From Bartonella sp. AU18XJBT (GTDB lineage Bacteria > Pseudomonadota > Alphaproteobacteria > Rhizobiales > Rhizobiaceae): a stretch of 64,000 bases of DNA. The stretch spans positions 65,560 to 129,559 of the forward strand of contig NZ_JAQITE010000002.1 of the NCBI RefSeq assembly GCF_028618595.1. Reading direction: 5' to 3'. The notes below the pieces were generated by a model. It worked only from the letters and a program-made list of their open reading frames with translations, did not search any database and was not told the origin of the DNA. Below, piece after piece: positions 1-64,000 of the stretch. The translations under genes were made by a program, and so were the position numbers. How positions within the stretch are numbered: position 1 is the stretch's first letter; each line of letters begins with the position of its first letter.

Positions 1-1329
1 TGCTGATCCACCAATAGGATATCCTGGTTTTTCTTTTGGAACCCATCCATAAAGGTCAAAATGTGCAAAATGTTCAGCTTTTTCAACAAAAGAATTAAGA
101 AATAAAGCAGCCGTTATAGAGCCAGCAAAGCTATTTCCAGTTACATTGTTAAGATCAGCAATTGGTGATGATAACATCTCTTGATAAGGTTTCCAAAGGG
201 GCATTTGCCAAAGAGGATCAAAAACAGTGTGAGCAGATTCAGAAATTTTTTGTGCCCATATTGAATCATTACAATAAAATGCGGGAAGATCTGGTCCTAA
301 TGCTATACGCGCTGCCCCTGTTAAAGTAGCCATACAAAGCATGAATTGTGGACTTTCTTCATCACCATAGGCGAGTGCATCGGCAAGGACAAGTCGCCCT
401 TCAGCATCTGTATTACCTACTTCAACACTTAAGCCTTTACGACTTTTGAGAATATCACCTGGTCGGTAAGCATTGGCAGAAATTGCATTTTCTACAGCTG
501 GAATCAAAACACGTAGACGGAAAGGCAATTTGGCATCCATGATAAGCTTAGCCAATCCCAAAACGTTTGCTCCACCCCCCATGTCTTTTTTCATAAGCAA
601 CATGTTATTGGCTGATTTAATATTGAGCCCTCCCGTATCAAAAGTTACCCCTTTGCCCACCAATGTTATTTTAGGATGATGTTCTTGCCCCCAATATAAT
701 TCAATCAGTCGTGGTGAAGTACTGCCTGCTCGTCCTACGGCATGAATCATTGGAAAGTTATGGGTTAAGAGATCATCTCCACAAATACTTTGGACATGAG
801 CACCATAAGTTTTTCCTAGTTTTCGTGCTTCTTTTTCGAGAGCATCAGGGGTCATATCATTGGCTGGAATATTGATGAGATCACGGACGAAAAAGACAGC
901 TTCATAAATTCGTTGGAGTTCATTAAGATCAATGGCCTCATTGACATGGAAGGATAATGATTTGAAAGAAGAATTTTGACGATAGCGATTAAATTGATAA
1001 CTACCGAATGCTAATCCAAGATAGGCATTTATTTCATCAGAGGTTGTACCTTCTAAATGCCATTGACCAGCAGGAAGTTTTTGAGCAAGACGTCCTGTGA
1101 TAAAGGGATCGTTACCATTGCCAATTCCAAATAAAACTTTTTTTAAATGCCCAGTTTCGTGAGGAACAAAGAGTATTTGTCCTGCTTTACCAGTAAAGTC
1201 ATTAACTTTTATCCATGCTGTTGTTGCCGCATCAAGTGATAGGTTGGCAAGAGTTCTTTGGTTTACCAAGATGATAGGGCAACTGTTATCGATACGCGTT
1301 GAGGCAAAATGAACGTGATAGTGCTGCAT
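1..1329 (-). CDS. Leucyl aminopeptidase, peptidase family M17 (3' end cut by window edge)
   Basis: Cytosolic metallo-exopeptidase that removes N-terminal residues from peptides. The frame reads open from an ATG at 1327-1329 to base 1, giving 443 codons without a stop, so the C-terminus lies outside the window. The M17 signature NTDAEGRLVLADAL is present, and upstream of it is the metal- and lysine-bearing stretch VGKGVTFDTGGLNIKSA; together they carry most of the two-metal site. The N-terminal part (about 130 residues) is the variable M17 domain. The gene begins 14 bp after the stop of coaA on the same strand. Family assignment is firm. Substrate preference (PepA-like or PepB-like) cannot be told from the visible part. 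Confidence 0.93.
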   Translation of the reverse strand, partial: MQHYHVHFASTRIDNSCPIILVNQRTLANLSLDAATTAWIKVNDFTGKAGQILFVPHETGHLKKVLFGIGNGNDPFITGRLAQKLPAGQWHLEGTTSDEINAYLGLAFGSYQFNRYRQNSSFKSLSFHVNEAIDLNELQRIYEAVFFVRDLINIPANDMTPDALEKEARKLGKTYGAHVQSICGDDLLTHNFPMIHAVGRAGSTSPRLIELYWGQEHHPKITLVGKGVTFDTGGLNIKSANNMLLMKKDMGGGANVLGLAKLIMDAKLPFRLRVLIPAVENAISANAYRPGDILKSRKGLSVEVGNTDAEGRLVLADALAYGDEESPQFMLCMATLTGAARIALGPDLPAFYCNDSIWAQKISESAHTVFDPLWQMPLWKPYQEMLSSPIADLNNVTGNSFAGSITAALFLNSFVEKAEHFAHFDLYGWVPKEKPGYPIGGSA

Positions 1330-1342
1330 AGTTATGAGTTCC

Positions 1343-2341
1343 TTATAGTCGTCTAAGTGCGACATACTCGACCAAATGATTTTTTCCTTTTCGTAGAATG
1401 AGATTGGATCGTGGTCGTGTTGGCAATATATTTTCTTGTAAATTTTTTAAATTGATTGTTTGCCAAAGATCCTCAGCGATTTTTGAGGCTTCTTTTTCAC
1501 TGAGCAGAGCATAACGATGAAAATAGGATTCAGGGTTTTGAAAAGCTGTTTTACGCAAACGTTTAAAGCGCTCCAAATACCAGTGACGAATGACTTCTGT
1601 TTCAGCATCGACATAGATTGAAAAATCAAAAAAATCTGATACGAAAGGAATAGCTTTCCCATCTTTAGGAAGATCACTGACCTGTAATACATTAATACCT
1701 TCAATAATTAAAATATCAGGACGATCAATGGTAATTGTCTGATTTTCTAGAACATCATAGGTCATATGTGAGTAAAGCGGGGCACGAACATTTCCGATAC
1801 CTGCTTTTATAGCCGAAAGAAAGCACAGCAATTTTTTAATGTCATAGGAATCAGGAAATCCTTTACGATTCATACGATTTTTTTGCTGTAAGATTGTGTT
1901 AGGATAGAGAAAACCATCCGTTGTAATCAGATCAACTTTAAGGCTCGATGTCCATCGTTTTAACAGTTCTTGAAGAATGCGAGCCGTGGTTGATTTTCCT
2001 ACTGCTACAGAACCAGCAATTCCAATAATAAAGGGCGTTTTTCTACTCTCTTCTTGATGGAGAAACTGCTGACGTTTGTGAAAAAGTTCCTGTACTGCTT
2101 CAACATGGCATGATAACAGACGCGATAAAGAAAGATAAATGCGTTGGACTTCTTTAAGATCGATAGGATCATCAATAGAGCGTAAACGCTTAATTTCATC
2201 AAAAGTCAAAGTAAGAGGTGTGTCTGCACGAAACTCTGACCATTCTTGTGCAGTAAAAACACGATAGGGTGAATATCGGTCAGAAACGGATTTAACCAGA
2301 TTATCTTCCTGATTAATTTTTTGTATAGTCGTATCAATCAT
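1343..2341 (-). CDS. coaA: Type I pantothenate kinase
   Basis: Phosphorylates pantothenate, the first and usually rate-limiting step of coenzyme A synthesis; cytosolic. The 332-residue product has the normal length for the prokaryotic type I enzyme. The P-loop GSVAVGKS lies at residues 110-117, and the core has the type I motifs TTDGFLYPN and IIEGINVLQ. The ATG at 2339-2341 overlaps the TGA of a short upstream frame (ATGA), a coupling arrangement suggesting that a real gene once preceded it. In many Rhizobiales coaA follows the histidine genes; none is seen here. Type I enzymes are normally feedback-inhibited by CoA (family knowledge). Confidence 0.96.
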
Positions 2342-2462
2342 TTGTATTGGCCGAGAATTTTTTGCCGCAGCAATCGATTAAAAGTAGACAGATGAGCGGC
2401 TTGATTTTCAAATAAGTTTTGTTTTGCATACTCTCTTCTTTAAGATAATAGATCATTTTTCA
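2342..2462 (-). pseudogene. Possible 3' remnant of a lost gene coupled to coaA
   Basis: On the minus strand about 30 sense codons end in a TGA that overlaps the coaA start codon as ATGA. The translation is hydrophilic and looks coding (ending [11 protein letters not shown]), but a TAA just upstream closes it and no start or family is recognisable. It could be the decayed tail of a gene that was translationally coupled to coaA, or chance. In related alphaproteobacteria hisE often occupies this position, but I cannot match the residues to HisE. Confidence 0.15.
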
Positions 2463-3452
2463 TTAACTTATAGTCCAGTCATTCCAGTTCGCACGGATTT
2501 GTGCTAATGAGTGCCCTTGCGCTAAAAAAGCCCATAAAAGTAGACGCGCTTTTACGGCTGATAAATAACCAGACATGAGAGCACCAGAAGCAATCATATC
2601 GATTTCTGAGCCTTTATAGCCATAAGTTATACGAGTTGTTGAGCCATTACAACAACGACTAGCAATAATGATTGGTATTTTTTGTGCATATTGTTGTACA
2701 AGGTCTGCTTCTTGAAAACTACAGTGTCCTGCACCAAAACCAGCAATAACAACACCAGCATAATACCCACTTTCGAGGCATAGTTTCATTAATTGTGCAC
2801 CAGATGATAAAGAGGAATAGAGGAGTGCAATTTGATGATCGTGGTTTTGGGGAAGATCAAACGTTGTCGGAAAAAGTTTTTGATCATTGAAATAAATAAG
2901 TTTTCCCTCTAAAATAGTTCCTAAAATACCTGCAAGACCTGATTGAAATGTTTCGACTTTGACGGTATGGCTTTTATAGAGCCAATAAGGTGAATGAATT
3001 GCATCATTTATGACAACGAGAACGCCCCTGTTACGACTTTGTGTGGCTGCTGCGACACGAGTGGCTGCTAAAATGTTAGCGGGGCCGTCTGCGCCTGCTT
3101 CATGAGGCATGCGCATAGCGCCGGTTATGATGAGTGGTTCAGCTTCCTTCCAATAAAGAGAAAGAAAAAAAGCTGTTTCTTCCAGAGTATCAGTCCCTTG
3201 TGTTAAAACAATACCTTCTGCACCAGCATTTATTTGTTGTTTTGCCCACTCGATTATTTCAAAAAGAATTTGAAACGATAAAGATCCACTTGGTATTTGC
3301 ATTAATGTCTGTGCATGAATATCAGCAACGTTATTTAAATCAGGAACACTTTTTATGAGGTTATCTGAAGTTAAAGTCGGTTGCATGTGACCAAAACGAT
3401 CAGCAGTCATTGCAATTGTTCCACCTAAGGTTCCTATGGCTATTTTTTTCAT
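2463..3452 (-). CDS. L-asparaginase (type I/II family)
   Basis: Hydrolyses asparagine to aspartate and ammonia. The 329-residue protein has both family signatures: GTLGGTIAM near the N-terminus (nucleophile Thr12) and TQGTDTLEE at residues 84-92, which holds the second catalytic Thr-Asp pair. No signal peptide is visible; the N-terminus MKKIAIGTLGG leads straight into the first strand, so the enzyme is probably cytosolic. The ATG at 3450-3452 is preceded by AGAGGA. It is divergent from hslV, with a 220-bp shared intergenic region. Confidence 0.93.
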   Translation of the reverse strand: MKKIAIGTLGGTIAMTADRFGHMQPTLTSDNLIKSVPDLNNVADIHAQTLMQIPSGSLSFQILFEIIEWAKQQINAGAEGIVLTQGTDTLEETAFFLSLYWKEAEPLIITGAMRMPHEAGADGPANILAATRVAAATQSRNRGVLVVINDAIHSPYWLYKSHTVKVETFQSGLAGILGTILEGKLIYFNDQKLFPTTFDLPQNHDHQIALLYSSLSSGAQLMKLCLESGYYAGVVIAGFGAGHCSFQEADLVQQYAQKIPIIIASRCCNGSTTRITYGYKGSEIDMIASGALMSGYLSAVKARLLLWAFLAQGHSLAQIRANWNDWTIS

Positions 3453-3509
3453 AATTTTCCTCTAAAAGGCACAAACTGTTTATATAAAGCTATTTAGCAG
3501 TAATTTACA

Positions 3510-3538
3510 TTGACAACAATGATATCATTTTTCCATTT
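3510..3538 (+). promoter_or_regulatory. Candidate hslVU promoter
   Basis: A perfect TTGACA at 3510-3515 is followed 17 bp later by CCATTT at 3533-3538. A CCAT-type -10 resembles the heat-shock (RpoH) promoters of alphaproteobacteria, which would fit hslVU, but the -35 is equally that of a housekeeping promoter. It would leave a leader of about 130 nt before the hslV ATG. This is pattern matching only. Confidence 0.3.
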
Positions 3539-3672
3539 TCAACAAATTGAGTTATGCTGAATCATTGTGTTTTGTTGTATATGTTCTTAAATAGGACAAT
3601 AGTAATTGAGTTTTACATTGTATGAAAAGAAATCAATATTAAAAAGTAAAGTTAATATTAAGGAGTTCCCTT

Positions 3673-4254
3673 ATGACAGAACATAAGCCAGACATAATGT
3701 ATGGTACAACAATTATTACGGTACGAAAAGGTGGCAAAGTCGTGATGGCCGGTGATGGTCAGGTCTCTCTTGGACAGACAATTATGAAAGGCAATGCACG
3801 TAAAGTGCGTCGTCTTGGAAAGAACGGAGTGGTTATTGCTGGTTTTGCAGGTGCTACGGCAGATGCTTTCACATTACTGGAAAGATTGGAAACAAAGCTT
3901 GAGCAGTATCCTGATCAGCTTATGCGTGCATGTGTCGAACTTGCAAAAGATTGGCGAACAGATCGCTATTTGCGTCGTCTCGAAGCAATGATGCTCGTGG
4001 CTGATAAGAAAGTAACTTTGGCTCTAACAGGGCTTGGTGATGTTTTAGAACCAGAAGATGGGGTTATGGCAATTGGCTCTGGAGGAAATTTTGCTCTTTC
4101 AGCAGCGCGTTCACTTATGGATTTGGATTTAGATGCAGAAACTATTGCTCGTAAAGCTATGGCTATTGCCGCTAAAATTTGTGTTTACACCAATGATCAT
4201 TTTACGATTGAAACATTGGATGCAGAATTATCTTCTTTAGAGAAAGCTATTTAA
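3673..4254 (+). CDS. hslV: ATP-dependent protease HslV, peptidase subunit
   Basis: Proteolytic subunit of the HslUV (ClpYQ) machine, a proteasome-like threonine peptidase. The 193-residue product begins with an 11-residue propeptide ending in Tyr-Gly, followed by [13 protein letters not shown]. Thr12 is the expected N-terminal nucleophile after cleavage. The motif [20 protein letters not shown] is typical of the family. The start has an AAGGAG ribosome site 8 nt upstream. The TAA stop abuts the ATG of hslU, so the two are co-transcribed and probably coupled. Heat-shock control is usual in the family. Confidence 0.97.
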
Positions 4255-5565
4255 ATGTGTGTTGTATTTTCCCCTCGTGAGACTGTTTCTGAACTTGATC
4301 GTTTTATTATTGGCCAAAATGATGCCAAACGCTCTGTAGCTATTGCACTGCGCAATCGGTGGCGTAGACAACAACTTGATGAGCCGATGCGTGAAGAAGT
4401 TATGCCAAAAAATATTTTAATGATAGGGCCAACAGGTGTTGGTAAAACTGGTATTGCACGTCGCTTAGCAAAACTTTCTGGAGCACCCTTCGTTAAAGTA
4501 GAAGCAACTAAATTTACTGAAGTTGGTTATGTGGGACGTGATGTTGAGCAAATTATTCGAGACCTTGTTGAAATTTCTATTTCTCTTGTGCGTGAAAAGA
4601 AACGGGATGAAATAAAAGAAAAGGCTCACGTGAATGCTGAAGAGCGCGTTTTAGACGCCCTTGTTGGTAAAACAGCCAGCCCCGCTACCCGTGATAGTTT
4701 TCGCAAAAAATTGCGTGAAGGTGAATTGGATGAGAAAGAGATTGAAATTGAAGTTGCCGATAATAATAGCAATAGTGCTTCAACCTTTGATATTCCTGGT
4801 ATGCCTGGGGCACAAATGGGTATTATGAATTTATCAGATATTTTGGGCAAAATGGGCAGTCGTACAAAAGTCCGTAAGACAACAGTAAGGGATGCTTTTA
4901 AGCCGCTCATTGATGATGAATCTGAAAAACTCCTTGATCAGGAGCAAATTATTCAAGAAGCGCTTCGTGTTGCTGAAAATGACGGTATTGTTTTTATTGA
5001 TGAGATTGATAAAATTGCAACTAGGGATGGTGGAGTTAGTGCTGCGGTTTCGCGTGAGGGCGTTCAGCGTGATCTTTTGCCTTTGGTTGAAGGAACAACA
5101 GTTAGTACGAAATATGGGCAAATCAAAACAGATCATATTCTTTTTATTGCTTCAGGTGCATTTCATGTTTCTAAGCCATCTGATTTATTACCGGAACTTC
5201 AAGGACGTTTGCCCATCCGTGTGGAGCTCAACCCTTTAACAAGAGAAGATTTACGGCGCATTCTAACAGAACCAGAAGCTAGTTTGATTAAGCAATATAT
5301 TGCTCTTATGGCAACAGAAGAGGTTCATTTGGAAATTACTGATGATGCAATTGATGCTTTAGCAGATATTGCTGTAGATTTAAATGCAAGGATTGAAAAT
5401 ATAGGGGCACGTCGTTTGCAAACAGTGATGGAGCGCGTTTTGGATGAAATTTCTTTCACGGCACCTGATAAAGCTGGAACATCGTTTACAATTGATGCCG
5501 ATTATGTGAGAAAATCTATTGGCGAGCTTGCTGCTGATATCGATCTTTCACGTTTTATTCTTTGA
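4255..5565 (+). CDS. hslU: ATP-dependent protease HslU, AAA+ unfoldase subunit
   Basis: Hexameric AAA+ ATPase that unfolds substrates and feeds them to HslV. The 436-residue length is normal. Walker A is GPTGVGKT at residues 58-65; Walker B is GIVFIDEID; the intermediate I-domain lies between them. The C-terminal tail DIDLSRFIL is the segment that inserts into HslV pockets in characterised HslUV. The start codon directly follows the hslV stop with no gap. It converges on rsmC, whose stop lies only about 20 bp beyond. Confidence 0.97.
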
Positions 5566-5584
5566 AAGTTATCGCTTGTTTTCT

Positions 5585-6613
5585 TTATCTACGCGCTTCA
5601 ATAATTTTGAAACCAAGGGCTTGTTCATGTATCAACACTGTGCGGAAAATGTTTTTTAATAATGTTTCATAAGGCAGGTGGCGGTTTGCAACAAAAAGCA
5701 GACGGCCGCCTGGTTTTAAGCACTTTGCAGCATTTATAATAAAATTTTTTCCTAATGAAACATCTGTCGTTTGTTGTGTGTGAAACGGTGGATTTGAAAT
5801 GATTGTGTCATACAGATTTGTGATAGGTTCATGCACAAGGTCATGCCAATAAAAATGAATTGAAAAAGGAGCTGTTATGGATTTCAGGTGCTGTTTTGCT
5901 GCTGTCAAAGCGTTGTAGTCTGCTTCATAAAGGTCGAGAGTGGTGAGTTTTTCACTTCTTTCAAGTGCAACGTGAGAAAGATAGCCCCATCCAGCACCAA
6001 AATCAGCCGTTTTTCCAGAAATAACTTTGAGCATATAAGAAGCAAGCGCAGCAGATCCTGGATCAATACGTCCGTGTGAGAACATACCAGAAGTGGTTTG
6101 AAATTTATCAAAATTGAGCGGTGGTGAGCGTAATTGCGCAATGTTATGTCTCTCAATTTGTTGAGGAACTTGCAACCAAAATACAAGACCATGATTTTTA
6201 GATAATTTATTGGTGATGGGCACAATTGTTTTGACCCATTTCATCATTGAAGCAGCACCAGCAGTTTTATTCCCACTGATTACAATCCATCCATTGGGTT
6301 TAACGCATTCTAATAAATCAAGAAAACAATTTTGGTTAAAACCACGATATTTGCTCAAATGTAAAAATGCACCATCATAGCTGAAGGTTTTGTCTATTTG
6401 AGGAGAGCAGTGAAATTGAGTATCGACAAATTTTAAAAAATCTGGTCGCCAAGGCGTAATAACTTTTAAATTTTGTGCCCATTCTGGAGCGGGAATTTCT
6501 GTTAAACCGAAACTTAGCCAACATTGGTTTGGATCAGGATACGGGAGTTCATGATTTTCAAAAGGCAAAAATAATAACACATATGACTCTTTCAAAGAAA
6601 AATGCCACTCCAA
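5585..6613 (-). CDS. rsmC: Class I SAM methyltransferase, RsmC-like (16S rRNA m2G1207)
   Basis: Probable 16S rRNA guanine-N2 methyltransferase. The 342-residue product has the two-lobed RsmC arrangement: a degenerate N-terminal methyltransferase-like half and an active C-terminal half with the SAM loop DFGAGWGYLS and the catalytic NPPFH motif. The start is unclear. The longest frame begins with TTG at 6611-6613 (upstream in frame there is a stop and no ATG), and that codon sits inside the hairpin that terminates pnp; a second TTG six codons in is an alternative. Family call is firm; the exact guanine target is inferred by homology. Confidence 0.85.
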   Translation of the reverse strand: MEWHFSLKESYVLLFLPFENHELPYPDPNQCWLSFGLTEIPAPEWAQNLKVITPWRPDFLKFVDTQFHCSPQIDKTFSYDGAFLHLSKYRGFNQNCFLDLLECVKPNGWIVISGNKTAGAASMMKWVKTIVPITNKLSKNHGLVFWLQVPQQIERHNIAQLRSPPLNFDKFQTTSGMFSHGRIDPGSAALASYMLKVISGKTADFGAGWGYLSHVALERSEKLTTLDLYEADYNALTAAKQHLKSITAPFSIHFYWHDLVHEPITNLYDTIISNPPFHTQQTTDVSLGKNFIINAAKCLKPGGRLLFVANRHLPYETLLKNIFRTVLIHEQALGFKIIEARR

Positions 6614-6629
6614 TGTTGGGATGGCATTT
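6595..6629 (-). terminator. Rho-independent terminator of pnp
   Basis: On the minus strand AAATGCCATCCC, a short loop, and GGAGTGGCATTT form a stem with one mismatch, followed by a T-rich tract. It lies just after the pnp stop and covers the proposed rsmC start. Confidence 0.6.
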
Positions 6630-6652
6630 CATGATACGCTAAGAGGAAAAAC

Positions 6653-8848
6653 TTACTCTTCTTTTTTCTTACGGCGGCGCTTATTTTCAGGTTGTTTTTT
6701 TTCATCCACGCACGTTTCTTCATTTATCGCTTTATCACCGGTGATTTCCTTTCCGGTTTTTTGATCAACAACCTTCATTGATAACCGAACTTTTCCACGC
6801 TCATCAAAGCCCATTAATTTAACCCAAACTTTGTCACCTTCTTTTACAATATCGGTTGTTTTGGTGACGCGTTCTGATGCAAGCTGAGAGATATGAACGA
6901 GTCCATCACGAGAACCAAAGAAGTTTATAAATGCACCAAATTCTGCGGTTTTTACAACTGTTCCTTGGTAGATAGTACCAACTTCAGGCTCATCAACAAT
7001 AGAATGGATCCAGCGTTTTGCTGCTTCAATGGTTTTAGCATCAGCAGAAGCAATTTTAATGGTACCATCATCTTCAATATTAATTTTTGCTCCAGTTTGT
7101 TCCACGATTTCCCGAATAACTTTACCACCAGAGCCGATAACATCCCGGATTTTATCGACAGAAATATTCATAACTTCGATTCGTGGAGAAAATTCACTCA
7201 GCTCAGCACGTGCACTGGTTAAAGCTTTTGCCATCTCATTAAGGATATGGATTCTGCCACCTTTAGCTTGTTCAAGCGCGATTTTCATAATCTCTTCGGT
7301 AATACCATCAATTTTGATATCCATTTGCAAGGCAGTAATACCATTTTCTGTTCCTGCGACTTTAAAATCCATATCTCCAAGATGATCTTCATCCCCTAAA
7401 ATATCAGAAAGAACAGCAAAGCGTTCTCCTTCTTTAATCAAGCCCATAGCAATACCAGCAACAGGGCGTGCTAAAGGAACACCAGCATCCATGAGAGCAA
7501 GTGAGGTCCCACAAACCGTTGCCATAGAAGAAGATCCATTGGATTCAGTAATTTCTGAGACAGCACGAATGGTATAGGGAAAAGATTCTTTCGTTGGCAA
7601 CATGGGGTGAATTGCCCGCCATGCCAATTTACCATGTCCAATTTCGCGACGACCAGGAGAACCAAGGCGTCCTGTTTCACCCACTGAAAATGGTGGGAAA
7701 TTGTAATGGAGAAGGAATGTTTCCTTATACATTCCCGTTAAGGAATCAACATATTGTTCATCTTCACCAGTTCCTAGTGTTGCAACGACAATAGCTTGTG
7801 TTTCTCCGCGGGTAAAGAGTGCTGATCCATGTGTGCGGGGTAAAATACTTACTTCTGATTGGATAGGGCGCACGGTAGAAAGATTGCGTCCATCAATCCG
7901 CTTTTGGGTATCAAGAATGTTCCCGCGAACAATTTTTGCTTGCAACTGTTTAAATACGGTTGCAATTTGATCGGTACTGAACTTACAGTCTTCTTCTGTT
8001 TCTGGCATAAATTTATTGAGGATTTCTGTCTTTAGTGCATCAATTGCAGCATAACGTTCTTGCTTATCAGTAATTGTGTAAGCTTTTCGTATATCCTGTT
8101 CTGCCATTTTCTGCATTGCTTTTTCAAGTTCAGAAAGATCTTCAGGAACAAAATCACGAGGATCTTTTGCAGCAACTTCAGCAAGCTTTATAATGGCATC
8201 AAGGACGGGTTGAAGGCCTTTGTGACCAAACATTACGGCACCCAACATGATATCTTCCGGTAATTCTTGTGCTTCTGATTCAACCATCAAAACAGCACTT
8301 TCTGTTCCAGCAACAACAAGATCAAGTTTTGTTTCAGGCATTTCATCGATATGAGGATTGAGAACATATTGTCCATTACAATAGCCAACGCGGGCACCTG
8401 CTATAGGGCCCATGAAAGGAACACCTGACAGGGTTAATGCGGCAGAAGATGCAATCATCGCAAGGATATCGGGATTATTTTCGAGATCATGCTGTATAAC
8501 GGAAACAATAACTTGTGTATCATTTTTATATCCCTCAACGAAAAGGGGACGAATTGGACGATCAATCAAACGTGAAACCAAAGTTTCATTTTCACTTGGT
8601 CGACTTTCACGTTTTAAATAGCCCCCAGGTATTCTACCAACAGCATAGGATTTTTCTTGATAATTAACAGTGAGTGGAAAAAAATCCTGGTCTGGTTTTG
8701 GACTTCTGGCTGATACAACGGTTGCTAAGACAATAGTTTCTCCATAGGTAGCAATCACTGCACCATCAGCTTGACGTGCTATTTTCCCTGTCTCAAGGGT
8801 GAGAGGACGCCCGGCCCATTCAATTTCTATCTTGTGCGTTTTGAACAT
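6653..8848 (-). CDS. pnp: Polynucleotide phosphorylase
   Basis: 3'-5' phosphorolytic exoribonuclease of mRNA decay. The 731-residue product has the full domain order: two RNase PH domains (residues about 1-230 and 310-545, the second with the phosphate-binding [12 protein letters not shown]-type stretch reading [17 protein letters not shown]), then KH ([15 protein letters not shown], about residues 563-577) and S1 ([16 protein letters not shown], about 630-645). A lysine/arginine-rich tail ends it (KRRRKKKEE). The ATG has AAGGAT upstream. It follows rpsO, the classic pairing in proteobacteria. Confidence 0.97.
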
Positions 8849-9060
8849 TTTTTATCCTTAATGACCAGTGTTTAAATCTTTGATTGCTCACATTCTGGTT
8901 TTGCGTAGCATATTTCCAAGCTCTGGGGTGGACAACATACTTTTTATCTTTGTTACGAGAAAAGAGAAGTAAACTGCCTTAAATGCGAAACGATGATGAG
9001 CAGTCCTATCCCATAATAACTTGTCAGTTTTTAAAATTCTTAATTAAAAGCAACACGTTG

Positions 9061-9099
9061 AAAAAATGGGTGGTTTTTTAAAACACCACCACCATTTTT
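9061..9099 (-). terminator. Rho-independent terminator of rpsO
   Basis: On the minus strand, directly after the rpsO stop, AATGGTGGTGGT pairs with ACCACCCATT across an A/T loop, and a run of T follows. There may be read-through to pnp, since rpsO-pnp is usually one operon. Confidence 0.6.
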
Positions 9100-9102
9100 C
9101 TT

Positions 9103-9372
9103 TTAGCGACGCAAACCTAACTTCTTGATAAGTGTCTGATAACGATTTTGGTCAACTCCTTTAAGATAATCAAGAAGGCGCCGGCGTTGAGACACCATCT
9201 TCAAAAGACCACGACGAGAATGATTATCCTTTTTGTGAGATTTAAAGTGGTTTGTTAAATTAGAAATACGTTCAGAAAGTACAGCAATCTGTACTTCTGG
9301 TGATCCTGTATCACCAACTTTGTTTGCGTATTCTGCGACAAGAGCTTGTTTACGTTCAGCTGTAATCGACAT
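9103..9372 (-). CDS. rpsO: 30S ribosomal protein S15
   Basis: Primary 16S rRNA-binding protein of the small-subunit platform. Starting at the ATG at 9370-9372 gives exactly the usual 89 residues, [12 protein letters not shown] to KLGLRR. An in-frame ATG 13 codons upstream would add a non-conserved leader and lacks a ribosome site, whereas AGAAAGGA lies just before the chosen start. Conserved segments include [14 protein letters not shown] and [20 protein letters not shown]. The leader carries a short perfect hairpin at 9456-9472. Confidence 0.97.
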
Positions 9373-9455
9373 CGTATTATCCTTTCTAAAAACGAAGAAA
9401 CATAAAGTCACCCATAGCCGAGATGTCGTTCAGCAAGGGTCTGTGAGGAAACAAG

Positions 9456-9472
9456 AAGAGTCGAAGACTCTT
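9456..9472 (-). promoter_or_regulatory. Hairpin in the rpsO leader
   Basis: AAGAGTC and GACTCTT form a perfect 7-bp stem with a 3-nt loop, about 85 nt upstream of the rpsO start on the same strand. S15 represses its own mRNA in several bacteria through leader structures; whether this stem takes part is inference. Confidence 0.3.
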
Positions 9473-9518
9473 ACCTATTTTCGTCCTTATATAGGAAAGA
9501 AGGTTAAAATACTAGTCC

Positions 9519-9547
9519 TTGACAGCATTTTGAAGTCTTTCTTTAAA
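9519..9547 (+). promoter_or_regulatory. Candidate promoter for the MFS gene
   Basis: CTTGACA (TTGACA at 9519-9524) is followed after 17 bp by TTTAAA at 9542-9547. The -35 is the extended CTTGAC form common in Rhizobiales. It points toward the MFS gene at 9687. Confidence 0.4.
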
Positions 9548-9686
9548 TAAAAGCTTTTGTTTTGAAATATTGATTTAAATAGAGTTTTATGAGAAGTCTT
9601 TTAAAGAATTATGCATCCTTTTGATACAAAGATTATGAGCGCGTGTGTGGTAACAAAGATGATAAATACCGATTTGGAGGGAAAAG

Positions 9687-11315
9687 ATGCAGAGCATTTC
9701 AACATTAAAACTTTTTCGTAATTCGGTATTTCGAAATTTATGGTCATCTACTCTTATTTCTAATTTAGGGGGACTGATACAGGCTGTTGGAGCAGGATGG
9801 TTAATGGCGTTGATTAGTTCTTCGCATTCCATGGTTGGGCTTGTTCAAAGTGCCACAACATTACCACTTGTTATGTTTTCTTTGATGGCAGGGGCACTAG
9901 CTGATAATTTTAATCGGCGTCAAATTATGTTGTGTGCGCAGATTATGATGATGGTCATATCCATGAGTTTATCTGTTTTAGCCTATATGGGATTTCTAAC
10001 ACCTTGGCTTTTGTTATGTTTTACGTTTTTGATTGGATGTGGAACAGCTTTTTATAATCCTTCTTGGCAAGCAACGATAGGAGATATTGTGAGCAGGGAA
10101 AATATTCCTGCTGCTGTTAGTTTGAATAGTGTCGGCTTTAATTTGATGCGGAGTGTTGGCCCTGCTATTGGTGGTGCTATTATTGCAACTTTGGGGGCAT
10201 CGGCTGCTTTTTTGTTTAATGCTATAAGCTATATTCCTCTTATCGGTGCGTTATTTTTCTGGAAGTCGAATTATAAAAACAATCCATTGCCACGAGAAAG
10301 GCTGTTAGGAGCTGTCTCAGATGGTTTGCGTTATGTTGCGATGTCACCTAATCTTCTAAGTATTATGGTTCGAGCGTTCCTTTTTGGTGTAGGAGCAATT
10401 TCGATTTTAGCACTTTTGCCAATTGTTGTGCATAAAGTTCTTGGAGGAAATGCCCTTCTTTATGGTACACTGCTCGGTTGTTTTGGGTTAGGAGCCATGA
10501 CAGCAGGTATTATTAATGCAGTTGTACGGCATCATTTTCGTTCAGAAACAATTATTGCAAGTGCATTTATTGGTTTCGCCTTTTCTTGCTTTTTATTGGG
10601 AATCAGCAGGTCACTGATTATAAGCCATATTGCTTTATTTCCTGCAGGTTTATGTTGGGTTTTGGCATTATCATTGTTTAATACATCTGTACAACTCTCT
10701 ACACCACGCTGGGTTGTAGCACGTTCTTTAGCACTTTATCAAACGGCGTCTTATGGGGGGATGGCTATTGGAAGTGCAATCTGGGGAGGTTTAGCTGATG
10801 GTTATTCTCCAACAATTGCTTTAAGTATTTGTTCTCTATTCTTGATTTTTGGTGCTCTTGCGGGAGTAAAATTTAGAATTCAAGAAATTCCTCAGATAGA
10901 TTTAAATCCTCTTGATCATTTTAGAGAGCCGGAATTATTACTCGACCTTAAAGCAAGAAGTGGCCCGATCATGATAATGATTGATTATCAAATTCATGAA
11001 AATGATCTCGAAGAGTTTCTCAAAGTGATGACGCGTCGACGCCATATCCGGTTACGTGATGGTGCGCGTCAGTGGGTCCTTTTACGAGATCTTGAAAGAC
11101 CTGAATACTGGACAGAGGCTTATCATATGCCAACATGGGTAGATTATTTACGCCATAATCATCGTCGTACAAAAGCGGATGCAGAAGTTAATAAGCGTTT
11201 GCGTCATTTAAATTGTGCTCCTAACGGCATAAGAGTGCACCGTATGATTGAACGCCAAACAATACCCCAAGCCAATGAGATGCTTTTAAAAGTCTCCTCT
11301 GATCATCTCCCTTAG
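9687..11315 (+). CDS. MFS exporter with C-terminal monooxygenase-like domain
   Basis: Inner-membrane drug/siderophore-type exporter of the MFS_3 (EntS-like) group. The 542-residue protein has about twelve hydrophobic segments in residues 1-395, with the MFS loop signature GALADNFNRRQ after the second. Residues about 405-542 are soluble and read like the Dabb/ABM ferredoxin-like domain found fused to this subfamily (DYQIHENDLEEFLKVM ... VLLRDLERPEYWTEAYHMPTW). A strong GGAGG precedes the ATG. The substrate cannot be predicted. The gene stands alone, divergent from rpsO. Confidence 0.88.
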   Translation: MQSISTLKLFRNSVFRNLWSSTLISNLGGLIQAVGAGWLMALISSSHSMVGLVQSATTLPLVMFSLMAGALADNFNRRQIMLCAQIMMMVISMSLSVLAYMGFLTPWLLLCFTFLIGCGTAFYNPSWQATIGDIVSRENIPAAVSLNSVGFNLMRSVGPAIGGAIIATLGASAAFLFNAISYIPLIGALFFWKSNYKNNPLPRERLLGAVSDGLRYVAMSPNLLSIMVRAFLFGVGAISILALLPIVVHKVLGGNALLYGTLLGCFGLGAMTAGIINAVVRHHFRSETIIASAFIGFAFSCFLLGISRSLIISHIALFPAGLCWVLALSLFNTSVQLSTPRWVVARSLALYQTASYGGMAIGSAIWGGLADGYSPTIALSICSLFLIFGALAGVKFRIQEIPQIDLNPLDHFREPELLLDLKARSGPIMIMIDYQIHENDLEEFLKVMTRRRHIRLRDGARQWVLLRDLERPEYWTEAYHMPTWVDYLRHNHRRTKADAEVNKRLRHLNCAPNGIRVHRMIERQTIPQANEMLLKVSSDHLP

Positions 11316-11777
11316 GGTTAAAACAGTTTTTGTAAAATATTAAATATGTTAATATTATTTCGATCAATTTGTTAGCATAATCATAACAAAAAACTACGGC
11401 TTAAATAGTTAATAAATTGATTTTAATGATTATTTATCATTTTTCATGTTGAATGATAGTCCTGAAAATCTTAAGTTTTTTCGTTCCAAATATATTTAGA
11501 GTAAATCAGTCTAAATCTTCGCTTGCACATTACAAACGAGGGCTAAAGTGTGAGTAAAAAACGATTGAAAAAGAAATAAAAATTCTCTTATGAATCCTTT
11601 CAAATGCAAGGATTATTACGACATTAAGAGGAAAAAGTGTGTGGTGGTGTTAGCTGATAGCACGGACTTAAATTTTGATATGAATACGGTAAATATAGAC
11701 AATGAAAAGCACCATATTTTTCTTAATTGATAGAGAAAAATATCTTTCCGCAAAAGGTGGTGGTGGAAAAGAATCGA
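11316..11777. other. Non-coding gap with an inverted family A repeat
   Basis: There is no convincing gene between the MFS stop and the truB stop. Positions 11405-11625 match, on the minus strand, the distal half of repeat family A. The rest is AT-rich and featureless. Confidence 0.6.
11405..11625 (-). repeat. Repeat family A, partial inverted copy
   Basis: Read on the minus strand, this segment aligns with the distal half of the copies at 34, 53, 55 and 61 kb: a TTGCATTTGAAAGG-like start, TTTTTACTCACAC, then TTGTAATGTGCAAG and ATTCAACATGAAAA. The DnaA-like nonamer is mutated here (ACTCACA). Confidence 0.6.
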
Positions 11778-12740
11778 TTAAATTGTGAAAATCCGCTTCG
11801 GTTTAAATAAACTTTTGTCGAGGGTGCCAATTGCAAGAAGTTGTTCTTTATAGAGGACAAAAATCTCATCTTCATCAAGAGGTACTTTGTGATGATTCAA
11901 GAGGATAGAATGACCCCTTATAACTCTCTGCGCTTGAGTTTCATTAAGGATATAGTGAGGGAGGCAATCCAATGCAGCGCTTGTTTCAATTAAGAGCTCA
12001 TCAAGTGTTGTGAAGTTTTTTTCAAAAGAACGATTATTTTCATCTGTAGTGTTTTTATTTAGCGGAATGGCCGCTTTTAGTTCGTCCCATGTAATGAGAT
12101 CTTCTTCATCAAAAGGTGCGACGGAAACACGTCTTAAGTCAGCAATATGCCCATAGCAACCTAGATCACGTCCCATATCGCGTGCTAAAGACCGCACATA
12201 AGTTCCTTTTCCGCAGGTTATCTCAAAGACAGAGTGCTCTTTGGTAGGCATTTCTAATAACTTGAAAGTTTCTATTTCGACTTCACGAGGCGGAATTTCA
12301 ACAACTTCCCCTTCACGCGCTAAATCATAGGCACGATTTCCGGCAATTTTTATTGCTGAAAATTGTGGAGGCGTTTGCAAAATAATACCTGTATATTGAG
12401 GAAGAAGAGCAAGTATTTCTTCTTGTGTTGGACGTTTGAGAGAAGTTTTCGTTATTTCGCCCTCTAGATCATCTGTTGAACGCTCTTCTCCCCAAGCGAT
12501 ATGAAAACGGTAAGTTTTTTTGCCTTGCATCACGTAAGGGACGGTTTTGGTTGCTTCGCCCAATGCGATGGGAAGGAGACCAGAAGCAAGAGGATCAAGT
12601 GTGCCCGCATGTCCTGCTTTTTGTGCATGAAAGAGCCATTTGATTTGTGAGACAGCTTCTGTTGATTTCATTCCTTTTGGTTTATCAAATATGACCCAGC
12701 CAGAAACAGGACGCCCTTTTTTTTTGTGTTGCCGCGCCAT
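11778..12740 (-). CDS. truB: tRNA pseudouridine-55 synthase
   Basis: Makes pseudouridine 55 in the T-loop of tRNAs. The chosen start (ATG at 12738-12740, [15 protein letters not shown]) gives 320 residues, close to the family length; an upstream in-frame start would lie inside rbfA. A GAGGAT ribosome site precedes it, and the ATG comes 4 bp after the rbfA stop. The catalytic Asp is in [15 protein letters not shown]; the [13 protein letters not shown] segment is also diagnostic. It is the last gene of the nusA-infB cluster. Confidence 0.95.
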
Positions 12741-12744
12741 ATTT

Positions 12745-13152
12745 TTAATCCTCATCTTTATCACTATGGTGAAGATCGCGAGCAACCTCAGGCGAGCGAA
12801 GGAGGGCATCAATTTTTGAAAAATTATCAAAACTATTATCAAGTCGGAAACGCAGTTCTGGCATATATTTCATTTGTCGCAACGCATGACTGATTTCTCC
12901 ACGGAGAAAACGACTATGTTTATTGAGGGTATCACCAATATCGGTATGAGAAGCATTTTTAAGAGTGCTGAGAGGTGATACAAAGCAAGTAGCAATTTTT
13001 AAATCTGGTGACATGCGTACTTCAGAGACAGAAATAACAATATCTTTCAAGATATCATCAAGCAAAATATCACGCTGTAATATATGCGCTATTGCATGAC
13101 GCACTTGCTCTGCTACTCTAAGTTGCCGTTGTGATGGCCCTGCATTTTTCAT
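12745..13152 (-). CDS. rbfA: Ribosome-binding factor A
   Basis: Assists late maturation of the 30S subunit near the 16S 5' helix. The 135-residue product has the KH-type fold signature: [38 protein letters not shown] and [20 protein letters not shown]. The first in-frame initiator is a TTG, but the ATG next to it (13150-13152) has AAGGA 9 nt upstream and is preferred. It sits between infB and truB as in most proteobacteria. Confidence 0.95.
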
Positions 13153-13272
13153 CAAAGTTTATCCTTGCTACAAGATCTCTTTTTTGACCATTCAGATAAG
13201 GAAAAAAAGATATTGTGTATAAAACCTAATAACTTTTTTCATTTTACAACAAAGTAAAGTTATTGGATTATT

Positions 13273-15792
13273 TTATAATGTGCGATTAATATGTTCGATA
13301 CGGAAGGTCTCAATGATGTCTCCTGCACGCATGTCTTCATAATTTTCAAAGGCTATTCCACATTCTTGGCCACTTTGCACTTCATTGACTTCATCCTTAA
13401 AACGTTTGAGTGTTTTCAGCTTTCCTTCGTGAATAACGATATTATCGCGGATAAGGCGAACACCGGCTCCTCGTTCTATTTTACCTTCTGTAACACGACA
13501 TCCTGCAACTTTTCCAGTTTTTGTAATGTTAAAGACTTCTAGAATTTCAGCATTACCAAGGAAAGTTTCACGCTGTTCTGGTGAAAGTAATCCAGACATG
13601 GCAGCCTTGATATCGTCAACAAGATCATAAATGATGTTGTAATAACGAATTTCAATTCCTTGTGTTCTAGCAAAATCACGTGCCTGCTTATTGGCTCGAA
13701 CATTAAAACCAATTACAGCAGAGTTGGAAGCTTCTGCAAGAGAAATATCACTTTCGGTAATTCCTCCAGCACCAGCATGTACAATACGCGCACGAACCTC
13801 ATCATTTCCGAGTTTTTCCAATGCTGAAGCGATTGCTTCAATTGATCCTTGCACATCCCCTTTTATAATAAGGGAAAATTCCTTAACACCAGTCGTTTGC
13901 AATTTTGTCATCATCTGTTCAAGAGAACCACGCGAACCAGTTTGCCGCGCAACAGCTTTATCGCGCGCTAATCGTTGACGGTATTCAGAAATTTCACGTG
14001 CTTTTGCTTCATGTGTGACAACAGCAAAACGGTCTCCTGCTTGTGGTGTTCCTTGCATGCCTAAAATTTCAATTGGTGTAGAGGGAACGGCTTCTTTGAC
14101 ATGGCGTCCATGGTCGTCAATCAAAGCACGCACACGACCCCATTCATTTCCGGCAACTATAATATCAGAAGGGTGTAATGTACCTTTTTGAACAAGAACT
14201 GTTGCAACAGATCCACGTCCACGATCTAATTTGGCTTCAATGATAACGCCCTCTGCAGTTCGTTGAGAATCTGCTTTCAGATCAAGCATTTCAGCCTGAA
14301 GAAGGATAGCTTCGAGAAGTTTATCAAGGTTTTGACCAGTTTTAGCAGAAACTTCAACGTCCAACGTTTCTCCGCCCATAGTTTCAACAAACACTTCATG
14401 TTGTAGAAGTTCTGTACGCACTTTTTGTGCATTTGCAGCTGGTTTATCAATTTTGTTGATAGCAACAATGATAGGTACACCGGCGGCTTTCGCATGATTG
14501 ATTGATTCAATTGTTTGAGGCATAACACTATCATCAGCAGCTACAACGAGAACAGCAATATCTGTAACACGAGCTCCACGTGCACGCATAGCCGTAAAAG
14601 CAGCATGTCCTGGTGTATCAATAAAAGTAATTTTTTGACCGTTTTGTTCTACTTGATAGGCACCAATATGCTGCGTAATACCTCCTGCTTCGCCAGAAAC
14701 AACATTTGCTTTACGAATAGCATCCAAAAGAGAAGTTTTTCCGTGGTCAACATGGCCCATAATGGTTACAACAGGGGGGCGCTGCTGCATGTTTTGAGGA
14801 TTATCTGTTATATTAAAGATACCTTCCTCTACATCAGATTCTAAAACACGTTTAACAGTGTGTCCAAATTCAACAGCGATGAGTTCGGCAACATCTGCAT
14901 CAATGACATCGCCAGGTTTCATCATTTGTCCTTGTTTCATCAAGAATTTAATCACATCAACAGAACGCTCAGTCATACGTTGTGCGAGCTCTTGAATGGT
15001 AATCGTTTCAGGAAGAACAACTTCGCGAGAAATTTTTTCTCTTGGTTCTTGATTTTGTGCACGCTTAAACTTTTCTTGTCTACGCCGCATTGCAGCCATT
15101 GAGCGCCCACGTGCGCTTCCTTCTTCATCCAATGCACTATTCAGAGTTAGCTTTCCGCGTCGCCGCTCATCAGCTCCTTTGACAACTTTTGGTACACGTA
15201 TTTCTGATTTAGCAGGATTAGCACGTCGACTATGCCGTTCTTCCTCTTTATTTTCATCTATTTTGCGTTTTTCAACCACGGTTGTATTTTTAGGTGCAAT
15301 AGAAATATCTGTCTGTTCAATGAGAGGGGGAACAGGTGGAGTCTGGACTGGCGATATTTCTTCTTCTTGTTGGAGATTTATTTCTTTTTCTTTAATTTCT
15401 TGCTGTAAAATTTCTTCACGCTCTTTAGCGCGTCTTGCTTCTTCTTCGGCTTGTTCTCGCGTTATTCTTTCTTGGATATGTGCTTCTTCTAACGCGCGAA
15501 GTCTCGCTTCCATTTCAGTTGATGAAAGATTACTTTTGGCCACAGATTCTTGAGGCTTTTTTCCCTCAAAACGCGGTTTAGAGCGCTGGGCGGCCACATG
15601 CGGCTTTGTAATGGGCTGTGCGGTTTCAGCTTTTTCATCAGGTCGCGTAATTTTACGCCGTTTGGTTTCGACAACGACAGCCTTCGTACGGCCATGGCTA
15701 AAATTTTGTTTGACCGTGCTTGTTTCCAAGACAGACCTCTTGAGAGTTAGTGTCTTCTTGACGGTTGTTTTGTCGTTGTTATTTTCACTCAT
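13273..15792 (-). CDS. infB: Translation initiation factor IF-2
   Basis: GTPase that brings fMet-tRNA to the 30S subunit and promotes subunit joining. The 839-residue product has a long charged, glutamate/arginine-rich N-terminal region (about residues 1-260, coiled-coil-like), then the IF2_N motif around residue 270, the GTPase core with G1 [10 protein letters not shown]3 DTPGHAAF and G4 NKID, and the C-terminal domains II-IV. The ATG overlaps the TGA of the upstream ylxR-like gene by 4 bp, so it is coupled to it. Confidence 0.97.
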
Positions 15793-16424
15793 TGTACTTC
15801 CTTCACGGCTTGTGCCGTCATCTCACTAGGCTTACTATGCTTGTCGTCACGATAGCTGATCAATTTATATGTCGTTTTGAGAAATCCTTCAGCAGCTTTT
15901 GTGTCCAATAAGGCCGCGTGCATTACAGGATTAGAGCCAAAAGCTACTCTCATTTCATCACTTGTAAATAAAGATATGGTTTTTATAGTCCGATTTGTTT
16001 GTTGTTGTATTGAATGGATGGCCTGTGCAATTTTTCGTTTCCCATCTTCTGTTGTTTCTTTAGCATGAAGTACAAGAATAACTTTACCAGAGCGGATAGC
16101 AGCGTCAACCTTTGTTGCTCCCATAACAATTGCTCCCGCTTTTCGTGCCATGGAAAGGCTTGAAAGAGCGGCTTTTAGTAAAAGCGTATCAACAACATGC
16201 ACAAGATTTGGCGCAACCTCAACATCTGTTTTAAAATTTCTATGAAAAGCTTTTTGTTTGATTGCTTTCTCGATAACAGTATGATGGGCAGAAATCCAAA
16301 CGCCTCGCCCTGGTAACTTCGCTTTAAGATCAGGAACAATTTGGTTATTGGGACCAATAACAAAACGGATCAGCGTTTGTGCTGAAGCATTTTTTCTGGT
16401 CACAATGCAAGTCCGTTCATTCAT
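15789..16424 (-). CDS. YlxR/DUF448 RNA-binding protein with L7Ae-like C-terminus
   Basis: Predicted nucleic-acid-binding protein encoded between nusA and infB. The 211-residue protein begins with the YlxR fold ([19 protein letters not shown], then LPGRGVWIS at about residues 38-46). A second domain resembling ribosomal L7Ae/YlxQ follows ([17 protein letters not shown] ... [18 protein letters not shown]). The alphaproteobacterial fusion of the two is normal. Its ATG directly follows the nusA TAA and its TGA overlaps the infB ATG. The exact role is not settled for the family. Confidence 0.88.
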
Positions 16425-18056
16425 TTAAAGTGTATCCACATCCAAATCATCTGTTTTTTCATTTTCTGGAGAATTGTCATCTTCTACAGGATTTTCTGTA
16501 ACAAGATCAGCTTGGTCTATCCAGCCTGCTTGTACACGTGCAGCTAAAACCATAGCTTCTGCATCCGCGCGTGTAATGTCAAAAGGGGTTAAAATACCAG
16601 GAAAATTCTGTGTTTGACCTTCTTTGCGTTCTCTCCAACCAGCTAAATCATCAACGGCATAGCCAGCAAAGTCTTCTATTGTTTTTACACCATCCTCACC
16701 TACAGCAACCAACATAGCACTTGTCATTCCAGGAAGTGTTCGCAATTCATCAGAAACTCCGAGCTTTTTGCGTTTTTCATCAAGTTCTTTTTCTTTATGA
16801 TCAAGATATTCGCGGGCACGACTTTGGATTTCAGCGGCGGTATCATGGTCAAAACCATCAATAGAAGCGATTTCTCCAAGATCAATATAGGCAATTTCTT
16901 CAATAGAAGAAAAGCCCTCTGATGCCATAACCTGTCCGATCATTTCGTCAACCTCTAAGGCTTCCATAAACAATTTACTTCGTTCAGTAAATTCTTTTTG
17001 ACGATTTTCAGATTCTTCTTTTTCCGTTAAAATATCAATGTTCCATCCTGTTAGTTGCGAAGCCAAGCGAACATTTTGTCCACGTCGTCCAATAGCAAGA
17101 CTAAGTTGATCATCTGGCACAATAACTTCAATCCGTTCAGCATCTTCATCAAGGATGATTTTTGAAACTTCAGCAGGTTGCAGTGCATTAACGACAAATG
17201 TTGCTGCATCAGGCGACCAAGGAATAATATCAATTTTTTCGCCTTGTAATTCAGCAACAACAGCTTGTACACGACTTCCTCGCATTCCAACGCATGCTCC
17301 AACAGGATCAATGGAACCATCGCGTGAAACAACGGCGATTTTAGCTCGTGAACCAGGATCACGAGCAACAGATTTGATTTCTATAATACCATCATAAATT
17401 TCTGGCACTTCCATAGTGAAAAGTTTTACCATAAATTGAGGATGTGTGCGTGAAAGGAAAATTTGCGGTCCACGCGTTTCACGGTGTACATCATTGACAA
17501 AAGCACGAATACGATCTCCATAGCGGAATGACTCACGAGGTATTAATTCGTCACGGCGCACAATAGCTTCACCACGCCCTAGATCAACGATAACGTTACC
17601 ATATTCCACACGCTTAACTGTACCAGAAATAATTTCACCAACTTTATTTTTGAATTCTTCATATTGCTGATCACGTTCTGCGTCGCGTACTTTTTGTACA
17701 ATAACCTGTTTAGCAGATTGTGCTGCGATACGTCCAAAATCCATAGGAGGTAAAAGATCAGCAAAAAAATCACCGATTTTTGCTTCTGTTTGATGTTTGA
17801 GAGCATCAGACAAAGTAATTTCCGTTGTATAGTCTTCAACGACTTCAACGATTTTAAGCAGGCGCTGTAATTTAATTTCACCTGTTTTAGAATTGATTTC
17901 AGCACGGATATTGGTTTCTTGACCATAACGAGAACGTGCTGCTTTTTGAATAGCATCAGCCATCGCAGAAATGACAATTTCACGGTCGATTGACTTTTCA
18001 CGTGCAACAGCATCTGCAATTTGCAGAATCTCAAGCCTGTTAGCGCTTGTAGCCAT
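16425..18056 (-). CDS. nusA: Transcription termination/antitermination factor NusA
   Basis: Binds RNA polymerase and nascent RNA, modulating pausing, termination and antitermination. Starting at MATSANRLEILQ (ATG 18054-18056, with AAGGAGA upstream) gives 543 residues. Order: N-terminal polymerase-binding domain, S1 (about residues 130-200, with GTVKRVEYGNVIVDLGRGEA), two KH domains (GACVGMRGSRVQAVV and LAIGRRGQNVRLAS), and a C-terminal helix-hairpin region and acidic tail. An in-frame ATG eight codons upstream lacks support. Confidence 0.97.
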   Translation of the reverse strand: MATSANRLEILQIADAVAREKSIDREIVISAMADAIQKAARSRYGQETNIRAEINSKTGEIKLQRLLKIVEVVEDYTTEITLSDALKHQTEAKIGDFFADLLPPMDFGRIAAQSAKQVIVQKVRDAERDQQYEEFKNKVGEIISGTVKRVEYGNVIVDLGRGEAIVRRDELIPRESFRYGDRIRAFVNDVHRETRGPQIFLSRTHPQFMVKLFTMEVPEIYDGIIEIKSVARDPGSRAKIAVVSRDGSIDPVGACVGMRGSRVQAVVAELQGEKIDIIPWSPDAATFVVNALQPAEVSKIILDEDAERIEVIVPDDQLSLAIGRRGQNVRLASQLTGWNIDILTEKEESENRQKEFTERSKLFMEALEVDEMIGQVMASEGFSSIEEIAYIDLGEIASIDGFDHDTAAEIQSRAREYLDHKEKELDEKRKKLGVSDELRTLPGMTSAMLVAVGEDGVKTIEDFAGYAVDDLAGWRERKEGQTQNFPGILTPFDITRADAEAMVLAARVQAGWIDQADLVTENPVEDDNSPENEKTDDLDVDTL

Positions 18057-18102
18057 CAATTTTCTCCTTCTTTGTGCCACACGATGGGTATCCCCTGTGA
18101 TA

Positions 18103-18729
18103 TTATTTTTTGAAATTGAACGTCTGTATAGAGTCGTTAACTGTCTCTTCGTCCATGAATTGTTGTCTTAAATCTTTATTTTTTTTCAATGCATCGCGAA
18201 TAAGCTCATCGGTAAGCACTAAATGTGCATTTATGATGTCACAATAGGAAATAGGGGTATACATGGCTTCTCCATAAGCAGCTTTATCAGTATTTAAAAT
18301 AAATCCATCTTGCGTGATATTTGTAAGTGTCCCGCGAAATTTTCGGCGCCCATCAATTGTTATTTTGGTTTCAATTTTTGCAAGATGCCCTTGCCAATGA
18401 AAAAAATCAGATTTCCTTACCAATGGACGATCAATTCCAGGTGATGAGATTTCTAAATGATATTTGCGTTCAATAATATTTTGTACATCAAGGAGGGGGG
18501 AAACAGTTCGACTAACAGTTTCACAATCTTCTACGGTCATAGAACCATCGGCACGTTCAACCATAATTTGAAGTGTTAAACCATTTTGACCAAGAAGTTT
18601 CACACGAACCAAACGAAAACCTAAAGGTTTAAGTAGTGGTATGACAAGAGCAGCAACCTGTGTTTCGATACCATCTTCTTCAAACAGGCGTGGTTCGTCA
18701 AGATTGCTTATTTTTTCAGCTTCGTTCAT
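18103..18729 (-). CDS. rimP: Ribosome maturation factor RimP
   Basis: Needed for 30S assembly. The chosen ATG (18727-18729) gives 208 residues. Earlier in-frame starts would put the leader into the metK-trmB terminator region. Conserved segments are GFRLVRVKLLG, DCETVSRTVSPLLDV and the signature YHLEISSPGIDRPLVR. The ribosome site is weak for every candidate start, so the start is uncertain. First gene of the rimP-nusA-infB cluster. Confidence 0.92.
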   Translation of the reverse strand: MNEAEKISNLDEPRLFEEDGIETQVAALVIPLLKPLGFRLVRVKLLGQNGLTLQIMVERADGSMTVEDCETVSRTVSPLLDVQNIIERKYHLEISSPGIDRPLVRKSDFFHWQGHLAKIETKITIDGRRKFRGTLTNITQDGFILNTDKAAYGEAMYTPISYCDIINAHLVLTDELIRDALKKNKDLRQQFMDEETVNDSIQTFNFKK

Positions 18730-18767
18730 ACATTTTATCCAAGTTGTTTTCATCAGTTTTATGATAT

Positions 18768-18798
18768 TAAAAAAGAGCGGGTCCAACGGCCCACCCTT
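18768..18798 (-). terminator. Terminator after trmB
   Basis: On the minus strand GGGTGGGCC and GGACCCGCTC pair through G-C and G-U pairs with one mismatch around a GTT loop, followed by TTTTTAA. It separates metK-trmB from rimP. Confidence 0.6.
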
Positions 18799-18880
18799 CA
18801 TCATAAGACCAAGAATTTAACTATTGATACTCTTAAATTCAAAATTTTTCAAGTTGTTTATGAGAAAAGCGCTTGATCAT

Positions 18881-19582
18881 TTATTTCTTGATAAAGGTAA
18901 GATAGGTAGGCGTTCGTCCTTCACGTAAAGCTTTTGCTTCATAGCGGGTTCCTTTCCATAGTGGATAAGGGAGTTTCCAGTCTTGAGGGCTCTCTGCTTT
19001 CCATTCAAAGTGATCATGTTGTGCACAATGGTACAAAGTCCAGTTTACATAACTGTCTATATCGCTAGCAAAGCGAAAAAGTTTCCCCATTTTAAGAACA
19101 CGAGCAAAACGGTTAAGATTTTTTATGTTGATGAAACGTCGTTTCCAGTGTTTCTTTTTCGGCCAAGGATCAGGATAGAAGAGGTCTATTCCATCAAGAG
19201 AGTTATCAGGGAGCCAATCAAGGAGGCGTGTAGCATCATCATTATAGAGGCGAAGATGATTTTGATGGTTTTGATGCTGTTCAAGAGACAACAATATTTT
19301 TGCCATGCCATTGATAAAGGGCTCGACGCCGATAAAACCAGTTTTTGGAAAATATTCCATTTCATGAAGTAAATGTTCACCTCCACCAAAGCCGATTTCA
19401 AGTCGAACTTCCCTTACTTGACTTGAAAATAAGGATATAAGGTTTGAAGGAGGAGGGACATTTAAATCAATATTAAAATTGGGAAAAAGCATTTTTATAC
19501 GTGTAAGCTGACTGTTTCGAAGCTGTTTTCCTTGTCGACGTCCAAAAAATGCTTCACTCTTGCGTGTATTATATTTAATCAT
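18881..19582 (-). CDS. trmB: tRNA (guanine-N7-)-methyltransferase
   Basis: Makes m7G46 in the tRNA variable loop. The 233-residue product has the SAM-binding [10 protein letters not shown] motif, the acidic [16 protein letters not shown] signature at about residues 136-151 and the C-terminal [12 protein letters not shown], all diagnostic of TrmB. The ATG overlaps the metK TGA by 4 bp (ATGA), so it is coupled to metK, which makes its co-substrate SAM. Confidence 0.96.
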
Positions 19583-20847
19583 GGGATTTGGATCATTTTT
19601 TGAAGCGTTTTCACGAGATCAGTTTTTTCCCATGAAAACGAACCATCGTGTTTTGGTTTACGTCCAAAGTGACCATAGGCAGCTGTTTTTGCATAAATAG
19701 GTTTATTGAGGTCGAGATGTTTTCGAATACCGGTCGGTGAAAGGTCCATTATTTTGCGAATGGCTTCTTCAATAACTTTTTCATCGACTTTTCCTGTTCC
19801 ATGAAGATTAAGATAAATAGATAAAGGTTGTGCAATACCAATTGCATAAGAGAGTTGAATGGTGCATCGCTCGGCTAAATGAGCAGCAACAATATTTTTA
19901 GCCAGATAACGTGCCGCATAGGCTGCAGAACGATCAACTTTTGTTGTATCTTTTCCTGAGAAAGCACCACCTCCATGGGGTGCTGCGCCTCCATAAGTAT
20001 CCACAATAATTTTGCGTCCTGTTAATCCGGCATCGCTTTGAGGACCACCAATGACAAATTTTCCTGTTGGGTTAATATACCAACTGCATTGAGCCGCAAT
20101 GGGAATGTCATGTAAAGCTTGGCGAATGTAAGGTTCAACCACTGTACGTACCTTGTTGGAATCCCAGCTTTCATCGAGGTGTTGCGTTGAAAGAACAATC
20201 GATGTGACCTCTATCGGTTTTCCATTTTTATAGCGTATGGTTATTTGGCTTTTAGCATCAGGTCCTAATTTTCCAGCTTCTCCCTCTCTTTTATGACGGG
20301 CTGCGGCAAGAAGTTTGAGAATTTTATGCGCATAATAAATTGGCGCAGGCATGAAATCAGGTGTTTCACGGCAGGCATATCCAAACATGATGCCTTGATC
20401 TCCTGCGCCTTCTTCACCATGCCGATCCGTAGCATTATCAACCCCTCTTGCTATGTCAGCTGATTGAGGGCGCAAAAGAACATCAATTTTAACAGTTTTC
20501 CAATGGAATCCTGCTTGTTCATAGCCAATGGTACGAATAGCACGGCGCGCTGCTGTACGAAAACGCGTAGGATTAATGAGTGGAAAGCCAGTTTCATCAT
20601 AGATAAATTCTTTATTTTTATCTTTTTTTAATAGCGTATCGGGAACACGCACTTCACCAGCGATAACAACACGGTTGACACTGACGAGAGTTTCACAGGC
20701 AATGCGTATTAACCATGGATCAGTACCCGTTTTTTCAGCTTCTTTATAGACCATATCAACGATTTCATCAGAAATACGATCACAAATTTTATCAGGATGT
20801 CCTTCCGATACCGATTCGCTCGTAAAAAGATAATCTTGATGCGGCAT
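19579..20847 (-). CDS. metK: S-adenosylmethionine synthetase
   Basis: Makes SAM from methionine and ATP. The start at ATG 20845-20847 ([20 protein letters not shown]) has a GAAGGAG site and gives 422 residues. Signatures: [16 protein letters not shown], the hexapeptide GAGDQG, and [19 protein letters not shown]. The alphaproteobacterial form is slightly longer than the E. coli 384 residues. I see no SAM riboswitch in the 130-bp leader. It sits in the XRE regulator-metK-trmB arrangement typical of Rhizobiales. Confidence 0.97.
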
Positions 20848-20977
20848 AGGAACTCCTTCAAAAAAGAAAATCAACGATTTAATTAATTGCTTACTAAAGT
20901 TGTTACGATTGGCTAATTCTACAGCAAATCGTCAATGAAAGTTTATATGAATAAAAGGGGAAAAATATAATTTTAAT

Positions 20978-21391
20978 TTATAGCTTATTTGTCAAATCTT
21001 CTTCAGAAAGCGCTTTTGCCAAGTCAATAATTTTTCGACGCACTTTAGCATCAGATATATTTGTAAAAGCGCGCATGAGCTGAATCCCTTCGCTGCTAGA
21101 ACAAAAGTCTATAAAATTGTGATCACTTTCAGCAAACCCCTCTACTTGCTGGGAGGTAATACCTTTATCAAAAAAGTAAGAAACAGGAACATCCATAATT
21201 TCCGCTATCGCTTGAAGACGACTGGCACCAATACGGTTTGTTCCTTTTTCATATTTTTGGATTTGCTGAAAAGTAATTCCTAATTTTTCGCCTAGTTTCT
21301 CTTGAGTGAGTCCTAAAATATTACGACGTAAACGGATACGAGTTCCAACATAGATATCTATAGGGTCAGGTTTTTTTCTAGTTTCGGTCAT
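20978..21391 (-). CDS. XRE-family helix-turn-helix regulator
   Basis: A 137-residue DNA-binding protein. Residues about 15-70 form a Cro/CI-type HTH (GTRIRLRRNILGLTQEKLGEKL, then ITFQQIQKYEKGTNRIGASR). A short C-terminal region (VRRKIIDLAKALSEED) resembles that of other alphaproteobacterial regulators located upstream of metK. It lies between lnt and metK on the same strand. The operator and target genes cannot be inferred, although its position suggests a link to methionine/SAM supply. Confidence 0.9.
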   Translation of the reverse strand: MTETRKKPDPIDIYVGTRIRLRRNILGLTQEKLGEKLGITFQQIQKYEKGTNRIGASRLQAIAEIMDVPVSYFFDKGITSQQVEGFAESDHNFIDFCSSSEGIQLMRAFTNISDAKVRRKIIDLAKALSEEDLTNKL

Positions 21392-21540
21392 AATGCAACT
21401 CTTTAATTTCCAGCACTTTTCTTCTAAACCAACATCATATTTATACGAAGCTGATTTATCATATAATTAAAATAATATGTAATATTTTTTCCCAATATTA
21501 CTGGTACACGCAACATAATACCGTACAAGGAGCACTTGAA

Positions 21541-23175
21541 TCACTTAAGCTGTTTTGTAAAACCAAAACCAACACGACACAATAGCATAAGGATGAATAA
21601 GATAAAAGTAGAGAAAGTTCTGTATTCATTGCTTCCTATAGGGGTGATGGATGATGGAACTTGCGAATCAATAATGCCCACAGCATTTTGTTGAAGAGCT
21701 ACAACGATTCGTCCATAAGAATCAATAACAGCTGATATTCCATTATTGGCTGCCCGTATGAGGGGGATTCCCAGTTCAACGGCACGAAGCTGTGCTTGTT
21801 GAAGATGTTGATAGGGGCCCGGTGTTACACCAAACCATGCATCATTTGTAATATTAATAATTGCTTGAGGCGGGGAGCCTTTAAAAGTCATTTCATGGGG
21901 AAATATTGCTTCATAACAAATCAAGGGTAGATAAGAAAATCCGTTTGGCATTGTAACAATTTTACGCACACTTGCAGCACTATATCCACCAATATTATCG
22001 GCAAGGGTACGCAATCCAATTTTTTTCAATAGATTCTGATACGGAAGATACTCACCAAAAGGAACCAAATGAAGTTTATCGGAAGTGTTTAAAATATTAC
22101 CTTGAGCATTAATGACTGCAATTGTATTAAAATATTGTGTTTGGGAATGAGGTAGATCATTGCTGGCACGTATTGCTCCGACAATAGCCCATTGCTTAGG
22201 TTTTAAAAGAGAGGCAATGCGCATTGTGATAGATGAGTTATCATAGAGAAGGTAAGGAATGGAAGCTTCGGGCCATACGATAAAATCTGGTTCTGAGTTT
22301 TGATCGGTTGTTGGTATTGCACTTAGATTCAGATGTGCTTCCAACATAGCTTCTCGTGTATCATCACGCAATTTTATATTTTGTTGGATGGAAGCTTGAA
22401 CAATGCGCACCCAATAAGCATTTTTTTGATTTTCAGCTGTGTTTTCTATAGTATGAAGACGATAAAACCCAAAACCACTATGAATGAATATAAGTGATAA
22501 GCAAAGAGAAAGTGCTGCTTTCTTTTTTTCATCCGTTAATAAAACAGTTGGCAAACTGTAGGCTAATACAGCAAGAATATTTATTCCGTAAAGTCCCACT
22601 ATTGCATCAGATTGCATAAACATTGGGGTTGGCATGGCTGTATAGCCAAGAGCATTCCATGGAAATCCTGTGAATAAAAATGCACGCAACCACTCGGCCA
22701 ATCCTAATGCAAAGGCTAAAACAAAAAAGCGTGCTATTCCTTTTGTCCATAATAAACCGACAATGAAACCAGAAAAAAACCAATAAAGAGAAAGGTAGAG
22801 TGGGGGGCCTAAAATGGCTAATGGGACTGCCCAACCAAAAGAATCTGGGTCTGTTAACAAAGCATTGCATAGCCACCAAAGTCCGCAAATAAAATAACTA
22901 AAACCAAAGGTTCCACAGCTTAAAGCGTAAGTAAAAAAATGTTTTTTATTGTTTTTAGTAGCCCGTATTGAGTCAAGTAAAACAATAAAGAGAGGGAAAG
23001 TTAAAAAGCAAAGAGGTGTCAAATAAAAGGGTGGAAGTGCAAAAGAAGTAAGAGCACCGCACAGAAATATCCATGCTTGGCGCTTCCAACCGGTAACAGA
23101 GGACAAAAAAACGATGAAATGGTTTAAAGACGCTGGACTATTCTTTAGGGATGGCATTGTTTTCAAGATTCTCAT
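21541..23175 (-). CDS. lnt: Apolipoprotein N-acyltransferase
   Basis: Adds the third acyl chain to lipoproteins at the periplasmic face of the inner membrane. The 544-residue protein has six to seven hydrophobic segments in residues about 30-240, then a nitrilase-fold domain with the catalytic triad: Glu in VWPEASIPYLL, Lys in DKLHLVPFGEYLP and Cys in LICYEAIFPHE. A final membrane segment ends it. It overlaps the end of the CorC-like gene by 38 bp; a second in-frame ATG six codons in is an alternative start. Confidence 0.95.
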   Translation of the reverse strand: MRILKTMPSLKNSPASLNHFIVFLSSVTGWKRQAWIFLCGALTSFALPPFYLTPLCFLTFPLFIVLLDSIRATKNNKKHFFTYALSCGTFGFSYFICGLWWLCNALLTDPDSFGWAVPLAILGPPLYLSLYWFFSGFIVGLLWTKGIARFFVLAFALGLAEWLRAFLFTGFPWNALGYTAMPTPMFMQSDAIVGLYGINILAVLAYSLPTVLLTDEKKKAALSLCLSLIFIHSGFGFYRLHTIENTAENQKNAYWVRIVQASIQQNIKLRDDTREAMLEAHLNLSAIPTTDQNSEPDFIVWPEASIPYLLYDNSSITMRIASLLKPKQWAIVGAIRASNDLPHSQTQYFNTIAVINAQGNILNTSDKLHLVPFGEYLPYQNLLKKIGLRTLADNIGGYSAASVRKIVTMPNGFSYLPLICYEAIFPHEMTFKGSPPQAIINITNDAWFGVTPGPYQHLQQAQLRAVELGIPLIRAANNGISAVIDSYGRIVVALQQNAVGIIDSQVPSSITPIGSNEYRTFSTFILFILMLLCRVGFGFTKQLK

Positions 23176-24163
23176 TTCTTGGAATGCGAAAAATACGCAA
23201 TCGCTTAATCCGGCGTTTATCAGCTTCTAAAATACGAAATCTATAGCCAGGTACAGCTTCGACAATTTCACCTTTGGCAGGAATACGATCAAGAATGGAG
23301 ACGATCAAACCACCAATAGTATCAACTTCATCACCATATTCCCCTACGATAAAATCAGGACCAAGAGCTTTCTCCACATCTTCTAGTTCAGTTCTTGCAT
23401 CAACGAGCCATTTATTATTTGGTTCACGTACGATAGCATTGTCAACATTATCATGTTCATCTTCGATATCCCCAACGACTAACTCAACAATATCTTCCAT
23501 TGAAACGAGACCATCTGTTCCTCCATGTTCATCAATAACTAAAGCCATTTGTGTTCGTGTAGTTTGCATCCGTGTTAATAATTTGCTTGCAAGCATGGAA
23601 CTTGGAACAAAAAGAACTGTTCGGATCAAATCCAATTCACCGATTGGAGTATGCAAGTCTGTATGGTTTAATTGAAGCAAATCGGATTTCTGTTCGGTTT
23701 TTGTTGGGTTGATAATAAAGCGAGTCATGTAGTTAAGAATATCGCGGATATGGATCATGCCGCGTGGATCATCTAAAGTTTCAGCATAAACGGGTATACG
23801 AGAATGACCAATTTTTGCAAAACATTTAAGAGTTTCTCCAAGAGAGGTGTTTATTTCTAATGCTTCGATTTCAGAACGAGGTATCATAACATCATCCACG
23901 CGTGCTTCACGTAAGCGTAAAATGTTATGCAGCATAGTACGTTCTTCAGGTGAGAAGAGGTCGGTATCTTTTTCATTGTTAGTCGTGAGTGCAACGGTAA
24001 GATCGTCGCGCAGTGATGTAGATGCACAATTACGGCCACGTAAGAATGAAAATAAATGATTCATCAGGGAATATTTTTCTGTATGATTCGTCTGTTGAGA
24101 GGGGTCTTTTTCATTATTAGAAGATGCTTGACTATTATTTTGTGCATTTATTTTGTTTGCCAT
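23138..24163 (-). CDS. HlyC/CorC family CBS-domain protein (YbeX-like)
   Basis: Soluble member of the haemolysin C/CorC family linked to magnesium or cobalt efflux and, more recently, to ribosome function. The 341-residue product has paired CBS domains (about residues 95-230, starting VDDVMIPRSEIEAL) and a C-terminal CorC_HlyC transporter-associated domain (GGLIVSILDRIPAKGEIVEA). No DUF21 membrane domain is present. It lies in the conserved phoH-ybeY-ybeX-lnt order. Older annotation as haemolysin TlyC is probably misleading. Confidence 0.9.
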   Translation of the reverse strand: MANKINAQNNSQASSNNEKDPSQQTNHTEKYSLMNHLFSFLRGRNCASTSLRDDLTVALTTNNEKDTDLFSPEERTMLHNILRLREARVDDVMIPRSEIEALEINTSLGETLKCFAKIGHSRIPVYAETLDDPRGMIHIRDILNYMTRFIINPTKTEQKSDLLQLNHTDLHTPIGELDLIRTVLFVPSSMLASKLLTRMQTTRTQMALVIDEHGGTDGLVSMEDIVELVVGDIEDEHDNVDNAIVREPNNKWLVDARTELEDVEKALGPDFIVGEYGDEVDTIGGLIVSILDRIPAKGEIVEAVPGYRFRILEADKRRIKRLRIFRIPRNENLENNAIPKE

Positions 24164-24247
24164 GGTTTTGAGATCTTCTAGACTTTCTTTTTATAATAGA
24201 TAAATAAGAGGCTTTAAATGGTATGCTGGTAATATTGATTTTAAAAG

Positions 24248-24739
24248 TTAAATTTTATCATTGATAGACAATTCTGCGTAAGGATCTTTTATAGAAAGCT
24301 TTTGAAGAATTTCTCTTTCGAGCTTTTCCATTTTATATGCTTCATCATCAGTTTCATGGTCATAACCAAGCAGATGCAAGATACCATGAACAATCATATG
24401 CGTTAAATGATCTTGAAATGTTTTTCCTTCTTTCTCTGCTTCGAAAACAACAGTTTCTCGGGCAATAATAATATCACCGAGCATGGGACCAGGTCGATTT
24501 CCAGCTTTAAGTGGAAAAGCAGGAAAGGATAATACATTAGTAGATTTGTTTTTGTTGCGCCATTGTGCATTGATTTGCGCCATATGTTCATCATCCGTAA
24601 AAAGCAGGCTAATCTCGCTTACAACATCTTCCAATGAAACATGATGCATAGTCGTCATTAATGCTTTTTCAGTAATATTATAAAGCATTTTCTCATCATT
24701 CCACCCTGCGCTTTTAACCATTATATCAATAATAATCAT
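24248..24739 (-). CDS. ybeY: Endoribonuclease YbeY (rRNA maturation)
   Basis: Metal-dependent endoribonuclease needed for 16S 3'-end processing and ribosome quality control. The 163-residue product has the zinc motif H-x3-H-x5-H in [18 protein letters not shown] near residues 128-145. [10 protein letters not shown] is also conserved. The ATG overlaps the phoH TGA by 4 bp, so it is coupled to phoH. Confidence 0.95.
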
Positions 24740-25905
24740 GATGAATCAAACTCATTTTTTAATGCATCATGTTCATCATCGCATGCGAATGATTTTTTTA
24801 TATTTTTTATCTCGGAATTACGATCATAAGCACGAACGATAGCAGCAACAAGTGGATGGCGTATAACATCTTTTTCATCAAAATGTACAATTGCAATATT
24901 TTCTACATTTGAAAGAATGCGAATTGCTTCAATGAGACCTGACTTTTGCCCTGTAGGCAAATCAATTTGGCTTACGTCACCGGTAACAATCATACGTGTT
25001 CCTTCTCCAAGACGTGTGAGGAACATCTTCATTTGCATGGGCGTAGTATTTTGTGCCTCATCAAGAATAACAGCAGCATGGGCAAGTGTTCGTCCGCGCA
25101 TAAAGGCAAGAGGAGCAATTTCGATGACACCAGAAGCTAAAATGCGATCGACTTTTTCAGCAGGCATCATATCATAAAGAGCATCATAAAGTGGTCGTAA
25201 ATATGGGTCGACTTTTTCTTTGAGATCACCAGGAAGAAAACCAAGATGTTCTCCAGCTTCAACAGCTGGACGTGAGAGAATAATTCGCTCAATGATACCA
25301 CGTTCTAGAAGCATAGCAGCATGAGCAACAGCAAGATATGTTTTACCTGTTCCTGCTGGTCCTACACCAAACACAAGTTCAGTATGCTCCATAGCGCGTA
25401 TGTAAGCATCTTGTGTTGGAGTTCTTGCATGAATTATTTTTTTATGGGTACTCAATCGTGCTGGTATACGTTTCGTTGCAGATTTGTGTGTTCGTGTGTC
25501 TTCTTTCTGCTTCTTTGGTATATTTGCCATAGCAAGCGCTCCTTTTATATCTGATAAAGTGAGCTCTTGATGTGTTTTGGCACGTTCATAAAGTTGCTGC
25601 AATACATATTGCGCACGTTTTATAACAGAAATATTTCCACGGATTAAGACTTCATTACCACGCGGATGAATACTAAGTTCGAGTTTTTTTTCGATATAAG
25701 CGAGATTTTCGTCAAATTTACCAAAAACTGCTTTTGCATATTTATTATTTTCGAAAATCAAAACAACTTGGCTCAGATCTGAAGCGCTTGTTTGTTTCAA
25801 GGTATCAGCCTTTTCAAGGGACATATTTACTTTTTCTTCAATACGCTTTATTTTTTCGGTTGAAGCTTTCAGCCTATTCTCCATATCTACATAAATATTG
25901 CACAT
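24736..25905 (-). CDS. PhoH-like ATPase (YbeZ)
   Basis: Cytosolic P-loop ATPase that works with YbeY in RNA metabolism. The 389-residue frame has an N-terminal KH-like region (about residues 45-125), then the PhoH core: Walker [17 protein letters not shown], Walker [13 protein letters not shown] and sensor-like [13 protein letters not shown]. The start is uncertain. The first ATG has no ribosome site; the ATG at 25822-25824 ([11 protein letters not shown]) would give 362 residues and fits family length better, with only a weak purine stretch upstream. Confidence 0.92.
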
Positions 25906-26029
25906 TTTGTTAAGTAAATTTTATAAAAGACAATTTTTTACAAAACTGCATGCTTTAGATGTAATCATTTTCTTTTAGAATAAAAGAGTTTTCTAAAATA
26001 TTTATTTTAACAAGGTCTTAGAGGCATGT

Positions 26030-27406
26030 TTATCTATTTGTCACTTCACCAACAAAACTGTTTGAGCTTGCATTTTTAATATGAATTTCTATCACGCTAC
26101 CTGTAGAGGCTTCTGTATCGACGACAACAGGTAAAAGCCAAGGGGAACGCCCTACCATTTGCCCTGAGTGACGTCCAGGTTTTTCGATGAGAACATTTGT
26201 TTTTTGATCAATTTTAGAACGCAAAAACGCATTTTGTTGCTCAAGAAGAAGGGCTTGTAAATGTTGAAGTCGAGCATCTTTTACTGATTCATCAATATGA
26301 TTTTTCATTGTGGCTCCCACTGTTCCAGGACGGGGGGAATATTTAAAAGAATAAGCTGAACTGTACTGTACTTGTTGAATAAGTTTAATGGTTTCTTCAA
26401 AATCTTCATCTGTTTCACCTGGAAACCCTACAATAAAATCGCCTGAAAAGGCAATATCTGGTCGTGCAGTTCGAATTTTTTCGATAAGATGAAGGTAATG
26501 AGAGCTTTGGTGTTGGCGGTTCATAGCTTTTAAGATGCGATCTGAACCTGATTGAACAGGAAGATGGAGGTAAGGCATTAACATATCAAGATCTCGATGC
26601 GCGGCAATAAGGCTATCATCCATATCACGTGGGTGGCTGGTTGTGTAACGCAAACGCTTTAAACCATCGAGTTTTGCAAGATGATAAAGAAGATCGCCAA
26701 GACGCCAAGTTTTGCCATCAGCACTTTGTCCATGCCAACCATTGACATTTTGTCCAAGCAGCGTAATTTCTTTGACGCCCGCTTCGATGAGTTGAAGGGC
26801 TTCTTCAGTAATTTGCTCAACGGATCGTGATATTTCTGCGCCGCGTGTATAGGGCACAACACAAAAAGTGCAAAATTTATCGCAACCTTCCTGTACTGTT
26901 AAAAATGCGCTCACACCTCGTTTTCTTACTGCATGTTTATTATGGGGCGGCAAATGAGCAAATTTATCTTCAACAGCATAGTCTGTTTCAATAATTTTTT
27001 TTCCTTGTTTGGCTTTTTCTAACAATTCTGGCAAGCGATGATACATTTGCGGACCAATAACAAGATCCACTGTTGGAGCACGGCGCAAAATTTCACTTCC
27101 CTCAGCTTGTGCAACACAACCCGTTACACCAACCATCAGGGGTTTATCAGGTGTGCGCTCTTGACGCATAACGCGCAAACGACCGAGATCAGAATAAAGT
27201 TTTTCTGCTGCTTTTTCACGAATATGACAGGTATTCACAAGAATAAGATCGGCATCATTGGGAATTTGTGTTGTCACATAGCCTTGCGAACTGAGACTAT
27301 CAGTCATCCGTTGGCTATCATAAACATTCATTTGACATCCATAGGTTTTGATAAAAACCTTTTTAGGAGCAACAGGAGGCGTATTTTTAGGATTTACTTT
27401 ATTCAT
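26030..27406 (-). CDS. miaB: tRNA-2-methylthio-N6-dimethylallyladenosine synthase
   Basis: Radical-SAM methylthiotransferase that modifies A37 of tRNAs reading UNN codons. The 458-residue product has the N-terminal UPF0004 domain with three cluster cysteines ([34 protein letters not shown]), the radical-SAM [15 protein letters not shown] motif near residue 170, and a C-terminal TRAM domain. It follows rimI with a 40-bp gap on the same strand. Confidence 0.97.
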
Positions 27407-27446
27407 AGCGCATGTGTAAATGTTTTTTACACAAATCTCAATCTAT

Positions 27447-27929
27447 TTACTTAAAAGTTTTTTGCATGATAATTGCATCACCACGACCATTTTTTGACGG
27501 GTAATAGGCAAGACGTTTAGAAATTTTTTGAAATTCAAAGCGTTGATAAAGGTTCAAAGCAGAAAGGTTTGTAGCTTCTACTTCCAAGAATAATTTTATA
27601 GCACCCTTGTCGTGAAGATGGTGAACTGTACGATCGATAAGAAAGGTACCAATTCCTTGTTGACGATAATGAGGATGAACAGCAATTGTGATGATTTCTG
27701 CTTCATCAAGGATGAGACGGCATAGGCAAAAGCCTAAAATTTGATCAGAGCTCTCAATGAGAAAAACTTTGTATCCGAAGATAGAGTGATCTGTTAAGAA
27801 ATTATCAAAAGCTTGTTTTTTCCAAGAAGGGGTAAAACAATGTTGATGAATTTGATGAAGAGAAGCACTATCATTAACTTGTAGTGGAGCAATTCCAAAA
27901 TTCTTTTTTGTCAATGAAAACTTGGACAT
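27447..27929 (-). CDS. rimI: GNAT N-acetyltransferase, RimI-like
   Basis: Probable N-alpha-acetyltransferase acting on ribosomal protein S18 or other proteins. The 160-residue product has GNAT motif A as TIAVHPHYRQQGIGTFLID (acetyl-CoA loop RQQGIG) and the later LFLEVEATNLSALNLYQRFEF, typical of RimI. Its ATG overlaps the tsaB stop (TAATG), and tsaB-rimI is a conserved pair. Confidence 0.88.
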   Translation of the reverse strand: MSKFSLTKKNFGIAPLQVNDSASLHQIHQHCFTPSWKKQAFDNFLTDHSIFGYKVFLIESSDQILGFCLCRLILDEAEIITIAVHPHYRQQGIGTFLIDRTVHHLHDKGAIKLFLEVEATNLSALNLYQRFEFQKISKRLAYYPSKNGRGDAIIMQKTFK

Positions 27930-28615
27930 TATTTTTTTTGTGGTAAAGCAAAATTGGTTTGTTTTTTTGCATCAGCGCTGCGTAGATAGAGTGGACGAGG
28001 CGAATTTTTTGATTGTTTGTTTGCAGCAAGATAAGCATAGCTTACAATATCAGCCGCTTCGCAGGGGATTTTCTCTAGGACAATTTTTTCGTTTATTTTA
28101 TGGTTTTTAATATGCTCCACAACGACATCAGCAGCTGGGCCAGTCAGTCGGGTTTTTTGGGGCAAATCTTCGATGATATTTTCAATTGTTTTTAATCTCG
28201 GCGCTTCCAAAGGTGTGAGATCATTATGAAAATTTTGATGATAGAACATCTCTCTCCCTGCTTCAATAACAACAGTAATTGCTGATGCTGTACTTTTACT
28301 GTTTATGACTTGTGCTGCTAAAGCTTCAAGGGCACTCACTCCAACAGCTGGTATTTCAAGTGCTAATGCCAAAGCGCGTGCTGTTGCAACACCAACACGC
28401 ACACCAGTAAATGATCCAGGTCCAATATTGACAGCAATACGCTCAACTTGATCAAGAGTCATATTGGTTTGTGTCATTATTTGTGTAATCTGCCCAATAA
28501 GTTTTTCAGCATGCCCTTTGTTCATGCGCTCATCGATACGCGCAATAACAGATTTATGACGAATAAGCGCAACAGCGCAATAGATTGAAGCAGTGTCTAT
28601 GGCAAGGATAAGCAT
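27929..28615 (-). CDS. tsaB: tRNA threonylcarbamoyladenosine protein TsaB
   Basis: Partner of TsaD in making t6A37 of tRNA. Starting at MLILAIDTASIYCAVAL (ATG 28613-28615) gives 228 residues, normal for the family; an ATG 11 codons earlier adds a non-conserved leader. The ASKHA fold markers are the N-terminal AIDTAS loop and GPGSFTGVRVGVATARALAL. No good ribosome site is visible for either start. Confidence 0.94.
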   Translation of the reverse strand: MLILAIDTASIYCAVALIRHKSVIARIDERMNKGHAEKLIGQITQIMTQTNMTLDQVERIAVNIGPGSFTGVRVGVATARALALALEIPAVGVSALEALAAQVINSKSTASAITVVIEAGREMFYHQNFHNDLTPLEAPRLKTIENIIEDLPQKTRLTGPAADVVVEHIKNHKINEKIVLEKIPCEAADIVSYAYLAANKQSKNSPRPLYLRSADAKKQTNFALPQKK

Positions 28616-28764
28616 AAAAATATTGTAGTTGAATAATATGATAAACAAAAGGCCTGCTGCATTTTTTTACTCTTTTTATTATTGTATATTTTATTTGTAA
28701 GAAAGTTACTAGTGCCAATAAGCAGCAATATTTTTTATGGGATAGAACGAGATGTTGATTTGAT

Positions 28765-28975
28765 TCTTATTTGTTTTCACTTTTTGAATGATTAGTTTGA
28801 ATATTGTAAGATTCCCTTATTTTAAATCTACCTATAATGAAACAATTAAAGTTATTGGCTTGTAAATTACAAGTGGAGTTAGCGTGTGAATAAAAATTGT
28901 TGAAGAAAAGAATAAAAACCCCTTTCACGAATCGTTTAAATGTAAGGATTGTCACAACATTTTAAGCTATCAAAT
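28765..28975 (-). repeat. Repeat family A, partial inverted copy
   Basis: On the minus strand it aligns with the distal half of the family: TTACATTTAAACG-like start, TTTTTATTCACACGC (a DnaA-like TTATTCACA at 28885-28893), TTGTAATTTACAAG, then AAGGGAATCTTACAATATTC. Confidence 0.6.
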
Positions 28976-29189
28976 AGTACGATGATGCCACTTGTACTAC
29001 ATAGTAAGTAAAAGTAATTTAAAAATGGGGGGAAGCCATGATCCACATTATTTTTCAAATAAGAGCATATTCTATCAGTCTTTATATAAAAGCTTCAGAG
29101 TAATGAGAGCAGATGAAAGAAATAGCATTGTTTTGCATGGGTTACGTATTTTAATACTACGTCATTGCAAATCATTATAGACTGAAAAG

Positions 29190-29336
29190 CTAATTGAAAA
29201 AGCAAATTTGATAATTTTCGCTTAATATCACAGCTCTTTCAATTTTTTGTATAGAATAATGAGCAGTTTTTAGAACTTTTGCTGCTTTTGTGAAAAAACT
29301 GCTTCTAATATTAGTGAGTCCTTGGATTGATTGCAT
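29190..29336 (-). CDS. Possible 48-residue small protein
   Basis: A short minus-strand frame from ATG 29334-29336 to TAG. It reads as an amphipathic, lysine-rich helix (FFTKAAKVLKTAHYSIQKIE). The only ribosome-site-like purine run, GAGG, is too close to the ATG. No family is recognised; it may be chance or a gene tail. Confidence 0.15.
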   Translation of the reverse strand: MQSIQGLTNIRSSFFTKAAKVLKTAHYSIQKIERAVILSENYQICFFN

Positions 29337-29367
29337 GCCTCGGTGAAAAAAATAATAAATGCATATT

Positions 29368-30396
29368 TCAAAATGTTATATGGTTCAGATCAATCAATCC
29401 TATCATGATAAGGCTACAAGCGCCAAGAAGGAGTATGGAAGACGTTGAAGCTAAAATAACGCGCCATCCTGCTTTTTTTAATGAGCGGATATCAACACCT
29501 AACCCTAAAGCTGCCATTGAAATGACCGTGAACAGTTGAGCGATAAGTCTAATCGGGTTTATAGCTGTTTCAGGAATAAGTCCGCTTGAACGAATAAGCA
29601 TCATGATAATAAAACCGATGATAAACCATGGGACAAGGGTGTGTAGACGCAGGCGTGTTTGTGCTGATCGGCGATAAATGATTGATAGAGTAAAAATAAC
29701 AGGGCCCAACATGAGAACACGTACTAATTTGACAATTGTTGCAATTTGAACGCTCACAAAAGATATTGGCGCTGTTGCTGCTAAGACCTGTGGTACGGCA
29801 TAAACAACCATGCCTGCAAGCACACCGTATTGGTTAAATGATAAATTCAAAAGTGGGTATAAAAAAGGGAGAAATAAAATAATAAGAACCCCTAAAAGAG
29901 CAGTAAAAGCAATTGATGCAGCTACTTCTTCGTGTTTTGCTTTAATAACAGGTGCAACGGCAACGATGGCTGAGTTACCACAAATAGCATTTCCGCAAGC
30001 AACGAGCATTGCTAAATGTTTAGAGAGCCCGCAGATTCGACCAATGGCAAAGCTAAGGATAATCGTTACGAATATAACGAATATGATGCTTGCAAGCAAA
30101 TTCCAACCGGCTGAAAGCACTGCGTTAATGCTAATGCTTGCTCCTAGAAGTACGATAGCAATTTCAAGAAGTGTTTTAGCACAAAAAGTTATACCTTTTT
30201 GAAAATATGTTGGCAAAGTAAAACAACTACGGATAACAGATCCTAAGAGGATTGCTAAAACAAGACTTTCAAGCCATGCTTGCCCAAAAAGCTGCTTTTC
30301 CACGACTTCTAAACCATACGCTAAAGCTGATATGAATAAACATACTAAAATACCAGGACCAAAGCTGTTGAAAAATGAGAGTTTTTTCTTTAGCAT
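29368..30396 (-). CDS. YeiH/UPF0324 family inner-membrane protein
   Basis: Multi-spanning membrane protein of the putative sulfate exporter (YeiH, UPF0324) family. The 342-residue product has about ten hydrophobic segments and the family stretches LLEIAIVLLGASIS, LVACGNAICGNSAIVAV (about residues 129-145) and YAVPQVLAATAPIS. A GGAGG ribosome site precedes the ATG. The transported substrate is unproven in the family; it stands downstream of recR on the same strand. Confidence 0.88.
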   Translation of the reverse strand: MLKKKLSFFNSFGPGILVCLFISALAYGLEVVEKQLFGQAWLESLVLAILLGSVIRSCFTLPTYFQKGITFCAKTLLEIAIVLLGASISINAVLSAGWNLLASIIFVIFVTIILSFAIGRICGLSKHLAMLVACGNAICGNSAIVAVAPVIKAKHEEVAASIAFTALLGVLIILFLPFLYPLLNLSFNQYGVLAGMVVYAVPQVLAATAPISFVSVQIATIVKLVRVLMLGPVIFTLSIIYRRSAQTRLRLHTLVPWFIIGFIIMMLIRSSGLIPETAINPIRLIAQLFTVISMAALGLGVDIRSLKKAGWRVILASTSSILLLGACSLIMIGLIDLNHITF

Positions 30397-30445
30397 TTGA
30401 ATATTCCTCCGTCATTAAAGAGCTAAAGGTTAAGAAGAAAAAGTT

Positions 30446-31051
30446 TTAAAGATTTGTTCGTGCTTGTACAGCTGCTGCTAAAGTTCCATCATCAAGATAA
30501 TCAAGCTCGCCTCCTACAGGAACACCATGAGCAAGTCGCGTAATTTTAACTGAAAAATTGGAAAGCTGATCGGTGATATAGTGGGCAGTTGTTTGACCTT
30601 CAACGGTCGCATTGACAGCAAGAATAATTTCCGTAATGGGGTTTTGTACAACACGTTGTATTAAGGTGGCAATGTTGAGTTCGTCAGGACCTATTCCATC
30701 TAAGGGGGAGAGTCGTCCACCCAATACATGATAACGCGCGGCTAAAGTTTTTGCACGCTCAAGAGCCCACAAATCAGCAATATCCTCAACAACAATAATT
30801 GTTGTATCATCGCGGCGTAAATCTGTGCATATCGAACAAGGATCAATGGTATCGACATTTCCACAAACAGAACAAATGCCGACTTTTTCTATAGCTGCTT
30901 GTATAGCTGCTCCTAATGGCTCCAGCAATGTCTCTTTTTTTTTGATAAGATGAAGCGCAGCACGACGTGCTGAACGTGGGCCAAGACCTGGTATACGTGA
31001 TAAAATCTGAATGAGATGTTCAATCTCAGGTCCTGCAATGTATTTAGACAT
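30446..31051 (-). CDS. recR: Recombination protein RecR
   Basis: Works with RecF/RecO to load RecA at gaps. The 201-residue product shows the helix-hairpin-helix ([19 protein letters not shown]), the four-cysteine zinc motif ([16 protein letters not shown]) and the Toprim segment ([16 protein letters not shown]). It follows ybaB in the conserved dnaX-ybaB-recR operon. Confidence 0.97.
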
Positions 31052-31079
31052 ATTTTTGTCCCACGGGGAAAAATCCGTT

Positions 31080-31406
31080 TCATGAAAATGGAAGCTTGAA
31101 ACCTGAAGGGAGCGGTAGCCCTGCCGTTATACTTTTGGTTTTTTCTTCTATTGCGACTTCGATTTTTGTTCTGGCTTCATTATAAGCTGCCATAATGAGA
31201 TCTTCGAGAATTTCAGCTTCCTCAGGTTTGAGTAATGAAGGATCAATTTGAATTGCTGTTATAATATTTTTGCCACTTAAAGTGATATTGACAAGACCAC
31301 CCCCTGCAGTGCCGGTAGCTTGCAGATTAGCTATTTCTTCCTGAATCTTCTGCATTTTTTCTTGCATTTCTTTGGCTTTTTTCATCATGCCCATCATTTC
31401 ACGCAT
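31080..31406 (-). CDS. Nucleoid-associated protein, YbaB/EbfC family
   Basis: A 108-residue DNA-binding protein of the nucleoid. The N-terminal helix is methionine- and lysine-rich ([18 protein letters not shown]), followed by the conserved core [19 protein letters not shown] and [13 protein letters not shown]. It lies between dnaX and recR, its usual place. Confidence 0.95.
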
Positions 31407-31420
31407 AGGAATAGGTATCC

Positions 31421-33349
31421 TTATTCATCATTGATATCATTTTTATTTTTAAAAATATCAGCATTTTTAGAGGTATTGGGGAGTAAATCAAGATCATTTT
31501 CTTCTTTATTCAGTCGAATATCGACAATTTTTGCTTCTGGGAAATGGTTGAGGATTTTCGCAATATCGGGATCTGTTTCTGCATTGGAAAAAAGAGTCTT
31601 TTGAATCGCTATACTTTCCTCCTGTAAGGTTGGTCCACCTCCTTCATTAACAAAACTTATTGTCCAGCGTTTTTCAGTCCATTGAGATATCTTTTTTTCT
31701 ATATCATGAGCAAGAAATTGTGGGGTATTTTCAGAAAGTCTTAAGGTAATATGCCCAGCTTCAAAAGAAACAGGATGAATAAATTCTTTAACAAGGAGTT
31801 TGAAAGGAGTGTCATTATGCTGTTCGGCTAATTGAACAATATCGTGCAAAGAATTAATCACTAGAGTTTTAGGTTGAGTAATCTTTTCTGTTGTTTGCGT
31901 AACAGAATGCGTTAAATTTGCACTCTTTTCAGAAAGATCAATAGATTGAGAAGTTTCAAGACTTTCTGTTACTTCTTGGGCTTTTGTGTTGTCAGGCGTT
32001 TTATTTTTAACTAAACTTTCCGGTTGTAAGGAATGATCTAATGGTTTTTTTAAATCTGATTGATCTGGTAATGTATTTGAAATGTTCGAGGAAGCATGGG
32101 CTTCGGCCATTGTTTCTTTTGTTATATTATTTGCATTTGTAGATTCTTGATGAGAAGAGTTTTTAACCAGTGTGAGAGATGTTTTTTCTTGCGTAAGCTT
32201 TTTTAAAGCTTCATCAAGAGTTGGTAAGTCAGCTGTGTGAGTAAGACGAATTAAAAGCATTTCAGCGGCTTGAAGCGGACGTGAAGTTTGATTAACTTCC
32301 TGTAAACCTTTGAGTAACATTTGCCAGTTTCGGGATAAAACAGGAACGGAAAGTTTTTTTGAAAAGTTTAAGCTTCTTAAACGTTGTTCTTCAGTCAGTG
32401 AGAAATCTTCCACTATTTCTGGTGTAAAACGTAAACGTGTAACCAGATGATTAAAATCGGCTAGTTCTGTCAATACAGTAAGAGGATCAGCACCTGCCTC
32501 ATATTGACTGCGTAATTCATGTAATGCATTGACAACATCGCCCTTCATGATAAATTCAAAAAGATCAATAATACGTGCTTGATCCGCTAATCCTAACATT
32601 GTACGCACCGCAATGGCATTGACATTGCCATTGCTATGGGCGATCGCTTGATCAAAAATGGATAATGCATCACGTGCAGATCCTTCTGCAGCACGGGCAA
32701 TCATAGAGAGTGCTTGATCTTCTACTTCTACCTTTTCATATTTCGCAATTTGGTGCAAATGTGCACTTAAAGTTTTTGATTCAATCCGTCGCAAATCAAA
32801 ACGTTGGCAACGCGAAAGGATTGTAATAGGAACTTTGCGAATTTCTGTTGTGGCAAAAATAAATTTCACATGGGACGGTGGTTCTTCAAGAGTTTTCAAT
32901 AAACCATTAAAGGCTTGTGTTGAGAGCATATGTACTTCATCAATAATATAAACCTTATAACGTGCAGAAACAGGACGATAGCGTATTTGTTCAATAATTT
33001 CACGAATATCATCAATGCCCGTATGAGAAGCGGCATCCATTTCTATAACATCAATATGGCGTCCTTCGATAATTTGTGTGCAATGTTCACCAAGAGAGTC
33101 CAATACGGTTGTCGGTTGGTCAATATCTTTTGTTTTATAATTAAGCGCACGTGCCAAAATACGTGCTGTTGTGGTTTTACCTACGCCACGAATCCCTGTT
33201 AACATCCACGCTTGTGCAATACGACCTTTTTCGAAGGCGTTGGTGAGAGTACGCACCATAGCTTCCTGACCAATGAGGTCAGAGAAGTTTTGAGGTCGAT
33301 ATTTACGAGCAAGAACACGATAGGCTGTTTCTACCGGTACATTTTCCAT
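31421..33349 (-). CDS. dnaX: DNA polymerase III subunits tau/gamma
   Basis: Clamp-loader ATPase of the replisome. The ATG at 33347-33349 ([19 protein letters not shown]), with GGA upstream, gives 642 residues; the TTG four codons earlier is less likely. Walker A is [18 protein letters not shown] near residue 50; Walker B is [10 protein letters not shown]; the SRC-containing sensor is [12 protein letters not shown]. The zinc-module cysteines of E. coli DnaX are reduced to one, as is usual in alphaproteobacteria. After domain III, an in-frame A AAA AAG heptamer at 32198-32204 precedes a -1 frame that stops 11 codons on. The tail is low-complexity, then the tau-specific C-terminus. Confidence 0.95.
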
Positions 33350-33440
33350 GAATATTTCCAACTTCGAAGTTTTTTATGCGTACATTTTGATATACAAAAG
33401 CATAGATCAATACTGTAGTCTCATATAAAAGGATTTTTTC

Positions 33441-33473
33441 TTAATCAAATTATTTATAGGATAATTTGATTAA
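33441..33473. repeat. Perfect 13-bp AT-only inverted repeat
   Basis: TTAATCAAATTAT, a 7-nt loop and ATAATTTGATTAA form a perfect palindrome between ffs and dnaX. It is not followed by a clean T-run on either strand, so a classical terminator is doubtful; an operator is possible. Confidence 0.5.
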
Positions 33474-33573
33474 AAATAATCAAACCCCTTCATTTGCTGC
33501 ATACAAATGCCGCTCTGAAGATTAAAAATACCTCGCTAAAAGACAGCATAAAAAATAATTTCTTCAGCAAAAT

Positions 33574-33672
33574 AGGAGGCTGGAACGATGACCCGTACCA
33601 GAACTCGTTGGAGCTGCTTCTTTCCAGACCTGACCCAGTTGGCGAGTAGTTCGTCCACCACCAACCTCCCAA
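33574..33672 (-). ncRNA. ffs: 4.5S / signal recognition particle RNA, small bacterial type
   Basis: RNA core of the SRP; binds Ffh and targets nascent inner-membrane proteins to the translocon. On the minus strand the domain IV hallmark reads GGTCAGGTCTGGAAAGAAGCAG, matching the conserved GGUCAGG...GGAA...AGCAG loop of 4.5S RNA. The ends pair: GGGAGGTTGG at the 5' end with CCAGCCTCC at the 3' end. The length of about 99 nt suits the small bacterial class. It is upstream of dnaX, a frequent place for ffs in alphaproteobacteria. End positions are approximate. Confidence 0.93.
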
Positions 33673-33675
33673 GTT

Positions 33676-33704
33676 CATATTGTCGATTTGGAATGAAAAA
33701 TCAA
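33676..33704 (-). promoter_or_regulatory. Probable ffs promoter
   Basis: On the minus strand TTGATT (33699-33704) is separated by 17 bp from AATATG (33676-33681), about 5 bp before the predicted RNA 5' end. Spacing and position fit a housekeeping promoter. Confidence 0.5.
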
Positions 33705-35205
33705 GCTCAGAAACGAAAAATATCTTAAGAACGATGAAGAATTTTCTTTTGTGTTTAATTTATTGACATATAAACAACAAAGAGACTGTGGATTTATCAG
33801 TTTTCATAACAGTAGCTCTTTATATTTATTTGGTATGAAGATATTTGCTCTCTTAGGATAATTTGAATGTATAATTATTTTCATTCGCTGCAATATGTAA
33901 GAGTTTTAAGGTAGATACGTTTGTTCTAAAACTTACGAAATTGAACCATCAAAAATTTACAACAGTCAAAGAAGCAAATAAAGCAGATAGATCATGTAAT
34001 TGGCTAACATTCGAAAATTAGGGGGGAAGAGTGCTATTTAAATAATTATAAATATAGCTTTAATGGTGTTGCTTCTCTCACAAAAAAACAGAACATCTCA
34101 AACAGAATAACTTAATGTTGTACATTCACAGGCTTTTTAAAGAGCTATTGCTCAATACTCTATTTCAAACCCCGCTCGTAATAGTATACATGCTTCCCTT
34201 AAGGTATAAATCCCTTCCCTTGAGGTATAAATCCATTGTGCACTATCCTCTTTATGCTTAATAAAAGTAGACATTGAGCCCTCATACTATTTAACAAACC
34301 CCAATGTTGTGATCCCTTGCACTTGAGAGGCTTTATAAGAAGCATTTTATTCCTTTTTTTAATCGTTTTTACTCACACACCATTCCCATTTGTAACTTTC
34401 AAGGAAACGATTTTAATTGATTTAATATGAAAATAAATAATTTATCATGATGGTTCAATAACTTATAAAGTTACCCTTTGTTGCTATAGTGAATGAGAAT
34501 ATCAAATACGTAATATTTTTTCTTTTAACATATATTAAATATTGAGTAGATGTTATCGCTTTTTTTCTTGAGTTTTTATTCCCTTAATTATTAATAAACA
34601 TTGATTTGTTGTATATTCCAGAGGGATAAACGTATGGGCTCTTCTTATTTGAGAAAAGATTTCATATATTTTTCAAGGGGCTGTACTCATGCAAGAGAAG
34701 ATGCAACACTAAGAGCTATAGAATAAGGCAATACTGGTTTTATAAACTTGGATGAATATGATTTAAAATAGAATGTAGTTTCTAGCACAAAGAGCACTGA
34801 AAAATGTACTGAAGGTTGTTCGTATGGATCGCAGTGACGCGCTTGTATTTGGAATAGCTCTATTCATTTTTCTAATTTATTCTATTAGGCAAAATGAGAA
34901 ACATGCCTATAGACAAAAATGTTACTTCTTTTCTTAATCTAAGTGATTTATGTAAATGCGTTCTATAACGCTTTAAGCTGAATCTATTATAGAGGCAGAA
35001 CTTGTTTTACTAATTTAAAAATGAGTCTGATTGTAGAGAATACAGAACAATTTAAATTGCTGAAAAAATTCTTTAAATATTGATTTTATATATCTATAAA
35101 AAAGCCTTCCCACAAATCCAGCTTTAATAATTCATTACGCCAGATTTTGAAAAAACAAAAAACAGGATAATTGTACTGAAGCTTAGATGTTGATGAGAAA
35201 TATTA
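33705..35205. other. 1.5-kb non-coding stretch
   Basis: AT-rich and without any frame that looks like a gene on either strand. It contains one family A repeat (34080-34460). The rest, 34460-35205, shows no recognisable structure; it may be decayed coding DNA. Confidence 0.5.
34080..34460 (+). repeat. Repeat family A, copy with internal 21-bp duplication
   Basis: It starts with AAACAGAACATCTCAAACAG, then follows the family through CTTTATGCTTAATAAAAG, a GCATTTTATTCC-like segment, TTTTTACTCACAC and ATTTGTAACTTTCAAGG. Internally, 34193-34213 and 34214-34234 are a 21-bp tandem duplication with one mismatch. Confidence 0.65.
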
Positions 35206-35610
35206 TTAGAAATCTCCAGCATCACAATCTATTCCAGTAACGTTTTCCTTAGTAATATTTTTAAAAGTATAATATCCTGATGAAGGGAAACCTATATCGA
35301 GGGATTTTACATCTTTGAGCGTAAAGATCTTATATTCTTTATCATGTATTATGTTCTTTTCATCGTCTGCAACGATGTGTAGTCTTTCTACGTCAGAAGG
35401 AGATGAGTATGATAAAGTAAAGGATACTTTTTCAGGTTTAAATGCTTCGCAACCATATTCAGCACCTTGCTCGATTGTATCGGGTGCACCAATTGTAACG
35501 GTTTCATTTGGCGCAAAATTCCATTCTCTCTCGCCAAATCCAGCAAACACAACAGTAGAGTAGGTGAGAATATTTGCAGTTAATAATCCTTGCATGAAGA
35601 TTTTTTTCAT
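35206..35610 (-). CDS. Orphan secreted protein of unknown function
   Basis: A 134-residue protein beginning at ATG 35608-35610, with a strong AAAAGGAGA ribosome site. The first 23 or so residues (MKKIFMQGLLTANILTYSTV, then VFA) make a Sec signal peptide cleaved after Ala. The mature part is acidic and rich in strand-forming residues, with two cysteines (EYGCEAF and GIDCDAGDF) that could form a disulfide in the periplasm. No family is recognised. It is flanked by non-coding DNA on both sides, so it stands alone. The good start, signal peptide and intact frame argue that it is expressed. Confidence 0.7.
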   Translation of the reverse strand: MKKIFMQGLLTANILTYSTVVFAGFGEREWNFAPNETVTIGAPDTIEQGAEYGCEAFKPEKVSFTLSYSSPSDVERLHIVADDEKNIIHDKEYKIFTLKDVKSLDIGFPSSGYYTFKNITKENVTGIDCDAGDF

Positions 35611-36172
35611 TATCTTCTCCTTTTTGAACAAAATGAATCATAAATCAGATTTTATAAATAGGAAAATCCAAACGTAATTCAAAAAACAGGGTTAAACAGC
35701 ATTTTCTAGCTTTATAAAAAGCACGTTGAAAATTATTTAAATTCAAGAGATTTAAAGACCTGTTGTCTCAATATACTCTGATGATAAGTTAAATTGTTTT
35801 TATGAGCTAATTTAGAAGTTCGTTATCTTTATTAGGATAAACTGTTAGAGGAAATGATTATGTTTTCTTAAGAATCTTTCTTTGAGATGAAGGGAAATGG
35901 ATGATACAAGTGCTTTCATTTTCGATTATTGCTTTTCTTCATATAGGTTTTTGTACGTGTTGAATTACTGTTTACCATAATGTAAATTGTCAAAAAACAT
36001 TATCGAAGCAATTTATATATTCTGTTAGCGGATATTATTATTCTTTTTCTGTTTTAGCCTCATGATAAAGCGCGTTTTGCACAGGAAAACGAGTTTCTCC
36101 AAGACACATTGCATTATAGGATTTTAGGATATCCTTCGGTATCAGCAAAGAATGATGGCAGTTTAATTGCTT
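35611..36172. other. Non-coding gap, nothing recognised
   Basis: About 560 bp of AT-rich DNA between the start of the orphan secreted gene and the stop of pheA. I see no gene, repeat copy or clear hairpin. Confidence 0.5.
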
Positions 36173-37036
36173 TTATATATACGATGCTCGATCGTTTTGT
36201 GCTGGATAAGTACCGATAATACGCAGTTCTGCAGAAAAGAAAGATAATTCTTCTAAGGCAAGTTTCATCATCGGGTCTTCAGGATGTCCTTCAATATCAA
36301 CAAAAAATTGTGTTGCATTGAAATTTCCACCAATTTGATAGCTTTCTAATTTTGTCATATTGATACCATTCGTTGCAAATCCTCCCATAGCTTTATAGAG
36401 AGCAGCGGGGACATTGCGCACTCGAAAAAGAAGGCTGGTGATGATTTTTTCGCCATTTTGAGGTTTGGGAACATGTCGTTTGAAGCGTGAAAGGATGACA
36501 AAACGGGTAATATTATGAGGGTTATCTTCAACATCTCTTTCAAGAATATCAAGTCCATAGAGTTCTGCTGCGATCAGAGGAGCTAAGGCAGCCTGTGAAC
36601 GTTTAGCATTTTTTTTAATAAATTTTGCAGCTCCAGCAGTGTCAGCCGAAACAACGGGTTTCCAACCGTTGTTTCGTATGATTTTTCGGCATTGTGCAAG
36701 GGCATGCGTATGGCTGTGGACGGTTTTAATTTCGTCATATGTAACGCTGGGCAAAACCATTAATTGAAAATGGATAGGTAAAAAATATTCATCAATAATA
36801 TAAAGAGATGATTGCGGTAAAAGATGATGAATGTCTGCAACGCGTCCCGCAAGAGTATTTTCAATAGGGATCATAGCAAGATCAGCTTGGCCACTTTCCA
36901 CTAAATTAAGGGCGTCTTCGAAAGTAGCAGAGGGAACAGCATCCATATTGGGGAACATATTGGAGCAAGCAATATGGGAATTAGCGCCGTATTCTCCTTG
37001 GAAAGAAATTTTATTGGTTTGTTGAATTATTTTCAT
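36173..37036 (-). CDS. pheA: Prephenate dehydratase
   Basis: Converts prephenate to phenylpyruvate in phenylalanine synthesis. The 287-residue monofunctional enzyme (no chorismate mutase domain) has the PDT domain, with [12 protein letters not shown] at the start and the catalytic TRF in NITRFVIL near residue 180. A C-terminal ACT domain ([21 protein letters not shown]) binds phenylalanine for feedback control in the family. The ATG overlaps the kdsB TGA by 4 bp. Confidence 0.95.
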
Positions 37037-37764
37037 GCTAAAATCCCACGAACTCTATCGAGATCATGTTGTGTGTCTACGCCTAAGGGAATTGTATCGA
37101 CTATTTCCACATCGATACGCATATTGTTTTCTAATGCACGTAATTGTTCAAGTTTTTCACGCATCTCAAGTGTAGAGGGTTTGAATGATACAAATTTCTC
37201 AAGTGCTTCGCGCCGATAAGCGTATATTCCAATATGGTGATAAAGAGGACCATCTCCATAAGGTGCTGTGGCGCGCGTAAAATAAAGAGCACGAAGGCGA
37301 TTTTGAGAAAGCGGTGTACCAATGATTTTGACGACATTGGGATCTCTTTTTTCATTTTCTTCAATGATTTGAGCACCCAAGGTTGCAATATCAGTAAAGC
37401 TATTTTCTAAAGGGCGTAAAGCATGAATGATTTCACGAGGCATTATTGTTGGTAAGTCACCTTGTATATTTAAAATGGTATTGTAACGTTGTTCCGGATC
37501 AATACGCATCAAAGCTTCATAAATACGATCAGATCCAGATTTATGATCGCCTCGTGTTATGATACATTCATGCCCATAATCTGCAACAGCTTTAGCGATA
37601 TCATTATGATCTGTTGCAACGATTGTACGCCCTATTGCAGCTTTTTTGGCTTGTTCTGCGACATGAACAATCATCGGTTTTCCGCCAATTTCAGCGAGAG
37701 CTTTTTGAGGAAGACGGGTTGAGCCTATACGGGCAGGAATAAGAATAATTGGTTCAAGAGTCAT
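37033..37764 (-). CDS. kdsB: 3-deoxy-manno-octulosonate cytidylyltransferase
   Basis: Activates Kdo as CMP-Kdo for lipopolysaccharide inner-core synthesis. The 243-residue product starts with the nucleotidyltransferase motif [20 protein letters not shown] and has the conserved NIQGDLPTI metal-site segment near residue 100. It is upstream of and overlaps pheA, a pairing common in Rhizobiales, and is divergent from cycM. Confidence 0.96.
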
Positions 37765-37868
37765 TGTAAGATTCCAAATGTCATCTGTGATGCATTTATG
37801 ATGTTGTGTGTTATAAAGAAAAAGCTTAAACTAAAAATGGTAATGAAACCGTGAATATTTGAGTTTTT

Positions 37869-38432
37869 ATGAATCGCCTGAGATTTATTTATTTTATTTG
37901 TGCTTGTTTATGTGTACTGGTCATTATTGTGGGGATTTTCACACTCAGCAATATCATTTACGATCATCCTACATCAGTCCAATATTATCATACAATTGCC
38001 AAGAATGATACATTTAAAGAAAAACAAAAAGCACCTGATTTTTCCCTATCACTAAATAGCCGTCTTCAACAAGGAAATTTTGAAAATGGCCGTAAAATTT
38101 TTCGCCAATGTGCCATATGCCATACTTCTGGACGCAATGAAGCAGGGCGTGTTGGTCCAGTTCTTTGGGAGATTGTTAACCGCCCTTTGGCATCAGCAGC
38201 AGGTTTTGCTTATTCACGGGCATTGCGTGCTCATTTTGATCAAAAATGGGATTTTGTAACGTTAGATCGTTATTTACACTCTCCACGTGAAGCTTTTCCT
38301 GGGACCATTATGTCTTTTCGTGGAATTAAAAATGACCAAGATCGTGCCGATCTTTTGCTTTATTTACGCAGTTTATCCGATCATCCTGTTCCTTTACCAA
38401 TGGATAATAATAAAGCGAAAGAGCCAAATTAA
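37869..38432 (+). CDS. cycM: Membrane-anchored cytochrome c (CycM-like)
   Basis: Class I c-type cytochrome that passes electrons toward the terminal oxidase. The 187-residue protein has one N-terminal hydrophobic anchor (about residues 6-28), a linker, and a haem domain with CAICH (CxxCH) near residue 79. GTIMSF near residue 152 probably supplies the axial methionine. The stretch GPVLWEIVNRPLASAAGFAYS is typical of the family. It is divergent from kdsB, as in other Rhizobiales. Confidence 0.92.
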   Translation: MNRLRFIYFICACLCVLVIIVGIFTLSNIIYDHPTSVQYYHTIAKNDTFKEKQKAPDFSLSLNSRLQQGNFENGRKIFRQCAICHTSGRNEAGRVGPVLWEIVNRPLASAAGFAYSRALRAHFDQKWDFVTLDRYLHSPREAFPGTIMSFRGIKNDQDRADLLLYLRSLSDHPVPLPMDNNKAKEPN

Positions 38433-39083
38433 CTTATATCATAGATGTTAATTTTAGAAAGAAGTCTGATTTTTTTTGTAATTTTAGTTTTACGGTTATC
38501 AAAAGAGCTCTCATTGATGTTTTGTTAGGGAAACGCTCCTCACGCAAAACAGAACACATTTAACGTTGCATATTTACGCGCTTGTTTTAAAGAGATCTTT
38601 TATAAAAATGTACTCTTTATGCTGTCATCTGCAGATTGGTTTTTAAGATTTGTTTGCTTCACTTTTTCTACATATGCTTGTCTGTGAAATTATTGTTCAA
38701 GGATTATCAATTCATGAGCCGCAGCTTTCTGTTTCTGAACGCAATAATTATGTAATTAAAGCTCTCCATGAGGTTTATCTTAATCCTTCTATACACCATG
38801 TATTTTTCTTATGAACAGAGACTATTGATTGTTCTTATACGTGCAATAATCCTAAACTGCATTTTATGATGCTTGATGAATAGACGTTTCCTCTTGAAGT
38901 TAGAGGTGTAGATACAAATCATTGACCTTTTATAGTATCGATCACTAAAATATGACTTAGATTAATTATTTATAGGTTATGGTTTGAAGTAAGTACTTTC
39001 ATGTGAGGCAATTTTTATGTGTGAATAGTAAAATAGTTGAATAGAGTTCTGCTGATTGTATTTTTATCTACTTCGAAAATTTT
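38433..39083. other. Non-coding gap with truncated family A repeat
   Basis: There is no supported gene. 38530-38620 is the proximal end of family A. A 46-codon plus-strand frame at 38674-38814 (MLVCEIIVQGLSIHEPQL) has no ribosome site and is probably a remnant or chance. The rest shows nothing. Confidence 0.45.
38530..38620 (+). repeat. Repeat family A, truncated proximal copy
   Basis: CTCCTCACGCAAAACAGAAC, then a TTGCATATTTACGCGCTTG stretch and TTTTAAAGAGAT match the proximal end of the copies at 53, 55 and 61 kb. The match fades after about 90 bp. Confidence 0.6.
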
Positions 39084-39300
39084 TTACACAAGAATACTAA
39101 TGGCAGCTAAGTTTGCACGAGTCTCTGTCCATTTATAGACGATGACATGAAATTATGTTGATAATTCATTATAGAGAATTATTTTTTCACAAACGGTTTT
39201 CCATATTTGTGATAAATAATTTTCATTAGTTACAGCGTTTCGATGACTTATGACAAAACATCAGTATTTCACGTATTGCAAGAGTGCCAAAATTATTAGG
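39084..39300 (-). pseudogene. Decayed partial tandem copy of the moeB/thiF 3' end
   Basis: Translated on the minus strand in shifting frames, this stretch mirrors the C-terminal part of the neighbouring E1-like gene. Fragments corresponding to GTLQAMEVIK, TNIGEPLVGKILLYNGLL and FNIITYKR of the intact protein are visible here as GTLAIREIL, KIILYNELS and FHVIVYKW, interrupted by stops and frame shifts. The order of the pieces is the same. It starts about 13 bp beyond the stop of the intact copy, so a partial tandem duplication that later decayed is the simplest reading. Confidence 0.55.
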
Positions 39301-39313
39301 AGAGGGGACATAA

Positions 39314-40108
39314 TCATGATTCTCCAGGCTTCTTAATAACTATGGCATTTTCTTTATGATTTGAGCGTTTATAAGTAATAATATTAAATTGCGCTAATAA
39401 TCCATTATAGAGAAGAATTTTTCCTACTAATGGCTCTCCGATGTTTGTGATCATTTTAATAACTTCCATTGCTTGTAGGGTTCCAATAACACCAGGTAAA
39501 ACACCGATGATTCCAGTTTCAGCGCATGTTGGGATAGTTCCGTGAGCCGGAGGGGTGGGAAATAAGTCGCGATAGTGAGGATTATTGTCTTTATACGGCA
39601 TAAGGACGGTTAATGAGCCATTAAAACGTTCTACAGCACCACTTATTAAAGGTTTTTTGCATTGGGCAGCGTGATCAGCAAGAAGATAGCGTGTCGTAAA
39701 ATTATCACTTCCATCAACAATGATGTGGTAAGCATTGAGCAGTTTACCCACATTACTTTTATCTAAGCGTAGAGTGTGTTTTTCAACTACAACATGGGGA
39801 TTTATTGCTTTTATAGTGGTTTCAGCACTGTCTGTTTTGCTTTTGTTTATTGCATTTGTTTTATGAATAACTTGGCGTTGTAAATTGGAAAGTGAAACGA
39901 TGTCGTTATCCACAATTCCAAGGGTTCCAACACCTGCAGCAGCCAAATAGGTTAAGACAGGAGCACCAAGACCACCTGCACCCACAACAAGAACACGTGC
40001 TTTTTTTAGCTTTTGTTGCCCTGCACCACCAATCTCAGGCAAAATGATGTGACGTGCATAGCGTTCGATTTCTTTGTTATTTAATTTTATATCTGTTTCT
40101 TGTGTCAT
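39314..40108 (-). CDS. MoeB/ThiF/HesA-family E1-like adenylyltransferase
   Basis: Adenylates the C-terminal glycine of a ubiquitin-like sulfur carrier (MoaD or ThiS) for molybdopterin or thiamine synthesis. The 264-residue product has the Rossmann nucleotide loop VLVVGAGGLGAPVLTYLAAAG (about residues 39-59), the R-finger region LSNLQRQVIH and the catalytic-type Cys in TCAETGIIGVLPG. The zinc-binding cysteine pairs of MoeB are missing: the usual CYRCLFP reads HYRDLFP, and the C-terminal CxxC is absent. Which carrier it serves cannot be told; no moa or thi gene lies in the window. Confidence 0.88.
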   Translation of the reverse strand: MTQETDIKLNNKEIERYARHIILPEIGGAGQQKLKKARVLVVGAGGLGAPVLTYLAAAGVGTLGIVDNDIVSLSNLQRQVIHKTNAINKSKTDSAETTIKAINPHVVVEKHTLRLDKSNVGKLLNAYHIIVDGSDNFTTRYLLADHAAQCKKPLISGAVERFNGSLTVLMPYKDNNPHYRDLFPTPPAHGTIPTCAETGIIGVLPGVIGTLQAMEVIKMITNIGEPLVGKILLYNGLLAQFNIITYKRSNHKENAIVIKKPGES

Positions 40109-40195
40109 AAATTTTCTCTTGTCATAGTTCTTTTATTGTTTACTAAGTTTATGGTGCATAGACCAGTCTGCTTTTAGGATAGGGAGGATTTATTT

Positions 40196-41134
40196 ATGAA
40201 AATTGCTATTCAGATGGATCATATTTCAACAGTTCGGATTCAAGGAGATACGACATTTTCACTCGCTTTAGCAGCACAAGAACGTGGACATTCTCTCTTT
40301 CATTATACACCAGATCGTTTATCTCTGTGCGATGGTTGTGTGATTGCACGATTAGAGCCATTGATTGTACATGATAAAGAGGGAAGCCACTATCAATTAG
40401 AAAAGCCTGTTCGCACGGAATTAACAGATATGGATGTGGTTCTTTTACGACAAGATCCACCTTTTGATCTCAATTATATTACAACGACACATTTGTTAGA
40501 ACGTATTCATCCTAAAACACTTGTTGTGAATGATCCGGCATGGGTACGCAACAGTCCAGAAAAAATTTTTGTTACTGAATTTTCTGATCTGATGCCAGAA
40601 ACATTAATTACCAAAGATATTGAAGAAATAACAGCTTTTAGAGAGACATTTGGCGATATTATTGTTAAACCACTTTATGGAAATGGGGGCGCTGGTATTT
40701 TTTATTTAAAACAAGATGATCGCAATTTAGCATCATTGTTGGAAATGTTTACAGAAATTTATCACGAACCTTTTATTGTTCAGCGCTATTTAGAGGCAGT
40801 ACGAAAAGGAGATAAAAGGATTATTTTGCTTGATGGTACACCTGTTGGAGCTATTAATCGAATTCCGACTGAAACAGATGTGCGCTCTAATATGCATGTT
40901 GGAGGTCGTGCGGAAAATGTTGAGTTAACAAAACGTGATTATGAGATTTGTGAACGCATTGGTCCAGCCTTAAAGCAACGTGGTCTTCTTTTTGTGGGGA
41001 TTGATGTGATCGGAGATTATATAACAGAAATTAATGTGACGTCTCCTACGGGAATTCGTGAAATTAAACGCTTCTGCGGTACAGATGTTGCTCATTTGTT
41101 TTGGGATGTTATTGAGTTCAGGCGTTCAAATTAA
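40196..41134 (+). CDS. gshB: Glutathione synthetase
   Basis: ATP-grasp ligase that joins glycine to gamma-glutamylcysteine. The 312-residue length matches the bacterial enzyme. Markers are the N-terminal [27 protein letters not shown], the ATP-grasp loop [13 protein letters not shown], and the C-terminal [13 protein letters not shown] metal/ATP segment. It is divergent from the E1-like gene and ends in a hairpin terminator. Confidence 0.96.
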
Positions 41135-41152
41135 TTTATTTGACAGAGGACC

Positions 41153-41190
41153 AAAACATGGTTTTAAAAAAATGATCCATGTTGCTTTTT
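41153..41190 (+). terminator. Rho-independent terminator after gshB
   Basis: AACATGG and CCATGTT pair across a 15-nt AT-rich loop, followed by GCTTTTTTA. Confidence 0.65.
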
Positions 41191-41277
41191 TATATTTGTT
41201 ATGTTGCAAATGTGAACTACAATGACTGTATGATATAAATTAAGAGGCTTTGTCCTCAATTTTTAGGGAGTTTATAG

Positions 41278-42324
41278 ATGAACAGAGTGTTATCAATTGG
41301 AGTGGGATTGATTTTTACGCTACTGCTGTCAGCAAATGGAGGCAATGCGCGCGATCAAATACAGATTACTGGTTCATCTACAGTTTTACCTTATCAAAAA
41401 ATTGTTGCTGAGACATTTGGAGAAATTTATCCCCATTTTAAGGTTCCTGTTATCGAATCGGGTGGAACAGGAGCTGGCATTAAGGAATTCTGCCGTGGTA
41501 TTGGGGAGAACACCGTTGATATTGTTAATGCTTCGCGAGTAATGAAATCGAGTGAATTACAGTCTTGTTTTGATGCTGGTGTAAAAGATGTTGAGGAAAT
41601 ACGTATTGGGTATGATGGCATTGTTTTTGCAACAGATATTAAGGGTCCTGATTGGAAATTACAGCCAGTAGATGTTTATAAAGCCCTTGCTGCTCGAATT
41701 ATTATAGACGGAAAATTGCAACCAAATAATGTTTTGAAATGGAGTGCAGTTAATAGTGCTCTTCCTGATTGGACGATAGCAGCGTATATTCCTGGAGAGA
41801 AGCATGGGACGCGTGAAGTTTTTGAGGAAAAATTACTTACTGAGGGGTGTAAAGAGAGTGGGGCAGTTGAGGTGATGAAGTCTTTAGGAATGGATGATAA
41901 GGAGATACACACTGCTTGTATTGCGGTACGTAAGGATGGAAAAGCGGTTGATATTGATGGTGATTATTCTGAAACATTTGCGCGTCTAACTTCTAATAAA
42001 ACAGGGGTTGGTATTTTTGGTTTGTCTTTTTATCAAAATAATGCTGATAAGCTAAAGGTTGCCGATATTAACGGTTTTGCGCCAACAGTTGAGACAATTT
42101 CTAGTGGACAATATCCAGTTTCTCGTCCGCTTTTTTTCTATATTAAGAAAGCACATTTAGGTATTGTTTCAGGTTTGCGAGAATATGTTGACTTTTTTCT
42201 TTCTGATCAAATGATTGGTCCAGAGGGTCCTTTGGCTGAATATGGTTTGATTGTTTCTCCTGAAAAGGAGCGTCAAGCACAGCGTTCTGATTTTTCTGCT
42301 GGTCGAATAATGACATTGAAATAA
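41278..42324 (+). CDS. pstS: Phosphate ABC transporter, periplasmic binding protein
   Basis: Captures phosphate in the periplasm for PstCAB. The 348-residue precursor has a Sec signal peptide (about residues 1-25, cleaved near GGNARD) and the phosphate-binding signature QITGSSTVLPY, followed by ESGGTGAGIKEF. A second loop is DIVNASRVMKSSEL. GGGAG-like purines precede the ATG. First gene of pstSCAB-phoU. I found no convincing Pho box upstream and no phoBR in the window. Confidence 0.94.
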   Translation: MNRVLSIGVGLIFTLLLSANGGNARDQIQITGSSTVLPYQKIVAETFGEIYPHFKVPVIESGGTGAGIKEFCRGIGENTVDIVNASRVMKSSELQSCFDAGVKDVEEIRIGYDGIVFATDIKGPDWKLQPVDVYKALAARIIIDGKLQPNNVLKWSAVNSALPDWTIAAYIPGEKHGTREVFEEKLLTEGCKESGAVEVMKSLGMDDKEIHTACIAVRKDGKAVDIDGDYSETFARLTSNKTGVGIFGLSFYQNNADKLKVADINGFAPTVETISSGQYPVSRPLFFYIKKAHLGIVSGLREYVDFFLSDQMIGPEGPLAEYGLIVSPEKERQAQRSDFSAGRIMTLK

Positions 42325-42399
42325 TTTGCAGGGAATAATTTGTTGGATTTCTGGGATAGGAAATTTTGGTGCTATTTTTTATAAAAACTGAAAGATAAA

Positions 42400-43860
42400 A
42401 TGCGCATTTCCTTCATTGTTTTGCTATTATTGATTTTTGGATTTTGTGGCTTTTGTATTTCTTATATGCGAGCACGCACTCTTGAATACAGACAGCATAA
42501 AATGCATTCTCGTGCGTATTATTATGGCTGGTGGACATTTTTGATTACTGTTATCCCAGCTTTTATTTTTTTAATTTTTTGGGATGCTGGGAGTACAATT
42601 TATTTAGAATATAATGCCTCTCGAGAACTTGGGGCGTATAGTGCGCATGTAACAGGGACTGTAAATCACGATCTACTTTGGGAGACACTTCGAAGTCTCG
42701 TCAAAAAGATTTATCGCTTTGAGGGGAATCTTTCTACCTCTTCCTATAAGGAAGTGCAGGCACAATTACTCGCGAAGGGATTGATTTTACCTCATGAAGC
42801 ATCGGATGATGTGTTCAAAATAGCACAGTCGTGGGTATTCTCTTCTGAAAAGCTTAAGTTTATAGGTTATGGCTTCCTTTTTGCTATTGCGTCCTTTGGT
42901 TTTATCTGTGGAATGATGCAAATTGCGCCTCATCAACGTGCGCGCAATAAGGTTGAATCTTTTATTATTATTGGATTAATTTGTGCATCTATTGTTGCAG
43001 TTTTAACAACAATAGCCATTGCGCTTTCTATGCTTTTTCAGACAGTAAGCTTTTTTCAGTCTGTATCCTTTTCAAGTTTCTTTTTAGGAACAGTTTGGGA
43101 TCCGCGTTTTTCCGCGAGCGGTTCGAGCGATGAAGGTGGACAGTTTGGTTTAATACCGCTTCTTGCTGGTACGCTTTATATTGCATTTGTCGCTATGCTT
43201 TTTGCTGTACCTATAGGGTTATTTTCAGCTCTTTATATGGCTGAGTATGCTTCTACGCGATTGCGAGCAATTGTAAAACCATTGTTGGAAGTTCTTGCTG
43301 GAATCCCAACCATTGTTTATGGTTTTTTTGCTTTGAAGGTTGTAGGACCATTTTTACGTGATCTCTCTGCGTCTCTCTCAGATGGAGGTGGTTTTATTAT
43401 GGCACAAAGTGTTTTGACCGCTGGAATTGTGATGGGAATTATGTTGATACCTTTTGTTTCCTCTTTATCTGATGATGTTATTACGGCTGTTCCACGCATT
43501 TTACGTGAAGGTTCTTATGGTTTAGGAGCAACGCAATCTGAAACAATTAAAAAAGTTGTTATACCAGCAGCGCTTCCAGGGATTATGGGGGCCATTTTGT
43601 TGACGGCATCGCGTGCAATTGGAGAAACAATGATTGTGGTTTTAGCAGCAGGTGTTGCAGCAAACTTAACACTCAATCCGTTCGAAGCAATGACTACGAT
43701 GACTGTTAAGATTGTTAATCAATTGACCGGTGATTTTGAGTTTAATTCTCCACAAACTCTGGTGGCTTTTGCCTTAGGGATGACGCTCTTTGTTATGACA
43801 CTTTTGATGAATATTCTGGCTCTTTATATTGTGCGTAAATATCGGGAACAATATGAATGA
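42400..43860 (+). CDS. pstC: Phosphate ABC transporter permease PstC
   Basis: Inner-membrane permease subunit. The 486 residues exceed the E. coli length by about 165; the extra N-terminal part carries two or more membrane segments and a periplasmic loop, as in other rhizobial PstC proteins. The permease core has LEVLAGIPTIVYGFFAL and the EAA-type loop EGSYGLGATQSETIKKVVIP. Its TGA overlaps the pstA ATG (ATGA). Confidence 0.93.
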   Translation: MRISFIVLLLLIFGFCGFCISYMRARTLEYRQHKMHSRAYYYGWWTFLITVIPAFIFLIFWDAGSTIYLEYNASRELGAYSAHVTGTVNHDLLWETLRSLVKKIYRFEGNLSTSSYKEVQAQLLAKGLILPHEASDDVFKIAQSWVFSSEKLKFIGYGFLFAIASFGFICGMMQIAPHQRARNKVESFIIIGLICASIVAVLTTIAIALSMLFQTVSFFQSVSFSSFFLGTVWDPRFSASGSSDEGGQFGLIPLLAGTLYIAFVAMLFAVPIGLFSALYMAEYASTRLRAIVKPLLEVLAGIPTIVYGFFALKVVGPFLRDLSASLSDGGGFIMAQSVLTAGIVMGIMLIPFVSSLSDDVITAVPRILREGSYGLGATQSETIKKVVIPAALPGIMGAILLTASRAIGETMIVVLAAGVAANLTLNPFEAMTTMTVKIVNQLTGDFEFNSPQTLVAFALGMTLFVMTLLMNILALYIVRKYREQYE

Positions 43861-45146
43861 ATGAAGATTTTTTTCCTCGTCGCAATATTAGCCTCAAGCG
43901 TCGGTATTGGGCTGAACGTCGTTTTCGCGCCTATGGTTTGATTGCCATTTTTATTGGTTTGTTTTTTTTATTTGCGCTTTTATGGTCTATCATTAGTCAA
44001 GGCTATACAGCTTTTTTTCAAAGTGAAATGACATTATCGATTTATTTGGATGAAAAGATCATTGATCCAAGTGGTCAACGTAAAACAAAACCGCAAGTAC
44101 TCATGACGGCGAATTATCCACTTCTTGTACGCAATGCTTTAGTAAAGAAACTGAATATAGATCAAAATGATCGAGCCTCTCTGCGGGACATTAACCGTAT
44201 GTTTTCAAATGGTATCCGTGTTCAACTGCGTGAAATGGTGACAAAGAATCCAAAACTGATTGGCACAACGCAAAAAATCAAAGTTTTGGCATCTGCGGAT
44301 ATTGATTCTGCTTATAAGGGACAGATTGATTTGCGCGTAGCAGAAAAAAACCGTAAGGTTTCTAATCGACAAGTAGAATGGATAAAGCGTTTAGCGCGTG
44401 ATGGTACGCTTTATAAAACATTTAATATTGGTTTTTTTACATTTGGCGCTTCAAGTCGTCCTGAGACTGCGGGATTAGGTGTTGCGATCATTGGTTCTCT
44501 TTATATGATAGGCATCGTTTTATTAGTTTCACTTCCGATAGGCATAGCAACGGCTCTTTATTTGGAAGAATATGCACGCAAAAATAAATTTACAGATTTT
44601 ATAGAGGTTAATATCAATAATCTTGCAGCTGTTCCTTCAATTGTGTTTGGTCTTTTAGGACTCTCTTTTTTTGTTAATTTTTTAGGATTACCACGTTCAG
44701 CCTCTTTTGTTGGTGGTCTTGTTTTAGCGCTCATGACTCTTCCCACGATCATTATTGCAACACGTTCTGCTCTGCGTGCTGTTCCTCTCTCTATTCGTGC
44801 AGCAGCTTTAGGACTGGGAGCATCAAAAACACAAATGATTTTTCATCATGTTGTTCCTTTAGCTGCGCCTGGTATTTTGACAGGCACAATTATTGGAATC
44901 GCGCAGGCTTTGGGTGAAACAGCACCTTTGCTTTTGATTGGAATGGTTGCTTTTGTTGTTAATATTCCTACAACCCCCATGGATCCAGCAACAGCTTTGC
45001 CTGTTCAAATTTTTATGTGGGCGGGTGAAGCAGAGCGTGCTTTTGTTGAAAAGACATCAGGTGCTATTATTGTATTAATGATTTTTCTTGCGATCATGAA
45101 TATTTCTGCGGTTTTTTTACGTCGACGATTTGAACGCCGCCAGTAA
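43857..45146 (+). CDS. pstA: Phosphate ABC transporter permease PstA
   Basis: Second permease subunit. The 429-residue length again reflects an extended N-terminus (one membrane segment near residues 27-50, then a large periplasmic region) seen in alphaproteobacterial PstA. The core has NNLAAVPSIVFGLLGLSFF and the cytoplasmic loop RAAALGLGASKTQMIFHHVV. It is coupled to pstC and followed by pstB after 51 bp. Confidence 0.93.
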   Translation: MNEDFFPRRNISLKRRYWAERRFRAYGLIAIFIGLFFLFALLWSIISQGYTAFFQSEMTLSIYLDEKIIDPSGQRKTKPQVLMTANYPLLVRNALVKKLNIDQNDRASLRDINRMFSNGIRVQLREMVTKNPKLIGTTQKIKVLASADIDSAYKGQIDLRVAEKNRKVSNRQVEWIKRLARDGTLYKTFNIGFFTFGASSRPETAGLGVAIIGSLYMIGIVLLVSLPIGIATALYLEEYARKNKFTDFIEVNINNLAAVPSIVFGLLGLSFFVNFLGLPRSASFVGGLVLALMTLPTIIIATRSALRAVPLSIRAAALGLGASKTQMIFHHVVPLAAPGILTGTIIGIAQALGETAPLLLIGMVAFVVNIPTTPMDPATALPVQIFMWAGEAERAFVEKTSGAIIVLMIFLAIMNISAVFLRRRFERRQ

Positions 45147-45197
45147 TTTTAATAAAACAACAGCTTTGATAAGATTTTTGTAAGGTGAATTTTTGTA

Positions 45198-45956
45198 ATG
45201 AAGATTAAAATGCGAGGTCAGGATGTGAAGGTTTCTTATGGAGACAAAGAAGCACTCCATGGTATTACGCTTGATATTCCTGAACATAAAGTAACAGCTC
45301 TGATTGGTCCATCAGGATGCGGAAAGTCGACTTTTTTGCGTTGTTTTAACCGTATGAATGATACGATTGAGGGCGCTAAAACAACCGGTCTTATTACCTT
45401 AGATGGGGAGAATATTTATGACCAGAGGATTGATGTTGTAGAATTGCGCGCCCGTGTTGGAATGGTTTTTCAAAAGCCCAGTCCTTTTCCAAAATCTATA
45501 TTTGAGAATGTTGCGTATGGCCCACGCATTCATGGTTTAGTTAAAACGCGCTCTGAATTGCATGATGTAGTTGAAAAGAGTTTGAGGCAGGCAGGTTTGT
45601 TTGAAGAAGTAAAAGACCGTCTTCATGATCTTGGAACCAGTTTATCAGGGGGGCAACAACAGCGTTTGTGTATTGCGCGTGCTATTGCAGTTAGTCCTGA
45701 AGTTATTTTGATGGATGAGCCCTGTTCAGCTCTTGATCCCATTGCGACGGCACGGATTGAAGAGCTTATCGATGCATTACGGCAAAATTATACAATTGTT
45801 ATCGTAACGCATTCCATGCAACAGGCCGCACGTGTTTCTCAATATACGGCTATGTTTCATTTAGGGCATTTAGTAGAAGTTGGTGCGACTGAAATGATCT
45901 TTACCTCACCAAAAGAGCAACGGACGCAAGATTATATTACGGGGCGTTTTGGATAG
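45198..45956 (+). CDS. pstB: Phosphate ABC transporter ATPase PstB
   Basis: Energises phosphate import. The 252-residue product has Walker [10 protein letters not shown] at residues about 33-41, Q-loop [11 protein letters not shown], signature LSGGQQQR, Walker B VILMDEP and the H-loop [11 protein letters not shown], all in normal spacing. It is followed by phoU after 21 bp. Confidence 0.97.
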
Positions 45957-45977
45957 GTGAATTGAGGAGTGTAAGAT

Positions 45978-46700
45978 ATGTCTATGAACCATACTGTCCG
46001 TTCTTATGATGCAGAACTAAAATATTTAAAAGCAAGGATTACAGAAATGGGGAGCCATGCAGAAAGGATGATTGAACGTTCTGTCGCATCGGTTGTGTGT
46101 AGTGATCTTCAACTTGCAACGACAGTGATTGCCGATGATGTGTTTTTAGATGAAGCAGAACGTGACATTGATGAAAAAGCGGTTGCTATTATTTGCAAAC
46201 GCCAACCGATGGCTGTTGATTTGCGTGAAATTATTGGAGCCATTCGTATTTCTTCTGATCTGGAGCGGATTGGGGATATGGCCAAAAACATTGCTAAAAG
46301 GACTGTTGCACTTTCAGAAATACGCCAATCTGCTTCTGTTTATCATGGGCTTGAAACAATTACAGCTTTAGCGCTCAATCAATTAAAAGAAGTCTTAAAT
46401 GCTTATACGAGTCGCCTATTAGAGCGTGTTGACGCTGTGCGTGAGCGTGATGAGAAGATTGACGCTTTGTATACTTCTCTTTTTCGTGAACTTTTGACGT
46501 ATATGATGGAAGATATGCGCAATATTACGGCTTGTACGCACTTACTGTTTTGTTTAAAGAATATTGAACGAATTGGTGATCATGTTACGAATATTGCTGA
46601 AATGCTGCATTATATCATAACGGGTTACCATATGTCTTCTGATCGTCCTCGCGATGACCTTACTTATAAAGTTGGGGTAGGTGAGAAGAAAATAGATTAA
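45978..46700 (+). CDS. phoU: Phosphate transport regulator PhoU
   Basis: Links PstSCAB to phosphate signalling and restrains uptake. The 240-residue all-helical protein has two PhoU repeats with the metal-binding motif RISSDLERIGDMAKNIAKR in the first and LKNIERIGDHVTNIAEM in the second. A GAGGAG ribosome site precedes the ATG. It closes the pst operon; in many Rhizobiales phoB follows, but here 0.6 kb of non-coding DNA does. Confidence 0.95.
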   Translation: MSMNHTVRSYDAELKYLKARITEMGSHAERMIERSVASVVCSDLQLATTVIADDVFLDEAERDIDEKAVAIICKRQPMAVDLREIIGAIRISSDLERIGDMAKNIAKRTVALSEIRQSASVYHGLETITALALNQLKEVLNAYTSRLLERVDAVRERDEKIDALYTSLFRELLTYMMEDMRNITACTHLLFCLKNIERIGDHVTNIAEMLHYIITGYHMSSDRPRDDLTYKVGVGEKKID

Positions 46701-47287
46701 AATTTTTCTTATATATATAAAATCAGTTTGTAGATATATGAGTATTTTCTACAGTGCAGCTATAGAAAGAATAAGATAACCATCTTATGGAAAAGCACAA
46801 AGAAGCAACGAAGAGTTTTTTCAGAGAAGCATGGCAGATTGCTAACTCTTGGTTTGACATATTTGTATACTAGATGATATCATTACCCGTATTGTGGCAG
46901 GAGGGGAGTTTTTTAGGGGAATTTCCTTTCAGATCATTTTGTGAAAATTTTATATTAAAGGGGATATCTGTATTGTTTTTTTTAATATCGATGCAAAGAG
47001 TTTTGGTATCCAAATTTTTTCGTATGTAGAAAAAGTGGATAGTGTTACTTTATTGTCATTGGAATGTGTGGGTTATTATGGCCTATATTGGACCATGAAG
47101 AATAACAATATTAATCTGTAAATTAAGAGTTTTTTATTTTTTATTTTGCATAAATACTTTTTGATTACCTCTTGTATTAAAATTTTACTAAGTGGTAACA
47201 ATTAACTATGTACTTTATTGAGAGATACATTTAAAGCTCATTTCAAAACTTGAATAGCTCAGAGATTATAGGAATGTGTTGCATAAG
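46701..47287. other. Non-coding gap after the pst operon
   Basis: There is no supported gene. A 28-codon frame at 46787-46873 (MEKHKEATKSFFREAWQIAN) looks protein-like but stops early and may be the head of a lost gene. No copy of the interspersed repeats is seen. Confidence 0.45.
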
Positions 47288-48124
47288 ATGAAAAAAAATC
47301 GTTGGAATGTTTTTGTTACCTGTTGTGTAGCGCCGTTAATTGTTGTGGGATGTGCTTCAAATCATTTAGAGACTGGCAAAGTAAGTAATGATAAGACAAA
47401 AACAATTACGTATCCATTGACAGAGCGTCAATGTCTTATGCGAGCGATGTATTTTGAATCAAATCGCACAAGCCGTGAAGGAATGATTGCCGTTGGGACG
47501 GTTGTTATGAATCGTGTTAATTCAACCGCCTATCCTAAGACGATTTGTGGTGTTGTTGGTCAATATAGGCAATTTGCTCCTGGTGTTTTAACGCGTCCTA
47601 TGACGGAGAAAGCATCTGTTGCTCGTGTAAGAGAGGCGGCTGATGCTGTTTTACGGGGTGAGCGAGATAAAAAAGTTAGACACGCTAAGTTTTTTCATAC
47701 CGCTGGTTTGTCTTTTCCGTATAAAAACATGCATTATGTTCAGGTTGCAGGGGGAAATGCTTTTTATGAAAAACGATCACGTGATGGGGAACTTCAAGTT
47801 CCTACAAATAATCGCCCTTATGATGTTGCTTATGCTTTTGCTCAAGAACGTTCTGGTCATGCGCCAAGCTTTATAGATGAAGGCTTAGAAAGTAGAGGAG
47901 AAAAGGCAGAGAAAAGAGCATCTCCTTCGATAGAAGTAGCACAGTCCAAAACGGCACATCCTGCGTCTTTTGCTATGGTACAGCTTGATAAAGTTCCTAT
48001 TCCTGCCTCTGTACCTCAAAATCTAGCTAGGAAAGAGGAAAATACAACGATTATGGCTTTGCCTTCATCAGATCAGTTAAATGCAATTGTTGCAATGTTA
48101 GAAAAACGACACAGAAACTGGTAA
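47288..48124 (+). CDS. Cell-wall hydrolase, SleB/CwlJ family, probable lipoprotein
   Basis: Predicted peptidoglycan hydrolase of the Hydrolase_2 (SleB) family. ATG at 47288-47290 gives 278 residues; a GTG four codons earlier lies too close to AGGA. The N-terminus has a lipobox (PLIVVGC), so Cys18 should be lipidated and the protein anchored in the envelope. The SleB domain, about residues 45-155, contains CLMRAMYFESNRTSREGMIA with the catalytic Glu, VGTVVMNRVNS and KFFHTAG. The C-terminal 100 residues are low-complexity. Confidence 0.88.
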   Translation: MKKNRWNVFVTCCVAPLIVVGCASNHLETGKVSNDKTKTITYPLTERQCLMRAMYFESNRTSREGMIAVGTVVMNRVNSTAYPKTICGVVGQYRQFAPGVLTRPMTEKASVARVREAADAVLRGERDKKVRHAKFFHTAGLSFPYKNMHYVQVAGGNAFYEKRSRDGELQVPTNNRPYDVAYAFAQERSGHAPSFIDEGLESRGEKAEKRASPSIEVAQSKTAHPASFAMVQLDKVPIPASVPQNLARKEENTTIMALPSSDQLNAIVAMLEKRHRNW

Positions 48125-48298
48125 GTTTTTTACGACCAAAAGGGTTATACACCCATTGCGGTTTATCAATTAAGTGAACCTTTTAGCGGTAATGATCTGC
48201 ATAAATATACGTAGAGAAAGTGAACTCAAAGGATCTGAAAAACAATTTATAATATGACGACGTAAAGAACGCATTTTATTTAAAGAAGGGTATTGGTA

Positions 48299-49546
48299 AT
48301 GTACTTTGATATTCATGAGACAATTTCGCCTGAAATGCTTAATCGTCTTGCAGAAATTACAGTAAAAGTGGGGTTGAATTTACAAGAGGGGCAAGATCTT
48401 GTTTTGACTGCTCCAGTTTCAGCATTACCTTTTGTTCGGCGTATTGCATATCATGCTTATAAGGTTGGTGCTGGTGTCATTACACCAATTTTTAGTGATG
48501 ATATGTTATCGCTTACACGTTTTGAAAATGCTCATACAACTAGTTTTGATTGTGCTCCTTCTTGGCTTTATGAGGGAATGGCGAAGGCTTTTGAAAATGG
48601 GGCAGCGCGTTTAGCGATTGTTGGTGATAATCCTTTGCTCCTTTCCAATCAAGATTTTGATAAGGTTGCGCGTTTGAATAAGGCGACTTCACTAGCTTAC
48701 CAGCCTGCTCTCAAAAAAATATCGAATTTTGCTATAAATTGGTCAATTGTTGCTTATCCAACAGCAGGATGGGCTGAGGCAATATTTCCTTCTTTACCAC
48801 TGAATGAGGCGCTTAAAAAATTAGCCGATGCAATTTTTTCTGCTTCACGTGTTACAGAAGAAAATCCGATACATGCGTGGTTTGTCCATAACGAGAATTT
48901 AAAGAAACGGTCATCTTGGCTTAATGAGCAGCGTTTTTCTGCTTTACACTTTACAGGACCAGGGACTGATTTAACTGTTGGTTTGGCAGACGATCATGAA
49001 TGGCATGGTGGTGCATCCGTTGCTCAAAATGGTGTTATTTGCAATCCGAATATTCCGACAGAAGAAGTTTTCACGACTCCTCATGCTCATAAGGTTGAAG
49101 GTTTTGTTCGCTCAACAAAGCCACTTTCCTATCAAGGAACACTGATTGATAATATTGAAGTACGTTTTGCAGCAGGGCGTATTGTTGAATCCCGTGCATC
49201 AACGGGGCAGGAAGTTTTGCAACAGGTTTTGCAAAGCGATGAGGGTGCAAGTCGATTGGGCGAAGTTGCTCTTGTGCCCCATTCTTCACCAATTTCTAAG
49301 AGTGACCTCCTTTTTTATAATACCTTATTTGATGAAAATGCTGCATGTCATATTGCTTTAGGACAGTGTTATTCCAAATGTTTTTTAGATGGGGCATCAT
49401 TGACGTCAGAAGAGATTGCAGCACGTGGTGGTAATAAAAGTGTCATTCATATTGATTGGATGATTGGTTCTGGCGAAATTGATATAGATGGCATTACCCA
49501 AGATAGTGTAAGAGTTCCTGTATTTCGTAAGGGTGAGTGGGCTTAA
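48299..49546 (+). CDS. Aminopeptidase, family M29 (AmpS/PepS-like)
   Basis: Metal-dependent aminopeptidase. ATG at 48299-48301 gives 415 residues, with AAGGG 8 nt upstream; a TTG two codons earlier is less likely. Family stretches include AEITVKVGLNLQEGQDLVL near the N-terminus, FTGPGTDLTVGL, the metal-site IPTEEVFTTPH and the C-terminal HIDWMIGS. No signal peptide, so cytosolic. The gene is free-standing. Confidence 0.9.
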   Translation: MYFDIHETISPEMLNRLAEITVKVGLNLQEGQDLVLTAPVSALPFVRRIAYHAYKVGAGVITPIFSDDMLSLTRFENAHTTSFDCAPSWLYEGMAKAFENGAARLAIVGDNPLLLSNQDFDKVARLNKATSLAYQPALKKISNFAINWSIVAYPTAGWAEAIFPSLPLNEALKKLADAIFSASRVTEENPIHAWFVHNENLKKRSSWLNEQRFSALHFTGPGTDLTVGLADDHEWHGGASVAQNGVICNPNIPTEEVFTTPHAHKVEGFVRSTKPLSYQGTLIDNIEVRFAAGRIVESRASTGQEVLQQVLQSDEGASRLGEVALVPHSSPISKSDLLFYNTLFDENAACHIALGQCYSKCFLDGASLTSEEIAARGGNKSVIHIDWMIGSGEIDIDGITQDSVRVPVFRKGEWA

Positions 49547-49550
49547 TCCT

Positions 49551-49760
49551 GCTATGCCCTCAAATATCGTCATTTGAGGTAGGATGGGGTGTAAGCCTCA
49601 TTGATACGTTAAGTATTTTAGAATGCCTAGTGAATATTCAAGGCAGGGTTTGGTTATAAAGCCTTTAATTAAGTGACTCACATGAGTAAGAAGCTAAGTG
49701 AAATCCACTCATCAAGAATTTAAGTCGTTTATAGAACAGATGTAGAGAAAGTCTTTGTTC
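49551..49760 (+). repeat. Repeat family B, copy 1
   Basis: Matches 54775-54990: TATGCC...CGTCATTT, AAGTATTTTAGA, GCCTTTAATTAAGTGA, CACATGAGTAAGAAGCTAAG and GAAATCCACTC are shared in order. It contains an 8-bp perfect stem, CCTCAAAT/ATTTGAGG (49558-49579), not followed by a T-run. Confidence 0.6.
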
Positions 49761-49830
49761 TTTGAGGGGAGAAAAGAAGTCAATTTATTGTTGATACAAT
49801 TGGAAAGTGTATAATTATTAAAGAAGAGAG

Positions 49831-50694
49831 ATGCCTGAACTTCCTGAAGTAGAGACAGTTCGTCGTGGACTTGAGCCTGTTGTAACTGATGCAAAGATAG
49901 TATCTGTCAAACTTAATCGTAGAGATTTACGCTTTCCTTTTCCTGAGGCTTTTTCTGAGCGCCTTATTGGCAGAACAATTATAGAACTTGGTCGGCGTGC
50001 GAAATATTTATTATTTCATCTTTCTCAGAATGAAACGATTTTAAGTCATTTAGGAATGTCTGGTTCATGGCGTATAGAGAACGATCTTTTAAGAACGACA
50101 AGTAAATTGATTAAGCATGATCATTTTGTCATGGGTATTCAAACAAGGGATGGTGAAGTTTATCATCTTATTTATAATGATGTGCGTCGCTTTGGATTTA
50201 TGCTGTTAGTCAATACGGACAAGCTTTATGAACACCAACTTTTAAATAAGCTAGGGCTTGAACCTATGAGTAATTCGTTTTCTGGTCGTTATTTACAAAA
50301 GGCTTTTGTTAATAAAAGAATGTCTCTTAAGAGCGTTTTACTTGATCAGTCTATTGTTGCAGGTCTTGGGAATATTTATGTTTGTGAAGCACTTTGGCGG
50401 AGTCGTTTGTCTCCACAACGTGGTGCATTTACATTGGCATCAAAAACGGTGCGTGCATGTGAATTTGCAGATTCTTTAGCACAAAATATACGCAATGTGA
50501 TTTCTGAAGCCATTTTATCTGGTGGCTCTTCTCTACGTGATTATATGCATATAGATGGTTCACTTGGTTATTTTCAACATGCTTTTTCAGTTTATGGACG
50601 AGAAGGCAAGCAATGTTTGGAATGTGGAACGCCTATTGTGCGTATTTTACAGGCTGGACGTTCAAGTTTTTACTGCTCACAATGCCAAAAATGA
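49831..50694 (+). CDS. mutM: Formamidopyrimidine-DNA glycosylase
   Basis: Removes 8-oxoguanine and formamidopyrimidines and nicks the abasic site. The 287-residue product starts PELPEVETVRRGLEP with the catalytic Pro2 and Glu3. SHLGMSGSW, the H2TH segment (LLDQSIVAGLGNIYVCEALW) and the C-terminal zinc finger CLECGTPIVRI...FYCSQCQK follow. The ribosome site is AAGAAGAGAG. Confidence 0.97.
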   Translation: MPELPEVETVRRGLEPVVTDAKIVSVKLNRRDLRFPFPEAFSERLIGRTIIELGRRAKYLLFHLSQNETILSHLGMSGSWRIENDLLRTTSKLIKHDHFVMGIQTRDGEVYHLIYNDVRRFGFMLLVNTDKLYEHQLLNKLGLEPMSNSFSGRYLQKAFVNKRMSLKSVLLDQSIVAGLGNIYVCEALWRSRLSPQRGAFTLASKTVRACEFADSLAQNIRNVISEAILSGGSSLRDYMHIDGSLGYFQHAFSVYGREGKQCLECGTPIVRILQAGRSSFYCSQCQK

Positions 50695-50776
50695 ATAAGG
50701 TGTCTTGCAAAATCTTACAAGAGGCTTAAAGTCATCGTATCTATAATATAATTACACAAGGCTTAAGGGGTTTTTT

Positions 50777-52171
50777 ATGCTGAATAAAGTACTAACACAT
50801 CTTGATGGAAATATAGAAAAGAGCCTTGAACGCCTTTTTTCTCTTTTACGTTTTCAATCGATTTCTACAGATTCGGCCTACAAGGATGCATGTCGCAAAG
50901 CAGCTGATTGGTTAGTAGAGGATTTAAAAAGCATCGGTTTTGAGGCTTCACGACGTGATACACCGGGTCATCCAATGGTTGTTGGGCATCATCCAGGACC
51001 TTCAGATGATTGTTTGCATGTGTTGTTTTACGGACATTATGATGTTCAACCTGTTGATCCATTGAGTTTATGGGAGGATGATCCATTTACACCTTCATTA
51101 AAAGAGAGAGATGGAGAGAAAGTTATTTGTGCTCGTGGAGCTTCAGATGACAAAGGTCAGTTGATGACTTTTATTGAAGCATGTCGTGCATTTAAGAAAG
51201 CAACAGGGCAGCTTCCTGTTAAGGTTACTATTTTATGTGAAGGTGAGGAAGAATGCGCTTCTCCTTCCCTTATTCCTTTTTTAAAAGAAAATAAAGATGA
51301 ACTTAAGGCAGATTATGCATTGGTTTGTGACACGTCAATGTGGGATGCGGATACACCATCTATTGCTCTTTCTCTTCGGGGAATTATGGCAGAAGAGATT
51401 ATTATCACAGCAGCTGATCGTGATTTGCATTCTGGTTATTTTGGAGGAGTAGCAGCTAATCCCATTCGTATTTTAACGAAAATCTTAGCAGGACTTCACG
51501 ATGAAAATAATAGGGTAACACTTCCTGGTTTTTATGATGGTGTAGAAGAAACACCTTCCCATATTTTACAATCATGGAATGCTCTTAATTGTACTGCTGA
51601 AAATTTTCTTGATCCTATAGGACTTTCCGTTCCAGCTGGTGAAAAAGGGCGGAGCATTTTAGAGCTTGTATGGGCACGTCCTACCATGGAAATTAATGGT
51701 ATTAGTGGCGGCTATGAAGGGGAAGGGATGAAAACGGTTATTGCTTCTCAAGCGAGTGCAAAAGTATCGTGTCGTTTGGTGCATAAGCAAGATCCAGAGA
51801 AAATACGCCAAGCGTTGCGTGATTATGTACGTAGTTCAATTCCTGCTGATTGTAAGGTTGAATTTAAGAATCACGGTTCTTCTCCGGCACTTCAGATTTC
51901 TGATGATTCATCTTTTATCAAGGAGGCGAAGGATGCCTTATCACAAGAGTGGGAAGTGCCTGCTGTCTTGACAGCCATGGGGGGCTCGATCCCAATTGTA
52001 GCAGATTTTCGGTCAATTCTTGGTATGGAAACTCTTTTGGTTGGTTTTGGATTGGCTGATGACCGTATTCATTCTCCTAATGAAAAGTATAATTTAAAAT
52101 CGTTTCATAAGGGGCAGCGGTCTTGGGCGCGTATTCTTGCTGCTTTAGCAAGTAGGAGGGTAAATGGCTGA
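50777..52171 (+). CDS. M20-family dipeptidase
   Basis: Metallo-dipeptidase of the ArgE/DapE/CPG2 superfamily. The 464-residue product has the first metal motif FYGHYDVQPVDP at about residues 84-95, ARGASDDKGQLMTFIEA, the catalytic CEGEEECASPSL and the later WARPTMEINGISGGYEGEGM in the dimerisation domain. No signal peptide. The TGA overlaps the rnd ATG by 8 bp. The substrate is not predictable beyond dipeptides. Confidence 0.92.
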   Translation: MLNKVLTHLDGNIEKSLERLFSLLRFQSISTDSAYKDACRKAADWLVEDLKSIGFEASRRDTPGHPMVVGHHPGPSDDCLHVLFYGHYDVQPVDPLSLWEDDPFTPSLKERDGEKVICARGASDDKGQLMTFIEACRAFKKATGQLPVKVTILCEGEEECASPSLIPFLKENKDELKADYALVCDTSMWDADTPSIALSLRGIMAEEIIITAADRDLHSGYFGGVAANPIRILTKILAGLHDENNRVTLPGFYDGVEETPSHILQSWNALNCTAENFLDPIGLSVPAGEKGRSILELVWARPTMEINGISGGYEGEGMKTVIASQASAKVSCRLVHKQDPEKIRQALRDYVRSSIPADCKVEFKNHGSSPALQISDDSSFIKEAKDALSQEWEVPAVLTAMGGSIPIVADFRSILGMETLLVGFGLADDRIHSPNEKYNLKSFHKGQRSWARILAALASRRVNG

Positions 52172-52784
52172 GATTCGCGTTCATCAAGGTGATTTACCAA
52201 ACTTAGACAATTATAAAACTGATGCCATTGCGATTGATACCGAAACTTTAGGGTTACAACCGCATCGTGATCGTTTATGTGTTGTTCAGCTTTCTTCTGG
52301 AGATGGTACTGCCGATATTATACAGATTGCTAAAGGACAAAAGAATGCACCTAATCTAGTCAAGCTTCTTGAAAATAATGCAGTCGTAAAAATATTCCAT
52401 TTTGGGCGTTTTGATCTTGCTATTTTAGCGCATACATTTGGTATTATGCCAGAGGCTGTTTTTTGTACAAAGATCGCTTCTAAACTCACGCGTACTTATA
52501 CGGATCGCCATGGCTTGAAAGAAATTTGTAATGAATTGCTAAATGTGAATATTTCTAAACAGCAACAATCTTCGGATTGGGCGGCAGAAACGTTATCACA
52601 GGCACAAATTGAATATGCTGCGTCGGATGTGTTATATTTGCATCGTTTAAAAGTTATATTTGAAGAACGTTTGAGACGTGAAGAACGAGAAAGTGTTGCC
52701 AAGGCGTGTTTTCAATTTTTGCCTATGAGAGCTAGGCTTGACCTTTTAGGATGGGCGGAAGTGGATATTTTTGCGCATAGCTAA
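52164..52784 (+). CDS. Ribonuclease D-like 3'-5' exonuclease
   Basis: DEDDy-type exoribonuclease for RNA 3'-end trimming. The 206-residue product keeps the catalytic motifs IDTETLGLQ (Exo I), HFGRFDLAIL (Exo II) and YAASDVLYLHRL (Exo III). The C-terminal HRDC domains of E. coli RNase D (375 residues) are absent, which is usual for the short alphaproteobacterial form. AGGAGGG precedes the ATG, which lies inside the M20 gene. Confidence 0.93.
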   Translation: MAEIRVHQGDLPNLDNYKTDAIAIDTETLGLQPHRDRLCVVQLSSGDGTADIIQIAKGQKNAPNLVKLLENNAVVKIFHFGRFDLAILAHTFGIMPEAVFCTKIASKLTRTYTDRHGLKEICNELLNVNISKQQQSSDWAAETLSQAQIEYAASDVLYLHRLKVIFEERLRREERESVAKACFQFLPMRARLDLLGWAEVDIFAHS

Positions 52785-52823
52785 CTTTAAAAATTGGCTT
52801 TTAAATGGAGTTAATTATTGATG

Positions 52824-52874
52824 TGAGAGGACAAAATGCTTGTACATTATAGGCATTTTATCCTCTCATTTTTT
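52824..52874 (+). terminator. Strong rho-independent terminator after rnd
   Basis: TGAGAGGA-C-AAAATGC pairs with GCATTTT-A-TCCTCTCA (15 pairs, one internal mismatch), followed by TTTTTT. Confidence 0.88.
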
Positions 52875-52989
52875 GATAAGAGTTATAATAACTTCTTAAG
52901 TGCTATTTCATTTGAAGTTTAGGTAATCAAAGTACTTTTGCGAATTCATATTTTTTATTTCCATAATAGCTTTTGTTTAAAAAAAAATT

Positions 52990-53640
52990 TGAGGAGAGGC
53001 TGGAAACATACGGTAGGTTGGAAGACTTAAATCTCTGAAACCGGTATGCAGCCTAATTAGGGGAGAATATGAAGTCGTAAATGTAAAGACCAAACCTCAT
53101 CTTTACCATTATTTTTAATTCTGCTTTACGACTTTCAAAAGTATATAAAGCAATGTCTGTTAAATAATAGAGATTATGCATTGCCTCACGCTTTTGTTTC
53201 TCACGTTTTTTAATGGATTTACGTTCTTCATGTAAAACAGAACGCCCTAAACGGAGTATATTTGTGCTGCTAATTCTGTGCTTTTTTAAAGAAACCAACA
53301 CCCAAGCCCATTTTACGGTGGGGCTTAGTGAATGGTATAATGATAAAGCCACAAAATATGATATAAAATTCGTTGAGCACTCCCATTTTTACGCTTATGG
53401 AGTAATAAGCCGCTACTATCACACAACTGGTGCCAACTCCCAATATTGGGTAGCCCCTTGGTACTTGAGACGGTTTATAAAAGGCATTTTTAGTCTTTTT
53501 TATCCACACTTGTAATGTGCAAACAAATGATTTTGATCGATTCAACATGAAAAAGATTTGGAATAAGAGAATCTTACGGTATTCAGGGTTCTCATTCCAT
53601 ATGAATAACGTTAAAGGATCATTATAAATCAATATATTAT
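52990..53640 (+). repeat. Repeat family A, long copy
   Basis: With 61015-61675 this is one of the two fullest copies. Shared landmarks in order: GGGGAGAATATGAAG, CTTTACCATT, CTTTCAAAAGTAT, AGCAATGTCT, GTTTTACTC-like, AAAACAGAACGCCC, TTTTAAAGAAA, TTATCCACA (DnaA-box nonamer, 53500-53508), TTGTAATGTGCAA, GGAATAAGAGAATCTTACGG and AATCAATATATTAT. An imperfect hairpin is at 53559-53599. Frames within it, such as 53053-53352 (-) and 53213-53515 (+), are not genes. Confidence 0.75.
52997..53054 (+). other. 58-nt nested hairpin at the head of the long family A copy
   Basis: AGGCTG pairs with CAGCCT and, inside, CATACGGT with ACCGGTATG (one bulge), closing a loop of about 25 nt. It reads like a structured RNA or an element end. 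The second long copy at 61 kb does not keep it clearly. Confidence 0.3.
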
Positions 53641-53769
53641 ATGATTAATGTATAAAGATAACTACGATTGTACTGAATAATGCAAAGAGCAACTCCTAGA
53701 AAAGTGAGTTAGAAACAAGTCAGCAAGAGTTTTCTTTACTAAGTCAAAATGCCGCAATAGCTTTTGCAT

Positions 53770-53970
53770 TTCAACAGATTCGTAAGAATCCCCCCTTTTT
53801 TTAAGAGTCTTATCCATATACAAATCTCATTTATGATGTGGAAGCGAATAAATTTTCTTCATGTATAATGAAAAAGTTTGAAATGAGAGAATATTCTGAT
53901 ATTTGAGAGGCTCATTTTGTGTGAAGAAATACAAATTATATTTATAAATCAATATGTTGTCGTGAAGTTC
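53770..53970 (+). repeat. Repeat family A, distal-half copy
   Basis: Begins with CTTATCCATATAC (mutated nonamer), then GAAATGAGAGAATATTC, GGCTCATTTTGTGTG and TTATAAATCAATATGTTGTCG. The hairpin at 53881-53917 (AAATGAG/CTCATTT) is kept. Confidence 0.6.
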
Positions 53971-54121
53971 GTATAGTTTATTATTTTTAGACGATAGTTC
54001 GTGTCTTTATTTATTACTCAATAAGTGATTTTTATGTTGGCAGCGCAGGGCAATTTGCTTTTATTTTAAAATAAAAATGCTCCAAAGCTTTATTTTTAAG
54101 GATTTTCGCTTTTTATCTATA

Positions 54122-54143
54122 AACATATTATTTTTCTCTAGAA
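54122..54143 (+). promoter_or_regulatory. Decayed hbp-type upstream box
   Basis: ATATTATTTTTCTCTAGA partly matches the 19-bp box of the hbp genes. It ends about 57 bp before the ATG at 54200, the same spacing as in the hbp at 57615. Confidence 0.3.
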
Positions 54144-54199
54144 ATTTGCAATGAAGGCACTAGATAAAATCCATTATGGATATTAATGAGGTTAAATTT

Positions 54200-54529
54200 A
54201 TGAATATAAAATATTTTATTACAGCTTTTGCTACTTTTGCTTCAATCTCTATCACTCAGGGTGCGAGTTTTTTAGCGGCTCAAAACCTTATACAGAGAGC
54301 ATCTTCAGCTATTCCTTCAAGAGGTCTTTTTTCTGGTGAACAGCTTCACAGGGTCTTATCTGAAGTTTTTCAAATAGAACTTTCTTGCACAAATAACAGT
54401 GAATGCATAACAGCAGCTAAGTTAGTACCTGTGTCACATTCTGGTAAAAAAAGAGGATATAATCCTAAAAAAGGACTAGGGAAAAGAGGACGGCCAACTC
54501 TATTTTCACGAAGTCCAATGAGTTTTTAA
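54200..54529 (+). CDS. Small secreted basic protein of unknown function
   Basis: 109 residues from ATG 54200-54202, with GAGG upstream. Residues 1-21 (MNIKYFITAFATFASISITQG) form a signal peptide that resembles the Hbp leaders (MNTKYLIATSVATLISASAAQA). The mature part is unlike Hbp: a Ser/Arg-rich start, two cysteines (LSCTNNSEC) and a very basic C-terminal tail (SGKKRGYNPKKGLGKRGRP) containing an AT-hook-like RGRP core. An export signal on a basic peptide points to the envelope, a host-directed effector or an antimicrobial peptide; none is shown. It may have arisen by fusing an hbp 5' end to other sequence. Confidence 0.6.
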   Translation: MNIKYFITAFATFASISITQGASFLAAQNLIQRASSAIPSRGLFSGEQLHRVLSEVFQIELSCTNNSECITAAKLVPVSHSGKKRGYNPKKGLGKRGRPTLFSRSPMSF

Positions 54530-54774
54530 AAAGTGAGAAAACAACATTGAGAGTTGTAACGTATGCTTGAAAATTGAAGAAAGGAGGTATTATCACTTGA
54601 AAACAGAGTGGAGCCATTTGTTAAAAGGGTGTTGTAATTGTGTACGGTGAGAATGAAGAGTACTGTAGATATAAGCAGGAAGATTTTAGTGAAAGAGTAA
54701 CACTGTATAATAGCAATCAGTCATTACAAAATTGATAGGTTTAGATGAATATAGCCTAGAGACTTGGGGCTATT

Positions 54775-54990
54775 TTGTTATGCCGTAAATACCGTCATTT
54801 TAAGTATGATTATATAAGGCATATAAAACATCTTGATAAGTATTTTAGAGTAGGGCTTGTCCAGAGAGAGCCTTTAGTTAAGTGAATTACATGAATGGGA
54901 AGCTAAATGAAATCCACTCGACAAAAATCTGGACTATTTGCAGACAGGGTCTGATAGAATGCTTCATCCAAATTAAGGAGAAAACCAGGT
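54775..54990 (+). repeat. Repeat family B, copy 2
   Basis: Aligns with 49551-49760 over most of its length; the best block is AGCCTTTAGTTAAGTGA followed by ACATGAATGGGAAGCTAAAT and GAAATCCACTCG. It directly precedes a family A copy. Confidence 0.6.
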
Positions 54991-55029
54991 ATTTATTTTA
55001 ATGTGAAATTTTTGGCCTTAGTGTGTTTC

Positions 55030-55445
55030 GAAAAATAAAACGTCATTGAGTTGCATACTTATGTGCGCTTGTTTTAAAGAAATATTTCTCAATGCTCCCC
55101 AGCCCATTTCGTGACGCCATTTACGAAGGGTATAATGGTAAATTCATTGAGTAATACTATCTTTATGCTTATGAAAGGGAAAGCTAGCATTTATCACACA
55201 CTTTGCTAGCTCTCAATTTTGTGACAGACTTTGGTATGTGAGACGATTCATAAGGAGGCGTTTTTAATCCTTTCTTGTACAGTTTTTATCCACACGGCTT
55301 TTCCTGCTTGTAATGTGCAAGGGAATTGTTTCGATTGATTGCAACATGCAACCGGTTTGGAATGAGAGAATCTTACGATATTCGGGTTTCTTATCCAATA
55401 TGCGAAATGATGAATTATGTCATACATTAATATATTGTTCGACTA
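55030..55445 (+). repeat. Repeat family A, copy
   Basis: Landmarks: TTGCATACTTATGTGCGCTTG, TTTTAAAGAAATATTT, GGTATAATGGTAAATTC, the nonamer TTATCCACA (55286-55294), TTGTAATGTGCAAGGG, TTTGGAATGAGAGAATCTTA and TTAATATATTGTTCG. A hairpin is at 55357-55397. Confidence 0.7.
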
Positions 55446-55984
55446 CAGAATTTATAAAATATTCTTTATTTGTCTATGATTCAAAATATCAGATATTTTT
55501 TCTGCCAAATTGTTTGCTCAAAATGACTTTCAAAGCAAAGTTTGGTTTGAAAACTTTAAGAAAGATTTCTCATTTTTTCAGCTTTAAGGAGATTTCTATA
55601 TAAGTTTTAATGTTTATCATACCGGTTGTCTGTCTTTAGGCATTTTTTCAATTTAGTCTTGTAAAGGGGTATGAAATGATAACCTACAAATAAGGCTGAA
55701 GCTCTGAAAAAGATTTTACTATAAGTTGAGAGAAGAAAAAAATAGTAAGTATGTCAAAAAACCATAGATGCCTAAATTGTAAACAAAGAGCAAGCGTGAT
55801 GAAATTGCATGTAATCTTGTTGCAGTCCATGGGGTAGTGGAGATCTTGTTCTATGTGGTACAAGCGTTCTTTACAATGATGAAAAAACAAATACATAGCT
55901 TTCACTTTTGGGCATGTTAAGAATAAAGGTAAAAACGTTATTTGTATGAATTTAAATAGAACGGTTACATTTAGTTACTCTCAA

Positions 55985-56170
55985 TATTGATAGGAAGCAT
56001 TTCAGCTTTTAAATAGTTTTATTTATCCACACACACTTACTCGTTTGTGAGGTGCAGGGGGCAGTTTTGGTTTCTTTAATATAAAAAGGCTTAAGATAAG
56101 AGCATCTTCAATATTGCAAATGAATGAATATAAAAGATATTTTTTCATTATAATCAATACATTATATTTT
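55985..56170 (+). repeat. Repeat family A, distal-half copy
   Basis: Begins AGGAAGCATTTCAGC, then TTATCCACA (56023-56031), CTCGTTTGTGAGGTGCAGG, AAGATAAGAGCATCTTC and ATAATCAATACATTATA. It is the most diverged of the plus-strand copies. Confidence 0.55.
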
Positions 56171-56360
56171 CATGCTAATAGCACGCGCTTTACACGAAGG
56201 GTATTGTGACGCAGATTTTTTTGAAAAATTCATAAAGAAGAGCAAATGTGGGGAAAAGAGATCATTTGTGCATTGGCATAGTTTAAGTCTTATTTATTAC
56301 GGATATTACAGATCAAGCAATCCAAGGTGCTTTCATTGTTTTTTTTGTTTTTTTGATAAG

Positions 56361-56379
56361 TGTATCATTTTTGCTACAG
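56361..56379 (+). promoter_or_regulatory. Conserved hbp upstream box, site 1
   Basis: TGTATCATTTTTGCTACAG, 67 bp before the hbp ATG. The same 19-bp pattern precedes every hbp in the window. In B. quintana an hbp promoter motif called the H-box is bound by the iron regulator Irr (recalled literature); equating this box with it is inference. Confidence 0.75.
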
Positions 56380-56446
56380 ATATCTGAAGTTTGGGCTCTA
56401 TATGGAATGATGTGTTCAAATAAATATTCAGCTATGGAGAGAAAAT

Positions 56447-57280
56447 ATGAATATGAAATGGTTAATAACAGCTTCTGCTTTCGCTTTTGTTTCAGCTTCA
56501 GCAGCACAAGCAGCAGATGTTATTGTTCCCCCTAGTCCAACACCTGTTGCTCCCGTTATTGTTGCTCCAACTTTTTCTTGGACAGGTTTTTATGTTGGGG
56601 GCCAGATTGGTGGTTTTTCGGGTAAAACGAAAATGGATATCCTCAGTAACGGAAAAAAGATTCCAGCGCCTGATGATCTTTTGCCTAAACTATCTGGTTT
56701 CATGGGTGGTCTTTACGCAGGTTCCAACATTGATCTCGGTAATGGCCTTATTTTAGGTGTTGATACAGATTTCATGTGGTCTAATAAAGATGACACGAAA
56801 ACAGGAAACACATATGTTATTGCTCCAAATCACATCAATTATATTAAGAAGATATTAACAGAATCTGGAATTAATATTGGTAAAGATGCGCTTGAAGCTG
56901 GTGCTAAACGAACCCACAGTTTCACTTTTAAAGAAAAGTGGGCTGGTGCGACACGTGTACGTATTGGTTTTGCAGCTGAACGCATTATGCCTTATGTCGC
57001 TGGTGGTATCGCTTATACACAGCTTCAAGATAGTGCATCGATTTCAATAACAGGGAAAGATTCAGATAAAGTAATAGCTTCTGGTACCTTGTCTGATGAA
57101 ACAAAGACCCTTGTTGGTTACACCCTTGGTGCTGGTGTTGATTTAGCAATGACCAATAACGTTATTGTCCGTGCGGAATATCGTTACTCTGATTTTGGAA
57201 AAAAGAAATTCTCAAATGATAAATATGAGACTTCTTACAAAACCAATGACTTCCGAGTTGGTGTTGCTTACAAATTTTAA
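56447..57280 (+). CDS. hbp: Hemin-binding outer-membrane protein, Hbp/Pap31 family
   Basis: Outer-membrane beta-barrel of the Omp25/Omp31-like group; Bartonella Hbp proteins bind haem at the cell surface. 277 residues: signal peptide about 1-22 (ending SAAQA), a proline-rich linker, the family FSWTGFYVGGQIGG at the first strand, LGVDTDFMW, ATRVRIGFAAERIMPYVAGG, VIVRAEYRYSDFGKKKF and a C-terminal GVAYKF whose last Phe is the BAM signal. GAGAG lies before the ATG. A hairpin terminator follows. First of four intact paralogues. Confidence 0.93.
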   Translation: MNMKWLITASAFAFVSASAAQAADVIVPPSPTPVAPVIVAPTFSWTGFYVGGQIGGFSGKTKMDILSNGKKIPAPDDLLPKLSGFMGGLYAGSNIDLGNGLILGVDTDFMWSNKDDTKTGNTYVIAPNHINYIKKILTESGINIGKDALEAGAKRTHSFTFKEKWAGATRVRIGFAAERIMPYVAGGIAYTQLQDSASISITGKDSDKVIASGTLSDETKTLVGYTLGAGVDLAMTNNVIVRAEYRYSDFGKKKFSNDKYETSYKTNDFRVGVAYKF

Positions 57281-57299
57281 AAGATGGTAAGTAAAATAA

Positions 57300-57335
57300 C
57301 AGAGGCTCTGTCAAAGATAGAGCCTCTGTTGTTTG
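57300..57335 (+). terminator. Terminator after hbp 1
   Basis: CAGAGGCTCT pairs with AGAGCCTCTG, followed by a T/G-rich tract. Confidence 0.8.
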
Positions 57336-57538
57336 TTGTTATATTATCACATAATACATAATTTATTGTGGATGTGGAAAGATATTATTCAGATTTTATT
57401 AAAAAAGATTTTCATAAGCAATAAACAATAATTACATTTAAGATCAATAAGTTATTTATATATACAGTTTGTAATTTCTTGCGCAAAACCAGGCTATAAA
57501 GCGATTTTGTCTTGGGTATGTTCTCCATTTTCTGTGAC
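57336..57538 (+). repeat. Intergenic segment duplicated with hbp
   Basis: Matches 58493-58697 in order, including AAAGATATTATTCAGA, a TTATTTATAT-like tract and a CTTGCG-AAA block. It shows that the duplicated unit (about 1.16 kb) included gene plus flanks. No gene is seen in this gap. Confidence 0.65.
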
Positions 57539-57557
57539 TGTATCATTTTTACTACAG
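57539..57557 (+). promoter_or_regulatory. Conserved hbp upstream box, site 2
   Basis: TGTATCATTTTTACTACAG, 57 bp before the second hbp ATG; 18 of 19 bases match site 1. Confidence 0.75.
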
Positions 57558-57614
57558 CTTTTCTTTCTGTAATCTTGTAGCACTGTGCTCATAAATAAAT
57601 TAGGAGCAAAGTTT

Positions 57615-58433
57615 ATGAATATAAAATCTTTAGTAACAACTTCTGTTATCGCTATAGCGGCAGCTTCTGCAGCACAAGCTGCTGATGTTGTCATCCCTCG
57701 TGAAACAGCCCCAGCAGTCATCACAGCAGCCCCTGCCTATTCTTGGACAGGTTTTTATCTTGGTGCTCAGATCGGTGGTCGTTCAATAAAATCTGATAAC
57801 TTTTCAAACGATTTTAAGTTTTCAGGTATGATCGGTGGTCTATACACAGGTTACAATATTGATCTCGGCAGTGGTGTAGTCTTTGGCTTGGATACAGATG
57901 TCTCTTTTGTTGGTAAAAAAGACACAGTTAATTACGGTGAACATAGGGTTGGAGGACAAAATAAAACTGCTGAAGGTATTACTAAAATCCTTACAGACGC
58001 TAAGATTCCAGTGAAAGATGGTCTAAGAGTTGCAAACGGAGATGCATACACCGAAAGTATTACTATTAAAGAAAAGTGGTCTGGTGCTACACGCGTTCGC
58101 ATTGGTTTTGCTGCTGATCGTATCATGCCTTATATCGCTGGTGGTGTTGCTTATACGCAAATGCAAGGAATTTCCGCAATTGAAGTGAAAAAAGCTGTTG
58201 ATACTTCTGCTGATTCTGGTAAATTGGTTGCTTCTGGTAACGTATATGATGAAACAAAGACCCTTGTTGGTTTCACCCTTGGTGCTGGTGTTGACTTCGC
58301 AATGACAGACAATGTTCTGTTGCGTGCAGAATACCGTTACTCAGACTACGGTAAAAAGAAATACTTTAAAGACACAGCTGAACTTCAATACAGAGTCAAT
58401 GATTTCCGCGTTGGCGTTGCATACAAATTCTAA
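57615..58433 (+). CDS. hbp: Hemin-binding outer-membrane protein, Hbp/Pap31 family
   Basis: 272 residues from ATG 57615-57617, with TTAGGAGC upstream; an earlier in-frame ATG lies before that ribosome site. The signal peptide is about 1-22 (MNIKSLVTTSVIAIAAASAAQA). YSWTGFYLGAQIGG, LGSGVVFGLDTDVSF, ATRVRIGFAADRIMPYIAGG, LLRAEYRYSDYGKKKY and a terminal GVAYKF mark the barrel. Sequence differs from its neighbours mainly in the presumed surface loops, notably that between the third and fourth blocks. Confidence 0.93.
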   Translation: MNIKSLVTTSVIAIAAASAAQAADVVIPRETAPAVITAAPAYSWTGFYLGAQIGGRSIKSDNFSNDFKFSGMIGGLYTGYNIDLGSGVVFGLDTDVSFVGKKDTVNYGEHRVGGQNKTAEGITKILTDAKIPVKDGLRVANGDAYTESITIKEKWSGATRVRIGFAADRIMPYIAGGVAYTQMQGISAIEVKKAVDTSADSGKLVASGNVYDETKTLVGFTLGAGVDFAMTDNVLLRAEYRYSDYGKKKYFKDTAELQYRVNDFRVGVAYKF

Positions 58434-58460
58434 TTTCGTAAAAAACGAAATAAACTTCCA

Positions 58461-58495
58461 AGAGGCTCTGTCAAAGACAGAGCCTCTATTATTTT
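58461..58495 (+). terminator. Terminator after hbp 2
   Basis: AGAGGCTCTGTC and GACAGAGCCTCT form a perfect 12-bp stem with a 3-nt loop, followed by ATTATTTTCT. Confidence 0.88.
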
Positions 58496-58697
58496 CTGTT
58501 GTTATATATTACATACCCTATATTTGTTGGGGCTGGAAAAGATATTATTCAGACTTCCTTAAAAAGATTTTTATAAACGCCAGAAAATAATTACGCAGTA
58601 AAATCAAAGGCTTATACGTACTTATAACTTACAACTTCTTGCGAAAAGTGAAGTTATAAAATGATTTTATCTTGCGTCATCTTTCGCTTCCTATGAT

Positions 58698-58716
58698 TGT
58701 ATCATGTTGACTACAG
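58698..58716 (+). promoter_or_regulatory. Conserved hbp upstream box, site 3
   Basis: TGTATCATGTTGACTACAG, 57 bp before the ATG of the broken hbp; two more mismatches than site 2, in line with decay of this copy. Confidence 0.65.
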
Positions 58717-58773
58717 TGTTTCTTCGCTTAATCTTATAACACCGTGCTCATAAATAAATTAGGAGCAAAGTTT

Positions 58774-59609
58774 ATGAATACAAAATCTTTAGTCACAACT
58801 TCTATTATCGCTATGATAGCAGCTTCTGCGGCACAAGCTGCTGATATTATCGTTCTTCGTGAAAAAGCCCCAGCAGTTATCACAGCCCTTTCGTTTTCTT
58901 GGATAGATTTTTATCTTGGTAGTCAAGTTAGCAACTTTTTAAGTCAAAGTTGATGTATTTGATTTAGAAGCAAAAGAAAAAACTTCATAAAGATGGACTA
59001 CCTAAGCCTTCAGGTTTCATAGGTGGTATTTATTTAGGTTCCAACGTAGATCTTAGAAATGTCCTCATTCTAGATGTTAAAACCGATGTAGTCTGGATAG
59101 ACCAAGGAGAGACGAAGACGGTCTCAAAGATTCTTACGATTGATAAATTTGATGATTTTAATGATGAATTTGAAGATGCTGGTGTTACATTGGATGAAAA
59201 TGAAAAGTTTCAAAAGGGTAACACAGCAGTGTGTCGCATTGGTTTAAAAGGAAAAAGGTCTGGTGAAACACGGGTTCGTGTAGGCTTTTTCGTCGCTGAT
59301 CGTATTATGCCTTATGTTGCCGGTAGTATTGCTTATGCGTAAATACAGGGTGTTGGTAAAATTTCAGGAACAAAAAAATCGGCAAATGATAAACCAAGTA
59401 AAGCAGTTTCTGCTACGGTATTTGATAAAACAACAGCGATGGTGGTTTTCACTCTTGGTGGTGGTATAGATTTTTCGATGACAAATCATATTCTGCTTCG
59501 TGCGGAATACCGTTATTTAGACTTTGGTAAGAAGGAATTAAAAAAGGGTTATCTTAAACTAGGCTACAAAAGCAATGACTTTCATAGAGGTGTCGCGTAC
59601 AAGGTTTAA
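58774..59609 (+). pseudogene. hbp: Frame-broken hbp paralogue
   Basis: It starts normally (ATG 58774, same ribosome site and leader as its neighbours) and reads 59 codons to a TGA at 58951-58953. Beyond it the family blocks continue in other frames: GGIYLGSNVDLRN, a VRIGL-like repeat of the ATRVRVGF block, RIMPYVAGSIAYA followed by a TAA, LLRAEYRYLDFGKKE and a terminal VAYKV before TAA 59607-59609. The first-strand motif reads FSWIDFY, not FSWTGFY, and the terminal Phe is lost. No terminator hairpin like its neighbours follows. It is closest to the copy at 59791. Confidence 0.88.
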
Positions 59610-59716
59610 TTTTATCAAAAGCGCAATTATGAATAAAAAGTATTAATAAAAAATTAAATTTTCAAGAGATCTTGACTTTTAAAAAACCCTGTTTTCTGGG
59701 TTTTTATTTGTATGAC

Positions 59717-59735
59717 TGTGACATTTTTGCTACAG
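59717..59735 (+). promoter_or_regulatory. Conserved hbp upstream box, site 4
   Basis: TGTGACATTTTTGCTACAG, 55 bp before the ATG at 59791. Confidence 0.75.
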
Positions 59736-59790
59736 CTTTTTTATCTATAATCTTGTAAGGTCATTTTATAGTTAATTTAGGAGCAAAATT

Positions 59791-60681
59791 ATGAATACAA
59801 AATATTTAATAGCAACGTCTGTTGCCACTTTAATTTCAGCTTCTGCAGCACAAGCTGCTGATGTGATAATCCCTCATGAAGCTGCGCCTGCAGTTATTGC
59901 AGCAGCCCCTTCATTTTCTTGGACAGGTTTTTATCTTGGTGGTCAAGTTGGCAACTTTTCGAGCAAAACCAAAGTAACTATTCCAGGAGCAGACAAAGAA
60001 CTTTTCAAAAAAGATAACACACCTAGTCCTTCTGGTTTCATGGGTGGTATTTATGCAGGGTCTAACGTAGACCTCGGAAATGGTCTCATTCTCGGTGTTG
60101 AAACCGATGCAGTTTGGGCAGGCCGTGAAGAATCAAAAAAAGCCCGTGAATTGACTCTTACTGAAAAAGATGCAGCAAATTTTAATGCTTCCCTTGAAAA
60201 AGCTAAGATTGAATTAAAAGGTCAGCAACAGTTTCAAAAAGATGACAAGGTAACAGAAACGCACAGTTACAAAGAAAAATGGTCTGGTGCTACACGCGTC
60301 CGTATCGGTTTTGCTGCTGTTGACCGTATTATGCCTTATGTTGCTGGCGGTATTGCCTATGCGCAGGTGCAGGGCATTCAATCCGTTGCAGGAAAAGGAA
60401 AGAGAGCTAAAGTTGAGCAGAAAGTTGATGGGGGTGAAAAAGAGCCATCAGTAGAAAATAAGCAAAATATAGATTTGACTGGTGGTGCTTGGGCTGATGA
60501 AACGAAGACAATGGTTGGTTTTACTATTGGCGGCGGTGTTGACTTTGCAATGACAGACAATGTTCTTTTACGTGCAGAATACCGTTACTCTGATTTTGGT
60601 AAAAAGAAATTCGCAAACGATACACGTGAATTCAATTACAAAACCAATGACTTCCGTGTAGGTGTCGCTTACAAATTCTAA
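59791..60681 (+). CDS. hbp: Hemin-binding outer-membrane protein, Hbp/Pap31 family
   Basis: 296 residues. The signal peptide is about 1-22 (MNTKYLIATSVATLISASAAQA), then FSWTGFYLGGQVGN, LGNGLILGVETDAVW, a long lysine/glutamate-rich loop (about residues 115-160), ATRVRIGFAAVDRIMPYVAGG, a second charged loop near 200-230, LLRAEYRYSDFGKKKF and GVAYKF. AGGAGC precedes the ATG. The two charged loops are longer than in the first two paralogues and are probably surface-exposed. Confidence 0.93.
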   Translation: MNTKYLIATSVATLISASAAQAADVIIPHEAAPAVIAAAPSFSWTGFYLGGQVGNFSSKTKVTIPGADKELFKKDNTPSPSGFMGGIYAGSNVDLGNGLILGVETDAVWAGREESKKARELTLTEKDAANFNASLEKAKIELKGQQQFQKDDKVTETHSYKEKWSGATRVRIGFAAVDRIMPYVAGGIAYAQVQGIQSVAGKGKRAKVEQKVDGGEKEPSVENKQNIDLTGGAWADETKTMVGFTIGGGVDFAMTDNVLLRAEYRYSDFGKKKFANDTREFNYKTNDFRVGVAYKF

Positions 60682-60717
60682 TTTCGTAAAAATGAAATTA
60701 GAAGCATAAAAAATACT

Positions 60718-60747
60718 AAGGCCTCGTTTTACGAGGCCTTTATTTTA
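60718..60747 (+). terminator. Terminator after hbp 4
   Basis: AAGGCCTCGT and ACGAGGCCTT form a 10-bp stem with a TTT loop, followed by TATTTTATT. Confidence 0.85.
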
Positions 60748-61014
60748 TTCGCTCACTATTCTATCTCTCTTAATCCCTTCTATTTTTTATTGACATCATT
60801 TTGTGTCATAAGACTTTAAAGAAAAAATCTGTATATTATAGAGGGCGAATTGGTGGTATATATGGATTTTATAGCGACTGATTACATAAAATCTTATATC
60901 ATGGCTATCATTTTACGCCTAAGTGAAAAGTATTCAATTAATCTCAGAAATAGGAAAAGATCATAACCAGTGACTAACTTTATTCTGCATATGCCAGATT
61001 AGAGCGAGCGTATT

Positions 61015-61675
61015 GTGTATATCTGTTGGAGTAAGCTTTGGGAAATACAGTCTCATTGGGGAAGAATATGAAGATGTAAAGATAGAAATCAGTTTCCAAC
61101 TTTACCATTTTCTTTTAATTTAGCTTTATGATTTTCAAAAGTATTTAGAGCAATGTCTTCTAAATAATGAAAATGAAGATGACGCATTGTCTTACGTTTT
61201 TGTTTATTACATTCTTTTTATGGGATCACACTCCTCATGCAAAACAGAACGCCCCAAACGGAATACACTTGTTGTTGTGTATTCACACATTTGTTTTAAA
61301 GAAATATTTTTCCAAGTACATCAAGCCCACTTCATGTCAGTATCCGTGAGTGATATAAGACGGTAAAACCTCCCAATGAAATAATATAAAATCTATAGAG
61401 CACCACTATCTTTACACTCTTAATCAAAAGAGCCAGCTAGCATCATCATACAACTTTGCCAGCCACCAATGTTGTGGACAGACCTTGGCTGTTAAAAGCG
61501 TTCATAAGAGGCATTTAAAATTCTTTTAATGTTTTTATCCGCAGACTGTTTCCGCTATCGAGAGATATGGTTTTGATTAATAAAACATGGAACAGGTTTT
61601 AAATGATAGAATCCTACAGTATTAGTTTTTTCATTCAATATGAAAACAATAAATTATCCTTATAAATTAAACCGA
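61015..61675 (+). repeat. Repeat family A, long copy
   Basis: It parallels 52990-53640 from GGGGAAGAATATGAAG through CTTTACCATT, TTTTCAAAAGTAT, GAGCAATGTCT, CAAAACAGAACGCCCC, TTTTAAAGAAATATTT, GAGCACCACTATC and a mutated nonamer (TTATCCGCA) to AACATGGAACAGG, GATAGAATCCTAC and AATTATCCTTATAAATT. Confidence 0.75.
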
Positions 61676-61811
61676 TGCGTCATGATGAAGATATTTACGC
61701 AAAGAATCTAAAAGTTTTTTTTATGAGTGTTTGAATAAGTCCTTTGTTTTTCTTAATTTTAGATACAAAATACTATCGCTAAAGCACCAAAAGTAGATCA
61801 TGTTGATAAAT

Positions 61812-61989
61812 AGATGAAACTTTGATGGCGCTTGGTTTTAAAAAAGGCAACATTTGATTTCACTGTTTGCACAGGCATTGATTTTGCAATAACAGATGAT
61901 AGTTTATTACATGCAGAATACGGTTATTCAGATTTCGGTAAAAAGAAATTTATAAAGAATATTATCATTAACAGTTATGCAAAAATTTA
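61812..61989 (+). pseudogene. hbp: 3' remnant of an hbp gene
   Basis: Only the end of an hbp is left. It opens with a GATGAAACT matching the DET block, then in a shifted frame reads GIDFAITDDSLLHAEYGYSD and FGKKKF, against VDFAMTDNVLLRAEYRYSDFGKKKF in intact copies. The terminal segment is lost or shifted. Lies between the family A copy and the last hbp. Confidence 0.75.
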
Positions 61990-62112
61990 ATGAAAATGAA
62001 TCCAACTTTAAGACACATAATTCTAGTGTGATTTAGTTTACGAATTTTCATTGAATGCAAAATTAAAAGTTTAAGAAGCTTTATTTTCAAAAAATCTTTA
62101 TTTTTTTGTGAG

Positions 62113-62131
62113 TGTGTTATTTTTGCTACAG
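62113..62131 (+). promoter_or_regulatory. Conserved hbp upstream box, site 5
   Basis: TGTGTTATTTTTGCTACAG, 56 bp before the ATG at 62188. Confidence 0.72.
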
Positions 62132-62187
62132 ATCTTTCAAAAAAGATGCTCTATATACATTTCATTTTGGATATTTGGAGAGATTTT

Positions 62188-63948
62188 ATGAATACAAAAC
62201 GTTTAATAACAGCGTCTATTTTTTCTTTAATTTCAGCGTCTACAGCGCTAGCTGCTGATGTTATGATTCCTCATCAGCCAGCATCATCGACTTCTTCTAC
62301 CATTGTTGCACCTACTTTTTCATGGACAGGTCTTTATTTAGGTGTCCAAGCTGGTGGTTTTTCGAGCAAAGCTGATATGGCTCTTGTTGGTCAAGAAAAG
62401 AGTTTTCCACTAGATAAAGAGTTCTCTCCTAAACTTTCAGGTTTTGTAGGTGGTTTTTATGCTGGTTCTAATATTGACCTCGGTGATAACTTTGTTTTTG
62501 GTGTCGATACGGATTTAATGATATCTGGTAAAAAACACACAAAGACCATTACCATAGGTGCGGCTGATAACACTACAGTAGAAAATGCAGTCGTAAGATC
62601 CCGCAGATCTGCAAACCCACAAACGCCTCCAGCAACACAAGCACAACAAATCGCTTCAGGAGGATCTGCTGTTGCAGGAACACCTACACCAGCAAAACCT
62701 GCGTCAGCAACACCTGTTAGTGCAGGAGCTACAGCAGTAGGGACTCCAGTAGCAGGATCCGTGTCAGGAAAATCTGTTACAACGCAATCCAGTCCAGCAC
62801 AACATAGATCAGTAAATACAGTTCAATCGTCACAAGCAGGAGCGGCACAATCAAATCAAGCAGCAACTGGAAAGTCTAACAATGTTAATGAAACAGCAGG
62901 AAAAACATTGACGGCGGAAGGAACATCAGGAGTTTCAACACCAGCATCAAAAACACCATCTGCATCGCCAGTAGCACAATCATCCCCCTCTAAAACAGTG
63001 CAAGCGGTATCATCCTCATTGGGAAGATCAGATACAGGAGGGGCAACGGTAGGTCAGGTAGGTAGATCACAGCCAGCTGCACCTAAACCGACATCCCATA
63101 CAACAGGAGCAGGAACATCAGTGCAGTCAGCATCGCGATCAGCTACTGTCTCAGTAGTGCCTGCACCAGTAAAACCTACAGTAACTGTACCAGCAAGCAC
63201 GCCAGTAGCAAAAGCGTCTACATCGGTACAATCATCATCACAACCATCAGCAGTAGAAAAAACAGTACCGAGTGCACCACTTGTACTCGCGAGATCAGGA
63301 TCATCCTCTGAATCAGCGACAGCTTCCAATGGAACAAGCGGAGCGCAACACGGAGGTCATCATGGCGTCCATGGTAGTGGAAGTACTAATCCGCATGGTG
63401 CATCTCATGCAGGTGGACATGGTTCTGGCGCTCATGCGCATGGTGCTAATCCACATGCTTCTCGTTCTCATGGTGCACAAAGTACACAAGCGGTGGATAA
63501 GAACGATTCCAGTGTATATGGTATAGAACAAATGAAAAAGATGGCTTCTGAACTTGGTCTTGAGCAAGAGGATGAAGTTGAAACTTTAAGTCATACTTTC
63601 AAACAAAATTGGGGTGGTGCTACACGGGTACGTATTGGTTTTGCTGCTGATCGCTTTATGCCTTATCTTGCTGGGGGTATTGCTTATGGGCAGTTCCAAG
63701 ACACTGTATCAATATCCGTTAAGGATGACGATGGAAGAGTCGTTTCTTCTAAGAACTTAGCTGATGAAACAAAAACCATGATTGGTTACACACTTGGTGG
63801 TGGCGTTGATTTCTCGCTTCTGGATAATGTGATTGTACGTGCAGAATATCGTTACTCTGATTTTGGTAAAAAGAAATTTGCAAAGGAAAAACTTGAAGTT
63901 AACTACAAAACCAATGATTTCCGTGTTGGTGTAGCTTATAAATTCTAA
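62188..63948 (+). CDS. hbp: Large Hbp-family outer-membrane protein with His-rich insertion
   Basis: 586 residues from ATG 62188, with GGAGAG upstream; about twice the length of its paralogues. Signal peptide about 1-22 (ending STALA). The barrel starts with FSWTGLYLGVQAGG, NFVFGVDTDLMI. Residues about 141-430 are an insertion: first Ser/Ala/Thr/Pro/Val/Gln-rich and poor in acidic residues, then Gly/His-rich with 11 His between residues 388 and 428. The barrel resumes with ATRVRIGFAADRFMPYLAGG, VIVRAEYRYSDFGKKKF and GVAYKF. By alignment the insertion sits in one loop, most likely extracellular. Binding of haem, zinc or copper by the histidines is an inference. Confidence 0.92.
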   Translation: MNTKRLITASIFSLISASTALAADVMIPHQPASSTSSTIVAPTFSWTGLYLGVQAGGFSSKADMALVGQEKSFPLDKEFSPKLSGFVGGFYAGSNIDLGDNFVFGVDTDLMISGKKHTKTITIGAADNTTVENAVVRSRRSANPQTPPATQAQQIASGGSAVAGTPTPAKPASATPVSAGATAVGTPVAGSVSGKSVTTQSSPAQHRSVNTVQSSQAGAAQSNQAATGKSNNVNETAGKTLTAEGTSGVSTPASKTPSASPVAQSSPSKTVQAVSSSLGRSDTGGATVGQVGRSQPAAPKPTSHTTGAGTSVQSASRSATVSVVPAPVKPTVTVPASTPVAKASTSVQSSSQPSAVEKTVPSAPLVLARSGSSSESATASNGTSGAQHGGHHGVHGSGSTNPHGASHAGGHGSGAHAHGANPHASRSHGAQSTQAVDKNDSSVYGIEQMKKMASELGLEQEDEVETLSHTFKQNWGGATRVRIGFAADRFMPYLAGGIAYGQFQDTVSISVKDDDGRVVSSKNLADETKTMIGYTLGGGVDFSLLDNVIVRAEYRYSDFGKKKFAKEKLEVNYKTNDFRVGVAYKF

Positions 63949-63970
63949 TTTTTTAAAGAGTAAATTTCTA

Positions 63971-64000
63971 AAAGGCTCCACTATTAGTGGAGCCTTTATT
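63971..64000 (+). terminator. Terminator after the large hbp
   Basis: AAAGGCTCCACT and AGTGGAGCCTTT form a perfect 12-bp stem with an ATT loop, at the right edge of the window. Confidence 0.88.

Follow-up and report, generated by a model that had tools for sequence, protein, structure and literature searches.

A predicted surface arm of modular make-up, with a conserved histidine block, in the HbpB of a rodent-clade Bartonella

The closest described system to the locus analysed here is HbpB of the Bartonella Hbp (hemin-binding protein) family (HbpA-E/Pap31), with which it shares one barrel clade, an enlarged central part and the upstream box of its neighbours. The larger central part has already been described for B. 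quintana HbpB (PMC3483173), so the central insertion is a known feature of HbpB and not a peculiarity of this window (the whole stretch of 64,000 nucleotides from Bartonella sp. AU18XJBT that was analysed). The B. henselae Hbps, HbpB included, bound haem on blots, and the largest halos of an E. coli HemR strain on haemoglobin were obtained with HbpB; the same paper relays an earlier claim that B. quintana HbpB does not bind haem, and HbpB was undetected in its western blot of B. henselae (PMC3483173). Concerning regulation, hbpB and hbpC of B. quintana are raised in gut-like conditions (PMC3483173, PMC3799009), an H-box bound by Irr lies ahead of hbp genes (PMC3799009), and a temperature study lists increases at 28 C for hbpA and hbpC, with hbpB unnamed in its accessible portion (PMC3595295). 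Since HbpA, HbpC and HbpD bind haem without the histidine block described below, this block is unnecessary for binding.

Regarding other systems, to our knowledge eight-stranded barrels of the OmpA/OmpW/NspA type carry no such arm on the second outer loop, and the Neisseria Opa proteins have no histidine block and present several variable loops, unlike the one arm of HbpB. Histidine-rich glycoprotein (HRG) and Plasmodium HRP2 are soluble proteins, denser in histidine than HbpB. They can be compared with it, with no claim of kinship, in that their flexible histidine-rich stretches bind haem, and HRG binds metals besides haem (PMC7725123).

The gene studied is a single open frame (Table 1). The Pfam families Porin_2 and OMP_b-brl both match its barrel above the curated cut-offs, and the matches of NCBIfam to the protein lie only far under the cut-offs. 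Moreover, all 28 named loci among the genome contigs found for the family are Bartonella records. The assignment to the Hbp family is made on the Pfam domains and on these records, and the gene is an HbpB orthologue, since its barrel groups with the other HbpB and carries the central insert. The earlier note had described it as one of four intact Hbp paralogues in which an insertion doubles the length between intact barrel blocks, with a box shared by the paralogues and a terminator, and this description holds for the most part. The protein has 586 residues versus 271-296 in the three shorter intact paralogues, whose genes lie upstream at 56447, 57615 and 59791; the barrel blocks are intact on both sides of the insertion, with Porin_2 and OMP_b-brl matching above cut-offs; and the 11 histidines in residues 388-428 are exact, numbering from MNTK. 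The number of four paralogues is right for the window, the genome having at least three further Hbp genes on other contigs. Remnants of hbp genes were also observed between the intact copies, at 58774-59603 (with internal stops) and 61844-61966 (a short fragment).

The shared box, ATTTTTGCTACAG, precedes all four intact hbp genes, one copy having a single mismatch. Allowing at most one mismatch, the window contains five matches, four of them ahead of hbp genes, and 0.27 would be expected. We take this box to be probably the Irr H-box. As for the terminator, its hairpin is present, with the T-run outside the window and visible only in the longer locus sequence; a scan limited to the window found none. 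The frame beyond this hairpin reads, by eye, like what is presumably an isoleucyl-tRNA synthetase.

Table 1. Features of the hbpB locus and their positions in the window.
Feature	Residues	Positions	Strand	Basis
Box ATTTTTGCTACAG, common to the other three intact hbp genes		62119..62131	+	Motif scan
hbpB orthologue, 586 residues + stop	1-586	62188..63948	+	Open frame, Pfam, barrel tree
Signal peptide, cleavage place inferred	1-23	62188..62256	+	Sequence; model helix 3-16, low confidence
Barrel strands 1-3 (predicted)	48-123	62329..62556	+	Model
Basic motif RSRRS, R-x-[KR]-R-[STA], arm start	137-141	62596..62610	+	Motif search
Hypervariable S/A/T/P-rich spacer, A-ending codons	142-380	62611..63327	+	Alignment, codon counts
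Histidine block, 11 His	388-428	63349..63471	+	Shuffles and alignment
Short helix, conserved foot of loop L2 (predicted)	446-455	63523..63552	+	Model and comparison
Barrel strands 4-8 (predicted)	464-585	63577..63942	+	Model
Terminator-like hairpin, T-run continuing beyond the window end		63971..63997	+	Longer locus sequence L001

The histidine block and the foot that follows it were searched against 71 Bartonella genomes (E 0.001), and the query matched 42, the same 42 that have HbpB. The gene is unbroken in 41 of them. In the remaining genome (G036, locus L100, left out of every 41-row count) the first and last halves of HbpB are open in different frames, which overlap by about 640 bases within the arm; this may reflect gene breakage, an off state or an error in sequencing. 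Among the 29 genomes without HbpB, four (G012, G029, G038 and G041) contributed nine Hbps with long loops from a different clade, and in twelve, of 2.2-2.9 Mb, there were just four Hbp matches each. A quick maximum-likelihood tree of 157 barrels, in which a few entries repeat part of a gene already included, places the 41 HbpB barrels in one clade (SH-aLRT 98) and the nine long-loop Hbps in a separate one (SH-aLRT 100), the branching between the two being left open by this quick tree. As the backbone is open, the long loops with the basic motif may have a single origin. The window barrel belongs to a 19-row clade (SH-aLRT 99) with B. grahamii, B. tribocorum and B. elizabethae records among others, referred to here as the rodent clade, and the gene is accordingly the hbpB of a rodent-clade Bartonella. 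Furthermore, among 199 family-level genomes, 3 of them Bartonella with the window's own included, the histidine block matched one, the window's own, although for other genera such a low-complexity query at E 0.001 tests weakly. In G021, G024, G065 and other genomes, the genome search assigned several hbpA-like matches open frames of about 670-720 codons, versus 289 in the frame derived here for the grahamii copy.

The earlier note had considered that the orthologue might be ordinary in all relatives and lack the histidine cluster. This is not so: the insert was found in 41 of the 41 unbroken genes, and at least five histidines at its foot in 40 of them; its length varies, the arm measuring 62-368 residues from the basic motif to the foot, with a median of 243. 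The arm of the probable B. henselae HbpB has 103 residues, and that of the window, with 298, is about three times as long. Regarding its position, the structure model used was built with 84 sequences (a version with 5 sequences reached a mean pLDDT of 30.5), and a sequence search found no solved structure of a relative at E 0.01. The predicted barrel has eight strands in the arrangement of OmpA/OmpW, with long outer loops and short turns, and the insert sits between strands 3 and 4, in the outward loop L2. The structure prediction proposed in the earlier note hence places the loop outside the membrane. The model supports an arm at the cell surface, long and disordered and carried by the second outer loop, the fold and the membrane side being predicted.

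Comparison of sequences shows that the arm is modular. It starts with a basic motif and continues in an S/A/T/P spacer of fast turnover, after which come a histidine block, conserved and close to strand 4, and a short helix that is conserved as well. In 300 shuffles of the inserted stretch, 11 histidines per 41 residues were never reached, the mean being 4.4. Across the 41 rows, with arm counts taken from alignment columns, histidine makes up 15% of the last 60 arm residues (368/2460) versus 0.5% elsewhere in the arm (33/6784). The one protein with fewer than five histidines in these last 60 residues is L084 (G001), with two. Taken singly, 38 of the 41 exceed shuffles at p <0.05; those that do not are L084, L042 and L043, the last two with 5 His each at the arm foot. 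The G033 copy has 7 His in its last 60 residues, and the probable B. henselae HbpB (L075 of G023) has 10 in its short arm. Both printed hbpB primers match L075 exactly, and L081 too, and the L075 gene has 1,176 bases with its stop versus 1,182 for the product in PMC3483173, a small mismatch. The same loop holds 0-2 His in the short-loop paralogues (53 of 57 paralogues measured). The histidines of the blocks are over-represented at distances of 4, 5, 7, 8, 12 and 13 from one another and under-represented as adjacent pairs (23 vs 51 in shuffles), and NP is the commonest residue pair ahead of them (60 cases).

Conservation follows the same division. In the rodent clade (18 rows), mean identity to the window protein is 91% and 94% in the barrel halves, 86% in the hinge, 31% in the spacer, 71% in the histidine block and 86% in the foot helix. 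Among the 25 closest barrel pairs of this clade, shared 15-mers amount to less than 5% in 21 and to at most 15%. In 15 pairs from six genomes, arm dS is 0.43-0.98 and arm dN 0.40-0.78, and in the same pairs dS is 0.05-0.31 for the barrel and 0.10-0.28 for hslU; spacer dN/dS is 0.68-1.14, on an alignment that is unsure for such spacers. In the pair G025/G066, barrel dS (0.045) is lower than that of hslU (0.187), and the spacer is identical at just 66 of 192 aligned residues. This pattern would fit barrel exchange or arm replacement as much as fast point change. The histidine block has a dN/dS of 0.2-0.8 in 14 of the 15 pairs, dS being zero in the other, and its dS reaches 0.63; for G025/G066 it is 0.59, with a dN of 0.17. 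This high silent-site divergence indicates that the block was turned over along with the spacer while its character was kept.

The spacer is also marked by its codons. At fourfold-degenerate codons, A takes the third position in 65% of cases in the spacer (5010 codons), versus 22% and 18% in the two barrel parts (1916 and 2304 codons), and in the histidine block A accounts for 31%, T being the commonest at 45% (14% in the spacer). The A-ending fraction is 0.52-0.87 in all 39 measurable spacers (arms with fewer than 8 fourfold codons were dropped from the 41), and no 100-codon stretch of the 46 other window frames of at least 120 codons rises above 0.49. This feature was considered as a mark of HbpB only and rejected, as the long loops of other Hbps are raised too: in nine of them, from Hbps without a histidine block, it reaches 0.42-0.66 vs 0.21-0.29 outside these loops, and five further long loops show a smaller rise (0.36-0.55). 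The rise is therefore general to long Hbp loops and strongest in HbpB. The same bias in unlike spacers suggests that something maintains it, whether recurrent local duplications of A-ending units or selection acting on the RNA. Frameshift tolerance, considered as an explanation of the codon bias, was set aside: stops in the +1 and +2 frames are scarcer in the arms (4.6 and 2.3 per 100 codons) than in the flanks (6.5 and 9.4), but the shortage arises from the codon use.

Internal 10-mer repeats exceed codon shuffles (p <=0.01) in 22 of 35 arms, those shorter than 200 bases having been dropped. The window arm has no such excess (p 0.64) and no tandem repeats. Cassette switching from a genomic store was considered too and is unsupported, as no second, silent arm copy was found in the same genome up to E 10, in an assembly of 161 contigs with possible gaps. 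Other Hbp loops are repetitive in their own way: a long loop in L097 (4677-5718), without the basic motif, consists of degenerate Y-P-P-E-A/T and Y-F-P-E-A/T repeats, and one on the reverse strand of L099 (3299-4001) has tandem GKEP repeats, the gene being cut at the locus end.

The first end of the arm carries the basic motif, which is exactly RSRRS in 29 of the 41 HbpB and R-x-R-R-[ST] in 32. The wider form R-x-[KR]-R lies within loop L2 in 33 (shuffled mean 1.4, largest 5) and is absent in eight, including the probable B. henselae copy (RSGRS). Of 13 other Hbps whose loops reach at least 80 residues, 10 have it too (shuffled mean 1.8, largest 6), as do 3 of 101 short-loop Hbps; here 11 of the 178 Hbp frames (before removal of repeats) were dropped as their loop ends were unlocated, and two of these, long loops with gaps of 102 and 82 residues and no site, are counted as misses. 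In a later test of eight more Hbp genes, picked by position and frame length, the motif followed by S appeared in 4 of 5 long loops (shuffle chance 0.05-0.08 each) and in none of 3 short loops, so that in all 14 of the 20 long loops examined in other Hbps carry it. Of 48 sites in long loops, 40 are followed by S and the others by A (4), T (3) or Q (1). The 46 other window frames (15,479 residues) hold 7 sites, and in none of these is the next residue S, A or T. The long-loop Hbps of L089-L096, L128, L143, L145, L146, L148 and L149 have such sites and no HbpB-like histidine cluster.

We take R-x-[KR]-R to be the furin/proprotein-convertase consensus, and the window loop presents it in a disordered stretch, where cleavage is putative. 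An arm made to be cut, with a furin-type site recurring across separate Hbp barrel clades in unalignable loops, is an unlikely reading. A dibasic protease of the host or vector, or else a bacterial one, would then cut close to where the HbpB arm begins and leave a bristle anchored only by its histidine foot, and cutting would turn on haem capture, or shed an antibody-bound arm, in the right compartment. The motif could instead form a patch that binds heparin or the propionates of haem. The eight HbpB of 41 that have no motif argue against general processing, and related copies do not count as independent.

The earlier note had offered two interpretations, a surface-displayed arm that captures haem or metal and an antigenically variable shield, and each of them fits another part of the arm, the histidine block being conserved and the spacer hypervariable and of low complexity. 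Its proposal is thus partly supported: surface display by prediction, with the ligand role of the histidines being putative. A haem or metal role of these histidines is the likeliest reading, and the best account of the whole arm, which we regard as evenly balanced between right and wrong, is a surface patch that concentrates haem or metal on a hypervariable tether, ligand binding being putative. The histidine block would offer haem several loose binding sites on a flexible stretch, with zinc, copper or nickel as further possible ligands. It would concentrate haem at the surface for a dedicated receptor, HutA in Bartonella, and in the arthropod gut it would keep surplus haem at a distance. As for the spacer, it would act as a bristle whose sequence hardly matters, which would let it drift and be replaced freely, and changing antibody targets would be a gain from its turnover. 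The printed blots, halos and gut-like induction favour haem handling. Against this account count the claimed lack of haem binding by B. quintana HbpB, the negative western blot of B. henselae, the binding by HbpA, HbpC and HbpD without such a block, the temperature study in which hbpB is unnamed, the three copies that do not exceed shuffles and the silent-site turnover of the block.

The explanation that survives best beside this one, doubtful yet credible, is that the arm serves mainly as an antigenic shield, covering the barrel and drawing antibodies away, with the histidines as a by-product of low-complexity sequence rich in Gly, Ala and His. The high silent and amino-acid divergence of the spacer in all 15 pairs, with little in the barrel, agrees with it, as do the near-identical barrels and unlike arms of G025 and G066 and a finding in B. 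henselae Houston-1, where one of the high-SNP fragments carries hemin-binding-protein genes, the hbp being unspecified (PMC3483213). However, the histidine block holds one place in 40 of 41 proteins and the spacer does not, and the T-ending codons of the block argue that it is not merely more of the same low-complexity sequence. Moreover, as dS is high along with dN, turnover or faulty alignment is indicated, and not selection on amino acids alone.

It is rather improbable that the ligand is metal and not haem, with the block binding zinc, copper or nickel at the surface. Histidine-rich outer loops of some TonB-dependent metal receptors bind metal in this place, and a Gly-rich sequence with isolated histidines suits metals as well as haem; the block is indeed rich in His and Gly, its histidines mostly isolated and with the raised spacings given above. 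On the other hand, adjacent pairs are scarcer than in shuffles, and the printed function and regulation of the family concern haem (PMC3483173, PMC3799009). Finally, neutral expansion, in which a loop that tolerates it is lengthened by tandem duplication and slippage and in which its length and histidines have no function, would account for the repeats, the range of lengths and a spacer dN/dS near 1, but it is very unlikely for the arm and disfavoured for the histidine block and the motif in view of the window arm without repeat excess, the fixed place of the histidines, the conserved motif and the A-ending codons in 39 of 39 measurable spacers.

Concerning novelty, the insertion itself is known and ordinary for HbpB. 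In the accessible Bartonella Hbp literature, with most subscription papers and the family originals of 2003 and 2006 lying outside it, no title or opening of an abstract was found to describe the histidine block, the shift in codon use or the basic motif, and the modular make-up of the arm together with the motif seems to be new. If host or vector proteases cut the motif, this would be an unusual bacterial surface loop that uses a convertase-type site. With these results, the "larger central part" becomes three separable pieces, namely a histidine foot and a basic motif, both conserved, and a spacer that changes freely, which offer a concrete lead behind the conflicting reports of haem binding by HbpB, a protein that would help a blood-dwelling, haem-dependent bacterium to handle haem.
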